Source of the DNA: Natronogracilivirga saccharolytica
Lineage (GTDB): Bacteria; Bacteroidota; Rhodothermia; Balneolales; Natronogracilivirgulaceae
Length of the DNA: 59,521 nt
Assembly: GCF_017921895.1 (NCBI RefSeq)
Contig: NZ_JAFIDN010000014.1
Coordinates: forward strand, 1 to 59,521
Reading direction: 5' to 3'
Of the stretch, positions 1 to 59,521 are shown one piece after another; the first letter of the stretch is position 1; each line of letters begins with the position of its first letter. Both the position numbers and the translations under genes were made by a program. Under the pieces are notes generated by a model. The model searched no databases, had not been told where the DNA came from, and worked only from the letters and a program-made list of their open reading frames with translations.

Positions 1-123
1 CAAGGCCAAGGGTATTTGTTAGTGCAGGTTATTGAGCTGGTAGGCAGGTTTTACCAGACTCATCCATGGTTACAAGCCTTTCCTAATGAACAGGAAGGGA
101 TTAGTATGAACTCCGAAAGTTGA
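1..123 (+). CDS. C-terminal end of an unidentified protein (partial)
   Basis: An open frame runs from the first base to a TGA at 121-123 and gives 40 residues with a hydrophobic, aromatic-rich start (LLVQVIELVGRFY) and a polar tail. The true start lies left of the window. I do not recognise the family. It could equally be chance open sequence, because 40 codons is short; the amino-acid mix is protein-like but not decisive. Confidence 0.35.
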   Translation, partial: QGQGYLLVQVIELVGRFYQTHPWLQAFPNEQEGISMNSES

Positions 124-261
124 GTTATTTCATAAATAATATGGGAATTCATTGCGCTTGATAGTATATTTCACTACTCACACTCCACCATAAGAATATG
201 TCATCATGAAGAGAGTAACTGGTGCAGCCTGTTTAGTCGTCAAAAGAATGCTCACGGACTG

Positions 262-1551
262 ATGTTTAGTTTCAGCCTGAAGACAATTATTTTTTCTGTA
301 GCAGGATTGTTCGTGATCTATGTGACAGGTACGCTTTTTTTCTTCAATGCAACCCCGGAGTCTCTGCGGGTAACAACGCCAATAGGTCATTCCTACTCTG
401 TAAATGACCCGGCTTTCAAAACGAATAGCGGTATACTCACAGGCCGTCAATGGGTTGAGGGAAACGATGCAATGTTACTGAGCCGGGGAAAAGATATTTT
501 CAATACCATGTATGAGGATATCCGTAATGCACGTAACAGTATCTCTAAAGAAACCTTTGTATATAGTGGGGAAGAAGTTGCGACAACGATGGCCCATGAA
601 CTCGCTGATGCTTCAAAACGGGGAGCAGATGTTCATTTCATCATGGATTATTTAGGATCAGCGGATGTAACCACCGATCAGCTGAAAATTATGGAAGATG
701 CCGGAGTACAACTTGTCCGGTGGCGAAAACCAGCCTGGTATCAGGTGCCGAATTTAAATCATCGAACCCACCGAAAGCTATTGATAATTGATGGCGAGGT
801 GGCTTATACCGGCGGAGTTAACACGGCTGATGAATGGCTGGATGACATTCAAGAGGGTGGCTATAAAGATTATCACCTGAGGATTACAGGACCGGTAGTA
901 CACGAACTCCAGGGTGCGTTCTCGAAGAATTGGGTTGCCTCCAGGGGTGAGCTATTGAGGGGAGATCGCTATTATCCACATCTCGAAACAACCGGTAATC
1001 TGTCCATGCAGGTCACAACGAGTCACCCCGGAAACGGATCCATAGGAGTACGAAAAATGATGCTTCATGCCATAGCCTCGGCAGATGAATCCATTCGGAT
1101 CGGTTCGGCTTATTTTTTCCCGGATGACAAATTTTTACAGGCATTGGTGGATGCGGCAAACCGTGGGGTACATATCAAGATATTAACTCCGAATGAAACC
1201 ATCGACAAAAGTTTTGTACGAATGGCCTCACATACACTTTGGGGTCAACTTCTTGACGCCGGTATCGAGATGCACGAATATCAGCCTGTTATGTATCACG
1301 CAAAGCTGATGATTGTAGACGAATATTTTATAACTATAGGATCAACCAATTTCGATAATCGGTCTTTCCGGTTAAATGATGAAGTCAACGTCAGCATTCT
1401 GGATGAGGATTTTGCCCGTCAGATGACAGTATGGTATGAGAAAGATTTGGCACAATCTGAAAGAATCACCATGGAGGTATGGGAAAACCGTTCTTTTTTT
1501 TGCAAGGCTTACGGTTGGGTAATAGCCATAGTTATGGGTGTGTATTTGTGA
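262..1551 (+). CDS. Phospholipase D family protein (cardiolipin synthase-like)
   Basis: The 429-residue product has two HxK(x)4D phosphatidyltransferase motifs: H170/K172/D177 inside NHRTHRKLLIIDG, and H346/K348/D353 inside YHAKLMIVDEYFITIGSTNFD. A hydrophobic segment at residues 8-28 should anchor it in the inner membrane. Two motifs in this spacing, with the GGVN and GSTNFDNRSF follow-ons, are typical of bacterial cardiolipin synthases that join two phosphatidylglycerol molecules, but related phospholipases look the same. The C-terminus is odd. After VWENRSFF, where relatives usually end in an amphipathic helix, the frame runs through a T8 tract (1494-1501) into a hydrophobic tail (VIAIVMGVYL), so a one-base slip or mutation is possible. 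No strong Shine-Dalgarno sequence precedes the ATG. Neighbours suggest an envelope or stress role. Confidence 0.85.
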   Translation: MFSFSLKTIIFSVAGLFVIYVTGTLFFFNATPESLRVTTPIGHSYSVNDPAFKTNSGILTGRQWVEGNDAMLLSRGKDIFNTMYEDIRNARNSISKETFVYSGEEVATTMAHELADASKRGADVHFIMDYLGSADVTTDQLKIMEDAGVQLVRWRKPAWYQVPNLNHRTHRKLLIIDGEVAYTGGVNTADEWLDDIQEGGYKDYHLRITGPVVHELQGAFSKNWVASRGELLRGDRYYPHLETTGNLSMQVTTSHPGNGSIGVRKMMLHAIASADESIRIGSAYFFPDDKFLQALVDAANRGVHIKILTPNETIDKSFVRMASHTLWGQLLDAGIEMHEYQPVMYHAKLMIVDEYFITIGSTNFDNRSFRLNDEVNVSILDEDFARQMTVWYEKDLAQSERITMEVWENRSFFCKAYGWVIAIVMGVYL

Positions 1552-1772
1552 AATGAAGACAATACCATGTGGGATTCCAGACTAATTTGGTCTTTTCGGA
1601 ACTGAAAATATACGTTCAGGTGAACATATGAAAATGAAGAAACAGATCAATAAAGTACTTCTGTACTGAAACTCTGTCTGTATCCATACAATGCATAAAC
1701 GTTATAGAAACACCCATGCATATTGACAGCAATTCTTTAATATCCATTTATGTGCAATGAAGGGGGATCGTT

Positions 1773-2441
1773 ATGAATAAAGCAATTAAATACGTAATCG
1801 GAATTCTGGGTCTGGCTATCATTATAGTATTAGTAGTAATGGTTCGCCTCAATACGATTGTGAAAACGGGTATTGAAGAAATCGGGTCAGAGATGACCGG
1901 CACGGCTGTTACTGTTGACCGGGTATTTATCTCACCGTTTTCCGGAAAAGGCCGGGTCAGAGGTTTTCGCATAGCTAACCCTGAGGGATATGATCACGCA
2001 TATGCATTTCAAGTGGATAATTTTTCCATTGAATTGGAAATACGCTCAGTCTTTTCAAATGAGGTAATGGTTAACGAGATTGTTATTACCACACCGGCTA
2101 TCATCATGGAGCAGAAACTGATTGATAATAATATCAATTCAATTCTCGGGAATATACGCAGTGTATCGGCCGGGGAGTCGACTGATAAACGACTTATCAT
2201 CGAGCATTTTTTATTGACCGACGGTTCGGTAGATATGTATATGGATATTAACAGAGAACGATCGGTCCATGCCGAAATAGCCACAATCGAGCTCAACGAC
2301 CTTGGCAGAGGAGGCGGCCAGGAGGCTGTGGAAGATATCATTCAGAGAATTGCTGAACGGCTGGCCCGGGAAGCTCTTCAGGTCGCCTCTCAACGCGGAG
2401 GTGATGAGATTCTGGATACCTTGCGGGATTTAATTGACTGA
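1773..2441 (+). CDS. AsmA-like/DUF748-type membrane-anchored protein
   Basis: The 222-residue protein starts with one transmembrane helix (about residues 5-25, IGILGLAIIIVLVVMV). A region follows that resembles the N-terminal part of AsmA/DUF748 proteins, with GTAVTVDRVFISPFSGKGRV, an IANPEGY-like strand, then SVFSNEVMVNEIVITTPAI. Such proteins bridge or line the periplasm and are linked to lipid transport in long forms; this one is far shorter, so only the fold resemblance is claimed. A good ribosome site (GAAGGGGGA) lies about 8 bases before the ATG, which supports this start. It is downstream of the phospholipase D gene, separated by 221 bases, so it probably has its own promoter. Confidence 0.65.
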   Translation: MNKAIKYVIGILGLAIIIVLVVMVRLNTIVKTGIEEIGSEMTGTAVTVDRVFISPFSGKGRVRGFRIANPEGYDHAYAFQVDNFSIELEIRSVFSNEVMVNEIVITTPAIIMEQKLIDNNINSILGNIRSVSAGESTDKRLIIEHFLLTDGSVDMYMDINRERSVHAEIATIELNDLGRGGGQEAVEDIIQRIAERLAREALQVASQRGGDEILDTLRDLID

Positions 2442-2518
2442 ACCTGATTTGATTGCAATTGACCCCATATTATTACTGATATCGTTTCATGATAGATAAT
2501 GATATTTTTGTCTCTTTC

Positions 2519-3607
2519 TTATTGTGGTTCAACTACTGTATTCGCATCGAAAATAGCAGCTGTTTGAGCTAAAACACGGCCATTGAGTGATGCGCCGGTA
2601 TTCAGAGTAATGCCGGTCATCGAAAATATAATCCCCTCAAAATGTGAGGTTCTACCGATTGTGACTTCTCCGGCTACTTGCCAGAAGATATTCTTGACTT
2701 GTGCACCGCCACTAAGGGTAATGGTTACATCAGGGCTCATCGTAACATTTTCGGCGACCTGTAAAATCCAGACGTCATCTTCATCACCTGAGAAATTCAG
2801 GTCGTCTGTAATCTGAACGGTATTGCTCCATTTGTACAGGCCGGGTGTAAGTGTTTTGCCGCCAATTTCACCGGTATATAATTCAACAAAGTCGGGGGCT
2901 GTTCGCCCAGCGGCATCATCATATGCAGTGGCCATATTTTCAACGGCTGTTGTCAAGTTTGTCGGTGTTGGGTCAGCCATATCAGCGGCATAAATCCTTC
3001 CGTTTACCTGGTCAGATATTGAATACCCTGTTGCCGGTGTCTGGGAAAAACCAGTTATAAAACTTTCAGCCATCGGGCTTAATCCCAAATCGCCTGTAAA
3101 AGATGAGGCCGGGTTGTTATTTATAGCCGATTTTGCAAGAATTACATAATTACCGGCTGTCCCGAGTTCTACAACTTCCAATTGTTCGCTGTTGCCTCCG
3201 GTTGTGAAACTCCACTCATTATCATTAGCAATTGCAACACCTGAAGCATTTTTTGCACCGGTTGAAACTTTTACTGTGTAATCCGTCTGGGCAGCCAAAA
3301 CATTTTGGGAAGTAAACCTGGCCGTGGTACCGGAATAGCCTACACTACCGTTAATCGTTGTGGATCCCTGTTGCAGAGTGATGGTTGTGTTGTTAATGGT
3401 TGACGGATCCATTGCCTGATCGAAGATGATTTCCAAAACCTTATTTCGTTCTATATTATCTTCATTATTCATCGGACTTTTTGAGAAAATAACAGGTGCA
3501 TCGGGATCGAAATCCGCATTCGTGCTTTTATTCTCGCATCCAATCATAAATGCGAATCCAAATAGCGAGGCCACTATTATGGCATTTGATAAATAATTTA
3601 TTTTCAT
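2519..3607 (-). CDS. DUF3494 ice-binding-like lipoprotein with Ig-like domain
   Basis: The 362-residue protein has a lipoprotein signal peptide with the lipobox at FMIGC (Cys24). Residues about 35-140 form a Big_5-type bacterial Ig-like domain (SKSPMNNEDNIERN, IIFDQAMDPSTI, WSFTTGG). Residues about 147-362 match the DUF3494 beta-helix family: ILAKSAINNNPASSFTGDLG near its start, then TAYDDAAGR, and a closing GAQVKNIFWQVAGEVTIG and GRVLAQTAA. Known members include ice-binding and recrystallisation-inhibiting proteins, but many bacterial members have no tested activity and may be surface adhesins. It is convergent with the AsmA-like gene and lies downstream of the clostripain-like lipoprotein on the same strand. 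Confidence 0.87.
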   Translation of the reverse strand: MKINYLSNAIIVASLFGFAFMIGCENKSTNADFDPDAPVIFSKSPMNNEDNIERNKVLEIIFDQAMDPSTINNTTITLQQGSTTINGSVGYSGTTARFTSQNVLAAQTDYTVKVSTGAKNASGVAIANDNEWSFTTGGNSEQLEVVELGTAGNYVILAKSAINNNPASSFTGDLGLSPMAESFITGFSQTPATGYSISDQVNGRIYAADMADPTPTNLTTAVENMATAYDDAAGRTAPDFVELYTGEIGGKTLTPGLYKWSNTVQITDDLNFSGDEDDVWILQVAENVTMSPDVTITLSGGAQVKNIFWQVAGEVTIGRTSHFEGIIFSMTGITLNTGASLNGRVLAQTAAIFDANTVVEPQ

Positions 3608-3753
3608 GATATTCGGGGTTTTTGTGATATAATTAGCATATAAACAAGGTATATATCGATATCACAATAAGTGTTACAACAGGATGTGCCCGAGTTACAT
3701 GAATCACTGAATGACGCAAACCTTGTTCGCTACATCTCTATATCAATCCTGTT

Positions 3754-4830
3754 TCACTTCACTTCCGGCTTACAGCCCCAGCCTGAATGTGTAAGTTGGC
3801 CCGATTGCCTGCCAAACCGCGCCGGTTTGTACCATGTTTTTACACCTTTATGATATCTTTCAGGATCCAAGTTTGATAACTCCGCACAATCAACATTATC
3901 CTGAAATTGCACGGACCGATCGGGGGCTCTATTTGCTGCAGTGAGCGAGGTAAGAGCATGGATATAGCCCTGTACATGCTTTAAATCATAAAGGGCAAGT
4001 GTGATGGTGGTATGAACGTTTGCATCCAATCGCTGATACGTTTGTTCTGCCATTGAATAGCCCAATTGAAGCGGCGAAATACCCGGTTCCCTTTCCAGGA
4101 GGTCCATTTTACCTGAGTCAAAATGAGATAAGTGCAGATTTTGCGGAGAGGCAAGCATTACTTTGGTAAACGGTATCAGTAGTTCTGCCATCGCAGGTGT
4201 CCCGTTATTACATGTAGAGAGAAGTACCAAACCAAACCGATCTTCATCTGATAGCAAAAAGTTCTGAATACCATTGGCAAATGCAGCAGTATTTACATCT
4301 ATATCAGGCATGGAGCGATGATAGCCTGTACCATTCACTGATGGAATTTCATGGCCAAAGTAGAGAAAGTAATTCTGGTGATTATCAGTCCGGTTTTTAG
4401 TCCGATATTGGTTCACAAGTTGTGCTTCGGTGGCAAGAAAGGCTTCCTTTTTATCCGGATGGCGATATCTAACCCGGCTGTGTAATTGCCCGTTTCTGTA
4501 GTGAAATAAACGGCTGTTTCTTCTCGGAAAAAGTCCCAGCATTTTTTTCCCCGGTCGCTGATGATAAATAAAAACTTCACCCGAATCTGCTTGTTCAGCA
4601 ACTTCTAATGCGGTTGCAAGAACTTTAGAATTTTCCCATATCGGCTGACCATCCGGATCATGATAAAGATAATCAGAATCAGCATGGATGTAATAGAAGA
4701 CGGAATAGCTTACATCCGTCTCGTTTTCTGGCAAATATTCCCCGGACAATTCAGATGTATGGCTGCATCCTGAAAAAATCAGTGCGATTATTAAGATCAC
4801 GCTTAAAATCTGGTACTTCATCTGTTTCAA
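3754..4830 (-). CDS. Clostripain-like (caspase-fold) lipoprotein, putative
   Basis: The 358-residue protein has a lipobox (LIFSGC, Cys22), so it should be attached to the periplasmic face of a membrane or exported to the surface. The layout resembles C11/clan CD cysteine peptidases: YSVFYYIHADSDYL near the start, then YFLYFGHEIPSVNG (His160), then LVLLSTCNNGTPAMAE (Cys207) after a hydrophobic strand. The 47-residue His-to-Cys spacing fits the caspase fold, where the dyad sits at the ends of adjacent strands. The usual DACLMG signature is changed to STCNNG, so activity is uncertain. A putative substrate pocket loop with His/Asp-rich sequence (NLHLSHFDSGK) follows. The product is unlike anything I can name exactly; the peptidase reading is inference from motif spacing. 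Confidence 0.5.
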   Translation of the reverse strand: MKQMKYQILSVILIIALIFSGCSHTSELSGEYLPENETDVSYSVFYYIHADSDYLYHDPDGQPIWENSKVLATALEVAEQADSGEVFIYHQRPGKKMLGLFPRRNSRLFHYRNGQLHSRVRYRHPDKKEAFLATEAQLVNQYRTKNRTDNHQNYFLYFGHEIPSVNGTGYHRSMPDIDVNTAAFANGIQNFLLSDEDRFGLVLLSTCNNGTPAMAELLIPFTKVMLASPQNLHLSHFDSGKMDLLEREPGISPLQLGYSMAEQTYQRLDANVHTTITLALYDLKHVQGYIHALTSLTAANRAPDRSVQFQDNVDCAELSNLDPERYHKGVKTWYKPARFGRQSGQLTHSGWGCKPEVK

Positions 4831-5025
4831 ATGTTACATGTTCCAAGCTGACAGTGAATTTTTGACTTTTTCAAGACTAAATATCAACAGCTTATAAATA
4901 GTTTTGACAGTTTCTAAATGCAAAAAACCAGAGTCTCACCTCCGCCGTCGAATTGGAATCATTCCAGTAGACGGCAGAGAGGGACTCTTCACTCTTGATA
5001 ATTCATTTCTTGGAGTGTGTACAGA

Positions 5026-5469
5026 TCATAAAAGAAGCAGTATGATAAGAATCAAAAGAGCTGTTGTAACACCAATGGTTATAGTACGACTGGCCTGTTC
5101 AATCATATCCTGGGAAAAATTTGAAAAATCATCCAGATCTTTATCCACAACTTGGTCATACCCATCAAGCCCGTTTAACTGATTCTTCTTTTTTTCCAAA
5201 TCATATTTATAGGTTGCAAGTATTGCGTTTTCATCTTCGGTAAGGGATACCGCCGATTCAATTCGATCTATTACGCTGATCATCTTATTGAATGATTCAT
5301 TTAAAATAGCTCGTTTTTCGTCTGCATCGTCTGTTTCATGGACTGCCTGAACGGTTTCATTAAAGTGCTTTTTAAAGGATTCTGTAATATTCACTGATTG
5401 TGCATAAGATGTTGATTGGATTGCACCTGCCAATAGTACAGAAGCAAGAATGATGTATAGTATCTTCAT
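5026..5469 (-). CDS. Small exported protein with C-terminal membrane helix
   Basis: This 147-residue protein has a signal peptide with probable cleavage after SYA (ASVLLAGAIQSTSYA/QS). A helical, charged middle region follows (about residues 25-120, rich in E, D, K and N), then a C-terminal hydrophobic helix (TTALLILIILLLL). This suggests a periplasmic helical domain tethered at its C-terminus. I do not recognise a named family. Its neighbours on the right are other tiny membrane proteins of a type often found with stress-response genes. The opposite-strand frame in the same stretch shows no protein-like features, which favours this strand. Confidence 0.65.
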   Translation of the reverse strand: MKILYIILASVLLAGAIQSTSYAQSVNITESFKKHFNETVQAVHETDDADEKRAILNESFNKMISVIDRIESAVSLTEDENAILATYKYDLEKKKNQLNGLDGYDQVVDKDLDDFSNFSQDMIEQASRTITIGVTTALLILIILLLL

Positions 5470-5622
5470 ATTGTTTTCTCGGTTTATTTATAATGAGTGA
5501 ATGAATCGATATGTATGCTTATTTTACCTTAGACTTTTTGAAGTCGTATAATATAAGGCTGACTTGCTAGTTCACTTTTTGTTATTTACCCTTTATTTTT
5601 GCATAGTATTTTTATCACTTTG

Positions 5623-5778
5623 CTATGCTATTCTTCTGCCCTGGATTACTTGAAGTAATATTGCAATTGCAGCTATAACCAACAGGATATGAATAATGCC
5701 TCCAGCACTATAGCCTGCAAATCCGATTAACCAGGCAACTACTAAAACTACAGCAACCAGGTATAATATATTTCCCAT
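5623..5778 (-). CDS. Lmo0937-family small membrane protein (DUF5670-like)
   Basis: A 51-residue frame starts with ATG at 5778 and ends with TAG at 5623. The product begins MGNILYLVAVVLVVAWLIGF, continues with a glycine-rich turn (AGYSAGG) and a second helix (IIHILLVIAAIAILLQVI), and ends in QGRRIA. This is the characteristic pattern of the lmo0937/DUF5670 family: two membrane helices, a W-[LI]-[IL]-G-F motif and a short basic tail. Function is unknown; members commonly occur beside stress genes in many phyla. No strong Shine-Dalgarno sequence is visible, as is usual in Bacteroidota. Confidence 0.8.
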   Translation of the reverse strand: MGNILYLVAVVLVVAWLIGFAGYSAGGIIHILLVIAAIAILLQVIQGRRIA

Positions 5779-6305
5779 GGTATTTCTGATTTTTTTTAGA
5801 TTTATATATCAGAGACTCTTATCACTGTTATTGTATTATTATCCTTCTGCTTGCAGGAACATGTATAAACGTATATGCCCATTTACAATGTGTGAGAATT
5901 ATAACTGATGAATGTTACATGGACACGATATAAAGTTATATATTTTACAGATAGTACAATCTTCATAGCCTGAACCCTCTGCAGTCATAATGCAAAAGGA
6001 GTTCTGCAGTGTGCAATTATTTCAGAATAGTCTAGAAATCAGACACAACGTTTCCGTTTCAGCAAAGTTCATGGAGAGGTATATCACAAGGAGACTGTCG
6101 GTATAATATTCAAGAGAGCGACCGAATTGGTAAAAATCATGCCGGAAGCATTCAAACTCAAAGTCAATGCAAAAAACCTGTGATCTATGTAACACTTATA
6201 CCATAACGCATAATGCATGTCAGCATAAATGTTCTCAAATTTTCATTTAGGAGAGCAATTTACCGTATCCCGGAATGATGGATCATAAAATAACAAAGGG
6301 AAATC
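5779..6305. other. Long intergenic stretch, no clear gene
   Basis: These 527 AT-rich bases separate two small membrane protein genes. A 38-codon ATG frame at 5990-6106 (+) has no supporting features. A second frame ends at 6183, lacks a start codon before its upstream stop, and encodes VHGEVYHKETVGIIFKRAT and KLKVNAKNL, which reads like the tail of a degraded gene. I cannot name the family. Promoters for the flanking divergent genes must lie here, but no convincing box was seen. Confidence 0.4.
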
Positions 6306-6503
6306 ATGAAACAAACATTAGGCAGTATACTGAGTATAGGAGGTTTGATCGGAGTCCTGTTTTTCGGATATCAATATCTGGACGATTCTGAATCTTTTGA
6401 ATTCTTAGGAGCAGATGTCGCTGTGAGCACCGGTGATTACGTTCCAATTTTGATATCACTAATTATCCTCATTGTGGGAGTATTTATTTATCGGTCCAAA
6501 TAG
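6306..6503 (+). CDS. Small two-helix membrane protein, conserved type
   Basis: The 65-residue product has an N-terminal helix (LGSILSIGGLIGVLFFGYQYL), a short polar section (DDSESFEFLGADVAVSTGDY) and a second helix (VPILISLIILIVGVFIYR). The pattern helix, then SFxxLGADVAVSxGDY, then helix recurs in small bacterial membrane proteins of unknown function, often annotated only as hypothetical; I recognise the layout but not a name. The ribosome site AAAGGGAAA lies just upstream of the ATG, which supports the start. It may belong with the Lmo0937-like gene to a stress-related set, but that is inference from company. Confidence 0.7.
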   Translation: MKQTLGSILSIGGLIGVLFFGYQYLDDSESFEFLGADVAVSTGDYVPILISLIILIVGVFIYRSK

Positions 6504-6824
6504 GCCGAAAAAGGTGGTTATGATGATGTTAACTGGCGGCAACAACACCGTCATTTATCACATGGCTATATTTTTATACATACCTCAAAGAATCTAGAAT
6601 GTACAATATAGCAATTATATAACTATCAACAGCCTTATTGTAATTATAAATATTGGGTATTTCTTAAATTGATTCAAAATCGTTAGTTGAACAAGAAGAG
6701 TGATCATAATGTATATATCGAATCAGATAGATAAAAAAATGGAACATACAAAAGAAAGCAAACCAATATTGATTACTCAAAATCCGGTAATGACTAACCT
6801 CTACCAAAAAATCAAAGTAAACTA

Positions 6825-6844
6825 CTATCGACTAAAGTCGATAG
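6825..6844. repeat. Right-end hairpin of the IS200-type element
   Basis: A perfect 8-bp stem (CTATCGAC / GTCGATAG) encloses a TAAA loop. Such subterminal hairpins are the binding sites of TnpA in IS200/IS605 elements. The same hairpin is present in the second copy at 59409-59428. A second hairpin (GTAGAC / GTCTAC) lies at 6854-6869. Confidence 0.8.
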
Positions 6845-6865
6845 CTTTGTGATGTAGACAAATGT

Positions 6866-7300
6866 CTACTTGTCTTCGATTTTAAATTCTCCGTCTTTAC
6901 CTTCAACATTTTGCTCCTCGATATACTTCATAATCACTTCATCGGTCACATTTCCCGAACTGGCGACAAAATAGCCTCTGGCCCACAAATGACGACCCCA
7001 AAACTTTCGTTGCAAGGTTTTGAACTCCATGAGCATTTTGTGCGAGGTTTTTCCTTTGATTTTTTGCATCACTTTGCTTACCGAGTGATGAGGCGGTACC
7101 GAAACCAGAAGATGGATATGATCTTTGGAAACATGACCACTTATGATTTCGATATCCATGGTCTTGCACTGCTCGCGAACCAATTCCCGAACTCGTTCGG
7201 CTACTTCGCCTTGCAAAACCGGCTTGCGGTATTTGGTGATCCATACCAGGTGATATTTTATATCGTAAACGCTATGAGATGTTTTGCGGTAATTTTCCAT
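6866..7300 (-). CDS. tnpA: IS200-type Y1 transposase TnpA
   Basis: The full-length 144-residue Y1 transposase cuts and joins single-stranded DNA at the element ends through a 5'-phosphotyrosine. The HUH motif is H61-I-H63 in DHIHLLVSVPP, and the nucleophile should be Tyr126 in the helix IMKYIEEQ. The start MENYRKTSHSVYDIKYHLVW and the WGRHLWARGYFVASSGN segment are standard for the family. The length is complete and the frame intact, so this copy could be active. It is encoded opposite to the host gene it interrupts. No tnpB-like guide nuclease gene is present. Confidence 0.95.
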   Translation of the reverse strand: MENYRKTSHSVYDIKYHLVWITKYRKPVLQGEVAERVRELVREQCKTMDIEIISGHVSKDHIHLLVSVPPHHSVSKVMQKIKGKTSHKMLMEFKTLQRKFWGRHLWARGYFVASSGNVTDEVIMKYIEEQNVEGKDGEFKIEDK

Positions 7301-7324
7301 AATACCGCAAGCATACTAAAGTCT

Positions 7325-7338
7325 TCGCCTAAAGGCGA
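7325..7338. repeat. Left-end hairpin of the IS200-type element
   Basis: TCGCC / GGCGA with a TAAA loop lies just upstream of tnpA, the expected place for the left-end hairpin. A second small stem (CCCC / GGGG at 7355-7365) sits close to the outer end and may hide the tnpA ribosome site or shape the cleavage complex. Confidence 0.65.
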
Positions 7339-8336
7339 GGGATTTTCTCCCATTCCCCGGAGGGGACATTAATTGCACAAACCAATGTAACAGTATTGAT
7401 TACAGGAGAGAATGGGACAGGCAAAGAAGTCTTTGCAAGATTGTTGCACTACCATAATTCGAATCAAAACAGAAACATGATAACTGTCAATTGTGGAGCT
7501 ATTCCGGAAGAACTGGTAGAGAGCGAAATGCTGGGCCATGAGAAGGGGGCGTTTACAGGAGCTGATGCACAGAAGAAAGGTTGTTTTGAACTGGCAGATA
7601 AAGGGACACTCTTTCTTGATGAGATCGGTGAAATGTCACTCAGTGCTCAGGTTAAATTACTGCGTGCGATAGAGCTTGGGTCATTTCGAAGAGTAGGTGG
7701 AAAAGAGGAGATCCATGTTGATTTCACATTAATTGCAGCTACAAACAAGATTCTCAACGACCAGGTTAAATCGGGAAGTTTTCGGGAAGATCTATACTAT
7801 CGTCTGAATGTAATTGAACTTTATGTACCTCCTTTGAGGCATAGAAAAGAGGATATCTCACTGCTTATAGAATTCTATAAAAGTCAATTCTGTGACTTGT
7901 ACGGGAAGCCTGATTTTTTATTTGACGATGAAAGCCGGGCCTTAATGATGGCATATGATTGGCCGGGAAATATTCGAGAGCTTAAAAATTGCATAGAAAG
8001 AACTACGGTACTATTTGAAGGGGGTGACTACATCAGCGCTGAAATGCTACCCGCCTCCATTACAAACTCCCGGAACACACACACACCGGCCTACCTTGGG
8101 GAAGCATGCGGAATTCTGCAAATCCCGATTGGGGCAAGTCTGGATGAAATTGAACGTCTGGCGATTCATCAAACATTGAGTTCCGTTGATAATAATAAAA
8201 CAGAAGCTGCGAAAATACTTGGTTTTGCCAGAAAGACACTTCATAACAAATTGGATAAATACGGGGATGAGCAGTATGCCATGGATTGAGGGAGGTGGTC
8301 GGGAATGGCTGGACAAATTTTTTTAAGGATTATAAG

Positions 8337-8468
8337 TTTGGTTTTAAGCTGCCGGGGGATCCGTTTCTTTGGAGGCACTTTTCCAATTCGGGAATGAGAC
8401 CGGCTGGTATTATAAAAGGTTATGAACTCAGAGCAAAGTGCGAATAGCTCTTGTCCGTTTTTCGACAA
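8337..8468 (-). pseudogene. Tail of an IS3/rve-type transposase (remnant)
   Basis: A short reading frame encodes FITFYNTSRSHSRIGKVPP, the well-known end of integrase-core (rve) transposases (FxxxYNxxRPHSxxGxxxP). Only about 44 codons remain, and nothing of the DDE core is recognisable upstream in the same frame. It is a fragment left by deletion and has no expected function. It abuts the end of the disrupted sigma-54 activator gene. Confidence 0.6.
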
Positions 8469-8499
8469 ATGAAGGTAGATTTTCTCGTGTTTGATGAAT

Positions 8500-9108
8500 C
8501 GCCACCCATTCAGTTTCCAAGACTCTTCTTTGTAAATTGCTCAACCAATGCCTCGGCTGAAGCATTGGTTGACCTGTTCTCAAAGAAGTTGATAATATCC
8601 TCAAGGTGATGCTCAATCGTATACGCCACTCGGCGGAACCCTTTGACCTGCAAACGTTTTTGTTGCGGTATACGGCTGATATGAAACCACATTGTCATCG
8701 GTTCGGATACTTCCTATACTCCCCACCAGCGCCTCTTTTTGCCCTTTGGCGACTTTATTCGTTAAAAATGTGTACAATTCGCCTTTGCTCACACTCAGCT
8801 CGTCTCCAGGCTCAGCTTCTGGCCGATGTTTTCCGGAAAAACCAGATACTCTCTGGCGTGTTTACGGGCCGGCCAGTCCTCATAGCCGCTTACCCGCTTG
8901 TATTCGCGATACATCCTCGGATAGTCGATTCCACTCAATTCAGCGATACTTTTTAAGGATTCGGTGCGCGTCTCCACGCGTTTCTTTTAAAAAAGCCGAC
9001 CGTTTGGCTGTGACGGTCTTTATTTTCAATGCCCTGCTCGATCTTTTCGATATCGAAGTGATCAAGCAGCCCCTCGGGCAGAAAGAGTTTGAGCAGGTCT
9101 TTTTCCAT
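8500..9108 (-). pseudogene. Degenerate ISAon1-like transposase (both ORFs, frameshifted)
   Basis: Read from 9108 leftward, pieces of one transposase appear in changing frames: MEKDLLKLFLPEGLLDHFDI (ORF1 start), then YEDWPARKHAREYLVFPEN, NIGQKLSLETS with a stop, SKGELYTFLTNKVAKGQKEA in another frame, and HHLEDIINFFENRSTNASAE. These match the order of ISAon1-type elements, where a short ORF1 precedes a DDE ORF2 with a FDNRSTNASAES segment. At least two frameshifts and internal deletions are visible, so no active enzyme can be made. A long opposite-strand frame (8692-9477, +) is a by-product of this DNA. Confidence 0.75.
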
Positions 9109-9199
9109 GCCCAAGTATACAAATTCTCATCCTACTCCCCGCAATATGTAATTGATCCGACAAGTCTTTCTGCTGGATATTTCTGTTTTTGGCTGAACA

Positions 9200-9470
9200 G
9201 TTATACATACCGGCAGATCTTAATCTATGCAAGTATAAACACCTTTAATCTTCCTCTCACACCACCGTACGTCCGGTTCCATGGGCGGTCTACCGCACTC
9301 TTTGACCTTACGGACCACTCGTGCCATAAGCACATCGTGGTTAACCCGGTCGAAGATCTTCTCCAGATCGATATCCACGACCCACCGCCTGCCCTGCTCG
9401 ATGTACGCGCGTACCCGCCACATATACATACACACCTTCCGTACAGGTATGGAACGACACCCTTGCCGTT
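9200..9470 (-). mobile_element. Group II intron remnant with reverse transcriptase fragment
   Basis: The minus strand encodes VRAYIEQGRRWVVDIDLEKI and FDRVNHDVLMARVVRKVK, the diagnostic early reverse transcriptase block of group II intron maturases. The frame then passes straight into GRPPMEPDVRWCERK. The DNA at that point (GACGTACGGTGGTGTGAGAGG, read on the minus strand) resembles the intron domain V/end region. The middle of the maturase is therefore deleted and the remnant cannot splice or move. Exact ends cannot be set by eye. Confidence 0.7.
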
Positions 9471-9592
9471 CGGCTAATGATAAGGCTCCAGCCTATTGCA
9501 ATACTGCCGGCATTGTCAATTTGCTGTATATCGTCTTCAAGATCAGCCCATTTCCAATTCTTTGGATTCCATGCGAACAAGAAACAATCCAT
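9471..9592 (-). pseudogene. N-terminal stub of an HNH/EVE-type gene behind hsdR
   Basis: ATG at 9592 starts a frame reading MDCFLFAWNPKNWKWADLED, then IQQIDNAGSIAIGWS. This resembles the start of HNH endonucleases that carry an EVE-like domain (xYLFVWNPxKWxWxxLxxxI ... WSxG). After the GWS the similarity ends and group II intron-derived sequence follows, so roughly 40 residues survive. It lies 39 bases after the hsdR stop on the same strand and may have been a fourth gene of the restriction operon. The family match is by memory of the motif and is moderate. Confidence 0.5.
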
Positions 9593-9631
9593 ATTAAGCC
9601 TCTGTCATACAGGAGTAGAGATTTAGCAAAA

Positions 9632-12600
9632 TCATCTATCCACTTCCCTTTCCAATACCCTGTCAAATATCTCCCTGGCCAGATGGGATAAGGCCACCTG
9701 TTTGAACTCTTTGTCGTCCATATACCGCGTTACAATGTCGTCGTTCTTGGCCATGCGCTCGATCATCATGTTATCGACCATATCCTTGATGCCCAGTTTG
9801 AACTTGTCCAGAGAGTTGGCCTTGGCAGTTTGAATTACTTGCTCATTCTGGCTGGCATGTTCGGTGACCTGCTCAAAGAACAACCGGTCTTCTTCTGTAA
9901 AGTCCGTGCCAAATCGCTCGTTGAGCACCTCAATAATACTGGAAAGCGGTGCCTGCTCGTCGGTAGCCTTTCCGCTGCCTACATCTGTTGGACTCTTCAC
10001 CTCTACATCATCTCCTTCGTCCAGGTTTATTGGGTCGGTGGCGACTTGTTCCAGTCGATAGTACCGCAGAGCTACATCGTCTTCCGGACTGATGATGTGT
10101 TCTTCCCGACCGGTAGGCAGATGCGGAAGCAGAAACCGTCCAAAGCTGTAGAGTTTCTCGTGGTCGGAGTCACTCCAGGGCATGATCTGACTTAAAAACG
10201 AGTAGATGTTCACATAGCCACGGAGTTTATCCCGGAACAACTGTTGCTGCTCTTCTTCCAATTCCTTGAAGCGATCCACGGCCGGCTGAAGCTGCTGCTC
10301 CATCCGGGCATGATCCTTTCGCTGGTGTTTGGAAACCGGTTTGTAGAATATCTCAGCAAAAGCGTCCACCTCCGGCCAGTGATACACCTGCATCTGATCC
10401 ATTTCGTGTTTAATCTCTTCGAGCTGCTGCGGATCGGAAACCTCCTCCAGACTGGTGGCATCAAAGTACGGCTTGAAGGAGGCGTAGATGTCTTCACGCT
10501 CATTGACAAAGTCCAGGACAAACGGTTCTTCCTTGCCCGGGTAGTTCCGGTTTAGTCGCGATAGCGTCTGCACAGCCTGAACACCTTCCAGCCGCTTGTC
10601 TACATACATCGCCAGGAGCTTGGGCTGATCAAACCCGGTCTGATATTTGTTGGCAACCAGAAGCAGCTGATAGTCATCACTGTCAAAGCGTTCAGGCAAC
10701 CTTGCCTCGGGTATACTATCGCCGGTTCGCACATCGGTATTCATGCCCGGTTCGGTGTACTCCATGCTGGTATCCGGATCACGCACCGTCCCACTAAAAG
10801 CCACAAGCGGATGAATGTCGGTATAACCCCGGTCTTTTAGGTACTTATTGAAGGCATTCATGTATCGCACGGCATGCAATCGGGATCCGGCCACGACCAT
10901 GGCCTTGGCTTTTCCCCCAAGCTTTGGCTTGATGTGCTGGCGGAAGTGCTCCACCATGATTTCGGTCTTCTGCTGGATATTATACGGGTGGAGGCTCAAA
11001 AAGCGGGCGAGCGAGCGCGTGGCTTTCTTTTTCGGCATTTCGGGGTCGTCCTCGGCTGACTTGACCAGCTTATAATATGCCTTGTATGTCGTATAGTTAT
11101 GAAGCACATCTTTGATGAAATTTTCCTCGATGGCTTGCCGCATGGAATAGACATGAAAGGCTTCCGGTTTGCCGGACGAACCCGGACGGCCAAACAGCTC
11201 CAGCGTCTTGCCTTTGGGTGTAGCGGTAAAGGCATAGAAGCTCAGGTTCTTTTGACGCCCGCGCGACTCCATGATCTGATTTAGCCGGTCTTCCATGTCG
11301 ATGTCTTCCCCGTCTTCATGATCCACCCCGGCGCCGAGAATTTCCTTGAGTTCCCGGGCTGTTTCACCTGTCTGGCTCGAGTGGGCTTCATCGACAACCA
11401 CGGCATAACGGCGGTCGGCAATCTTGGCCCGGTAGGTATCAGCGTCGTCCTGTACCTTTTTCTTTTCCTCGTCGGACAGAGACTCAAACTTTCCTTCCGA
11501 CAGGCTCATCAGCAAAGCCCGAAGCACAAACGGAAACTTCTGCAGCGTGGTGACGACAACCTTGGTACCGTCAACCAGAGCGTTGGCCAGCTGTTTGGAA
11601 TCTTCATCAATCGGTTTGACAACTCCCTGGGCATGTTCGATCTGATAGATGGCATCCTGAAGCTGCCGGTCGATTACTTGCCGGTCGCTGATGACCACCA
11701 CGCAATCGTAAACCTTGTGATCATCGGCATCGTGGAGGCTGGCCAGGTGATGGGCCAGCCAGGAAATACTGTTGGTCTTGCCGCTGCCGGCTGAGTGCTG
11801 GATCAGGTAGTTGTTGCCGGCTCCTTCGTTGCGTGAGGCTCTGACCAGCTTGCGGACACTGTCGAGCTGATGATACCGGGGGAAGATCAAGGTCTTCTTT
11901 TTAACGGTCTTTCTGCCGCCCTTGCCGTCATCGACCTTCTTCTCTTTGTGTTCAAGGAACATGAACCCACCAAGAATATCCAGAAGACTATCGCGTGAAA
12001 GTACATCCTCCCAGAGGTAAGCGGTACGGTAGCCATCCGGGTTGGGCGGGTTGCCTTTGCCGCACTTGATTTCGCCGGGTTGGCTTCCCCGGTTGAACGG
12101 CAGGAATACGGTTTTTTCCTTTTCCAGCTTTGTGGCCATATGCACCTGATCCGGGTCGGCGGCAAAATGCACCAGTGCCCGTTTGGTGAACCGGAACAGT
12201 GGAGCGTTCGGGTCCCGATCCTTTTTGTACTGCCGGATGGCATGTTGCCAGGTCTGGCCGGTATTCGGATTTTTTAACTCGCAGGTGGCCACGGGCAGGC
12301 CGTTAACGGCAAACAGCAGATCCACGGTGTCTTTGGATCCCGGGTGGCAAGGAACCTGTCTCATGACGGTCAGACGGTTGCCGGCATAGAGCTGCTCGAC
12401 TTCCGGATTATGCCCGTGGGCCGGCCTGAACCATGCCATTTTGAAGGTTTTGCCGTAGAACTTGAAACCCTGGCGAAGCACATGCAGCGTACCTTTCAGG
12501 TCGAGTTCCTTGCATAGTGCTTCCAGAAGCTTGGCATGTAGCTCTTCGCCGTGAAGCCGGGACATCTGGCTCCATAGCTTCGGCTGGGTGTCTTCAATGA

Positions 12601-12736
12601 AGCCGAAGGTGTCATTCGGGATGATCGCGCGATTTGAATCCCAGTCGGATACCTCGCCTTTTGTCCAGCCGGACTGATTGAGCAGAATCTGTTCAACATA
12701 GCTCTCAAATGCCTGTTCTGAGGTTCGTTTACTCAT
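9632..12736 (-). CDS. hsdR: Type I restriction enzyme R subunit
   Basis: The 1034-residue protein is the DNA-translocating and cleaving subunit of a type I restriction complex (R2M2S). The HsdR_N nuclease is seen at about residues 115-165 with D139, E153 and K155 (VDLLFAVN, ATCELKNP). The helicase has a Q-like RYHQLDSVRK, Walker A HSAGSGKT (314-321), the DEAH box VVDEAHSSQTGE (449-452) and later SF2 motifs (FTATPKGKTL; LLLVANKYQTGFDQP; QTLSRLNRNYPGK). A coiled C-terminal region for complex assembly follows. The length is normal. Its ATG overlaps the hsdS stop by one base (TAATG), indicating translational coupling. Nothing broken is seen in this subunit, although the operon's hsdM has a nonsense codon. 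Confidence 0.95.
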   Translation of the reverse strand: MSKRTSEQAFESYVEQILLNQSGWTKGEVSDWDSNRAIIPNDTFGFIEDTQPKLWSQMSRLHGEELHAKLLEALCKELDLKGTLHVLRQGFKFYGKTFKMAWFRPAHGHNPEVEQLYAGNRLTVMRQVPCHPGSKDTVDLLFAVNGLPVATCELKNPNTGQTWQHAIRQYKKDRDPNAPLFRFTKRALVHFAADPDQVHMATKLEKEKTVFLPFNRGSQPGEIKCGKGNPPNPDGYRTAYLWEDVLSRDSLLDILGGFMFLEHKEKKVDDGKGGRKTVKKKTLIFPRYHQLDSVRKLVRASRNEGAGNNYLIQHSAGSGKTNSISWLAHHLASLHDADDHKVYDCVVVISDRQVIDRQLQDAIYQIEHAQGVVKPIDEDSKQLANALVDGTKVVVTTLQKFPFVLRALLMSLSEGKFESLSDEEKKKVQDDADTYRAKIADRRYAVVVDEAHSSQTGETARELKEILGAGVDHEDGEDIDMEDRLNQIMESRGRQKNLSFYAFTATPKGKTLELFGRPGSSGKPEAFHVYSMRQAIEENFIKDVLHNYTTYKAYYKLVKSAEDDPEMPKKKATRSLARFLSLHPYNIQQKTEIMVEHFRQHIKPKLGGKAKAMVVAGSRLHAVRYMNAFNKYLKDRGYTDIHPLVAFSGTVRDPDTSMEYTEPGMNTDVRTGDSIPEARLPERFDSDDYQLLLVANKYQTGFDQPKLLAMYVDKRLEGVQAVQTLSRLNRNYPGKEEPFVLDFVNEREDIYASFKPYFDATSLEEVSDPQQLEEIKHEMDQMQVYHWPEVDAFAEIFYKPVSKHQRKDHARMEQQLQPAVDRFKELEEEQQQLFRDKLRGYVNIYSFLSQIMPWSDSDHEKLYSFGRFLLPHLPTGREEHIISPEDDVALRYYRLEQVATDPINLDEGDDVEVKSPTDVGSGKATDEQAPLSSIIEVLNERFGTDFTEEDRLFFEQVTEHASQNEQVIQTAKANSLDKFKLGIKDMVDNMMIERMAKNDDIVTRYMDDKEFKQVALSHLAREIFDRVLEREVDR

Positions 12737-14121
12737 TAAGCCCTCCCTCGAACGTCAATTTTACCCGTCACCGCCGCTGAAATAAGTGCGATTCGGTATT
12801 CGGTGAGGCGTTCGATGGCTTTGTTGGTTTCGGTTGTCAACAAATCTATTTTATGGATTTTATTATTGATGTAATTCACAATATCTAATTGTTCATCAAT
12901 CGGTGGAACGGGTATTGGCTCATTTAGTAAATATTGTGATTCAATGCTTTGAACAGTAGTGCCGGGCTTTGTTAAGACATGTAACAAAGCGCTCTGATTA
13001 CCATGTATTAGTAATGCCAAGTATTCACTATCCAACATTTTTTTGGGCATTAGTGCCCTCATATCCTGATTGATTGTTACGCCAGTTTTATTAATCGCTA
13101 CTGGAAGCGAATGAATCAGAATTCCTGATCTAACAACTATTAAAACTGATTTTGGTGCCACTATTCTTCTGAAAACCTCATTAACTGCAAGTTCAGTAAC
13201 ATAGTCTTCTGTCTCAGAAATATATCGATGCTTCATGTCTTTTGGGGATACCCATGGTATATCACCATCCCAATAATCGACTACTTTAGTATTCGGAGTA
13301 AAGCCACCAGAAAAATCACATGTATACTTAAGTTTCTTCATCTCCCAATGCTCCGGCACATCTCCCAGCCATTCGATCCCGGATGGTTTCAGCTGGACAT
13401 CTGGGTTAATACCCTTGGTAACCGCATGGGTGATGATCGCCTGGCGCTTTTCTTTCAGCAGATCCAGGAGTTTTTGCTTGGCTTCGATCAGATCATCGAT
13501 CTTCCGGGTTTGGTCGTCGAGAAAGCGGGCGATGACTTGTTGTTCATCAAGAGGCGGAGAAAGAAGCTCAACAGATGCTAATTGTCCATAGCTCAACTCA
13601 GTAAACGTTGTTCCACGGCCTCTTGAAGACAATTCTGAACCAGCAGATAAAAGTTGGTAATAGAAAAATTTACTATCCAGGGTTTTGTTAGGTGCCAATA
13701 TTCGACATCCCTGATTACAGCATAACGAAACTCCGGCAATGGCGACATAACCAATTGGAGCACGTGTAGAAACAACAATGCTATTCGGTGGTGCTATTGT
13801 AGCCCCACAGCTATTGTATCCACTTTGGCTAATTCTTCTTCTTGAGTCACGAATATCTGAATCAGAATTTTTGCTTAGATCATCCGGTGTTACCCATACA
13901 ATATCTCCATCCCAGTATGAACTTTCACTACTCGAAGGAGTTGAGCCATTTAATATTTTAAAAAATCGCCGTGACTGAATTACCTCCCAATGGTCCGGCA
14001 CATCACCCAACCAATCAACACTGGTCGGCTTATACGACGGATACGGTTCAAACCGCTTGATGCCAGCCACGTCCAGCGTCTGTTCGACTTCTTGCAGAAT
14101 ATCGGGATCTACCTTGTTCAT
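12736..14121 (-). CDS. hsdS: Type I restriction specificity subunit S
   Basis: The 461-residue protein has two target recognition domains. The first opens at WLGDVPDHWEVIQSRRFF (about residue 33) and the second at WLGDVPEHWEMKKLKYTC. Conserved helical spacers follow each: LDEQQVIARFLDDQTRKIDD and IDEQLDIVNYINNKIHKID, then ITHAVTKGI and LISAAVTGKID. Each domain reads half of a bipartite DNA site and the helices set the gap. Start and stop overlap the flanking hsd genes (4 bases with hsdM, 1 base with hsdR). The two domains differ in sequence, so the recognised site is asymmetric; the site itself cannot be read from sequence alone. Confidence 0.94.
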   Translation of the reverse strand: MNKVDPDILQEVEQTLDVAGIKRFEPYPSYKPTSVDWLGDVPDHWEVIQSRRFFKILNGSTPSSSESSYWDGDIVWVTPDDLSKNSDSDIRDSRRRISQSGYNSCGATIAPPNSIVVSTRAPIGYVAIAGVSLCCNQGCRILAPNKTLDSKFFYYQLLSAGSELSSRGRGTTFTELSYGQLASVELLSPPLDEQQVIARFLDDQTRKIDDLIEAKQKLLDLLKEKRQAIITHAVTKGINPDVQLKPSGIEWLGDVPEHWEMKKLKYTCDFSGGFTPNTKVVDYWDGDIPWVSPKDMKHRYISETEDYVTELAVNEVFRRIVAPKSVLIVVRSGILIHSLPVAINKTGVTINQDMRALMPKKMLDSEYLALLIHGNQSALLHVLTKPGTTVQSIESQYLLNEPIPVPPIDEQLDIVNYINNKIHKIDLLTTETNKAIERLTEYRIALISAAVTGKIDVRGRA

Positions 14122-16202
14122 GCCACCACCTCCTTGAGCATCCCGACAATATCCTTCTCCAGTTCAGCCAGGTCTTCCTGTATCTCCTCTAATGGCCGTG
14201 GCGGTTCATACTGGTAGAAGTGACGGGTAAGCGGGATTTCGTAGCCGACACGTGTTTTATTATGATCGATCCAGGCGTCCGGAACATGCGGCAGTACCTC
14301 CCGCTGGAAATACGCTTCAATGTCTTCTTTCAGCGGAACGACCTCTGTATCCTTGAGTTCCGGGTCGGGTTCGGGCTCACCTTTGCTGTTGCGACATATC
14401 TCGGCCGTCTCATCGCGTTCCGATAGTGCCGACAACACAACTTTTCTCTCCGTGGCCGATAGCTTGTCACCTGCCGTTTGACGTTCGACTTTCTTCAGAA
14501 CGCCCAGAAACGCTTCCCGGTCTTTGAACTGCTCTTCTCCGGTCTGTTGACGCAACATCTCCAATACTTCCCGGATGGCCTGCTGCCGCTTTTGCCCCGC
14601 CTCAATTTCTTTCTGACGAGCCTTCTCACTGGTCTTCTTGCTGTTGGTCAGATTGACAAAGGCCTTTTCTTCCTCTATACGGGCAATGCGCTCTGAGGAC
14701 GCCTGAAAGTTCAACCGCAGCGGGCGTTCTACGGTAATCTTGTGGTATCCGAAATCCTCGTTGTCGAACACCTTGCTGACCACCATTTCCTTTTCTCCAC
14801 CATTGACGGGTACGGTCCGGGTGTCATCATGGATAAACTCACCGTAAATCTTGCTGATCAACCCGATCTGATCCGGCCGGCCATTCTTTCCTTCACCGAT
14901 CTGACGCCGCTTATGGCCCAGGCTCTTGCGCATGGGCACCCAGAACTGCCGGGCATCGACCAGTTGCACCTTGCCCTTTCGGTGCCGGGGCTTGCGATTG
15001 GACAGTATCCAGATATAGGTAGATATGCCGGTATTGTAGAACATCTGCTCAGGCAGAGCGACGATTCCCTCAAGCCAGTCATTTTCGATGATCCAGCGGC
15101 GTATCTCCGATTCTCCGGAGCCGGCATCGCCTGTAAACAGAGGTGATCCGTTGAAAACGATTCCGATGCGGCTGCCGCCTTTCTTCGGATCTTCCATCTT
15201 GGAAATCATATGCTGCAGGAACAGCAGGGCGCCATCATTGATCCGTGGCAGCCCGGCTCCGAACCGGCCATCATGACCCATGGTCTTGTGTTCTTTTTCG
15301 ATGAACTGCTTCTGCTGCTTCCACTCCACACCGAACGGCGGATTGGCCATCATGTAGTCGAAGGTCTCTTCCTTGAAACCATCATCGGAAAAGCTGTCAC
15401 CGGGCTTGATGTTCTCGGCGTTTTCCCCTTTGAGCAGCATATCGGACTTGCAGATCGCGAAAGCCTCATCGTTCCAGTCCTGGCCGTACAGGTATGGCTG
15501 GGCGTCCTTATTAAGCTCCCGGATATATTGTTCCGCCATGGATAACATACCCCCCGTACCGCATGCCGGGTCAAAGATTTTTTTGACGACATGGGGCTCG
15601 CCGAGGTCATCCTCATTGGTCAGCAGCAGCTCAACCATCAAGTGGATGATTTCCCTGGGCGTGAAGTGCTCTCCGGCTTCTTCATTAGCCTGTTCGGCTC
15701 CAACCCGGATCAGCTCTTCGAATATGTATCCCATCTGAAGGTTGTCAATCCGCCCCGGGGAGAGGTCAATCGCCGCAAATGATTTGATCACCTCATATAG
15801 CAGGTTCTTTTCATTCAGCCGCTCGATATGATCAGAGAAGCTGAACCGTTCCATGATCTGACGCACGTTCGGCGAGAAGGCGTGCAGGTAGCTGTTCAGG
15901 TTGGTCGCCAGACTGTTCGGGTCATCCAGCAGTTTCTGGAAATCGAGTTTGGATGTATTGTAGAATCTGGAGCCGGTAACATGAGTCAGCCGGGAGCGGA
16001 TAATGTTTTCGCTCTTGCCTTTCAATTTGTCGAATTCGTTTAATACTTATTTTTTGGTCGGTTCGAGGATGCAGTCAAACCGGCGTATTACGGTCAACGG
16101 CAGAATGACCTTTCGGTATTCGTTGCGTTTATACGGCCCCCGGAGCAGGTTGCAGATACTCCAGATGAAATTGGCCATTTGTGAATGTGTCTCAGGGGAC
16201 AT
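14118..16202 (-). pseudogene. hsdM: Type I DNA methyltransferase subunit M, interrupted by a stop codon
   Basis: The natural start appears to be ATG 16202: a strong ribosome site (AAGGAGA) lies about 9 bases before it, and the product begins MSPETHSQMANFIWSICNLL, RGPYKRNEYRKVILPLTVIR, the normal HsdM N-terminal domain. Codon 52 is TAA (16047-16049). The same frame then continues VLNEFDKLKGKSENI exactly as expected, so this is a single nonsense change and not a frameshift. Downstream, the methyltransferase is intact: FDPACGTGGM (SAM binding), MANPPFG (catalytic NPPF) and a long helical tail. A TTG at 16025 could restart a 635-residue protein lacking the first domain. Because HsdM is needed for both modification and restriction, the system may be off unless restart or readthrough works. 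Confidence 0.85.
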
Positions 16203-16386
16203 GTAAAAGTATCTCCTTGATTATTGCTTCCGTGAAAATGATTCAGCAGGACAATTTATGCTACTCGGAAGCGAACGGCAAGAAGTATAAAATCACCTTC
16301 TTTCTCCTGATAATTTATTCTCGAAAAGCCACGAAGTATTTATAATTGATACTCAACAAGAGAATCCTCAAAAAAACAGAGAGCTT

Positions 16387-16710
16387 ATGAACCTTGAAAC
16401 GTATATCCGAGAAGTCATACAAGAAGAGGTGCGGACAGTAGTCCGGGAAGAGCTTGTAGAGGTAATGGATGAAATCAAAGCTTCAAAACAGAACCGGGAG
16501 CCAAAACAGCATCCCGGAATGCCGAAAAAATATATTATTCGTCCCAATGAGCTTTGCAAGATGTTAGCAGTATCAAGATCAACCTTATGGAGAATGGAAA
16601 ATGTAGGGCGACTTCCTGATAGGGTCAAAATTGGACCCAGAACCGTGGGGTGGTATAATACAGACATCGAAGAATGGCTGGAGCAAAATAGAAGAAATCC
16701 TGACAGCTGA
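16387..16710 (+). CDS. AlpA-like helix-turn-helix regulator
   Basis: The 107-residue protein has an N-terminal charged coiled coil (IREVIQEEVRTVVREELVEV, residues about 7-35) and a C-terminal winged-helix domain of the AlpA/excisionase type (YIIRPNELCKMLAVSRSTLW, RMENVGRLPDRVKIGPRTVG, WYNTDIEEWLEQNR). AlpA-like proteins regulate integrase or excision genes of prophages and islands. No integrase gene is present beside it, but the tmRNA gene, a frequent integration target, starts 254 bases downstream. It is divergent from the hsd operon and separated by 184 bases, so it could also act on hsdM; that is inference. Confidence 0.8.
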   Translation: MNLETYIREVIQEEVRTVVREELVEVMDEIKASKQNREPKQHPGMPKKYIIRPNELCKMLAVSRSTLWRMENVGRLPDRVKIGPRTVGWYNTDIEEWLEQNRRNPDS

Positions 16711-16885
16711 ACGGCTGAAGAGTGTCAAATCGGAAGGGGCTTGCTTCAATTACAAAATAATGGACCGATCAGAACCTCACGAACTGTCAGATTCATCTGG
16801 TCCTGACAAGGATGACAATAATGACTCTCTGAAAAAAAGTTTTTTTTGAAGCCCTGGAAGCAGACAGTTAAAAAATCCAGAGTAT

Positions 16886-16909
16886 ATTGGTACCAATATT
16901 GGTACCAAT
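16886..16909. repeat. Tandem pair of a 12-bp perfect palindrome
   Basis: ATTGGTACCAAT occurs twice with no gap (16886-16897 and 16898-16909). Each copy is its own reverse complement, so the whole could bind two dimers of a regulator or act as a recombination core. It lies between the AlpA-like gene and the 3' end of ssrA. Confidence 0.75.
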
Positions 16910-16910
16910 A

Positions 16911-16953
16911 AATAATAACAACTTGCAAGCTGATGGCTCACAAGCTGTTATTG
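16911..16953 (-). terminator. Possible ssrA terminator hairpin
   Basis: Downstream of ssrA on the minus strand, AATAACAGCTTG and CAAGTTGTTATT can pair over 12 bp (one G-U) around a loop of about 15 bases. No strong T tract follows, so termination may be weak or the hairpin may be an island-end structure. Confidence 0.4.
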
Positions 16954-16963
16954 ATAATACAAG

Positions 16964-17333
16964 TGGAGGTGCCGGGAATTGAACCCGGGTCCGAGATGAC
17001 GAACCATCAAGCTTCTACATGCTTAGTTGCCCTATATCATCTCACCTGAAGGGTCGCCGGGCAACGAGGCTGTCTTCAGGCCAGGCCGGGTCAGGTTTCG
17101 GATAACGCCACCGACCGGGACGTTACCCTATCTTGCCTTGATTTGGCGCCCTCAGAGGCAGTTGGCAAGAAAACCGCCAGGAGGACGGAATGGCGCTGTT
17201 AGGCAGCCATTCGATACTGAGTATTGTCAGCATTTACATTTAAAGTGCCACCGATTTTTTTACGAGAATCCGCGACGGAAACTCGGCATGCAACTTGTGA
17301 CTGCGCTCACCCCGTCGAAGCCATGTCACCCCC
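16964..17333 (-). ncRNA. ssrA: Transfer-messenger RNA (tmRNA)
   Basis: The minus strand begins GGGGGTGACATGGCTTCGAC (17333 leftward) and ends GGGTTCAATTCCCGGCACCT followed by CCA-like discriminator sequence at 16964. The 5' GGGGGTG pairs with the 3' CACCTCC to form the acceptor stem (one G-U). The T-arm GGACCCGGGTTCAATTCCCGG is intact. The tag frame ends at the TAA 17199-17201 and encodes probably ADNTQYRMAA (17202-17231), with the AA end that proteases recognise; the exact resume codon is not certain. tmRNA frees stalled ribosomes. CCA is not encoded beyond the discriminator base. Its 3' end faces the accessory region, as expected for an island that entered at ssrA. Confidence 0.95.
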
Positions 17334-17611
17334 TGTTCGGGTATTGCTTCAGACGAAACCTAAAAATAAGCACATATCACACCGTAATCAATACCGGTAT
17401 TAGCCTTTACTGCCGGCACCGGTTACGGCCTGTGTTACACAAGTGTAACGATACCGGCTGCGCGTATCGTATCTGGCTGCGGCCCGCCCGGCCCATTCAA
17501 AACCGGAAAACGACATGCCCTCCTGCCCGGCATACTCCCTGGACTAAATAATGCTGTCAGTTTTGTATCTTGACGATAATCGGAATCTGAGAAATCAAAA
17601 ATTATAAACAC

Positions 17612-18793
17612 ATGAAAATTGCCGTTATCGGTGCCGGTCCTGCCGGCTCGGCCATCACGAGGGTTTTGATGGATTACAAAGAGGTACAAAACCTGGTCGT
17701 ACTGGACCGCAACGGAGCCGTTCTTGATGAGCTGAAGGAAAGCTTCTCCGGTCACCCTTCCCTCTCCCGCTTACGCACATTCCGCGTGGGAATGCAGGAA
17801 CGCTCATCTATCATCACACTCGTTAATGGCTTTGATGTGATGATATCCGCACTCCCGTATCAGTACAACCTTGAGATGACCAAAATTGCCATCGAAACCG
17901 GAAGTCACTTTCTTGATCTCGGAGGCAATGACAAGGTCTTTGAAATGCAGCGAAAGCTCGATAAACAGGCTGAGCAAAACGGCAGCTGCATTCTGCCCAA
18001 TTGCGGACTGGCTCCCGGACTCCTGAATATTATAGCAATGAACGGATTCCGCCAGTTCGAAACGGTCTCATCCATTGAAATGATGAGTGGTGGTCTGCCG
18101 GTCAATCCTCATCCGCCTTTGAATCATCATCTCAGCTTTTCTGCCGAAGCCTTTTTGAGTGAACATCTTCCACCGGTGCTGGCTGTTCGCGACGGACGGC
18201 CCGTCGATCTTGAGCCAATGAGCGGACTGGAGCCCATTACTTTTCAATCACGCCCGGAAATGACGGCCCTCGAGACCTTTTACACCGGCGGGCACATAAG
18301 CACCCTGGCCTACACCCTTCAGGGCTCGGTCAGCAACCTCTCCTACAAAACCATCCGTCACCGCGGAAATCACAGTGTCATGCAGGCGCTGATCGAATTG
18401 GGACTCGCCGATGACCGTATCATCGATATCGGCACAAGCATGACTTACAAAGATTTTCTGATCCGCAAACTGCGAAAGCGGATTCCCGAGAATCTGCCCG
18501 ATATTGTACTCGCGAAAGTAATTATCGACGGGCAAAACGGATCAGGCGGCAACAGTAAAAAGCTCAGGCGGACATATGAACTGACCTATGAGTACCATCC
18601 GGATGACGGTCATTCCGCGGTTATGAGCTGCACGGCTCTGCCAACAGCGCATATTGCCCTGATGCTTGCACGGGGTGAAATCAGTGCCCGTCCCGGTGTC
18701 CATCCGCCGGAACAGATTGTGCCGGCAGAGTCCTTTCTCGATGCCATGAAGCAGTACGGCATCGAAATCAGTATACACGACAGCAGTGCATGA
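17612..18793 (+). CDS. Saccharopine dehydrogenase family protein
   Basis: The 393-residue protein opens with a Rossmann nucleotide site (MKIAVIGAGPAGSAITRVL) and carries family landmarks: GFDVMISALPYQYN, GSHFLDLGG, LPNCGLAPGLLNIIAM. The family oxidises or reduces secondary amines such as saccharopine in lysine metabolism, or acts on other opine-like compounds. Bacterial single-domain members often have an undefined substrate, and that is the case here. The start is at the first ATG after the ssrA upstream region. A TPP riboswitch begins 143 bases after the stop, so it is not part of the thiamin operon. Confidence 0.85.
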   Translation: MKIAVIGAGPAGSAITRVLMDYKEVQNLVVLDRNGAVLDELKESFSGHPSLSRLRTFRVGMQERSSIITLVNGFDVMISALPYQYNLEMTKIAIETGSHFLDLGGNDKVFEMQRKLDKQAEQNGSCILPNCGLAPGLLNIIAMNGFRQFETVSSIEMMSGGLPVNPHPPLNHHLSFSAEAFLSEHLPPVLAVRDGRPVDLEPMSGLEPITFQSRPEMTALETFYTGGHISTLAYTLQGSVSNLSYKTIRHRGNHSVMQALIELGLADDRIIDIGTSMTYKDFLIRKLRKRIPENLPDIVLAKVIIDGQNGSGGNSKKLRRTYELTYEYHPDDGHSAVMSCTALPTAHIALMLARGEISARPGVHPPEQIVPAESFLDAMKQYGIEISIHDSSA

Positions 18794-18935
18794 GCCGGCC
18801 TCCCGGTCACCCGGGCCGGTTGCGCATAAACCCGGTCTGCGGAAGTGCCCGGTTCTGAAACCTTGTAAATGAATGATTGCATGATTGTGCTTGTTACTTA
18901 GTGGTAACATCACATTTTGGATTTACCAATTTACC

Positions 18936-19012
18936 ATAGGGGTGCCGTTTTCAGCGGCTGAGAGCATACCCTCATAAACCTGATCCGGATAATGCCGGCG
19001 AAGGGAATGGAT
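18936..19012 (+). promoter_or_regulatory. TPP riboswitch (THI element)
   Basis: The core is standard: GGGGTGCC (P2 side), GGCTGAGAGCATACCCTCA, AACCTGATCCGGATAATGCC and GGCGAAGGGAA. The CTGAGA and ACCTGATCCGG segments form the two sensor arms that bind the pyrimidine and the pyrophosphate of thiamin diphosphate. It precedes thiM by about 160 bases and should turn the operon down when TPP is plentiful, through the terminator just after it. Confidence 0.95.
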
Positions 19013-19016
19013 ATCA

Positions 19017-19071
19017 AACCATATATCCTTTTCCGGCAGCATCAGCGCACAGGGATGTATGGTTTTTTTTT
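19017..19071 (+). terminator. Riboswitch-controlled intrinsic terminator
   Basis: AACCATATATCC (19017-19028) pairs with GGATGTATGGTT (19053-19064) with one G-U, followed at once by nine T residues (19063-19071). This is the expression platform of the TPP riboswitch. It implies control by premature transcription termination instead of by hiding the start site. Confidence 0.85.
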
Positions 19072-19174
19072 GATCTAAACCCTGATATGTCTCTCAACAC
19101 TGATCCGGCGACGCCCCTGATGAACAACACAAACGATATCAACTTACTCTGCAAACCAAACCACTGATATTATT

Positions 19175-19975
19175 ATGAATAACGATCTGCTGATTCAGAA
19201 CTTCAATGCCATCCGGACGCAAGCTCCGCTTGTTCACAGTATTACCAACCATGTCGTGATGAACACGACTGCCAATACCCTGCTGGCGCTTGGAGGCTCA
19301 CCGGTTATGGCTCATGCCAAAGAGGAAGCCGCCGACATGACCCGCATTTCGGGTGCCCTTGTGCTGAATATCGGCACACTTAGTCCGCATTGGGTTGATG
19401 CCATGCACCTTTCGCTTGATGCCGCACGCGAAGCAGGAAAACCTGTCGTACTGGATCCCGTCGGTGCCGGTGCCACACCCTATCGCACAAAGACTGCCCA
19501 TGAGCTTCTCGGTGCCGGTGGTGTGAGTGTATTGCGCGGCAATGCCTCCGAAATACTTGCGCTAACTCCGGCCGGCGGACAAACCAAAGGGGTGGACAGC
19601 ACGGACGAAGCCGATAAAGCATTCGATGCCATCCGCGATCTGGCCGGCAAATACAGCGTCACCGTATCCGTGAGCGGAAAAACCGATCACATCATCACAC
19701 CGGACCGTCACATCCGCGTGCACAACGGACACGAACTCTTGTCCCGGATCACGGGAATGGGTTGTACGGCCTCTGTTTTCACAGGCGCCTTTTGTGCGGT
19801 GAATGATGACCCTGCTGCGGCCGCGGCCCACGCGATGATCACCTTTGGTATTGCCGGTGAAATTGCAGCACTGTACAGCAAGGGACCCGGCAGCATGCAG
19901 GCCGCCCTGCTTGACACCCTCTCCTCACTCGATCAGGAAACGCTGTCAAAAATGGTACATGCTGATGAAGCCTGA
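19175..19975 (+). CDS. thiM: Hydroxyethylthiazole kinase
   Basis: The 266-residue enzyme phosphorylates 4-methyl-5-hydroxyethylthiazole with ATP so it can be reused for thiamin. Family landmarks are VHSITNHVVMNTTANTLLAL, GGSPVMAHA, VLDPVGAGATPYR, LRGNASEILAL and the ATP/anion-hole motif GMGCTAS with Cys197. Length is typical. It is the first gene behind the TPP riboswitch, and its 3' end overlaps thiE, so the two are co-translated. The enzyme is cytoplasmic and forms a trimer in known cases. Confidence 0.96.
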   Translation: MNNDLLIQNFNAIRTQAPLVHSITNHVVMNTTANTLLALGGSPVMAHAKEEAADMTRISGALVLNIGTLSPHWVDAMHLSLDAAREAGKPVVLDPVGAGATPYRTKTAHELLGAGGVSVLRGNASEILALTPAGGQTKGVDSTDEADKAFDAIRDLAGKYSVTVSVSGKTDHIITPDRHIRVHNGHELLSRITGMGCTASVFTGAFCAVNDDPAAAAAHAMITFGIAGEIAALYSKGPGSMQAALLDTLSSLDQETLSKMVHADEA

Positions 19976-20624
19976 ATCGATAAAGCCTGATTACAACCTC
20001 TACCTCGTCACTGACAGCGGCATGACCGGCCGGGAGAATCTGGTACGCACCGTGGGAGAAGCGGTAAAAGGCGGCGTAACCGTCGTCCAGTACAGGGAAA
20101 AAACAGCATCCACGGCCGCCATGATCCGGGAAGCCAAGGCCATCCTTGCCCTTCTCAAAGGAACCCCGGTCCCCCTCATTATAAATGACCGGGTGGATGT
20201 AGCCCTTGCAGTGGGCGCAGACGGTGTTCACCTGGGTCACAACGACATGGATCCGGTCACTGCCCGAAAAATAATGGGTCCGGACGCTGTCATCGGATAT
20301 TCGGTGGAATCCTGGCAGGATCTTGACGATGCTGAGCGGCTGGATGTCGACTATTACGGAGTCAGCCCGATTTTTGCTACTCCTACCAAAACGGATACGG
20401 GAAAACCCTGGGGCATTGAAGGGATGCAAAAACTGCGCGGGTTAACCGGCAGACCCCTCGTAGCGATCGGCGGCATGAACACGGATACCATATCTGAAAC
20501 CCTGATGGCCGGAGCCGATGGAGTGGCCGTCGTATCGGCAATCTGTGCTTCCGAAAATCCTCTGGCATCTGCCAGAGAGCTGCATCAGATCGTTACTGAA
20601 ACCAAATACAACCACACCCAATGA
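19959..20624 (+). CDS. thiE: Thiamin-phosphate synthase
   Basis: This 221-residue enzyme couples the pyrimidine pyrophosphate (HMP-PP) to thiazole phosphate to give thiamin phosphate. Motifs of the TIM barrel are YLVTDSGM, GGVTVVQYREKTAS, PLIINDRVDVALAVGADGVH, LGHNDM, GYSV, YYGVSPIFATPTKTDTG, and VAIGGMNTDTI. The frame is open upstream to 19845, but the added residues are not protein-like, so the start is set at ATG 19959 (or 19965), overlapping the end of thiM by 11-17 bases. It ends in an ATGA overlap with thiL. Confidence 0.95.
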   Translation: MLMKPESIKPDYNLYLVTDSGMTGRENLVRTVGEAVKGGVTVVQYREKTASTAAMIREAKAILALLKGTPVPLIINDRVDVALAVGADGVHLGHNDMDPVTARKIMGPDAVIGYSVESWQDLDDAERLDVDYYGVSPIFATPTKTDTGKPWGIEGMQKLRGLTGRPLVAIGGMNTDTISETLMAGADGVAVVSAICASENPLASARELHQIVTETKYNHTQ

Positions 20625-21697
20625 CAACAAAAACATCCAAACCGGAACATCCGCTCAAGGCAGTCGGCGAGTTTGGACTGATTTCCAAAATTCAGACCTG
20701 GTTTGATGAGCCCACTTCCGATCTGCTTGGAATCGGCGACGATTGTACGGTTATCCCGCGGGAAGATGACCGTCTTGATCTGATCACGACCGACATGCTC
20801 ATCGAAGAAACGCATTTCCTTCTCGACAAAATTGAACCGGAGGATCTGGGGCATAAATCACTTGCCGTCAATCTGAGCGATATCGCCGCCATGGGGGGCA
20901 CTCCGGAATACGCCTGGCTGTCCATCGGGCTGACGGAGAAAAATGACATCGGATGGCTCGAGCAGTTTTTCTCGGGTATGAAAGATCTGGCAAAACAGCA
21001 CGGGGTCCGGCTGCTTGGAGGTGATACCACGCGATCACAAAAGCATATGGTGATCAATATTCTGGTTTCGGGAAAAACCAACTCACCCGGACTCAAGCTG
21101 CGCTCATCTGCACGAGTCGGGGATATCGTTTTTGTGACCGGTATGCTTGGTGATTCCGGTGCAGGTCTGCAGTTATTGCTGAATAATCAGTTTCCCGGTG
21201 AATCGCCAGCAGAGCAAAAGCTGATCAAAGCACATAACCGGCCGGATCCGTGTGTGATTCAGGGTCAATGGCTGGGAGGCCAATCCGCAGTTCATGCACT
21301 TATTGATGTCTCCGACGGCATTGCCTCGGATGCCGGGCACATAGCCGCCCGCTCCGGGTTGGGTATTGATCTTGAGTTGACAAAGTTACCTGTCAGCAAT
21401 GAACTGACCGAAATTTCCGGAAAGTATGGCTGGAGTGCCATCGATCTCGCATGCTCAGCCGGCGAAGACTATGTCCTGCTGGGCACCTGCAGTCCGTCTG
21501 AATTTGATGGGATCTGTGAATCGTACCGGAAGGCCTTTCCGGATGACGGCCCATCAGGCGGTAATCACCCTGAACCCGATCTGTTTCCCATTGGTTATGT
21601 CAGGAAACATGACGAGCAACGACCCCCTGTTCGTTTTTTGCAGGATGGTTCCCCGGCACCATACGGATCCCGCGGATTTGACCATTTCAAGGTCTGA
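20621..21697 (+). CDS. thiL: Thiamin-monophosphate kinase
   Basis: The 358-residue ATP-dependent kinase makes the active cofactor thiamin diphosphate from thiamin phosphate. It shows the AIR-synthase-like fold: GEFGLISKI at the start, the metal site LLGIGDDCTVI, TTDMLIEETHFLLD, KSLAVNLSDIAAMGGTPEY, LLGGDTTRS and the ISDGIASD-like DVSDGIASDAGHIA. Its ATG overlaps the thiE stop (ATGA). The gene completes the salvage route within the same operon. Confidence 0.95.
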   Translation: MTTKTSKPEHPLKAVGEFGLISKIQTWFDEPTSDLLGIGDDCTVIPREDDRLDLITTDMLIEETHFLLDKIEPEDLGHKSLAVNLSDIAAMGGTPEYAWLSIGLTEKNDIGWLEQFFSGMKDLAKQHGVRLLGGDTTRSQKHMVINILVSGKTNSPGLKLRSSARVGDIVFVTGMLGDSGAGLQLLLNNQFPGESPAEQKLIKAHNRPDPCVIQGQWLGGQSAVHALIDVSDGIASDAGHIAARSGLGIDLELTKLPVSNELTEISGKYGWSAIDLACSAGEDYVLLGTCSPSEFDGICESYRKAFPDDGPSGGNHPEPDLFPIGYVRKHDEQRPPVRFLQDGSPAPYGSRGFDHFKV

Positions 21698-21775
21698 GCA
21701 AAACGGCGGCAATCTCTGCCCATATTCTGCTTAACAACCAACTCAATCACCAATGCAATCCAAGACCTGAAGACC

Positions 21776-22642
21776 ATGTCAGAAGAAACTTCCGGAAAAG
21801 TTATTCCAAGAACACTCACTATCGCAGGATCAGACAGTGGCGGCGGGGCCGGCATCCAGGCCGATCTCAAAACCTTTTCCGCTCTGGGATGTTACGGGAT
21901 GTCCGTTCTGACCGCCGTGACGGCCCAAAATACCAGAGAGGTAACACATATTCACAATATCCCGCCTGATATCATACGCGCACAGCTGGATGCAATCTTC
22001 AATGATATCGGTGCCGATGCAGTCAAAATCGGTATGCTCAGCAACAGCGGGGTTATCCGAGCCGTTTCTGACTCCCTTAAACAGCACAAGGCCCAGAACA
22101 TCGTACTGGACACGGTGATGGTTGCAAAAAGCGGCGATCACCTGCTGCAGGATGATGCTGTCATGACACTGAAAGAGGAACTAATCCCCCTTTCTGCCCT
22201 GGTGACACCAAATATTCCTGAGGCTGAAGTGCTTACCGGCAGCAAAATCACCAGCCGCAGCGATATGGAGACGGCAGGCAAAGCACTTCTGGATATGGGT
22301 CCGGATGCCGTACTGGTCAAAGGCGGTCATCTCAACCTTGGAAGTGTGAGCATGGACTGTCTGATTTACAAAACTGCTGACGGAATTGACCATACAAGGT
22401 GGTTTGAACTTCCCCGAATCAATACCAGGAACAATCACGGAACAGGGTGTACACTTTCATCTGCCATTGCGGCCGGACTGGCCAGGGAGCTCTCCCTGGA
22501 GGCGGCGGTCAAGGATGCTCTCTGGTACCTCAACGAAGCGCTGAAACAGTCCACCGGCTGGAATCTCGGCAACGGCCACGGGCCGGTGCACCATTTTCAT
22601 CCGTGGTGGCAGCCAGAGACGGCTGAACCTGATGTCAGCTAA
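21776..22642 (+). CDS. thiD: Hydroxymethylpyrimidine / phosphomethylpyrimidine kinase
   Basis: The 288-residue enzyme phosphorylates HMP twice to HMP-PP, the second substrate of ThiE. It has the ribokinase-like landmarks LTIAGSDSGGGAGIQADLKT, GCYGMSVLTAVTAQNT, VKIGMLSN, VLDTVMVAKSG, TPNIPEAEVLTG, VLVKGGHL and the anion hole NHGTGCTLSSAIA with Cys225. A 78-base gap separates it from thiL, longer than elsewhere in the operon, but the same direction and pathway suggest co-transcription. Confidence 0.95.
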   Translation: MSEETSGKVIPRTLTIAGSDSGGGAGIQADLKTFSALGCYGMSVLTAVTAQNTREVTHIHNIPPDIIRAQLDAIFNDIGADAVKIGMLSNSGVIRAVSDSLKQHKAQNIVLDTVMVAKSGDHLLQDDAVMTLKEELIPLSALVTPNIPEAEVLTGSKITSRSDMETAGKALLDMGPDAVLVKGGHLNLGSVSMDCLIYKTADGIDHTRWFELPRINTRNNHGTGCTLSSAIAAGLARELSLEAAVKDALWYLNEALKQSTGWNLGNGHGPVHHFHPWWQPETAEPDVS

Positions 22643-22728
22643 GAAGGAAGTCTGCTTTTGATACGTGCACGGACATCTCTGAATTATTCGCAAATGCAAC
22701 ATCCAATCAGAAATAAGAAACTGATAAT

Positions 22729-23388
22729 ATGACATCCAAAACTCACACCGGATACTTTTGGGACCAGGCTTCGGATATATTCCAAAAAATCCTGAAACTG
22801 CCTTTCAACACGGAACTGAAGGAAGGCTCCCTGAGGCAGGACAGATTTGTTTATTATATGAAGCAGGATGCCCATTATCTTGCTGATTATGGCAGGGCAC
22901 TGGCTATAGCCGGCACCCGATCCGGCGATACGGAAATCATGAAGCAGTTTTTTGATTTTGCCAATGGTGCCGTTGTTGTGGAACGTGCACTCCATGAGCA
23001 TTACCTGAAAGAGTTTGGTACCGGGCTGGATATTCCGAAATCGCCTACATGTGAGGCATACACCGGATTTCTGATCCGGTCAGCAGCAGTGGATCCCTAT
23101 CCTGTGACCCTGGCCGCACTTCTGCCCTGCTTTTGGGTATACCGGGAAGTCGGATTGCATATTCATCAGCAAGCAGCAGCACCCAATCCGTATCAGCAAT
23201 GGATTGACACATATGCCGGAGAAGAATTCGGGGCTTCTGTCGATCAGGCCATTACCCTTACCGAGCAGGCTGCAATGGAAACTACTCCGGCAATTCGGGA
23301 GCAGATGCTTCAGGCCTATCTTACCTCAACCCGGCTGGAGTGGCTGTTCTGGGATGCGGCATGGCGGATGGAAAGCTGGCCGGTCTGA
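22729..23388 (+). CDS. tenA: Thiaminase II / aminopyrimidine aminohydrolase (TenA)
   Basis: The 219-residue TenA-family protein hydrolyses 4-amino-5-aminomethyl-2-methylpyrimidine from degraded thiamin to HMP. It keeps the active-site Cys134 (ALLPCFWVYREVG), Asp47 in MKQDAHYLADY and the final acidic site WRMESW. The absence of thiC, thiG or thiS in this operon and the presence of TenA, ThiM and ThiD point to salvage of thiamin parts. It is probably the last gene of the riboswitch operon. A 14-base direct repeat (AGTAACTGCATTGC) follows at 23402 and 23424. Confidence 0.92.
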   Translation: MTSKTHTGYFWDQASDIFQKILKLPFNTELKEGSLRQDRFVYYMKQDAHYLADYGRALAIAGTRSGDTEIMKQFFDFANGAVVVERALHEHYLKEFGTGLDIPKSPTCEAYTGFLIRSAAVDPYPVTLAALLPCFWVYREVGLHIHQQAAAPNPYQQWIDTYAGEEFGASVDQAITLTEQAAMETTPAIREQMLQAYLTSTRLEWLFWDAAWRMESWPV

Positions 23389-23401
23389 CACTCACAAAAC
23401 A

Positions 23402-23437
23402 AGTAACTGCATTGCACACAATTAGTAACTGCATTGC
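23402..23437. repeat. 14-bp direct repeat
   Basis: AGTAACTGCATTGC occurs at 23402-23415 and 23424-23437, separated by 8 bases, between tenA and floA. No T-tract hairpin is associated, so it does not look like a terminator. Its role is unknown. Confidence 0.6.
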
Positions 23438-23551
23438 GTACATCGTTTCTGCGGTGATCTGTGATCTTCCGGCACAACAGAAGCGGGACGATTCATGATC
23501 CTCCTGCTCCCGGTGCGCCGGAATAATCACCATTTACGAAGTGCTTCCGCG

Positions 23552-24580
23552 TTACGACTTGCTTCCGCGACCTGATCCTGACGGCTTGTCACCATGCGGA
23601 TCATTCGGATCTTCGGATTCGGTTCCCTTGGCGATAGACTCACGCATGTCGGTATCCGACATCACGTTTTTCATGTTGTAGTAGTCCATTACACCGAGCT
23701 TTCCATCGCGGAATGCCTGGGAGATCGCCTTCGGTACTTCGGCCTCGGCTTCGACAACGCGTGCCTGCATCTCCTGGATCTTCGCACGGTTTTCCTGCTC
23801 GACGGCAACGGCCATGGCTCTTCGCTCCTCGGCACGCGCGCGGGCCACCTTGAGATCGGCGCTGGCCTGATCTGTCTGAAGCTTGGCTCCGATGTTCTCA
23901 CCGACATCCACGTCGGCAATGTCGATGGAAAGAATGTCAAATGCCGTACCGCTGTCAAGTCCCTTGTCCAATACCGTTTTTGTTATCTGATCGGGATTTT
24001 CAAGCACAGCTTTGTGATCGGTCGAGGACCCCACGGTCGATACGATTCCTTCGCCAACCCGTGCAAGTACGGTTTCCTCTGTAGCACCACCTACAAGACG
24101 GTCAAGATTGGCACGTACGGTTACCCGGGCGGTTGCCTTCACCTGGATACCATCCTTGGCCAGTGCGGTAATCACCGGAGTGTTGATCACTTTCGGATTC
24201 ACTGAAATCTGCACGGCCTCAAACACGTCACGCCCTGCAAGATCGATAGCGGCCGCCCGCTCAAATCCAAGCGCGATATTGGCTTTATCTGCAGAGATAA
24301 GAGCATTTACAACGCGCTGAACATTACCACCGGCAAGATAGTGTGCCTCGAGCTTGCCAATTTCCACCTCGATACCTGCCTTGGTTGCCGTAATGGCCGC
24401 CTTTACGATCGGGCCGGGAGGCACCTTTCGAAGACGCATAGCCACAAGATCTCTGAAAATACCAATCCGCACCCCTGAAAAGAGGGCCGTGATCCAGAGT
24501 CCGATAGGAATGAAATAGAAAAAGATGAAAAGCAGGAGAATAACACCGCCTGTAATAGCTAATAGCAAATATGGCTCCAT
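23552..24580 (-). CDS. floA: Flotillin-like protein FloA
   Basis: The 342-residue protein has an N-terminal membrane hairpin (about residues 5-35), an SPFH-like core ([60 protein letters not shown]) and a charged helical region rich in [20 protein letters not shown] with repeated EA pairs. FloA assembles into membrane rafts and affects membrane fluidity and signalling. The C-terminal tail ([13 protein letters not shown]) is short and polar. It lies downstream of the NfeD-type gene on the same strand, the usual partnership of these two. Confidence 0.94.
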
Positions 24581-24757
24581 AATGTCAGTCAGATTTAAAT
24601 GTTGGCAATGTTTCGGAAACTGAAGCGTGTGGCATCCAAGAGATAGGGTCCAGAATCACGAAAAGCGAAAATTTCAGGTTATCATATAAATATAATCACC
24701 TCGATAATGGATACCAACTACAGACACAGATTTTCAGATGTCGCCTGGGAATGCAGT

Positions 24758-26119
24758 TCAATAGTCCTCAACTCGCGTTACCACAACCTGTCCGGCCGCT
24801 GTCGAGATAACCTTGATCCGGGTTCCCTTATCGATGTATTGGCCATCAGAGACCACATCCACCCGCCGGTCCCCGATTCTGGCCGTTCCCGAAATTCTCA
24901 GCGACGTCAATGCCACCCCTTCTTTACCCAACAGATCGTCCTTGTTTTCATAGGATGTGTACCCGGAAGCCGTGTCAGTCGACTTGGTCAGTACCAGTCG
25001 GCCAAAAAACGGTGTTTTCATCACATACCTAATAGTAGATGCAATAAAAGCAATGGCAAGCAAGAGTGTCAGTAAAATGGTCCACAACTGGGTCCGCATT
25101 TCGTCCAGACTTGGGAAACTGAACCCGACATTACCCACCAGCGATGCAAACAATCCGAAAAGCAGCAGAACAGCTCCCGTTACTCCGGCAATGCCGATTC
25201 CGGGCAGCACGAATATTTCAACGGCAATCAACCCGATGCCAATGATAACGATGAGAATTTCCCAGAACTGTGCCAGGCCCATGATGTAGAGCGGAAGAAA
25301 AAACAAAATCGCACCGATGCCTGCGATTGCCCCGGCAAATCCAATACCCGGTGACTGCAGCTCAAAATAAAGTCCGCCCAGCATCATAAGCATCAGAAGA
25401 CTTTGCAGCACGGGTGAGGCAAAGAACCGGATGACCGACTCCTCCCAGCGCTCGTCCACATTAAACAGTTCGGCCTGTTCCCACCCCATTTCTGCACTCA
25501 CTTCCCGAAGCGATCTGACTGTAGCAGTGGAAACATCATTCTCGAGCGCTTCAGAAGCGCTGAATGTCAGCAGTTCGCCCTCGGCGATGACCCCTTCAAT
25601 TTCGATGCGCTCGTCCACCATGGCCTCCGCAATCCTCGGATCGTACCCTTTGGCTTCGGCCGTCGACCGCATCAGTCCACGCATATAACTCTGCATTTTC
25701 TCATCGGCTTTCTCACCGGCACCATCCACCACTGTGGCCGCACCAATGGATCCACCGGGCACCATGAATATGTTGTCGGTCGCAAACGAGATAAGAGCCC
25801 CGGCCGAGGCGGCGTTGGCATCGATAAAGGTGACTACGGGGATCTCGGAAGCGAGCAGTCGTTTCCTGATCTTGTCAGCCGCATCAACCAGTCCGCCGAA
25901 GGTATCCATATGGAGAATGACCCCGATCGCCTCCTCATCATTTTCGGCGGCCGACACGCCCCGGTCAATATACATGTTCAACCCGTTGTCAATCAGTCCC
26001 TCGACACGGATCACGTAGACTTTCTCTGATGAAGACTCTGCTTCCAGTGTAGCAGCTGCCATCCAGCTAAGGGAAAAAGCAACCAGTATGAATAGAAAAA
26101 AAATGATTCGTGTTCTCAT
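24758..26119 (-). CDS. NfeD-family membrane serine protease (ClpP-like), partner of FloA
   Basis: The 453-residue protein has a signal peptide, then a ClpP-class protease domain (about residues 33-230) with the nucleophile Ser105 in DANAASAGALIS and the probable base Lys near 137-141 (GAGEKADEKMQSYMRG). Four or five membrane helices follow (LLMLMMLGGLYFELQSPGIG; ILFFLPLYIMGLAQFWEILI), then an NfeD OB-fold domain at the C-terminus (LLGKEGVALTSLRISGTARI). This is the long NfeD type, thought to cut membrane proteins next to flotillin. It is followed on the same strand by floA after 177 bases. Confidence 0.92.
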   Translation of the reverse strand: MRTRIIFFLFILVAFSLSWMAAATLEAESSSEKVYVIRVEGLIDNGLNMYIDRGVSAAENDEEAIGVILHMDTFGGLVDAADKIRKRLLASEIPVVTFIDANAASAGALISFATDNIFMVPGGSIGAATVVDGAGEKADEKMQSYMRGLMRSTAEAKGYDPRIAEAMVDERIEIEGVIAEGELLTFSASEALENDVSTATVRSLREVSAEMGWEQAELFNVDERWEESVIRFFASPVLQSLLMLMMLGGLYFELQSPGIGFAGAIAGIGAILFFLPLYIMGLAQFWEILIVIIGIGLIAVEIFVLPGIGIAGVTGAVLLLFGLFASLVGNVGFSFPSLDEMRTQLWTILLTLLLAIAFIASTIRYVMKTPFFGRLVLTKSTDTASGYTSYENKDDLLGKEGVALTSLRISGTARIGDRRVDVVSDGQYIDKGTRIKVISTAAGQVVVTRVEDY

Positions 26120-26395
26120 GGATGTCCTGCCTAGAAATATGTAAGGTCGATGGTAGTACGGGTTATTCAGCCAAAATGCAATATACCGGCCGGATCGTCA
26201 TTGCGTGGTTTCCGGTCAATGCCTATTTGTTTATTTTTGTAATTTACGAAAAAAGTGCAACACTTCACCTTCAGCAGGCGTAATATCCGGCGTTGCCGGG
26301 ATAAGCCTGGAACGTTGCACCGCACACCGGACATTGCATTCAGGCAAGCGCATATTTCCAAACCCCCAGAACAACCTGCCCGTTTCCTTCAAATC

Positions 26396-28663
26396 ATGTA
26401 TACGCTGCTGTTTCTGCTTTTTTTTACAGTTTCGATGGCATCGTTGCCGGCCGGGGCAGCCGGTGAACATAAAGAACCGGAGCAAAGCCGCACGACACTG
26501 AACGGGTATATTTCAGATGAGGAAACCGGTGAGACTCTGCTGGGTGCCAATGTGCTGGTCACGGATACGGACCGGGGTGCTACGACCAATCATGCCGGCT
26601 ATTACATAATTAATAATGTCCCGCCGGGCTCTTACACCCTGCGTTTTTCCTACCTTGGCTACAACGACAAATTTGTCGAAATTGAGCTGGAAGAGGGAGA
26701 GAGCAAACGCCTGGATGTATCCCTGACGCCAATGACATTCACCATGGATGAACTGGTTGTGGAGTCAACGCGCGGCAGAGATGAAAGCCGCAATATCGGC
26801 ACGGCTTCGGTTTCCACCGAACTGATCAAAAACGTGCCTGCCGTCCTGCAGGCTGATGTATTCCGTGCCGTGCAGCTGCTTCCCGGCGTTAAAGCGGCAT
26901 CGGATTTTTCGAGCGGCCTGTATATCCGCGGGGGCGGACCGGATCAGACGCTGATTATGCTGGATCGCACGACGGTCTACAATCCCTCCCATTTTTTCGG
27001 GTTTTTCTCCACCTTCAATCCCGATGCTATCAAAGATGTTCAGTTGTACAAGGGAGCCTATCCGGCCATGTACGGCGGACGGCTGGGTTCGGTTCTGGAG
27101 GTGTACAACAAAGACGGCAACAGAAGAAGAACTGCCGGCACCCTCAGTCTCGGCATGCTGTCATCGCGTGCCATGATCGAAGGTCCGTACCCCGGTGGAT
27201 CCTATATGCTTGCCGTCCGCCGGTCCACTCTTGAACCCGTCCTGGCCGCACTGCGGGGAAATGTCGACAATGTACCCGATGCGTTCTATTTTTATGACAT
27301 CAACGCCAGAATCAATTATGACCGCTGGACCGACAACCGGCTGAGCATATCAGCCTATACCGGCACCGATGATGTTCAGTTTCCCTTCGGGGATGATGAC
27401 ATGTTCAATCTGTTCTATGGCAACCGGACACTCAGCATCGACTGGACGCACCTTCTGTCCGAACGAACCTTTACCAACGTCACCCTCACCGGCGCCGAAT
27501 ATTTCAATGATCCTGATTTTGATTTCGGAGGCACCAAATTCGAGCGCCGCAACCGGATCTACGATCTTTCGCTCAAAACAGACATCGAGTGGCTGCCGTC
27601 GCAGGATTTCGAAATGCTTGCAGGCTTCTGGGGCGGCAGGAAGGTATTCCAGCTTGAAGATTATTTCGATGGCTCGCAGACCCAGGATGAGGAAATCGTT
27701 ACCAATTACGCTTCGGTGTATCTGCAGAACATCTGGCGGCCTCATACCCGCTGGGAAATCAATGCCGGCCTGCGTGCCAATTATTTCGAAAGCGGCGGGT
27801 ATCTGAAACTTGATCCGCGGCTGAGTGTGGAGTACCACCTTGATTCTGACAACAGGCTGCAGGCGGCCTACGGACGGTATCATCAGTTTCTCACGCTGCT
27901 GACCAATGAAGCAATTTCTGCCTTCGATCTGTGGCTGATCACCGATGAAGGAGTGCCTCCCGCATATGGTGACCAGTTCGTTCTTGGATGGAAAAACACC
28001 CGCCTGGATGATTACAATCTGGAGGTTGAGCTGTATTACCGTACGATGCGCGATCTGTTTGAGTTTGATCCGTTTATCCAGGATGCGGCCGGACTCGAAT
28101 ACGCTGACCTTTTCCGGTTTGGCGAGGGATATGCCACCGGGTTCGAAGTGTTTCTCGAAAAAACACGAGGCCGGCTTTTCGGGTTTATCGGTTATACCTG
28201 GGGAGTGACGCGCCGAAAATTCAGCGGGTACAACGAAGACCGGTTCTATCCGCCGAAATATGACCGGACCCACGATGTCAACATTGTGGGCAATTACCGG
28301 ATCAGCGACCGCTGGACCGCATCCGCCACGTTCAATTATGCTACCGGGCAGGCATATACCGAGCCTCTCGGCAGAACCGCCATGCAGTCCAACCCCTTCG
28401 ACGGTTCGGTCATAGACGCCATCGTCGTCGGGCGTGTCAACGCTTCCCGCCTGCCGGCCTATCACCGCCTTGACGTCAGTTTCACCAGGGCAGGCTCCTT
28501 TTTCGGAATTGCCGGTGCCGAATGGCAGTTCCAGATCATAAACCTGTACTCGCGGCGCAATGTCTGGTTCTACAGCTATGATTTCGATGAAAATCCGGTA
28601 GAACGAAATGATGTCAGAATGCTCCCCGTAATCCCGGCTGTCGGTTACACCATCGATTTTTAA
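26396..28663 (+). CDS. TonB-dependent receptor with carboxypeptidase-like N-terminal domain
   Basis: This 755-residue outer membrane receptor begins with a signal peptide at ATG 26396 (MYTLLFLLFFTVSMASLPAG); an in-frame upstream ATG at 26255 adds 47 residues with no export signal and was not chosen. The order is a CarboxypepD_reg-like domain (GYISDEETGETLLGANVLVT, GYYIINNVPPGSYTLRFSYL), a plug (LPGVKAASDFSSGLYIRGGG, PDQTLIMLDRTTVYNP) and a 22-strand barrel ending in aromatic VGYTIDF. It lacks the SusC signature and is paired with a DUF4249 lipoprotein 29 bases downstream, a known Bacteroidota arrangement. The substrate is not known. Confidence 0.92.
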   Translation: MYTLLFLLFFTVSMASLPAGAAGEHKEPEQSRTTLNGYISDEETGETLLGANVLVTDTDRGATTNHAGYYIINNVPPGSYTLRFSYLGYNDKFVEIELEEGESKRLDVSLTPMTFTMDELVVESTRGRDESRNIGTASVSTELIKNVPAVLQADVFRAVQLLPGVKAASDFSSGLYIRGGGPDQTLIMLDRTTVYNPSHFFGFFSTFNPDAIKDVQLYKGAYPAMYGGRLGSVLEVYNKDGNRRRTAGTLSLGMLSSRAMIEGPYPGGSYMLAVRRSTLEPVLAALRGNVDNVPDAFYFYDINARINYDRWTDNRLSISAYTGTDDVQFPFGDDDMFNLFYGNRTLSIDWTHLLSERTFTNVTLTGAEYFNDPDFDFGGTKFERRNRIYDLSLKTDIEWLPSQDFEMLAGFWGGRKVFQLEDYFDGSQTQDEEIVTNYASVYLQNIWRPHTRWEINAGLRANYFESGGYLKLDPRLSVEYHLDSDNRLQAAYGRYHQFLTLLTNEAISAFDLWLITDEGVPPAYGDQFVLGWKNTRLDDYNLEVELYYRTMRDLFEFDPFIQDAAGLEYADLFRFGEGYATGFEVFLEKTRGRLFGFIGYTWGVTRRKFSGYNEDRFYPPKYDRTHDVNIVGNYRISDRWTASATFNYATGQAYTEPLGRTAMQSNPFDGSVIDAIVVGRVNASRLPAYHRLDVSFTRAGSFFGIAGAEWQFQIINLYSRRNVWFYSYDFDENPVERNDVRMLPVIPAVGYTIDF

Positions 28664-28692
28664 CACATCACACGATTATCCGCATACATGCA

Positions 28693-29745
28693 ATGAAATA
28701 CCCGGCTTCCATATTCCAGTTCGAATTTTACCGGAGCAACATCCGCTTTCCACTTGGTCCGGCACTGCTGGCTTTGCTGCTCACTGTCGCCGGATGTGAC
28801 TTGTACGGCCAGGACGAATACGAGGAGAAGTATGTGGTTGAAAGCTATCTCATCGCTCATGAAAATATGCCGCAGGTCAACCTGTCAACAACCGCTCCGT
28901 TCGGCGAATCCTACCAATTCAGCGAACGCGCGGTAAGCGAGGCCGATGTCCGGATCCACAGATACAATCCTGACGGAGAGCGGGACCGCACCTATGATTA
29001 TGAGGAAATCAGAACGGGGGTTTACATTCCGCTTCAGGAACAAAGTTTTGAATCGGTTTTGCCCAATCACACCTATCGCCTGGATATCCGCATACCGGAT
29101 GATAACGATCATCACATTGAGGCATACTCAACGGTTCCTGACACTTTTTCCGTAGTGGAAATCATCCGTGACCAGTCCATGTACCAGAGCCCGCAGCAGC
29201 TTGAGCTCCGCATTACCAGAAACCGGTCCGGAAACCGTCAGAACCATTTCATATTTGCAACCGAAGCTCTGGATCCCAAACGGGAGAACATAACCCCCTT
29301 CTGGCGGGACGCCATTGATGACATCTCAGAGGCTGTTCGTATCCGGACCTCCATCGTCAATGAGGAGAATTTCGACGCCAATCCGGACGGTACCCTGACG
29401 CTGCGTCTTCCGTGGATAGGTATCGCCTTTTTTGGAGAAAACCGGATCAGTACCTTCTCAATTGACGATAATACCTATGACTTTTTCCGCTCTCAGTCAG
29501 TGCAGACCGGTGGCGGCGGGGGGACACTTTCTCCGGGCGAAATCCAGAATATCATCTACAACATCGACGGAGCCATAGGCCTGTTTGGAAGCATGTCCGG
29601 CATTGAAGTAGAAGTGACCGTGGATCGCCCGCCTTTTCTGAGAAAAACGGATCCGGAAAAGGCCGGCGATCACACAGACGGATTACTCAGAATCAGTAGT
29701 CCCTTTCAAGGTCCAGAACCATGGGAGTCATCGCGGGAACGGTGA
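28693..29745 (+). CDS. DUF4249 lipoprotein, partner of the TonB receptor
   Basis: The 350-residue protein has a lipoprotein signal ending LLLTVAGC and then a beta-rich domain typical of DUF4249: YVVESYLIAHENMPQVNLST, SEADVRIHRYNPDGERD, LPNHTYRLDIRIPD, and an extended middle. Members sit beside TonB receptors and are presumed surface lipoproteins that help bind cargo. Its end overlaps the end of the convergent GH13 gene by 53 bases (29693-29745). The tail after PPFLRKTDPEKAGDHTDGLL may be an extension made by loss of an earlier stop. Confidence 0.85.
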   Translation: MKYPASIFQFEFYRSNIRFPLGPALLALLLTVAGCDLYGQDEYEEKYVVESYLIAHENMPQVNLSTTAPFGESYQFSERAVSEADVRIHRYNPDGERDRTYDYEEIRTGVYIPLQEQSFESVLPNHTYRLDIRIPDDNDHHIEAYSTVPDTFSVVEIIRDQSMYQSPQQLELRITRNRSGNRQNHFIFATEALDPKRENITPFWRDAIDDISEAVRIRTSIVNEENFDANPDGTLTLRLPWIGIAFFGENRISTFSIDDNTYDFFRSQSVQTGGGGGTLSPGEIQNIIYNIDGAIGLFGSMSGIEVEVTVDRPPFLRKTDPEKAGDHTDGLLRISSPFQGPEPWESSRER

Positions 29746-31585
29746 GCGTTTCACCGAGCTCGATGTGTTCATCGGTGATTACTTCCAGCCCGGAACCGTA
29801 CCCTTCCAGCATTTCTGAGAAGCGATCAAGTTCCAGAGTCAAGTCTTCGTCATCCGCATTGATAATGACCATCACCTTGTCTTCGTCATCGTGACGGAAA
29901 TAGACATAGGTATTCTCCTCCGGAATGAAGTGGGTGAGATCACCATAATGGATCACCGGTTTGTCCTGGCGCCACCAGGAAAGATTGCGCACAAAATCGT
30001 AGGCTTCGGCTATCGGCCGGTCCCGTTTTTCGCCCAGTTCAATGCGCCCCTCTTCGGTAAATGCATCTATCGGATCTTCTTCCCATCCGCCCGGAAAATC
30101 TTTGCGCTTGAGTCCGTCCGGACCGGCACCTGTTTTCAGGATCTCCGTTCCGTAATAAATCTGCGGAATTCCACGCATGGTGTAGATCATGGTCATACCG
30201 AGGCGGAATTTGTCGTAATCTTCACCGATACTTGAATAGAAACGATCCAGATCATGATTATCGACAAAAATGACATTCAGCCAGGGGTCGGTATAGAGAA
30301 AATCCTGACCAAGCGTGAGGTAGATCCGGTACATTCCGGTATCCCATCCCGGATCTTCGTTCAGACCCGCGGTTATGGCATTGTACAACGGAAAATCGGT
30401 GACACTCGGCAGGTATGAGTTATATCCGGACTGTGTGGGAAAATCGTACTGCCACCAGGCGGTAGTGGGGACATTCGGCATCCATACTTCACCTACAATA
30501 TTGAAATCAGGATACTCTTCCAGAACCGTCCGCGTCCACTCGGCCATGTATTCCGGATAGGGATAAGGGTGCGTATCCATCCGGATTCCGTCAATTCCGG
30601 CATATTCGATCCACCAGATGGTATTCTGGATGAGGTAGTTGGCCAGCAGCTCATTGCGCTGATTGAGGTCCGGCATTTCATCCACAAACCAGGCTTTGAC
30701 CGTATTCTCGTAGTCTGCCTCGGATGCGTACGGATCCATGATGGTGTTGGTCCGGAATTGCGTGGTTCCGTACTCTTCCTGATCGTGCACCCAGTCACTG
30801 GTCGGCAGGTCATCCATCCACCAGTGATGCGTGCCTATGTGGTTGTGGATCATGTCCATAATGACCTTGAGGCCTTTGTCATGGGCTTTGTCGACCATCT
30901 CCACAAATTTTTCATTGCTCCCGAACCGGCGGTCCACCTTGTATTTGTCGGTAGCGGCGTACCCGTGATAAAACCCGACTTGCTGGCTGTAGTCATAGGG
31001 CATATCGTTTTCGAGGATCGGGTTCAGCCAGAGAGCGGTCATGCCGAGGTCGCGGATGTAATCCAGATTATTGATGATTCCCTGAATGTCGCCTCCGTGC
31101 CGGGCAAAGGGTTCGTCGCGGTCAACCCCTTCGTACATATCGTCAATTTCACTTATTGAGGGGTCCCCTTCCGAAAAACGGTCCGGCATGATGAGATAGA
31201 TCACATCGGTCGGGTCGAAGCCCTGGTGGCGGTTGGTGTTGTCGCGCCGTTCCTTGAGTTCGTATTCATAAACATGTTCGCTGCCGTCGCGCGTGAATGT
31301 GATGGGAACATTCCCCGGTTCGGCCTGCTTGCCGATTTCCAGGTTGAGAAATACATAGTTGGGGTTTTCTACTGTGATGATGCGTTCGAGACTCACATGC
31401 GGGTGATCAATCGCAGGACGGCTCAGGGCGATATCCTCACCATAGACCATCAGCTGAACCTCACTGCTTTTCATGCCTGTCCACCAGAACGGTGGTTCGA
31501 CACGTTCGGTTTCTATGGCGTGGGTGTGGGTACAGGACACCAGAAACAGAAAAATGAAAACAACAGGTATATATATTTTTGGCAT
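29693..31585 (-). CDS. GH13 alpha-amylase-family lipoprotein (cyclomaltodextrinase/neopullulanase-like)
   Basis: The start is set at ATG 31585, which gives a lipobox signal (VVFIFLFLVSC) and 630 residues; the frame extends to 31699 but without an export signal. An N-terminal Ig-like domain (about 25-125) precedes the TIM barrel. GH13 residues are visible: nucleophile Asp in GIDGIRMDTHPYPYP, acid/base Glu in FNIVGEVWMP, and third Asp in NVIFVDNHDLDRF. YGTEIL and the closing beta domain follow. The layout matches SusA-like neopullulanases/cyclomaltodextrinases that hydrolyse maltodextrins in the periplasm or at the surface. It is a single gene, convergent with the DUF4249 gene, and no SusCD genes are adjacent. 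Confidence 0.93.
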   Translation of the reverse strand: MPKIYIPVVFIFLFLVSCTHTHAIETERVEPPFWWTGMKSSEVQLMVYGEDIALSRPAIDHPHVSLERIITVENPNYVFLNLEIGKQAEPGNVPITFTRDGSEHVYEYELKERRDNTNRHQGFDPTDVIYLIMPDRFSEGDPSISEIDDMYEGVDRDEPFARHGGDIQGIINNLDYIRDLGMTALWLNPILENDMPYDYSQQVGFYHGYAATDKYKVDRRFGSNEKFVEMVDKAHDKGLKVIMDMIHNHIGTHHWWMDDLPTSDWVHDQEEYGTTQFRTNTIMDPYASEADYENTVKAWFVDEMPDLNQRNELLANYLIQNTIWWIEYAGIDGIRMDTHPYPYPEYMAEWTRTVLEEYPDFNIVGEVWMPNVPTTAWWQYDFPTQSGYNSYLPSVTDFPLYNAITAGLNEDPGWDTGMYRIYLTLGQDFLYTDPWLNVIFVDNHDLDRFYSSIGEDYDKFRLGMTMIYTMRGIPQIYYGTEILKTGAGPDGLKRKDFPGGWEEDPIDAFTEEGRIELGEKRDRPIAEAYDFVRNLSWWRQDKPVIHYGDLTHFIPEENTYVYFRHDDEDKVMVIINADDEDLTLELDRFSEMLEGYGSGLEVITDEHIELGETLTVPAMTPMVLDLERDY

Positions 31586-31842
31586 GATCTTACTGATTAT
31601 ATTGCAGTTAGGGCTCGATGTGAATCGAAATTTGAAATAAATGTAAGCCCTTACAATATAGAGCAACTGCTGATTATTTGAAAATAAATCGGCAGACAAG
31701 GATATGAGAAGCTCAATCGTTAGGACAAGTATATGATATCACATCCTGGCATCCATATTGTTCAGCCAAACGGTATCTTATTCTGATATGTGATATTTTC
31801 TCTTTCTGCGATTACTTGATAATTCCGACCCCCTGTTGAAAT

Positions 31843-32571
31843 ATGGTTTTAAGAATCAGCTTTTTAGTTGCCCTTTTGTGGACACTGCCGCTGCTTGCTC
31901 CGCCGGCGCATGCCAACGCTTCAGGCAGCTCTGCGGACAACGAACCGGAACCTGAAGTGGTCCGGGATGAGGACAAAATCCGCATTGCCCGGCTGCAGTA
32001 TCGTGGCGGGGGTGACTGGTACTCCTCACCAACGGCACTGCCCAACATGATCCGCTTTGCCAGAGAGCAGGTTCCCCTGCCGCTTTACGCCGAAGAAGAC
32101 GACATTTCCCTCGGAAGCCGTGACATATTCAACTATCCCATGCTATTCATGACCGGACACGGCCACATCGATGTCAATTCATCAGAAATGGATAACCTTC
32201 GCCAATACCTTGAGAACGGCGGATTCCTTTATGTTGATGACGATTACGGTTTTGATGAGTTTGTACGGCCCATCCTGAAAGACATTTTTCCGGATGAAGA
32301 ATTCTTCGAACTTCCGGCCGACCACATGATCTACCGCAATGTATTTGAGTTTCCGGAAGGACGACCGCCCAAAGTGCATGAGCACGACGGCAAGCCTCCG
32401 CAGGCATTTGCGGTATACCGTAACGGCCGCATGGTGCTGCTGTACACCTACGAATCCAACCCCGCCGACGGCTGGGCTTACGACCAGCACGACAACCCCG
32501 AAGAAATTGTTCAAAGCGCGCTCAGGTTCGGAGTGAATATGCTGGTTTATGTGTTTACACAAAGTAGCTGA
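31843..32571 (+). CDS. DUF4159 protein, exported
   Basis: The 242-residue protein has a signal peptide (SFLVALLWTLPLLAPPAHA/NA) and a DUF4159 domain: IRIARLQYRGGGDWYSSPTA, YPMLFMTGHGHIDVNSSEMD, NLRQYLENGGFLYVDDDYGF, and a final ALRFGVNMLVYVFT. The fold is glutaminase-like Rossmann; no activity is proven. In other genomes such proteins occur near MoxR-type and BatA genes, but none is here. It is divergent from the GH13 gene. Confidence 0.85.
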   Translation: MVLRISFLVALLWTLPLLAPPAHANASGSSADNEPEPEVVRDEDKIRIARLQYRGGGDWYSSPTALPNMIRFAREQVPLPLYAEEDDISLGSRDIFNYPMLFMTGHGHIDVNSSEMDNLRQYLENGGFLYVDDDYGFDEFVRPILKDIFPDEEFFELPADHMIYRNVFEFPEGRPPKVHEHDGKPPQAFAVYRNGRMVLLYTYESNPADGWAYDQHDNPEEIVQSALRFGVNMLVYVFTQSS

Positions 32572-32701
32572 ACGCCAATTCAAGCTTTATTTAAAGCCGG
32601 TTTTTTGGCATATTTGGACCTTGTCCGATAACGGCTGTTCCGGCTGTATGCAATACTGATTTTTTTCACAATATCAGATACAAAACTCAAAATTTATTGC
32701 T

Positions 32702-33145
32702 ATGATTATCCCGATTGCATCCGACCATGCGGGCTATGAAGCCAAAAGCATCGTAAAAAAAATACTTGATGAAAGGGATATTACAACTGTTGATTACGGA
32801 ACCAATTCGAAAGATTCCGTTGATTATCCCGATTTTGCATCCCTGGTCGCACAGGCTGTGAACAATGGTGATCACAAGCTGGGTATTCTCATATGCGGGA
32901 CCGGACAGGGAATGTGCATGACAGCCAACAAGTTTCCGCGTGTCAGGGCAGCTCTGGCATGGAATGAGGACATAGCGAGGCTGTCTCGTGAACACAACAA
33001 GGCAAACATTTTGTGCCTGCCCGGTCAGTTCATGAATGAGGAGCAGCTGAAATCAATTATCCATACCTGGCTGGAAAGTGAATTTGAAGGCGGCCGCCAT
33101 CAGCGCCGCATTGAAAAGATTGAAACATCCAAAGAAGACAACTGA
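32702..33145 (+). CDS. rpiB: Ribose-5-phosphate isomerase B
   Basis: The 147-residue enzyme interconverts ribose 5-phosphate and ribulose 5-phosphate. Family motifs are [30 protein letters not shown], the catalytic Cys in [34 protein letters not shown] and NILCLPGQF. It ends shortly before glyA; an upstream in-frame extension of glyA would overlap rpiB, but the recognised start of glyA is 28 bases after the rpiB stop. Probably one operon with glyA and tatC. Confidence 0.94.
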
Positions 33146-33173
33146 ACCCCAAAATCAGAGGATTATCTCACAG

Positions 33174-34472
33174 ATGAAGCGTCTTAAAGAACAAGATCCC
33201 GAAGTTTTCAACCTTATCGAAAAAGAGACCGACCGGCAAAACAATGGTCTGGAACTCATCGCTTCGGAAAATTTTGTCACCAAAGCAGTCATGGAGGCCA
33301 TGGGCTCCACGCTTACAAACAAATATGCCGAGGGCCTTCCCGGAAAGCGTTACTATGGCGGCTGCAAATATGTCGATATCATCGAAGATCTGGCCCGTGA
33401 CCGGGCGAAAATTCTTTACAATGCCGACTGGGTCAATGTTCAGCCGCATTCCGGCGCCACTGCCAATGCAGCCGTCTATCTCACGTTTCTGAAACCCGGC
33501 GACACCCTTCTGGGGCTTGATCTCTCCCACGGCGGACACCTGACACATGGTTCTCCTGTCAACTTCTCGGGAATAACCTATAATGCCGAGTTCTATGGCG
33601 TCGAAAAAGAAACCGGCCGGCTCGACATGAATATGATTCGCGACAAGGCGAAAAAGATCAAGCCGAAAATGATCTCCATCGGAGCTTCGGCTTACCCGAG
33701 GGATTTTGACTACGAAGCTTTCCGCAACATAGCCGATGAAGTCGGTGCGTTCTTGTGGATGGATATGGCTCATACGGCCGGACTCATTGCCACAAAACTG
33801 CTCAATAATCCGCTTCCGTATGCCCATGTGGTATCCACAACCACGCACAAAACACTGCGGGGGCCGCGCGGGGGCATGCTGCTGATCGGAAGGGACAGCG
33901 AAAATACACTCGGCAAGGTGGCTCCGAAATCCGGAAGAGTGAAAAACTGGAGCGAGCTGCTCGACTCGGCCGTGTTTCCCGGCACACAAGGCGGACCGTT
34001 GATGCATGTCATTGCTGCCAAAGCCGTTGCATTCGGAGAAGCACTCCAGAAAGATTTTGTCCGTTATCAGGAACAGGTAATCAGCAACAGCAAGGCTATG
34101 GCGGCACGCTTTCTTGAAATGGATTACGACCTGGTTAGCGGAGGAACGGATAACCACCTGATGCTGGTCGACTTGCGCAACAAGGGAATCACCGGCAAGG
34201 ATGCGGAGGAAGCGCTGGGACGTGCGGATCTGACCGTCAACAAAAATATGGTTCCTTTCGACGACAAGAGTCCCTTCGTTACGTCGGGCATACGGATCGG
34301 CACACCTGCGATGACCACACGCGGTTTGGGCAATGAAGAATTCAGGCGCATCGCCGAACTGATGGACCTGGTCATCACCAATCCCGGACAGGAATCCGTC
34401 ATCAGCAAAGTCCGTGATGAGGTACATGAAATGTGCGAACGCTATCCGTTGTACGATTTCGTTACAGTTTAG
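33174..34472 (+). CDS. glyA: Serine hydroxymethyltransferase
   Basis: The 432-residue PLP enzyme converts serine and tetrahydrofolate to glycine and methylene-tetrahydrofolate. ATG 33174 gives the normal beginning ([20 protein letters not shown], then [10 protein letters not shown]); the frame is open to 33078, but those residues are foreign to the family. Motifs are [43 protein letters not shown] and the PLP lysine in [15 protein letters not shown]. Length is standard. Confidence 0.96.
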
Positions 34473-34516
34473 TACAATAGTGACCATTAATACGTCCGGA
34501 TTTACTCCAAATACAT

Positions 34517-35371
34517 ATGGCAACAGCTGAAGCTACAGAAAGGCAGGTGATGGGCGACACTCCTCCCAGGGCAGCATCACCCGGTCTGCCCGAAGAAATG
34601 TCGTTCCTGGATCACCTCGAAGAGTTTCGGTGGCGTATACTCAAGGGACTGATGGGTATAGGTATTGGTGTCATTGTAGCATTCTTCTTTTCGGATTTCA
34701 TCATGGACAAGGTGCTGCTGGGGCCGGCCAAGGGAGATTTCTTCATGTATCAGCTGGTCGGAATCAATGCCGGTGACCTTGACCTGCAGAACCGGCGGTT
34801 GCCCGGACAGTTTTTCACCTACTGGGGTACATTGCTGGTGGTCGGTTTTATAATCGGCGTCCCGGCATTCTTCTATCAGCTCTGGGCCTTTATTGCTCCG
34901 GCGCTGGAACCCGGCGAACGAAAAGGAACCCGTTTTGTCGTCTTCAACATTACCATGCTCTTCATAATGGGCGTTGCATTCGGCTACCTGATCCTCACAC
35001 CCTTTGCCGTGCAGTTTTTCAGCAACTTCCAGATTTCCGAGTCGGTTCGCAACGACATCGATATCAACGCCTACTTTTCTGCGCTGACCCTATGGAGCCT
35101 TTCAAGCGGCTTGATATTTCAGTTGCCCATGGTGAGTTACATCCTCTCGAAAATCGGACTTCTTACTCCTGAATTACTCAGAAAGCACCGGAAGTGGGCA
35201 ATCATCGTTTGCTTCATACTGGCCGCTTTTCTGACCCCGCCCGACCCCATTTCCCAGCTGATCATCGCTTTCCCGCTTCTGTTGCTCTACCAGCTGGGCA
35301 TCTACATCAGCAAAGTAGTCAACCGCAAGCGCGACCGGGAAATATTCGGAGCCGAAGGACGGCCGGAATAA
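34517..35371 (+). CDS. tatC: Sec-independent protein translocase TatC
   Basis: The 284-residue membrane protein is the receptor core of the twin-arginine export system. After a polar N-terminus it has the family start MSFLDHLEEFRWRILKGLMG, six predicted membrane helices and the conserved FYQLWAFIAPALEPGERKGT and FQLPMVSYILSKIGLLTPEL segments, then FLTPPDPISQLIIAFPLLLL. TatA/B genes are not in this window. The cytoplasmic first loop is longer than in the E. coli protein, as in other Bacteroidota. It is 44 bases after glyA. Confidence 0.95.
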   Translation: MATAEATERQVMGDTPPRAASPGLPEEMSFLDHLEEFRWRILKGLMGIGIGVIVAFFFSDFIMDKVLLGPAKGDFFMYQLVGINAGDLDLQNRRLPGQFFTYWGTLLVVGFIIGVPAFFYQLWAFIAPALEPGERKGTRFVVFNITMLFIMGVAFGYLILTPFAVQFFSNFQISESVRNDIDINAYFSALTLWSLSSGLIFQLPMVSYILSKIGLLTPELLRKHRKWAIIVCFILAAFLTPPDPISQLIIAFPLLLLYQLGIYISKVVNRKRDREIFGAEGRPE

Positions 35372-35409
35372 AATACCGCCCCGAACAAACGGAATAAACG
35401 GACAGCAAA

Positions 35410-37644
35410 ATGCCGCAAAAGCAGGACAACTCCGGGACATCCGGACCGCAAAGGCAACCCAACCGTCTCATCCATGAGACCTCCCCCTACCTGCAGCAGC
35501 ACGCATGGAACCCCGTAGACTGGTACCCCTGGGGGGATGAAGCCCTTGAGAAAGCCCGGCAGGAAAACCGGATGATCTTCCTCAGTATCGGCTACTCCAG
35601 CTGTCACTGGTGTCACGTCATGGAACGGGAATCGTTCGAAGATGAGCAGGTGGCCCGAATCCTCAACAAGCATTTTGTAAATATCAAAGTTGACCGTGAA
35701 GAGCGGCCGGATGTGGATGCCCTCTACATGGAGGCGCTTCAGATGATGACCGGTCAGGGCGGATGGCCGCTCAATGTCTGGCTGACCCCCGGTCAGGTCC
35801 CCGTATTTGCCGGCACGTACTTTCCTCCGCAGGATTATCACGGCAGACCGGGCTTTACCAGTGTCATCATGAAACTTGCATCGGTTTATGAACAGCAACC
35901 CGACAAGGTCCGCAAACAGGCAGAAGAGATGCAGACTGCCCTGAAAAACGACATTTATGACCGGCTTGATCCGGCTCCGGTTTCCGTCGAGCAGCTTGAA
36001 AAAGCCGTTGAGCGTTACTCGGCAGCTTACGATGAAGATTACGGCGGGTTCTCCGACGCCCCGAAGTTTCCCACGGCAATGGGAATCGGATTTCTGCTAA
36101 GGCAAAGCCGGCGTCCTGGTTCGGAAAAAGCCCGTGATATGGCCGTACACAGTCTGGAAGCCATGATCAAAGGCGGAATCTATGACCAGGCAGGAGGCGG
36201 CTTCCACAGATACAGCACCGACCGGAAATGGCTTGTCCCGCACTTCGAAAAAATGCTGTACGATAATGCATTGCTGCTTCCCGTGCTTGCTGAAGCCGCC
36301 GTGATCACCGGAAATCCCCTCTTCGCCGATACCGCCCGCGAAACACTTGCCTTCCTGAATCGTGAAATGCGTCACCCGGATGGCGCCTATTATTCGGCAC
36401 TTGATGCTGACACAGACGGTGTTGAAGGAAAGTTTTACACCTACACTTACAGCGAACTGCAATCGGTACTTGACGAAGATGAATTAAACCTGGTGTCAGA
36501 ACACTACGGAGTCACTCCCGAGGGCAACTGGGAAGGTGTCTCAATTCTGCATCGCAGCACTCCGCTTTCGGATATCGCCGGACGGAATAACACCACTGTT
36601 GAGATGCTCCGGGCAAAACTGGAAAAAGCCAAAGAAAAGCTGCTGCGTTACCGGAACCAAAGAACACGGCCCGGGCTGGATGACAAGATTATCACTTCCT
36701 GGAATGCCATGATGCTCATTGCACTGTGCCGGTGCAGCCGACTGATTGACCACCCGTCCGATGATGCCGTTGCCCTTGGTTCATTTCTGTCCGGCAGGGT
36801 TGTCCGTGGAAATATGGTTTACCGCATAGTCGACAAAGACGATAACGTCAGGCAGCCGGGTTTTCTGGATGATTATGCACTGCTTTGCGAGGCGTTTTCG
36901 CATCTCTTTGAGCTTACAGGCGAGCCGCGGTGGCTGGCACTTTCGGTCCGGCTCGCGCGGCAACTCAAAGAACAGTTTTACGACGAAAACAAAAATGCAT
37001 TTGACTTCAGCGCGCAGGACCGCTCCGATCTGATATCCGGCACGCGGGATATTTTTGACAATGCCGTTCCGGGCGGCAACTCCGCTGCAATCTCGGCACT
37101 CTATCGCACCGGACAGCTGGCCGGTGTTCCGGAATGGACGCGTCTCGCAGTTGCTGCAACGGAGCCGCTGGCCGAAATCGCGGGCGAACATGCTCCGGCT
37201 TTCGGATATTTGCTTCAGGTTATGCACCGCCACCGGCATCCCGGATTTGAGATCATTATCGTCCCGGCTTCAACAGATAAGAAATCAGATGAAAAATCTG
37301 ATGGTTCCGGGACGGTCGGCGGTCCGGCGGCCTTCGGTGATACCACAGGAAAGATGGTACATCTGTGGAGGGATAACTTCGATCCTGGTTCTTATCTTGT
37401 CATCCTGCAGGAAAAAGATGCTGAGGGAAAAATAAAAAAACAGACAAAGGATCCGTCCCGACCCAAATCATCACCGGCTGAACCAGATGCAAACGGTGAC
37501 CTGGCACAAACCGGTTTTTTCTCACTATATGACGATAAAAAGTTGCGAAATGGCAAAACAACAGCGTACATTTGCCGTGATTTCCAATGCAGAAAGCCGG
37601 TAAACACGCCGGAAGAATTTGAAGAGCAGTTAAGTGACACGTGA
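35410..37644 (+). CDS. DUF255 thioredoxin-domain protein (YyaL / SPATA20-like)
   Basis: The 744-residue protein begins with a thioredoxin-fold domain ([20 protein letters not shown], then a CxxC in [49 protein letters not shown]). An (alpha/alpha)6 barrel follows, with [20 protein letters not shown] and [25 protein letters not shown] and FLDDYA. Members of this conserved family have no settled function; the barrel resembles N-acyl-glucosamine epimerases. It is 38 bases after tatC and may be co-transcribed. Confidence 0.92.
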
Positions 37645-37785
37645 TTAATCCGGTCACAAGTACAACTTGCCGGACTCCATTGCGTTATTTTTTTTGACAA
37701 GCAGCTTACATTATACCCTTTGCAATATTTTTGCAAACCGTTTCCCGAAAAAGAATTTTAAAAATAAAAATATCCGGTTTAATCA

Positions 37786-38295
37786 ATGCTAAAGACCAAC
37801 ACTACAAGAATTCCGTTTTTTCTGACACTCATCGCCGGTCTCATCATTGTGGCTTCGGCCTGTGACGACAACGGTTTCAACACCGTCACCTATGATGAAA
37901 TCGGCCCGTACGATACTACAGGTGTGCAGCGATTTGAATCTGATCAGGGGCTTATTATTTACTTTCATGAAGAAGGAGACGGCGATATCATTGCCGAGAG
38001 TCATGATGTCCGCATTCGTTACACCGGGCGCACACCCGACGGTGAAATATTCGACAGTTCGTTCCGCAACGGAGTGGACTCACCCACGACCCTCCGTGTA
38101 GGCGGCATGGTCAGAGGATTCATACAGGGGCTTGCCGGTGTTCCCGTTGACGGACAACGCATGCACGCAGCCCGGGAAGGCAGCCAGCGCACTCTTGTCA
38201 TCCCACCCGAGCTGGGTTACGGAAACTCTAGCCACCAGCTTAATGAGGACACACTGATTTTTGATATCGATGTCGTCAGCATCACTTCCGACTGA
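37786..38295 (+). CDS. FKBP-type peptidyl-prolyl isomerase lipoprotein
   Basis: The 169-residue protein has a lipobox (LIIVASAC) and an FKBP domain: VRIRYTGRTPDGEIFDSSFR, RVGGMVRGFIQGLAGVPVDG, RTLVIPPELGYGN and the closing LIFDIDVVSI. It should catalyse proline isomerisation in periplasmic or surface proteins. FKBP lipoproteins of this size are common in Bacteroidota and are sometimes linked to gliding and type IX secretion, though nothing local proves this. Confidence 0.92.
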   Translation: MLKTNTTRIPFFLTLIAGLIIVASACDDNGFNTVTYDEIGPYDTTGVQRFESDQGLIIYFHEEGDGDIIAESHDVRIRYTGRTPDGEIFDSSFRNGVDSPTTLRVGGMVRGFIQGLAGVPVDGQRMHAAREGSQRTLVIPPELGYGNSSHQLNEDTLIFDIDVVSITSD

Positions 38296-38353
38296 TTCGC
38301 ATTCACACATTCATTTGACGAAACATTTGGCGGAAATATCCTCATCGTCATAG

Positions 38354-39442
38354 TCAAACCATTTTCCGGGGCACTTTGGGATGGATGCCACAGCATATTT
38401 CATACGGGATGGTATCCATTGCCTCGGCCCACAGACCAGCGTGGTTGCGTTCGCCGCCCATGAGAAGCACTTCCGTACCGGGTTCATGGGCATCCTTTCC
38501 AAGCCATATCATTACGTAATCCATGGTCACCCGGCCGACCTGGCGATACCAATTGCCTTCAATCAGAACCGGCATCATTCCTGACAGGTTTCTTCGATAG
38601 CCGTCAGCATACCCGGCCGGAACTACAGCGTAATAACCGTCCTCCGGCGCCTGCCAGGTCGCGCCATAGCTAATGGATTCACCCTTTCTGATTTTTTTGC
38701 ACTGGGCTACAGAACTTTTCCATTTCATGGCCGGATGAAGTCCTGTGCCCGGGTCGGGTGACGGGTCATATCCATACAGCGCAATTCCGTGCCTCACCAT
38801 GTCAAAATGAGTGTCGGGATGGGCAAGCGATGCGGCCGAGTTTGCCGCATGGACAGGCAGCACATTGTTAAATACCGAACGCAGTCGGCCAATCTGTTCT
38901 TTCTGATGTTCGATGTAGCGGGTATCCTTTTCATCAGCCGTTGCAAAATGTGTCATAATCCCTTCGATGTGCAGCTTTTTTTCGCCGCCGGAAAAGGCAT
39001 CCACTTTGTCCCTCAGCTCCTCCAGCCGGTTTACGGACATTCCCAGCCGGCCCATCCCCGTATCTATCTCGACATGACAGGTTGTTCCGGGCTCGAGCAG
39101 TTCAAAATGATCATTTGCACTGATGACCGCCGTGAGGTCAAACTCTTTGTACGCCTTTGCCATGCGGGACGTCGGTACCCCGAAAACCAGTATGGGATGA
39201 GTGACGCCCGATTTGCGCAGCTCGACTGCCTCGGTCACATTGGCAACCGCAAACCTGTCATAAAACCGCCCGACGGTCCGGCAAACTTCTGCAGCACCAT
39301 GTCCGTAGGCATCAGCCTTGACAACAGCCATGGTGCGGACCCCTTCATTCAGATTGGCCTGCAGGTACCTTGCATTGTTCCGCAAGACTTCTCTGTCCAC
39401 TTCAATATATGAGTTGTTAAACGGGTATTCCGGAGTATTCAC
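38354..39442 (-). CDS. alr: Alanine racemase
   Basis: The 362-residue PLP enzyme makes D-alanine for peptidoglycan. PLP lysine is Lys42 in AVVKADAYGHGA, and the second catalytic residue is Tyr259 in GESISYGATWQ. Other motifs are HVEIDTGMGRLGM, VHAANSAASL, RHGIALYGYDP and VPAGYADGYRR. It is the last of three minus-strand genes (FAD oxidoreductase, site-2 protease, alr), 17 bases after the protease gene. Confidence 0.95.
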   Translation of the reverse strand: MNTPEYPFNNSYIEVDREVLRNNARYLQANLNEGVRTMAVVKADAYGHGAAEVCRTVGRFYDRFAVANVTEAVELRKSGVTHPILVFGVPTSRMAKAYKEFDLTAVISANDHFELLEPGTTCHVEIDTGMGRLGMSVNRLEELRDKVDAFSGGEKKLHIEGIMTHFATADEKDTRYIEHQKEQIGRLRSVFNNVLPVHAANSAASLAHPDTHFDMVRHGIALYGYDPSPDPGTGLHPAMKWKSSVAQCKKIRKGESISYGATWQAPEDGYYAVVPAGYADGYRRNLSGMMPVLIEGNWYRQVGRVTMDYVMIWLGKDAHEPGTEVLLMGGERNHAGLWAEAMDTIPYEICCGIHPKVPRKMV

Positions 39443-39459
39443 AATAATAAGAGATACAG

Positions 39460-40638
39460 TTAGGGTGATGAAGAGTGCTGTAATTCAGTAGGCAGAAAAG
39501 AGTCTTTGTGCTGAAGCAGCCAGAAGCGGATTTCATGGGCGTCGCTCATGCCGATCAGGTCGCCCTGATGCAGTACCGGAAGGAACTCAGCCTTCAGTTT
39601 GACACCATACCGGTATGTTGCTTCATCGGCCAGATCCACATAATACCCTCTTTCGGCTGGCCGGTGCATATCCTCCAGAGTATCATCCGGACCTGGAATC
39701 GACCCGAGTTCCTTTCCGAGGATTACGGACTCGAGTTTGCCGTTCCGTGTTACCGGTATCACGGCATTGGGCACATACCGGGAATCCATCCGGTGAATTT
39801 GCCGTATCACCGCTTCCGGTCTCGGGTCATGGTTGATCCGGAATATCAGGTCTTCGAAATCAGGCCTGTAAACAAGCTCGTCCCGGCCCGCGTAGGCCGT
39901 ATACCACAGATATGCGGCAAGCAGTCCGGCCCAGAATGCCGTTGAAGCACCCTCGGTGATCAGAAGAATGCCGGCCGCTGCCATAATGAGCACAATTACG
40001 GTCATGCTGATATAAAAAGTCAGGATGGACGCTTTGAAAAAATACCGCTTGAAATGCCACAATACTGAACGAAGTGCACGTCCGCCGTCAAGAGGAAAAA
40101 TGGGCAGCAGATTGAACAGGCACAGCAGCAGGTTCATGTAGAAAACAAACTGCAGTACGAGAAAAACCTCGTTATTGGAAGGATGCGTTACCTCTGCAAG
40201 TAACCACGCGAGAAGTGCAAAGACAATAGAGGCCAGTGGACCGGCAAGCGCAATAACCAGCTCCTCAACCGGGCGCATCGGACGCTGCTTGAGCTCGGCC
40301 ATGCCGCCAAACAGGTAAAGATGAATGCGTTCAAGTGGCAGCTTCAACTGCCGCGCGGCAAGCGCGTGTCCGAATTCATGGAAAAAAATGGATATCGTAA
40401 GAAAAACCGATGAGGTAATCCCCATAGTCCAGTACACCCAGTCAGCCTGGGTAAACATGATCTGCGGATAATAGCGGTCACTGAGAATCCAGGCAAGCAG
40501 GATCACCACCAGCGGGAGCAGCGGATCGATGGTTATGCGCAACCGGCCCATGCTCAGTCCAAAACCCGGAAGACCGCCATGCAATACGGAGTAGAGGTCC
40601 GTCCTGAATTTATCCAGCCGTTTAAATATGAGCCGCAT
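39460..40638 (-). CDS. Site-2 protease family (M50) membrane metalloprotease
   Basis: The 392-residue protein has the zinc site H87-E88-F-G-H91 (ISIFFHEFGHALAARQ) and the second metal ligand Asp184 in NLLPIFPLDGGRAL, within about six membrane helices. Site-2 proteases cut membrane-bound regulators such as anti-sigma factors. The C-terminal 140 residues look like a worn CBS-type pair (NAVIPVTRNGKLESVILGK), as in SpoIVFB-like group III members. Its ATG directly follows the TAA of the upstream FAD oxidoreductase gene, so the two are translated together. The target is unknown. Confidence 0.92.
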   Translation of the reverse strand: MRLIFKRLDKFRTDLYSVLHGGLPGFGLSMGRLRITIDPLLPLVVILLAWILSDRYYPQIMFTQADWVYWTMGITSSVFLTISIFFHEFGHALAARQLKLPLERIHLYLFGGMAELKQRPMRPVEELVIALAGPLASIVFALLAWLLAEVTHPSNNEVFLVLQFVFYMNLLLCLFNLLPIFPLDGGRALRSVLWHFKRYFFKASILTFYISMTVIVLIMAAAGILLITEGASTAFWAGLLAAYLWYTAYAGRDELVYRPDFEDLIFRINHDPRPEAVIRQIHRMDSRYVPNAVIPVTRNGKLESVILGKELGSIPGPDDTLEDMHRPAERGYYVDLADEATYRYGVKLKAEFLPVLHQGDLIGMSDAHEIRFWLLQHKDSFLPTELQHSSSP

Positions 40639-42243
40639 TTAAAACCATTTTTTTTCCTTTCGGATGTCCCTGAGCACCACTCCGGCGGCATTGTATCCGG
40701 CCGCTGCAAATACGCCGCCCCCGGGATGACAGGATGCGCTGGAAAGATACAGATTTTTTACCGGTGTTTTATACCTGCTCAGTTCGGGTGTCGGACGAAA
40801 CATGAACATTTGATCAAACGTCATCTCCACATGCATCACATTGCCTTTGAGCAAGCCGTGTTTCTGCTCGATATCTTCGGGGGACTGAATGTACCAGTCG
40901 ATTCGCTTGTCTTTCATGTTGGGAGCATACCGTGTTACCACGTCATAGATCTTCTCCGCTTCCCGTTCGCGGATATCGGCCCACTTTTGTCCCCCCGATA
41001 ATCTGTAGGGATGCCACTGCGCCCATGCATAGAGCAGATGTTTTCCGGATGGCGCCAGTGTCGGATCGATTTTTGTGAACGTCATGGCCAGCACCGACGG
41101 GTTTTCCGGCGGCCGTCCGGCCAGATAATCCCCGATGGAGGCATCCATATACTCGCGGGACGGAACGAGCAGCTGCAACCCGTTGTGAATATCGGGGTCA
41201 TCCGGACACGCCTCGTAACGCGGGAGCTCTTCAACAGCACAGCGGATCACCATTCCGAAGCCATTGCCTGCGTTAATGTCGCCAACCCGTTTGAACAGGG
41301 ACGGGGACAGATGCTCCGGCCCGACCATCTTCAGCATGGTAGTCTGAACGTGCGCATTGGAAATCACCCTTTTTGCGGCAACTTCTTCGCCGGATGCGAG
41401 TTTGACACCGACGGCGCTTGCCGTGCTGCCGCTTCCGGAGATCATAATCCGGTCAACCGGCTCGCCGGTCCGCAGCTCGCCCCCGTGCGCCTCCAGCATC
41501 CGGATCATTGCCTGCGTAAGCATCCCGCTCCCGCATTTCGGACGCTTCCCGCCGCTCTCGTGCAGCATCGCCTGCCAACCGGCAAAGTCGGCGGTTGCCG
41601 ACTGATCCGGCGGCGGACCCGACTGTGCCGCAAACCACAGCAAAGCCGTTTTCACCGATTCATTTTCAAAGCTCTCATTGACCACCTGGCCATAGCTGCT
41701 CAGGATTTTCCGCAATCCGTCAATCTGCTCGCCCTTTTTGAACATGGACCCGTTACGTATCTGCCCTTTCAAAACCTCGCTGAAGATGCTTCCGGGTGCG
41801 GGCGGAACCAGAAACGCAGACAGAACGCCTTTGTTTATCCGGCGCCAGAAATCGATAAAATCACGATAGGCTTCGGCATCACGCGGTGAGATTTTGGATA
41901 TGGACTCCATGGTTTTTTCAACGGAGCGGTGGAAATGAATGACACCCCCGTCCGGCACGGGATAAGACATAAACGGATCCATTTCGATATACTCCAGCCC
42001 GTAATTTTCCAGTTCCAGGTCGGCAATGACCGGGGTCTGGTGGATCATAAAATGGGCCGAGGAACCTACATCAATCCGGTATCCGTCAGGCGCATCATCC
42101 GACAGGAACATGGGTTCGGTACAGACAGCACCACCCGGAGTGTCGCGTCTTTCGATAACGCAAACCTTATGTCCCGCTTTTGCAAGGTAGCAGGCGGTTG
42201 TCAGGCCGTTATGGCCCGACCCGATAACTATGACATCATACAT
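40639..42243 (-). CDS. FAD-dependent oxidoreductase, phytoene desaturase/PYROXD2-like
   Basis: The 534-residue protein starts with the dinucleotide-binding site MYDVIVIGSGHNGLTTACYL, AKAGHKVCVIERRDTPGG and carries the amine oxidase-like core and the C-terminal FAD motif NLYLSSASCHPGGGVFAAAG YNAA-type sequence. Phytoene desaturase (CrtI)-like members and PYROXD2 look alike; no carotenoid neighbour genes are present, so the substrate is unknown. The gene leads a minus-strand set with the site-2 protease and alr and is divergent from sppA, with a shared 228-base promoter region. Confidence 0.88.
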   Translation of the reverse strand: MYDVIVIGSGHNGLTTACYLAKAGHKVCVIERRDTPGGAVCTEPMFLSDDAPDGYRIDVGSSAHFMIHQTPVIADLELENYGLEYIEMDPFMSYPVPDGGVIHFHRSVEKTMESISKISPRDAEAYRDFIDFWRRINKGVLSAFLVPPAPGSIFSEVLKGQIRNGSMFKKGEQIDGLRKILSSYGQVVNESFENESVKTALLWFAAQSGPPPDQSATADFAGWQAMLHESGGKRPKCGSGMLTQAMIRMLEAHGGELRTGEPVDRIMISGSGSTASAVGVKLASGEEVAAKRVISNAHVQTTMLKMVGPEHLSPSLFKRVGDINAGNGFGMVIRCAVEELPRYEACPDDPDIHNGLQLLVPSREYMDASIGDYLAGRPPENPSVLAMTFTKIDPTLAPSGKHLLYAWAQWHPYRLSGGQKWADIREREAEKIYDVVTRYAPNMKDKRIDWYIQSPEDIEQKHGLLKGNVMHVEMTFDQMFMFRPTPELSRYKTPVKNLYLSSASCHPGGGVFAAAGYNAAGVVLRDIRKEKKWF

Positions 42244-42471
42244 TCTGTTTCTGCTTTAGAATCGGTTAATGGTATTATCAAATACCGGGGAATAAGTGCA
42301 TCACGCAACAGTCCGGTAATACTCCGTAAAAAACGTAACCTTATGTCCTGATAAACGTACACCTCTCAATCAGAAAGTTTCTTTTTTGAATGATTACGTG
42401 ATTTTAAGAGTTTTGTTTACGTTAATGTCGTAATTTCTTCTCCGACAAACCAACAACATTATCATTGGAAT

Positions 42472-44262
42472 ATGGGTTTCTTTAAATCTTTTTTCGCATC
42501 GCTGCTCGCGATATTTGTTACGCTTTTTCTGCTGTTCATGATCGGGTTGATTCTGATCATCTCATCTCAGAGAGAGACCGAACCCTATGTTCGGGACGGA
42601 TCGGTACTTGAAATCAAGATCGGGAACACCCTTCCCAAAAGGCCGCCTTCGGATCCCTTCGCCATGCTGTTTTCCGACCCTTCCCGGCAACCTGTAAGTC
42701 TTCAGGGCATAGAAAGGAATCTGGAAAAAGCTGCTGCTGATGACCGTATTGAAGGCGTGTGGATCAAAATGAACAATATTGCAGCCCCCTGGACCAATCT
42801 GATTGCGCTGCGTGATCACATTCAAAACTTCCGGGAGGAATCGGATAAATTCGTTTATATCTCAACAGATGACATCGGATTCAATGAGCAGGCCTACTTT
42901 GCAGCAACCGCAGCCGACTCCATTTTTTCTCCCCCTGAGACCTTTTTCGAGTTTGACGGTTTCTTTATTCAGGCCGTTTTCTTCAAGGAGATGCTGGATA
43001 AAATCGGTGTTGAAGCGGAGATCTTCCGTGCCGGTGAGTATAAAAGTGCTGTAGAACCATTTTTCAAAACCGAATTTTCTGAGGAAAACCGGGAGCAGCT
43101 CTCCTCGATCGTAAACAATGTCGCCGATAACTTCCTTGAAGCCGTAGGTGAGCGGTCAGGACACACCCGTGAAGAACTGGATGCCATTCTCAATGATCAA
43201 CCCATATTTACTTCATCCGGAGCATATGAAGTCAATTTCATAGACAAGCTGCTTTATCCGGAAGAAGTAGAACAGCGTCTGGAAAACAGAGTTGTGGAGC
43301 TTGGACATGACGAGCTGCGCACCATTTCTTTTCACCGATATAACCGTGTGAAACGTTCGACGGCCGGTGTTGCCGAGCCGGAAGGAAACGACAAGGTTGC
43401 GGTTATCCATGCCTCCGGCAATATCATGCCCGAATTTGACTCGCAATCCGTTTTTCCCGGAACAGAGCAAAACATCACAGTGAGAAATATCACCGAAAAC
43501 CTGGACAAGGCGCTTGAAGATGACGATGTAAAAGCCATCGTTCTTCGCATTACCAGCCCGGGCGGTGCCGGATCCACATCCGACATCATCTGGAACAAAA
43601 TCAGAGAAGCAGCTTCGGAAAAGCCGGTTATCACTTCGTTCGGCCCCGTTGCGGCAAGCGGTGGTTATTATATCGGGATGGCCGCTGACACCATTGTCGC
43701 CTCACCACAGACCATCACCGGCTCTATCGGAGTGTTTGGTGTTGTAATGAATATGCAGGAACTCTTCAACGAAAAACTCGGCATCCATTTTGACGCCGTC
43801 GCTTCGCATGACAATGCTCTCTGGCTCACACAGGACAAACCCATGAGTGAAGGAGCACGCCGCTCATTCCAGGCATATATCGATGATTTCTACGATGTGT
43901 TTCTCAACAGAGTGGCTGAAAGCCGTGACATGAGTATTGATGACGTCCGGGCCGCAGCCGCCGGACGGGTGTGGACCGGCAACGAAGCCCTTGAAAATGG
44001 CCTGGTGGATGTTCTTGGCGAAATGAACGATGCCATAGCCATTGCCGCTGAGAAAGCGGGAATTGAAGAGTACTCCGTAGAGACCTTCCCCAAACCAAAA
44101 ACGTTCATGGAGCTGTTCACCGGATCGGCGCAGGCAGAAATCAAAAGCTGGTTCCGGCCAGAAATCAAAGAACTGGAGTATATTGATCCCGTTTTTCATA
44201 TTTTGAAGAATGACCCTCGGGCTGTCATTGCCCGTATTCCCTTTGATCACAAAGTTCATTGA
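42472..44262 (+). CDS. sppA: Signal peptide peptidase SppA, long form
   Basis: The 596-residue inner-membrane serine protease degrades released signal peptides. One N-terminal helix (residues about 8-31) is followed by two tandem peptidase_S49 domains. The Lys-Ser dyad is Lys191 in FRAGEYKSAVEPFF (first domain) and Ser396 in GPVAASGGYYIGMAAD (second domain), the split arrangement of the 67 kDa E. coli-type enzyme. RITSPGGAGSTSD and TGSIGVFGVVMNM are also typical. Divergent from the FAD oxidoreductase gene. Confidence 0.95.
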   Translation: MGFFKSFFASLLAIFVTLFLLFMIGLILIISSQRETEPYVRDGSVLEIKIGNTLPKRPPSDPFAMLFSDPSRQPVSLQGIERNLEKAAADDRIEGVWIKMNNIAAPWTNLIALRDHIQNFREESDKFVYISTDDIGFNEQAYFAATAADSIFSPPETFFEFDGFFIQAVFFKEMLDKIGVEAEIFRAGEYKSAVEPFFKTEFSEENREQLSSIVNNVADNFLEAVGERSGHTREELDAILNDQPIFTSSGAYEVNFIDKLLYPEEVEQRLENRVVELGHDELRTISFHRYNRVKRSTAGVAEPEGNDKVAVIHASGNIMPEFDSQSVFPGTEQNITVRNITENLDKALEDDDVKAIVLRITSPGGAGSTSDIIWNKIREAASEKPVITSFGPVAASGGYYIGMAADTIVASPQTITGSIGVFGVVMNMQELFNEKLGIHFDAVASHDNALWLTQDKPMSEGARRSFQAYIDDFYDVFLNRVAESRDMSIDDVRAAAAGRVWTGNEALENGLVDVLGEMNDAIAIAAEKAGIEEYSVETFPKPKTFMELFTGSAQAEIKSWFRPEIKELEYIDPVFHILKNDPRAVIARIPFDHKVH

Positions 44263-44285
44263 TCAACAAAAAACAGAATTAATTT

Positions 44286-45116
44286 ATGGATATTGGTGGT
44301 TTCCGGATAGAACAGCTGAGTGAAGGGGTGTTCGAGGTATCCCCCGGCGGATCCATCCAGAAAACAACAGAACAGAAAAAACAGGGTGACACTCCGTCGG
44401 GCCATGCCCGGGTGGGGCTCGACCCGGTGCTCATCGATACCGGTTCGACATGTATTTTGCTGGACACCGGCCTGGGAATGGGGCTGGACAACAACGAACC
44501 AAACCGAAACACTTCCAATATTCTCACCAACCTGGAGATCTTCGGATATCAGCCCGGAGACATCAAACATGTCATATTGAGTCATCTTCATTATGATCAT
44601 GCCGCCGGGATGAGCTTCACCGGCAAAAGCAGTGCCGTTTCTGCAACCCTGCCCGCTGCACAGATATACGTGCAGCGGTCCGAGTGGGAAGCGGCGCTGG
44701 CAAGTGTGGAACATCCGCCCGGAACACAGGGAATGGGTTATGAACCTGATGATCTGTACCGGCTTGTTGCGGACGACCGTTTTGTTTTTCTGGATAAGGA
44801 GCGCCAGGATATTGTCAAGGGGGTTACCGTGCTGCGGACAGGAGGACACACCCCGGGTCATCAGATTGTGCGGTTGCGAAGCAGCGGGGAGTCGGCCTAT
44901 TATTGCGGCGACCTGATTCCCGGCGATATCCATTTGAACAACAGTATGCACCACAAAACCGACATGGACCCGTCACGAGCCCGGAAAGCCAAGATGCTGC
45001 TTATGAACCAGGCACATCGTGAAAATGCCACGCTGCTGTTTTACCACTCGGTGTATAAGAAATCGGGCAGGATCACAAAGGATAAAAACCGCAAATTTGT
45101 GCTTAGCGACTACTGA
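44286..45116 (+). CDS. Metallo-beta-lactamase fold hydrolase
   Basis: The 276-residue protein has the zinc motif [15 protein letters not shown] (His100, His102, Asp104, His105) and the later ligands in [21 protein letters not shown] and the C-terminal FYHS. The fold covers lactonases, thiol-ester hydrolases and others, so the substrate cannot be given. It follows sppA by 23 bases, on the same strand, and its end overlaps the end of convergent rho by 7 bases. Confidence 0.9.
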
Positions 45117-46990
45117 TTCATTGACAACAGAAATTCTTTGTTGTCTCTGGTGCCCTTGATTTTATCCAGCAGAAACTCCATCGCTTCGTGCGGTGTCATG
45201 GTAGTCAGATAGCGGCGAAGCAGTACCACCTTCTCCCTTTCAGCCTCCTCAACAAGCAGATCCTCCCGGCGGGTGCCGCTCTTGAATACATCAATGGAAG
45301 GGAAAATCCGCCTTTCGGAAAGCCGGCGATCCAGCACAAGCTCCATGTTACCGGTACCCTTGAACTCTTCGAATATGACATCATCCATCCTTGAGCCGGT
45401 ATCCACAAGTGCTGTTGCCACTATGGTGAGGCTGCCACCGTCTTCAATATTCCTGGCCGAACTGAAAAGCTTACGCGGTTTTTTCAGAGCTTCGGCATCC
45501 ACACCGCCCGACATCGTACGACCCGTGTTCGAACAAATGTTGTAGGCCCGGGCAAGACGGGTAATCGAGTCCATGAGTACAAGCACATCGTGGCCGCTTT
45601 CGACCATCCGCTTTGCTTTTTCAAACACGATTTCAGCCAGTCCGATATGGTTTTCAGGTCTCTGATCAAAGGTGGAAGCAATGACCTCGGCATCAACCAC
45701 GTTTCGCTCCATTTCGGTCACCTCCTCCGGCCGCTCGTCGATCAGAAGAATGATGATCTTGGTATCCGGATTGTTCGTTGAAACCGCGTTGGCAATGTTT
45801 CTGAGAATGGTGGTTTTTCCGGTTTTCGGCTGTGCCACGATAACGCCCCGCTGTCCCTTGCCAATCGGGGAAAAGAGATCAACCAGACGGGTAGTGTACT
45901 CTGTCCGGTTGTATTCAAGTACATAGCGGCTGTCTGGATAAACCGGCAGCAGCTCATCAAAATCTTTCCGTGAATCCATATCGGCCGGAATACGCCCGTT
46001 GACACCATCTACTCTGAGAAGAGCAAAATAGCGCTCGCCGATTTTGGGCGGACGGATGATACCGATCACGCTGTCACCCTGTTTCAGGCAGAACCTCTTT
46101 ATTTGCGAAGGAGATACGTAGATATCATCCGGACTTGCCGAATAGTGGTAGTTGACTGATCTGAGAAATCCGTATCCGTCTGGCAGGATCTCCAGTGTGC
46201 CTTCATTAATCAGATAACCACCAAGTTTGGGTTCAATCTCTTTCAGGCGTTCTTCGAGTGTCGCGGCATCCGACTCGGGAAGAACCTCGTGAACGTTCTT
46301 CTTTTTGTTATTATCGGATTTTGAAGGAATCAGATCCTGTCCGGATTGTGCTGCCCTGTCTTTTTTACCTGCTGATTCTTTTTCTGATTTTTCGGGTCTG
46401 TCAGGCTTACGGGATTCTTTTCGGGAATCCTTTCGCGGATCTTTTTGAGCTTCTTTGTGAAGATCGGATTTCTCCTTAGCCTGCTTTTGCTGCTTTTCAG
46501 CTTTACCGGCTGCTTCTCCGGATCCGGCGGTTCGGGCGGATTTTGATTCCGGCGATTCTGCGGAATGACCAGGGGATTTATCAGAAGCCTGACCGGAGGA
46601 TGACTTTTTCGCCTTCTGTGAACTCCCGGCTCCCTGTGCCGGCTTTTTGTACTTGCTCAGATCCTTTTTACGGTAAAGACCGGTAGGCGGGGATTCAGAC
46701 TGCTCTCTCTCCTCGCGGGAACTCTGCGAATCGTCTTTCCGGGTGCTCTGATCATTCTCATCCGTTTTCGAAGAAGCGGCATCGTCACCATCATCACCGT
46801 CAAAACTTATGAGTGTTTGAGCCTGCTGTCGGGCATGTTCACGCAACCGGTCAATCAGAGTCTGTTTGCGTAAACCGGTCACAGGTTTCAGCCCTGCATT
46901 CCGGGCAATTTCCTGCAACTCTTTTAGTGTTTTTTCTTCTAATTGATCCAAATCTTTCAATTCTGATTCAGCTGATTGGAGGTAAGACAT
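45110..46990 (-). CDS. rho: Transcription termination factor Rho with long N-terminal insert
   Basis: The 626-residue RNA helicase ends transcription. The N-terminal helical domain ([20 protein letters not shown]) is followed by a low-complexity, highly charged insert (about residues 62-245, rich in S, K, E, D and Q). The RNA-binding cold-shock domain ([32 protein letters not shown]) comes next, then the ATPase: Walker A QPKTGKTT (about 387-394), Walker [13 protein letters not shown], and the Q and R loops near [18 protein letters not shown]. The insert of about 180 residues is absent from E. coli Rho (419 residues); similar inserts occur in Bacteroidota and actinobacteria and can aid RNA contact. 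The frame is uninterrupted. Confidence 0.95.
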
Positions 46991-47124
46991 TATGTTATGA
47001 TGCAGTCACAATCGGAGTGCACACATTGTTATGTTGTGGGTGAGCGGTAATCCGTTAATCCGGACATTACCCGAATCGTTTGATAGAGGTGTTTTACAGG
47101 TGACCCGGAGAGAGGAAACAGTAT

Positions 47125-48507
47125 TCAGGACTTGATGATGCGAGAAATCCATCCTTTGACCACACCATAAAAGTAAAAACTTCCAGTGAAAATTACTACC
47201 TGATTGGTAAACCCTTTAAAGAAATCAATAATTTCTTCTTCATTGGGGGGCAAGTTCTTTATATTGGCTACATATGGCGTGATCAGTGCGATATCTGCCG
47301 CCCTCTCCGTCTGTAATGCATAATAGTAGTTTTTTTCAAAAACCGAAAACGGTTTAAGTACTTTTTTTTGAACTTTATCACGCATTATACTCAGTACAAT
47401 AACGGGTTCGGTCTGCCAATCTTGCCCGGAAACAGCATCTGTCAGTGCCCCGACAGCCTCGGCGTTGTGAGCCGCATCGAAATACCATGGATAATCCGGG
47501 TGCATCCGCTCGAAACGCGCTTTCATTAATCCGCTTGAGCCGGCCGCCGATACTGCTTTTATAAAGGCGGGTCGTGTTACCGGGAATGCATCACCTGCCG
47601 CCTTCACAGCCATGTGCGCCACTGCAATATTCCATCTGTGCACAGGCGAAATCAGGTCGGATGTCACTTCAATGAGTTCATCATCTTCCCGGAAAGTAAA
47701 GATTGCGGACTCCGGACGATCTATGCCGGTGCTGGTTCTGACAGCGCCGGTGTCATCACCCGTGGTCATTGCCATTTTTCCCGCGGGCTGTTTTTCAGCC
47801 CTGACGCGCGGTAACTGCCGGGGCTGCATTTCCCGGACATCCAGAACAGGGGCATTTCGCTCCTGCGCAATGTCCTCCAGCTTCATCCGGGCCTCATATG
47901 CCATGTTTCCAATTACCACCGGCACACCGTGTTTGATAATACCGCCCTTCTCTTTCGCTATGCCGGAGAGGGTGTCTCCCAGGAAATTCTGATGATCCAT
48001 ACCGATGGATGTTATTACGGCAACTTCCGGAGTCACCACATTGGTTGCATCCAGCCTGCCTCCCAGCCCGGTTTCATAAATCGCCAGATCAACGCCGCTT
48101 TGATCAAACCACCAGAAAGCAAGTGCTGTTGTGATTTCAAAATAGCTTAGCTCCGACTCCTGTAATTCCCTGCCGTAAAGCTGAAAAAAACGGAGCATAT
48201 CTTCTTCAGGGATGAACGTGCCGTTTATCCGGAACCGCTCCCTGATGTGCTCAAGATGGGGGGAAGTAAACAGCCCGCACCGGTATCCCGCCTCTTGATA
48301 TGCCAGAGCCAGTATGGCGCAGACACTGCCCTTGCCGTTTGTTCCCGCCACGTGGATACACGACACTCGTTTTTCGGGGTTTCCCATAACGGCACAGAAC
48401 CACCGGATGCGATCCAGTCCCAGACGCGCAGCACCGGCACCTTGCCGCTGAAAAGAGGGCATGCGGTCCAGCATCTCATAAACGTGACGGATATCAGTGA
48501 ACTTCAT
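47125..48507 (-). CDS. folC: Folylpolyglutamate synthase / dihydrofolate synthase
   Basis: The 460-residue Mur-ligase-like enzyme adds glutamate to folates. It has the ATP loop VAGTNGKGSVC (55-61), FTSPHLEHIRERFRI, LAIYETGLGGRLDATNVVTP, and VITSIGMDHQNFLGDTLSGI AKEKGGIIK-type sequence, and FDAAHNAEAVGAL in the C-terminal domain. An insertion of about 40 residues rich in charged amino acids (MTTGDDTGAVRTSTGIDRP) lies mid-protein. It is downstream of rho on the same strand, 134 bases away, and divergent from pyrD. Confidence 0.93.
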   Translation of the reverse strand: MKFTDIRHVYEMLDRMPSFQRQGAGAARLGLDRIRWFCAVMGNPEKRVSCIHVAGTNGKGSVCAILALAYQEAGYRCGLFTSPHLEHIRERFRINGTFIPEEDMLRFFQLYGRELQESELSYFEITTALAFWWFDQSGVDLAIYETGLGGRLDATNVVTPEVAVITSIGMDHQNFLGDTLSGIAKEKGGIIKHGVPVVIGNMAYEARMKLEDIAQERNAPVLDVREMQPRQLPRVRAEKQPAGKMAMTTGDDTGAVRTSTGIDRPESAIFTFREDDELIEVTSDLISPVHRWNIAVAHMAVKAAGDAFPVTRPAFIKAVSAAGSSGLMKARFERMHPDYPWYFDAAHNAEAVGALTDAVSGQDWQTEPVIVLSIMRDKVQKKVLKPFSVFEKNYYYALQTERAADIALITPYVANIKNLPPNEEEIIDFFKGFTNQVVIFTGSFYFYGVVKGWISRIIKS

Positions 48508-48676
48508 TTAAAAAATCTCGGTTCTGCGTAATTTGACTGGCTTATGATGGGTGGGAATATCGTATATTGTACGCAAAGAATCAGTACGAAACACACTCGT
48601 TTTCTGCGTTTCACCCAATTTGATGGCATCGTTGGTAAACGGGTCACATTTTTGCAGGTTTCAATAAGAGGACTTT

Positions 48677-49777
48677 ATGTACCGGACATTATTGCGTCCG
48701 CTTTTCTTCCGGATGGATCCCGAAAGGGCTCACCATTTTGTCGCGGGACTCGGCAACGCCATTTCCAGATCACCGCTCATCGGAAAAGGTCTCCGTAACA
48801 GGCAAACTTCTGCCTGGCCGTCCCTGAGGCAGGACATAGCCGGAATTTCTTTTCCCAACCCAACAGGTATTGCCGCCGGTTTTGACAAAAACGCACAATT
48901 TACAACGTTGTTGCAGGCAATGGGATTCGGATACGCCGAGTATGGCAGCATCACCGCAAAACCATCAGCGGGCAATCCGTCTCCGCGGTTATTTCGCCTT
49001 GTGCAGGACAAGGCGCTGATCAACAGAATGGGACTGAACAACGAGGGAGCGTCAACGATATGTCGTCGGCTGCATCAGCTTCGGACCACGCACCCAACGT
49101 TGTTTCGTGATTTTCCGTCCGGCATTAATATCGCAAAAACACACGATTCCTGTATTATGGGAGACGATGCCATACGTGATTACGTGTCATCTTATCTCCA
49201 TGCACGCGATGTCGCCGATTATATCACGCTGAATATTTCCTGTCCCAACACCGGGGAAGGAAAGACTTTTGAAGAACCCGGTCCGCTGGCCGATCTGCTG
49301 GATGCCATCGGGGACGAGCAAACAGACAGCCTGCATCCCCTTTTTGTCAAATTTTCGCCGGACAATGACTTCACCCGGCTGGACCAGCTCGTTACCATTT
49401 GTGAAGAGCGAAATATTACCGGTTATATTGTCTCAAATACATCAACTGACCGGTCAGGGCTTCTCACACCCGAAAAGAAGTTATCCGGCATCGGCCGGGG
49501 TGGATTGAGCGGTGCGCCTCTTTTCAGCAAGACGATGGAATACATCTCCTGGTTTCGCAGAACCCTTCCAAATGAGCGCATCCTGATTGCCTGCGGTGGA
49601 ATTGATTCTCCGGAAAAGGCTGTGTCACTGATAAAAGAAGGGGCCCATCTGCTGCAGGTATACACAGGTCTTGTCTACGAGGGCCCCGGGCTGATTCGCA
49701 GAATAAATAACGCTCTTGCCATGCAGGTCGAAAAAGAGGGGGCAGCATCACTATCTGAGCTGAGAAACGCCGACTGA
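48677..49777 (+). CDS. pyrD: Dihydroorotate dehydrogenase, quinone type (class 2)
   Basis: The 366-residue FMN enzyme oxidises dihydroorotate to orotate in pyrimidine synthesis, passing electrons to quinone. The N-terminal membrane-facing extension (MYRTLLRPLFFRMDPERAHH) marks class 2. Core motifs are FPNPTGIAAGFDKNAQF, AEYGSITAKPSAGNPSPRLF, NRMGLNNEGA, YITLNISCPNTGEG with its active-site Ser region, and ILIACGGIDSPEKA for FMN phosphate. Length is standard. Confidence 0.95.
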   Translation: MYRTLLRPLFFRMDPERAHHFVAGLGNAISRSPLIGKGLRNRQTSAWPSLRQDIAGISFPNPTGIAAGFDKNAQFTTLLQAMGFGYAEYGSITAKPSAGNPSPRLFRLVQDKALINRMGLNNEGASTICRRLHQLRTTHPTLFRDFPSGINIAKTHDSCIMGDDAIRDYVSSYLHARDVADYITLNISCPNTGEGKTFEEPGPLADLLDAIGDEQTDSLHPLFVKFSPDNDFTRLDQLVTICEERNITGYIVSNTSTDRSGLLTPEKKLSGIGRGGLSGAPLFSKTMEYISWFRRTLPNERILIACGGIDSPEKAVSLIKEGAHLLQVYTGLVYEGPGLIRRINNALAMQVEKEGAASLSELRNAD

Positions 49778-49862
49778 TTTTTCTGAACAGAGGATTTCTC
49801 AAGCGCAAATGGTCGCAGGGAACAGGCACAGCCGGCCGGAACTGCCCGGCACCATGCTGACA

Positions 49863-52800
49863 CTATTCAGAGTCAAATTCGATGGTATACTCGCAGCTGG
49901 CAGAGACTTCAACCCCTGTGTACTCGGGAACGGAAAACCGCATATGCTCAATTACAGTCTCAAGAAGGGTATCAATAATGCCGTCTTCATCCCGTTCTTC
50001 GTCGGTATCAGCCTGCTTGGGGACACCCTCCTTATTGATCAGAACCTCAATCTGAATTGTTCCGCTCATCTGATGTTCGTTGATCACATCACGGAATCCG
50101 CTCTCAGTGATAAAGTTGTCTTTGCCGCCCTGAACTTCCGGCTTGGAATCAAGCTCACCGCAGGAGTACGTTTTGTCGGTATCCACCAGCAGCGCCCTGA
50201 CCCGGTCCACTTCTATTTCCTCTGATAACGCATCAACGACATCACTCTTGGCAAAATCAGGATACTCGCTCTTCATACTGATCAAAGCCACCCTGGCACT
50301 GTCCCACAACGCGCCCTCGTAAGGAAACATGTCACTGAAGTCCGGTTCCGGAATCTGTTTTTCCAGTATCTCCTGCAAATGCATCTGCGTGGATTTGGGG
50401 CGGGTTTGATCATCTGTTTCTTCTTTCTCATCTTCATCCGGGGCGGCAGCTTCTTCCTGTTCAGCAGCTTCTTCCTGTTCAGCAACCTCCTCCAATATCT
50501 GCTCTTCTGCCTGCTCCCGCTCCCGTGCAATGATTTCCGCCCGTTCCTCGGAACTGTATTCTGATGGTTCCCGTTCATCGTCGGCCGATGCGTCGCCAGA
50601 CTCCTCACCGGAAGGTTCATCAGATCCTTCACCTGGTGAATCCCCTTCGGTTTCTTCTTCCCGGTGCTCTTCGTCCTCTTCCGAACCTGCCCGGCCTTCC
50701 ATTTCAGCAGGCTCTTCTTCATCCAGAATATCCGCTTCCAGTTCGGCCAGGTTGGCCATGTACAACGAGTCCTCCATGAGGCTTTGAACCGAATCCTGAA
50801 GCCCCTCAAGCACATCACTTTCCTGTTCCCACATATACCGGTAAAAAGAGAGCTCGTTCATTCTGTATACAAACTGCTCATCATCGCGGGCCGTTTGGAT
50901 GTAATCCAGTACAGACCGGTAGAGCGCTTCGGGAGCCTCCCCGGATTCGGGATATTTTTCCGCAAAGCGCCTGAGCCGTTCGGCACGGATTTCACCTGCC
51001 GGCATATCTTTGATTTCCTCAAATGCAACACGGATGCTGTCTTCCCTGCTCAGCTCTTTTTCAGGACGTTCCAGCTCAAGCATGTAGCGGTCCGCCATCC
51101 GCTCAGCGTAAACTGTTTCCGGGTAGAAATCCACCAGCTGCATGGCATATTGCAAGGCCTGGGCAGAGTCTCCGGCTGACTGGTAGAGCTCGGACAGGGA
51201 ATATATGGCCTGGGGGGCCAGCTCCGAATCGGGAAATCTGCCCATGACACTGCGATAGTAGATAGCGGCGCTGTCTGGCATTGCAAGAGAAGTGAAAAAC
51301 ACGTTTCCGATTTCATATTCGTGGGAAGCGATGGTATGACGTGTTTCCCGCTGTTCCTCTTCCGTAAACGGAATTTCGGAAAAGTCCAGATCAATGGTCT
51401 GTGCCTGGGCTCCTGCAGCCTCTTCGATAGCCTCATCAACGTCCTCCACTTCCTCGCCCTCTTCCTCATACTGCTGCACGATAGTGACCCTCACGGCTTC
51501 CATCCGGCGCCAGTCGTCCACCAGCGGCCTGGTGCCCCAGTATGCCTGGAATGCCTGGGTACTCTGCTGTACCATCTGCGGATTCTTGTGATTCAAAAAC
51601 CCGTTTTCGGTGACCTCATCTGCCTGTTCGCCGGCTTCTTCAATATCCTCGGGGGTAACCATGTGTTCCCTTCGCTGCTCCTGCTGCTGTTCTTCAAGTT
51701 CGGCAAGCTTTTTTTCCCGGATGTCTGTGACGACCGAATCGAACTCGGCTTCGGATAGCTCTCCAAGCCAGAGCAAACTGTCGAGCCGGTGTACTTCCGC
51801 CTGCAGACGCGAATATTCACCGTATGACTGAGACATTACATCGGCATCAAAGTCTTTCGGAAGCTCTTCGATGTTTCTTGCCTGCTGGGATGATGAATCA
51901 AAGTAGGCGGCAGTGGTTGAGAAATCCTGATAATAGTCCCTGTATATTTCTGCAAGTCCGTAATAGATCTGGGCCTGGGTCTCGCTTGAGGGATTTTGTG
52001 ATCTTCTTCTCAGAACCTGTTCATAGTTTTCGCGGGCGGTGGTGAATTCTCCCTGATCATGGAGTGTGCGCGCGATTTGATATTCAATATCTGATATATA
52101 TTCAAAATGACGGTCGTCTCTGCTCATGTCAATGAAATGCTCCAGTGCCCAATCCAGATCTCCGCGTTTTCGGGCAACGATTCCCATTTTTCGTTCGGCA
52201 TGGTAGATCAGGTCATAGCTCGGGTTGGAGCGGTGCGTGGCACTGGCATAGGCATCCAGGGACCGGTCATATTCTTCAAGCTCCTCCAGCAGTTGTCCGA
52301 GCAAAAAGTGCGCCCTCATTTCCATTCGCCTGGTATCCACATCCGGCAACGCCTCCTCCAGATAAAAAACAGCATCCTCGTATTCGTCCCGCTCAACGAG
52401 CAGCTGGGCTAAAACCAGCTTCACTTCTGAAGCAATTTCGGGTTCCCAGTCAAATTCAGTGGAAAAGAGTCGTGCCTCAATGTAGTTGATACCTTCGACA
52501 TGGTTTTCAAGCTCAAGCGCTGCCCGTCCCCGCCACAAAATGGCTTTCTGCCGCAATTCGGGGTCACTGGTGGTGCTGAGCAGCTCAACGAACTTCTGAT
52601 CAGCGGAGAAGAACTGCTGTTTGTAAAAATAGGACTGTCCCATCAGAAAAATGGCGTTATCAACCCAGCGCGACTGCGGATGGAAGCGGATAACATCTGC
52701 GCTTTTCTGGATGGCTTCTTCAAAATCGCTTTGACCGGCCCGGGGAGGAGTCGGGTGGATCCTGACGGGACGTTCCGGATTGATTTTTACTTCCTGATTC

Positions 52801-52961
52801 CGCTGAAGCTCGACACCCCGGTCAAAGCTGGTCTTTGCATTGTAGTAGGTATTAAAATAGGCATTGAAGTCACGCCATCCGCTTTGCAGGGCCGTTCCGC
52901 ACCCCTGAGTGACAAGCAGTATCGCGAGCAAAGCACCGGTTAGCCGAATGTATCGAAACAT
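49863..52961 (-). CDS. PorW/SprE-like TPR lipoprotein (type IX secretion-associated), putative
   Basis: The 1032-residue protein has a lipobox (LLVTQGC, Cys21) and then WRDFNAYFNTYYNAKTSFDR, a start typical of SprE/PorW-like proteins of Bacteroidota, which join type IX secretion and gliding modules. TPR-like repeats cover most of residues 80-740. A very acidic low-complexity stretch (about 740-855, runs of E, D and S) separates them from a C-terminal region resembling a TonB C-terminal domain (GTIQIEVLINKEGVPKQAD, then SCEYTIEF). The TonB-like end is unusual for a PorW. No other secretion genes are close by. The gene shares no operon with pyrD, which is convergent. Confidence 0.7.
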   Translation of the reverse strand: MFRYIRLTGALLAILLVTQGCGTALQSGWRDFNAYFNTYYNAKTSFDRGVELQRNQEVKINPERPVRIHPTPPRAGQSDFEEAIQKSADVIRFHPQSRWVDNAIFLMGQSYFYKQQFFSADQKFVELLSTTSDPELRQKAILWRGRAALELENHVEGINYIEARLFSTEFDWEPEIASEVKLVLAQLLVERDEYEDAVFYLEEALPDVDTRRMEMRAHFLLGQLLEELEEYDRSLDAYASATHRSNPSYDLIYHAERKMGIVARKRGDLDWALEHFIDMSRDDRHFEYISDIEYQIARTLHDQGEFTTARENYEQVLRRRSQNPSSETQAQIYYGLAEIYRDYYQDFSTTAAYFDSSSQQARNIEELPKDFDADVMSQSYGEYSRLQAEVHRLDSLLWLGELSEAEFDSVVTDIREKKLAELEEQQQEQRREHMVTPEDIEEAGEQADEVTENGFLNHKNPQMVQQSTQAFQAYWGTRPLVDDWRRMEAVRVTIVQQYEEEGEEVEDVDEAIEEAAGAQAQTIDLDFSEIPFTEEEQRETRHTIASHEYEIGNVFFTSLAMPDSAAIYYRSVMGRFPDSELAPQAIYSLSELYQSAGDSAQALQYAMQLVDFYPETVYAERMADRYMLELERPEKELSREDSIRVAFEEIKDMPAGEIRAERLRRFAEKYPESGEAPEALYRSVLDYIQTARDDEQFVYRMNELSFYRYMWEQESDVLEGLQDSVQSLMEDSLYMANLAELEADILDEEEPAEMEGRAGSEEDEEHREEETEGDSPGEGSDEPSGEESGDASADDEREPSEYSSEERAEIIAREREQAEEQILEEVAEQEEAAEQEEAAAPDEDEKEETDDQTRPKSTQMHLQEILEKQIPEPDFSDMFPYEGALWDSARVALISMKSEYPDFAKSDVVDALSEEIEVDRVRALLVDTDKTYSCGELDSKPEVQGGKDNFITESGFRDVINEHQMSGTIQIEVLINKEGVPKQADTDEERDEDGIIDTLLETVIEHMRFSVPEYTGVEVSASCEYTIEFDSE

Positions 52962-52976
52962 GTTTTGTTAAATGGA

Positions 52977-54410
52977 CTATTCTATCGTGCTGACCTTGAC
53001 CATATTTGTGCTTCCGCGTTTGGAAATGGGAATACCGGCGGCAACCACAATACGTGAACCTGATGTGATCAACCCGGATTCTTTCAGATAATCTTCCATT
53101 CGCTTGACACTGGTATCTGTATCAAAAAGGGCATCCAACTGGATGGATGTAACACCCCAGACAAGATTAAGCTGTCTTCTGACTTCCACACTTTCAGTAA
53201 ATGCTATAACGGGTACACGAGGCCGAAATTTTGCAATTCTTCGGGCTGTTGTGCCGGAATGTGTGATGGTAGCAATCAGCCTGGCTTCCACCGCTTCACC
53301 GACGGTCACACATGCGTAACTGAGGGATTCAACAACCTGTTTTTCCCTCCATTCTGGTTGTACAAACTCAAGTGTCTGATAAATGGAATCCGTTTTGACT
53401 TCTATGTTGCGGCATATTTTGTCGATGGTCCGGACTGCTTCCAGCGGATATTTGCCGGCGGCTGTCTCCCCTGAAAGCATGACGGCATCAGTCCCGTCGA
53501 GAACGGCATTGGCTACATCGGAGCTTTCTGCCCGTGTAGGACGGGGGTTGTTCATCATCGATTCCAGCATCTGTGTTGCCGTGATCACCGGCTTGCCTGC
53601 TGTTTTGCAGCGATCAATAATATCTTTCTGGATGAGCGGCACGCGTTCACTTGCAATTTCTATTCCCAAGTCTCCCCGGGCGACCATGATACCGTCGGCC
53701 TGCTGGATGATATCATCAATTTCATCCAGCGCTTCCGGCTTTTCAATTTTCGCGATGATCCCGGCATTGCTGCCTTTGACGCGTACTTTGGATATCAGGT
53801 CCTGAACATCGCCGGCCGATCTGACAAATGATATTGCCACAAAGTCGACACCCTGCTCAAGTCCGAATGCAAGGTCTTTCTCGTCTTTTTCGGTAATGGC
53901 TGATATGGAGGTTTTGACATCCGGCAGATTCACTCCTTTTCTCGGCTTTAGAAAACCGCCGTTTATAACACGTGCGGTAATATCGCCGTCTGATATCTTG
54001 ACAATTCTGAGCTCCATAAGACCATCGTCCATCAGAATTGTATTTCCCGGTTTGACATCTTCTGCAAGATTGGGGTAGTCGATCGGAATTACTTCACTGT
54101 CACCTTCGATATCATCCGGAGTCAGTTTGACATAAGAGTGCGTTTCCAGCTTAGCACCTTCCCCTTTCATACGGCCGACCCGGATTTTGGGCCCCTGCAG
54201 GTCCATGAGGATGGGTATGCTGATTTTAAGCTTGCGTGAGAGCTCACGAATGGTCTCAATGTTTTTCTTATGGACTTCATGCGTGCCGTGCGAGAAATTC
54301 AGACGGACGACATTCATGCCGCTTCGAATCAGTTCCTCAATCATTTCCGGTGAGCTGGTACTCGGTCCTATCGTGCAAACCAGCTTTGTTCTTCGTTCAT
54401 TAATCAGCAT
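52977..54410 (-). CDS. pyk: Pyruvate kinase
   Basis: The 477-residue glycolytic enzyme makes pyruvate and ATP from phosphoenolpyruvate. It starts RRTKLVCTIGPSTSSPEMIE and contains GMNVVRLNFSHGTHEVHKKN, ILMDLQGPKIRVGRM, the catalytic lysine/ligand region GIIAKIEKPEALDEIDDI, MVARGDLGIEI and MLSGETAAGKYPLEAV. The C-terminal allosteric domain is present. It lies 16 bases upstream of the PorW-like gene on the same strand, so pyk and that gene are probably co-transcribed. Confidence 0.96.
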   Translation of the reverse strand: MLINERRTKLVCTIGPSTSSPEMIEELIRSGMNVVRLNFSHGTHEVHKKNIETIRELSRKLKISIPILMDLQGPKIRVGRMKGEGAKLETHSYVKLTPDDIEGDSEVIPIDYPNLAEDVKPGNTILMDDGLMELRIVKISDGDITARVINGGFLKPRKGVNLPDVKTSISAITEKDEKDLAFGLEQGVDFVAISFVRSAGDVQDLISKVRVKGSNAGIIAKIEKPEALDEIDDIIQQADGIMVARGDLGIEIASERVPLIQKDIIDRCKTAGKPVITATQMLESMMNNPRPTRAESSDVANAVLDGTDAVMLSGETAAGKYPLEAVRTIDKICRNIEVKTDSIYQTLEFVQPEWREKQVVESLSYACVTVGEAVEARLIATITHSGTTARRIAKFRPRVPVIAFTESVEVRRQLNLVWGVTSIQLDALFDTDTSVKRMEDYLKESGLITSGSRIVVAAGIPISKRGSTNMVKVSTIE

Positions 54411-54606
54411 AAAGATGGTCTCTAATTTCTGCCATTCCTGGTTTCTGTGTTGTTCAGAACATTTGCCATAAAAGATAGGGTGTTGCCAGTCAAAATTCTT
54501 TTGAAATCTTTATTTGATTATAAATCCATTGCGGCTCTTGTACTTCTGAAAAAGATTATTTTAGATTTTTCCTGACGGTGAAGCGAATGCGCCCTGCCGG
54601 GCGCAT

Positions 54607-54643
54607 CAAAAAAAAAGCCGCATCGGGTTGCGATGCGGCTTTT
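54607..54643 (-). terminator. Strong intrinsic terminator of the susCD operon
   Basis: GCCGCATCG / CGATGCGGC (54617-54639) forms a 9-bp GC-rich stem with a 5-base loop; on the minus strand nine T residues follow at 54616-54608. On the plus strand only four T residues follow. An additional 8-bp stem (ATGCGCCC / GGGCGCAT) lies at about 54587-54606. Confidence 0.88.
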
Positions 54644-54671
54644 AAACATGTAATCAGTTTATCCCTGCTGA

Positions 54672-55523
54672 TCAGTCTGATAAAGTGGCAGTTATTACTA
54701 CATTGGCCCCTTCCACTCCACAGCATTCGAAGACATAGTCCAGAATAAGCGTGTTGGTATCGGAATCAAAACTTCCGCCCACATTCAGAATGATATCATC
54801 GAGATCTTCACCATCGGGATCCTGCCCATGAGAGTAAGGAGCACCCATGACATTTCCAGCTGCAGTTACATTGAACGCGTAGGCTACCGGAATGCCAAAC
54901 AGACCGCCGGCAATGTTGCTTACCTCGTAGAGATAAGGATCGCCGCCAACCACGATGGGATCATCCGGCCGGGTCACTTCAAAGGTACCGTCGAACTCAA
55001 AGTCTCCGGTTGCTTCGTACTCATAGGTACCCGTTTCCACGACACCAAAACCATTGATGGTATAGGTGCGGGATGCACCGCGGTCACCTCTTCCGATCGT
55101 CAGCTCCCTTCCGGTCTCCTCGGTAGTGGCACTGACAAGTATCAGTGTCAGCTCCCTTGCAGTACCTTCAGCAGCCAGTAACGGGAATTCAAAGTCAATG
55201 GTATGATTGTCGAATGTAGTAGACTCCGGATCATGTTCGATCACAAAGGAGCCGTTGTCAGTTCCGGACATAATGTAGTCTTCTCCTTCGACCGCGTCAC
55301 CATCGATTTCGTACTCAACGACAACGTTTTCTTCCTGGGTCTGGCCCAGTTCGATCAGGACTTCAAGACTACCGCCTGCCAGAACATCCGTGTCTTCTGT
55401 ATCTATTTTTACAAAAGCAGGGATCGCGCCATCCTCAATAGAGAACGGCTCAGATACATTTTCACATGCTGTAAAAGCAATTGCGAAAATGAATATTACT
55501 GGTATAAATCTTGTTAGTTTCAT
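54672..55523 (-). CDS. SusCD-operon surface lipoprotein
   Basis: The 283-residue protein has a lipobox (FAIAFTAC) and a beta-sandwich-like body. The first part (IEDGAIPAFVKIDTEDTDVL, VEYEIDGDAVEGEDYIMSG) resembles Calx-beta-like repeats; the second part (GTYEYEATGDFEFDGTFEVT) is unassigned. It lies directly downstream of susD (30 bases) and ends before a strong terminator, so it is the third gene of the operon. Such accessory lipoproteins usually help bind the same nutrient as the SusCD pump. The ligand cannot be inferred. Confidence 0.8.
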   Translation of the reverse strand: MKLTRFIPVIFIFAIAFTACENVSEPFSIEDGAIPAFVKIDTEDTDVLAGGSLEVLIELGQTQEENVVVEYEIDGDAVEGEDYIMSGTDNGSFVIEHDPESTTFDNHTIDFEFPLLAAEGTARELTLILVSATTEETGRELTIGRGDRGASRTYTINGFGVVETGTYEYEATGDFEFDGTFEVTRPDDPIVVGGDPYLYEVSNIAGGLFGIPVAYAFNVTAAGNVMGAPYSHGQDPDGEDLDDIILNVGGSFDSDTNTLILDYVFECCGVEGANVVITATLSD

Positions 55524-55553
55524 TATATATCAGATCTTAGAAATGAATATCTG

Positions 55554-57035
55554 TCAGTTCTCAAACCACATCGGAGTGTCCAGAACCGGTTCGGGAGGAA
55601 TGTTCGGATTTGACTGAAGTTCCGAAGGCGGGAACGGATATCTTCTGATGATATCGCCCAGCGTGGCTTGTTCCGCAACTGTCAGACTCGGGAACTTGGT
55701 TCTTCTCCACTCCGACCAGTTTTCAGGTGATCTGTCAAATATCTCAATGTAGTGCTGAGTCCAGATGGCTTCCAGAGCAGATTCTTCGTTACTGAATGAA
55801 CCGGGAAGATTGTCAATGTAAGCCTGCTTGTCAGCATCGGGAATACCGTTAAGTGTTCCCTCTCTCGGATCAAGACGGGTCCAGGGATCAAGAAAATCAA
55901 GTGATGCCTGAACGCCGGCTATATATGCATCATGAGCGGCACCAAACTCACCTCTGGTGGCATAGAATTCCGCTTCATAGAAAAGCACTTCCGAGGGTGT
56001 GAGTACCCGGTTGGGCCAGTCACGTGTAATGATGTTCTGGCTTATGTAATTCACATCTCCTTCGCTGCCAAACCGGCCGGCTACCTGTCCGGTGAAATCT
56101 TCCGGCAGGAATGTACCGTCATCCTGGGGCATGAATGCGAAGTAGGTGTTTCTTCTCGGGTCATCAAGATCGTTCATCAAATCAACCAGAGTCTGGCCGG
56201 CAGAGACGAAATACCCGCCGTTGCCGGTTCCGACAAAACCGTTGAACTGATTGTGAACCTTCCAGAGGTTGTGAGCATTATCTTCTGAATCGAAGAACGG
56301 AATATAGGCCATATCCTCATTGCTTCTGATAAGCTCCGCATTCTGAAGCAGATCCAGAATTTCGTCATCAACATCATGCTGGTTCCTGAGATACATGTAT
56401 GTACGCAGCTTCAGTGAGTTGGCAAACTTTTCCCACTGCTCCATATCTCCGCCATACATCAGATCACCAAACTCGACGGCAGGTTCGCCCGGAGCAATCT
56501 GCTCCAGGGCTTCATCCAGCATGTCAATTACGCCATAAAGAACAGTTTCCTGATCGTCAAATTCCGGATTCGGAAACTCATCGGGATCCAGTGCCTCTGT
56601 AAAAGGAACGGTTTCCCACATCATGGTCAGCGAGAAAAACAGATAGGCCTTCATGATTTTGGCCTGTGCGGCGACGTTCGGCTGCAATGGTTCTCTATCT
56701 TCTGCAAATTCAACCATCAGGTTGAGGTTTCTAAGCCCGGACCCGTACCAGCTGGTCCATGTGTTACCCGTTCCGAACGGGCTGACCTCGTATCTGTCAT
56801 CACCATGGAGACCGGTCGCGTAGTTCGGAGACCAGGAGTTGACGAAGAAAGCCGTACCCGGCATGGTTTCGATGGCCCTGTTGGCAGAAACGTTTGCCAG
56901 GACCGGTGGAAACAACACATCAGGCGAAACTTCCGTAGCTGCATTCGGATCTGTATTTACATCCAGAAAACTGTCGCAGCTGTATGCCGTAAAACCAAGA
57001 ACGGCAATCAGTATAAATGTTTTAAATCGCTTCAT
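55554..57035 (-). CDS. susD: SusD/RagB-type nutrient-binding lipoprotein
   Basis: ATG 57035 gives a 493-residue protein with a lipobox (LGFTAYSC, Cys20); an in-frame ATG at 57053 adds six residues and is less likely. It begins DSFLDVNTDPNAATEVSPDV, the SusD-like (SusD-like_2) pattern, and ends with the expected FPPSELQSNPN and WFEN region. SusD sits as a lid on the SusC barrel and binds the nutrient. The gene follows susC closely (stop 57060) and is co-transcribed with it. Confidence 0.93.
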   Translation of the reverse strand: MKRFKTFILIAVLGFTAYSCDSFLDVNTDPNAATEVSPDVLFPPVLANVSANRAIETMPGTAFFVNSWSPNYATGLHGDDRYEVSPFGTGNTWTSWYGSGLRNLNLMVEFAEDREPLQPNVAAQAKIMKAYLFFSLTMMWETVPFTEALDPDEFPNPEFDDQETVLYGVIDMLDEALEQIAPGEPAVEFGDLMYGGDMEQWEKFANSLKLRTYMYLRNQHDVDDEILDLLQNAELIRSNEDMAYIPFFDSEDNAHNLWKVHNQFNGFVGTGNGGYFVSAGQTLVDLMNDLDDPRRNTYFAFMPQDDGTFLPEDFTGQVAGRFGSEGDVNYISQNIITRDWPNRVLTPSEVLFYEAEFYATRGEFGAAHDAYIAGVQASLDFLDPWTRLDPREGTLNGIPDADKQAYIDNLPGSFSNEESALEAIWTQHYIEIFDRSPENWSEWRRTKFPSLTVAEQATLGDIIRRYPFPPSELQSNPNIPPEPVLDTPMWFEN

Positions 57036-57059
57036 AGTATTGTGCATTTTCAAAATGGA

Positions 57060-59399
57060 TTAAAATCGAACCTGAATATTGGTGCCAAAGCTTCGTACTG
57101 ACGGCAGTACGTTCCATTCAATACCCTGGCCATTGGATGCTGATCCGAAGAGACCTGTCTCAGGATCGATATGCGGGATTTCGCTGTAAATCAGCAGCAG
57201 ATTTCGTCCTTCAAGACCAATGGATACGCTGCTGAAATAAGTTGCATCCAGCCATCGCTGAGGAAGGGTATAGTCGACACGTACTTCCCGGAGCTTCACA
57301 TGGGTGGCACTGAAGACATTGCCTTCATGAAGGTCAGAGTTGGCATATTGATTCCAGAATGCCTGCATACTTTGTACAGGAACATTGTTTGGCATGAATC
57401 CGCCTTCTCCATCAGGAATCACACCGTCATCAATGTAAGTGCCGTATCTGTTTTCAGCTGTTTCTTCAGCAACACCGGCTCTTCTGAGAGCACCGACGGT
57501 CTGTGAAAAGATGGTTCCTCCATGACGGTAATCAATCTGGAAGCTAACGCCAACACCGCGGAAGTTGAACTGATTGGTAAACGAGAGCCTGAAATCAGGA
57601 TCGATGTCACCAAGGCGGATATTGTCGCCTGTGCGTCGCAGTCCGTTATCCGGATTAATGATCAGCTCATCATAGTACTCTGACTCCTCGTCAGTTACCC
57701 TGAGGAAGCCCGGGCCATAGAGACCAAGCGGTTCTCCCGGTTCCGCACGAACCTGAAGGCCGTTGAAGGCACTTGCAATAACGATTTCATCAACACCCGG
57801 AGCCAGAGATTCGACTTTGTTCCGGTTTTGATGGAAATTGACTATTACGTTATGGAAGAAGTCTCTTGTCTGGAATGGTACAAAGTTCAGAGAAAGCTCG
57901 ATTCCCTTATTGGAAATCTCACCAATATTGGTTCGGTTGGCACCAAACCCGGTGGAAAGCGGCGTCGGGATCGAAATAATCTGGTCTTCGGTCCGGACAT
58001 CATACCAGGTAAAGTCAACACCTGCCCTTCCGTCAAAGAACTGAAGTTCCGTACCAACCTCAAAGGAGTTCTGCATTTCAGGCTTCAGGTCAGTCGGGGG
58101 GAGTGTACCGGTAGCACCGAATCCGGTTCTGCCGCCAAACGGAAAGTCATTGCCGGTTCCGAACTGTCCGAAAATGTCTTCGATCGGCAAAAACCGGAAA
58201 TCCAGCTGATAAGGAGCCTCATCACTACCTACCTGTGCATAGTTCACAAACAATTTACCGTAGGAGAACACTCTTCCGGCAATATCAAATGCTTCGGAGA
58301 AAATGAAGCTGGTATTGATAGACGGGTAGAAGAATGAGCGGTTTTCTTTCGGCAGGGTTGACGACCAGTCATTCCGGCCAGTAAGATTCAGAAACAGGTA
58401 GTTTCTGTAACCGAACGTAGCATCACCATATACACCGACAAGGCGCTGCTCCTGGAACCGGTTGGTTGGTGACTGTGTTTCGGTGTTGGCAAAGTTTTCC
58501 AGTCCCGGAATTTCCAGATTGGTCCCCCTGCTTCTGAGAATCTGGTTCTCCCGCATGTTCAGGTTATACCCCAGAACACCCTGGAAACTGATGTCATCAG
58601 TGATATTGCGATTCACTTCAGCAAGAGCGTCAATATTAATCTGCTGTTCCTGGATGACATCAAGTGCGAAGTCACCATCATCACGGCCAAGAGTTCCGAC
58701 GGCATTTCTACTGTTTCGATCTTCAGTGTAGTAGTCAAGACCGGCTCTACCAGTGAAGGACAGCCACTCGGTGGCTTCATAGCGGCCTTCAACATTACCA
58801 AAAATCCTTCGTACCTGGTTTTCAAAGGCATTTTCATTGACCAGCCAGTAGGGGTTGTTGGTCATCGGGCCCAGTGTTCTCTGAGTTCCGTCCTCTTCTT
58901 TGTAATCCTTGAGTTCGGAAGTATCAAAGGTACGCGGCAGCGTGTTGATCAGTGACGTCAGAACGTTCGGATCATTTGCACCGGCCACGGCACGGCCTTT
59001 GGTATCAAGGTGTGTATAGGTACCGGACATCCGGATGGCAAGCCTGTCGGTCAGCCTGCGGCCGGAATTGACTGAAATGGCCGTTCTGTCCAGTCTGTTA
59101 TTCGGTACGATGCCGCTTTGACCTGTATGGGTGAGGCTGACCCTGAGATCTGACAATTCATCCGCATTGGAGAATGAGATATGGTTTGATGTCATGAGAT
59201 CTGTTTCATAGAAATCCCTGACATTGTCCGGGTAGTCTTGAAGCGTAATCTCTTCTCCACGGATATTTTCCACGGTTTGTCCTGCAATCCTCGGCCCCCA
59301 TCCGTTCAGGTTGTCTGAATTGTATTTTCCGATGCTTCCCTGGGCATACTCATTCTGAAAATCCGGAAGCCTCATCGGATTGGAAAAACGTACCGAGGA
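57060..59399 (-). pseudogene. susC: SusC-type TonB-linked receptor, interrupted by IS200-type element
   Basis: The minus strand holds 779 residues of a SusC barrel, from SSVRFSNPMRLPDFQNEYAQ to IQVRF at the C-terminus. The family's signal peptide, carboxypeptidase-like domain and plug (about the first 200-250 residues) are missing. Reading upstream of Ser at 59399, the next codons enter the IS element (ACT TTT TAG), so the frame is broken at 59400. The piece that remains includes the whole barrel domain but cannot be exported or inserted on its own. The N-terminal part is predicted to lie on the far side of the element, beyond the window. The susD and lipoprotein genes downstream are intact but may have lost their promoter. 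Confidence 0.87.
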
Positions 59400-59400
59400 A

Positions 59401-59521
59401 GTAAACTACTATCGACTAAAGTCGATAGCTTTGTGATGTAGACAAATGTCTACTTGTCTTCGATTTTAAATTCTCCGTCTTTACCTTCAACATTTTGCTC
59501 CTCGATATACTTCATAATCAT
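59401..59521 (-). mobile_element. IS200/IS605-family element (copy 2, partial at window end)
   Basis: These 121 bases match the right end of copy 1 (6817-6937) at 120 positions; only the last base differs (T against C). They include the 8-bp right-end hairpin (59409-59428) and the tnpA 3' end. The element lies inside the susC frame. If it has the same length as copy 1, its left end will be near 59952, outside the window. Confidence 0.9.
59450..59521 (-). CDS. tnpA: TnpA, C-terminal end of second IS copy (partial)
   Basis: This gives the last 23 residues of the Y1 transposase (ending EEQNVEGKDGEFKIEDK) including the catalytic tyrosine in IMKYIEEQ. The rest is cut by the window end. The one visible base difference changes the codon for Val121 to Met. 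Confidence 0.88.
   Translation of the reverse strand: MIMKYIEEQNVEGKDGEFKIEDK

Follow-up and report, generated by a model that had tools for sequence, protein, structure and literature searches.

A type I restriction-modification operon

The window, that is, the whole stretch of 59,521 nucleotides of Natronogracilivirga saccharolytica that was analysed, carries the three genes of a type I restriction-modification system (Table 1). As in known type I systems, these genes lie in the order hsdM-hsdS-hsdR and overlap: the end of hsdM shares four bases with hsdS, and the end of hsdS a single base with hsdR. The domains are also those of type I systems, namely HsdM_N and N6_Mtase in HsdM, two Methylase_S domains in HsdS, and HSDR_N with a SWI2/SNF2 helicase in HsdR.

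Table 1. Positions of the hsd genes, of the features within hsdM and of neighbouring genes in the window
Feature	Position	Strand	Remarks
hsdR, restriction subunit, 1034 aa	9632..12736	-	TAATG overlap with hsdS; own GGAGG site
hsdS, specificity subunit, 461 aa	12736..14121	-	ATGA overlap with the end of hsdM; own AAGGAGG site
hsdM, modification subunit	14118..16202	-	695 codons, counting the internal stop and the terminal TGA
TTG-started hsdM frame, 635 aa	14118..16025	-	N6_Mtase domain kept; HsdM residues 1-59 missing
In-frame TAA, codon 52 of hsdM	16047..16049	-	Read from the sequence
N-terminal piece of hsdM, 51 codons	16050..16202	-	Residues 12-51 are the highest-identity segment measured
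AAGGAG ribosome site of hsdM	16213..16218	-	10 bases before ATG 16202
AlpA-like regulator	16387..16710	+	Divergent from hsdM; at most a candidate member of the hsd unit
tmRNA gene (ssrA)	16961..17333	-	Adjoins the hsd operon; context

In hsdM, the PADLOC model MTase_I scored 864 bits and N6_Mtase (PF02384) 196.7 bits. The fold predicted for HsdM, read through its internal stop, matches the M subunits of PacII, S. thermophilus, EcoR124I and others, with Z scores from 34.9 to 23.7. Two Methylase_S stretches (PF01420), corresponding to two target-recognition domains, were found in hsdS, and nuclease and helicase domains (PF04313, PF18766, PF04851 and PF22679) in hsdR. Both genes are open frames with the expected domains, which bears out an earlier description of them as intact. 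All three products score below the cut-offs of the NCBIfam models that they match: 92.9 bits against 242.75 for the 635-residue hsdM frame (TIGR00497), 79.6 against 662 for hsdS (NF007278), and 173 against 285 for hsdR (TIGR00348).

The position of hsdM next to a tmRNA gene and an AlpA-like regulator suggests an integration hotspot. A site-specific island at the tmRNA gene was considered and set aside: no attachment-site duplicate was found, since the 3' end of the gene (22 bases, with at most two mismatches) occurs once in the genome, which would leave room for a shorter or more diverged duplicate. Among 14 relatives compared, a dehydrogenase-like gene, here at 17612, adjoins the tmRNA gene in eight; hsdM and alpA are absent from the flanks (about 1.5 kb on each side) in all 14. 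Between the tmRNA terminator and alpA, a 12-base tandem repeat, TTGGTACCAATA x2, starts at 16887 (window 16884-16910), and is possibly a regulator site. On the other side of the operon, next to hsdR, the segment 6866-9500 holds mobile-element remnants. These are an IS200 transposase with an open frame, a frame for a sigma-54 activator whose upstream part seems to be missing, and two weakly matching pieces, one of an integrase core and one of a reverse transcriptase. A TPP riboswitch (74 bits) lies at 18928-19023, followed by frames that we take, from their sequences, to be thiamine genes.

A nonsense codon in hsdM

The hsdM frame opens at ATG 16202-16200 and runs for 51 codons to a TAA at 16049-16047, after which 642 codons follow in the same frame to the normal end, a TGA at 14120-14118. 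The sequence-only reading had placed a stop inside the N-terminal domain, in a frame that resumes in the same phase and starts behind a strong ribosome site, and all of this is confirmed. In a profile search of the genome, HsdM_N (PF12161) spans the stop, matching 15777-16175 with 100.3 bits (cut-off 24.5) and one TAA inside the match. Between 16202 and 14118, the hsdM frame has two stops in 695 codons, compared to 21 and 40 in the other frames of the same strand and 10, 21 and 31 in the antisense frames; because the counts are so much higher in the other five, the TAA is taken as a single interruption of an otherwise coding frame. The interruption at codon 52 sets this hsdM apart from known type I systems. 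The gene ends at that codon, and the locus does not encode three full-length subunits.

Comparison with relatives

The nature of the change was investigated in 82 relatives, that is, the best 80 of 458 confirmed loci and two further regions (L096 and L097). Codon 52 was covered in 79 of these, three loci (L027, L057 and L068) showing no match to that part of the gene. None of the 79 has a stop at this codon, and none has a gap. The residue is alanine in 25, lysine in 24, glutamine in 16 and another in 14, and in 20 relatives the codon is one substitution away from TAA. Since the covering relatives align without gap or stop, the lesion is a substitution, rather than slippage, at a tolerant position of hsdM. 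The proposal of a single base change in an otherwise open gene is thus supported by gap-free relatives and by the same frame on both sides. By the same two observations, the run of six A preceding the TAA is rejected as the site of a frameshift or of slippage, and a conserved programmed stop is rejected by its absence from all 79 relatives.

Nor does the locus resemble a phase-variable type I system: the change is an ungapped substitution, the genome has one HsdS, and no switch element was found. Neither hsdM nor hsdS contains a tandem array at a score of at least 30, and of the inverted pairs listed, just one falls entirely within hsdS (22 nt, 77% identity). Stop and sense alleles might nevertheless coexist, one part of the population restricting and the other permissive. 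A single change without further decay fits a segregating allele, and spontaneous hsdM mutants are reported to arise in cultures (PMC8084154). Against this, nothing is switchable at the site, where a substitution is found, and tandem arrays are lacking in both genes. Coexisting alleles would therefore mean drift or selection, not phase variation, and we regard such a population variant as most unlikely.

We then considered how often hsdM is damaged among the best 80 of the 458 loci, a copy being called open, by our own criterion, when one stop-free match ran from residue 13 or before to residue 560 or beyond. This was the case for 72 of the 80, including L070, which ends with its contig at residue 566. 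In L057 and L068 the gene is cut by contig ends; L072 and L074 have no match in residues 496-605, their matched parts being stop-free. A frame change was found in L028 and L064, a stop in L050, and in L027 (a Syntrophaceae relative, 5500-6100) no match to the first 97 residues. The last four are the damaged copies among the 77 that are free of contig-end cuts. Damaged hsdM copies would thus occur at a low rate, and some of them may be assembly faults, as many of the relatives are metagenome assemblies.

No near-identical hsdM was found among the best 80 of the 458 loci (best segments at most 72%) or in viral contigs (at most 71%), two sets from which very near records may be omitted. The same holds for 58 relatives and the organism's own genome, where the nearest pieces (84 to 86%) belong to the related genome G002, and for 243 other genomes of the class, in which matches with E of at most 1e-100 were considered.

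These searches bear on whether the TAA is a consensus or assembly error, in which case the true codon would be a sense codon and the system would work. One base decides, the rest of the operon is open, and with no near-identical second copy in the searches made, that base lacks independent confirmation. However, the assembly, in 49 contigs, is of good quality (97.28% complete with 0.49% contamination), and to the right of 17.6 kb the window consists mostly of long open frames. Isolated substitution errors are also rare in a consensus. An error is therefore judged unlikely.

Possible ways around the stop

A second HsdM does not appear to rescue the system. No other HsdM_N match was found in the genome, and apart from hsdM itself N6_Mtase gave a single match, a weak one of 23 bits on contig 2. 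A profile search of the genome revealed no other HsdS.

Translation could also resume downstream of the stop, at TTG 16025, 21 bases past it, or at a later start, giving a shortened working HsdM. The stop and the TTG are close together, as in reinitiation, and the downstream catalytic domain is present, but no ribosome-site match of at least four bases precedes TTG 16025 or the four later starts (GTG 15866, ATG 15854, GTG 15791 and ATG 15734). By contrast, hsdM has a match of six bases, hsdS one of seven and hsdR one of five.

The product itself also argues against such a restart. AlphaFold2, run on the read-through HsdM with 42 relatives from the 80 loci, gave a model with a mean pLDDT of 87.0, in which residues 3-20 and 30-59 form helices. 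The TTG 16025 product starts at residue 60, and so lacks exactly these two predicted helices. It also lacks the segment of highest mean identity: identity to the 42 relatives averages 82.1% over residues 12-51, compared to 70.0% over residues 151-460, the catalytic part, and 55.1% over residues 60-150. Relative to this high mean identity, residues 12-51 have fewer invariant positions than the catalytic part (10 of 40 and 87 of 310, respectively), the proportion being similar or higher in the latter.

The structural context of the missing part could be drawn from chain 5ybb_A, which we take to be HsdM of T. tengcongensis. Residues 132-388 of the present HsdM correspond to 126-360 of this chain in a profile alignment, and residues 1-666 to 4-460 in a fold comparison; on the predicted model, the N-terminal offset between the two proteins is a few residues. 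In the T. tengcongensis protein, helix 30-59, which carries the same residue numbers as the helix predicted here, serves the contact between the two M subunits. Deletion of residues 1-30 is tolerated there, whereas truncation of the protein (TTE-HsdM) by its first 40 or 50 residues prevented the assembly of a stable complex (PMC3047542). Methylation by PacII is reported to be reduced by mutations at the interface, D25A in the N-terminal part of M1 and D33A/D36A/K38A in that of M2 (PMC9613975). The restart at TTG 16025 that the sequence-only reading had entertained is thus not favoured, the start having no ribosome site and its product lacking both helices; we consider a shortened working HsdM very unlikely.

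Alternatively, the 51-residue fragment and the TTG 16025 protein could both be translated and come together as a split methyltransferase of weak activity. If this extremely unlikely arrangement were true, the stop would act as a dimmer, lowering modification and restriction without full loss.

Finally, the TAA could be read through by means of a suppressor or a recoding signal, giving full-length HsdM at a low level. Codon 52 tolerates many residues, and because residue 52 varies among relatives, the little protein made by read-through, if any, would probably retain activity. All 41 tRNA genes found were read by ARAGORN; none has the anticodon TTA, so none reads TAA (the leucine tRNA with anticodon TAA reads TTA), and a TAA-reading tRNA could be missing since the assembly is 97.28% complete. 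Moreover, TAA is the ordinary terminator of nine of 36 hand-chosen frames of the window, and with no stop in any of the 79 relatives there is no conserved signal. With no stop in the 79 relatives and no cognate gene among the 41 tRNA genes found, hsdM does not have the marks of a recoded gene, and we give read-through a practically negligible probability. From the above, we infer that there is no functional restart or read-through.

Age of the probable loss and related loci

If the allele is a loss of function, its age can be bounded by how intact the operon otherwise is: its 6,567 coding bases contain no further stop and no frame break. As a rough 95% upper bound, the neutral substitutions per site since the loss would be 0.040 for hsdM from stops alone, or 0.014 with indels at an assumed tenth of the substitution rate. 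If the whole 6,567-base operon has been unconstrained, these bounds become 0.012 (stops alone) and 0.004 (with the assumed indels). With no second disabling change in the operon, the loss is estimated to be recent in evolutionary terms, and the earlier suggestion of a very recent loss is supported to that extent. An undamaged remainder of hsdM, hsdS and hsdR would, however, also be seen if the variant were rare, if the consensus were wrong, or if the allele were leaky and still functional.

The closest homologue found belongs to another genus of the same family (genome G002), and there the operon is also damaged (L095 8796-11915, contig G002:C297). Its hsdM consists of two pieces, residues 230-387 and 621-694, with 84% amino-acid identity, its hsdS of fragments with a stop, and its hsdR of the pieces 164-544 and 719-1033; the deletions leave the joined hsdM and hsdR frames open. 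The contig ends upstream of the first hsdM piece, and its last 126 bases there match window 9163-9038, in the region of the mobile-element remnants, with 95% identity. Some of these deletions may be assembly faults, as the genome is listed as 80% complete and in 420 contigs. For the retained parts, the comparison with the window gave dN 0.080 and dS 1.41 in hsdR, and dN 0.092 in hsdM, where silent sites are near saturation. Amino-acid change being slow relative to silent change, these values suggest that both operon copies were under selection during most of their separate history.

A second HsdR, full-length with 1049 aa, is encoded on contig 3 of the organism's own genome (G000:C3:173361-176510; L098 8362-11511), where the PADLOC model REase_I scored 1466 bits. 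A YgjP-like metallopeptidase gene lies behind it. No HsdM or HsdS partner was found within the 19 kb read, nor elsewhere in the genome except in the window.

Interpretation

We conclude that the locus is most probably an ordinary type I hsdM-hsdS-hsdR operon with a recent loss-of-function (nonsense) allele of hsdM. Ribosomes would start at ATG 16202 and stop after a fragment of 51 residues. In the absence of full-length HsdM, the methyltransferase (two M subunits and one S) would not form, and HsdR, which acts on the M/S complex, would be left without a partner. Because HsdR depends on the methyltransferase complex, both methylation and restriction activities are very probably lost, and lost together, which would not endanger the cell. 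Type I restriction needs the M2S complex, so that losing M is harmless even with an intact R; the loss of hsdM beside an open hsdR is therefore safe. Silencing of the whole system, as proposed earlier, is probable given the stop and the lack of a second HsdM_N or HsdS match. HsdS and HsdR may still be made, since each gene is preceded by a ribosome site of its own. Translational coupling of the overlapping hsdM and hsdS is described for EcoKI (PMC3510504), and by analogy the stop may also lower HsdS here.

HsdM has 694 positions here, and is longer than nine of eleven solved relatives (499-544; the other two have 445 and 638). The closest printed parallels that we found to its interruption are hsdM mutants of group A Streptococcus (PMC8084154) and the inactivated NgoAV system of Neisseria gonorrhoeae (PMC6789123). 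In group A Streptococcus, spontaneous hsdM mutations, one of them nonsense, were reported in four of ten previously laboratory-transformed isolates. As here, hsdM was lost in a single event and the rest of the locus was retained; unlike here, the mutants came from laboratory-transformed isolates (PMC8084154). NgoAV, too, is inactivated as a whole by a premature stop in a single type I subunit, but that lesion is an hsdS frameshift with homopolymer and repeat variation (PMC6789123), whereas the hsdM lesion here is a substitution, and no switch element was found.

This is ordinary gene loss, not a new mechanism, and the hsdM stop leaves the understanding of how type I systems work unchanged. It would add one more defence system lost by a single mutation while the restriction gene stays open. 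Together, the second HsdR, for which no modification partner was found, and the damaged operon in another genus hint at a turnover of type I systems in the family.
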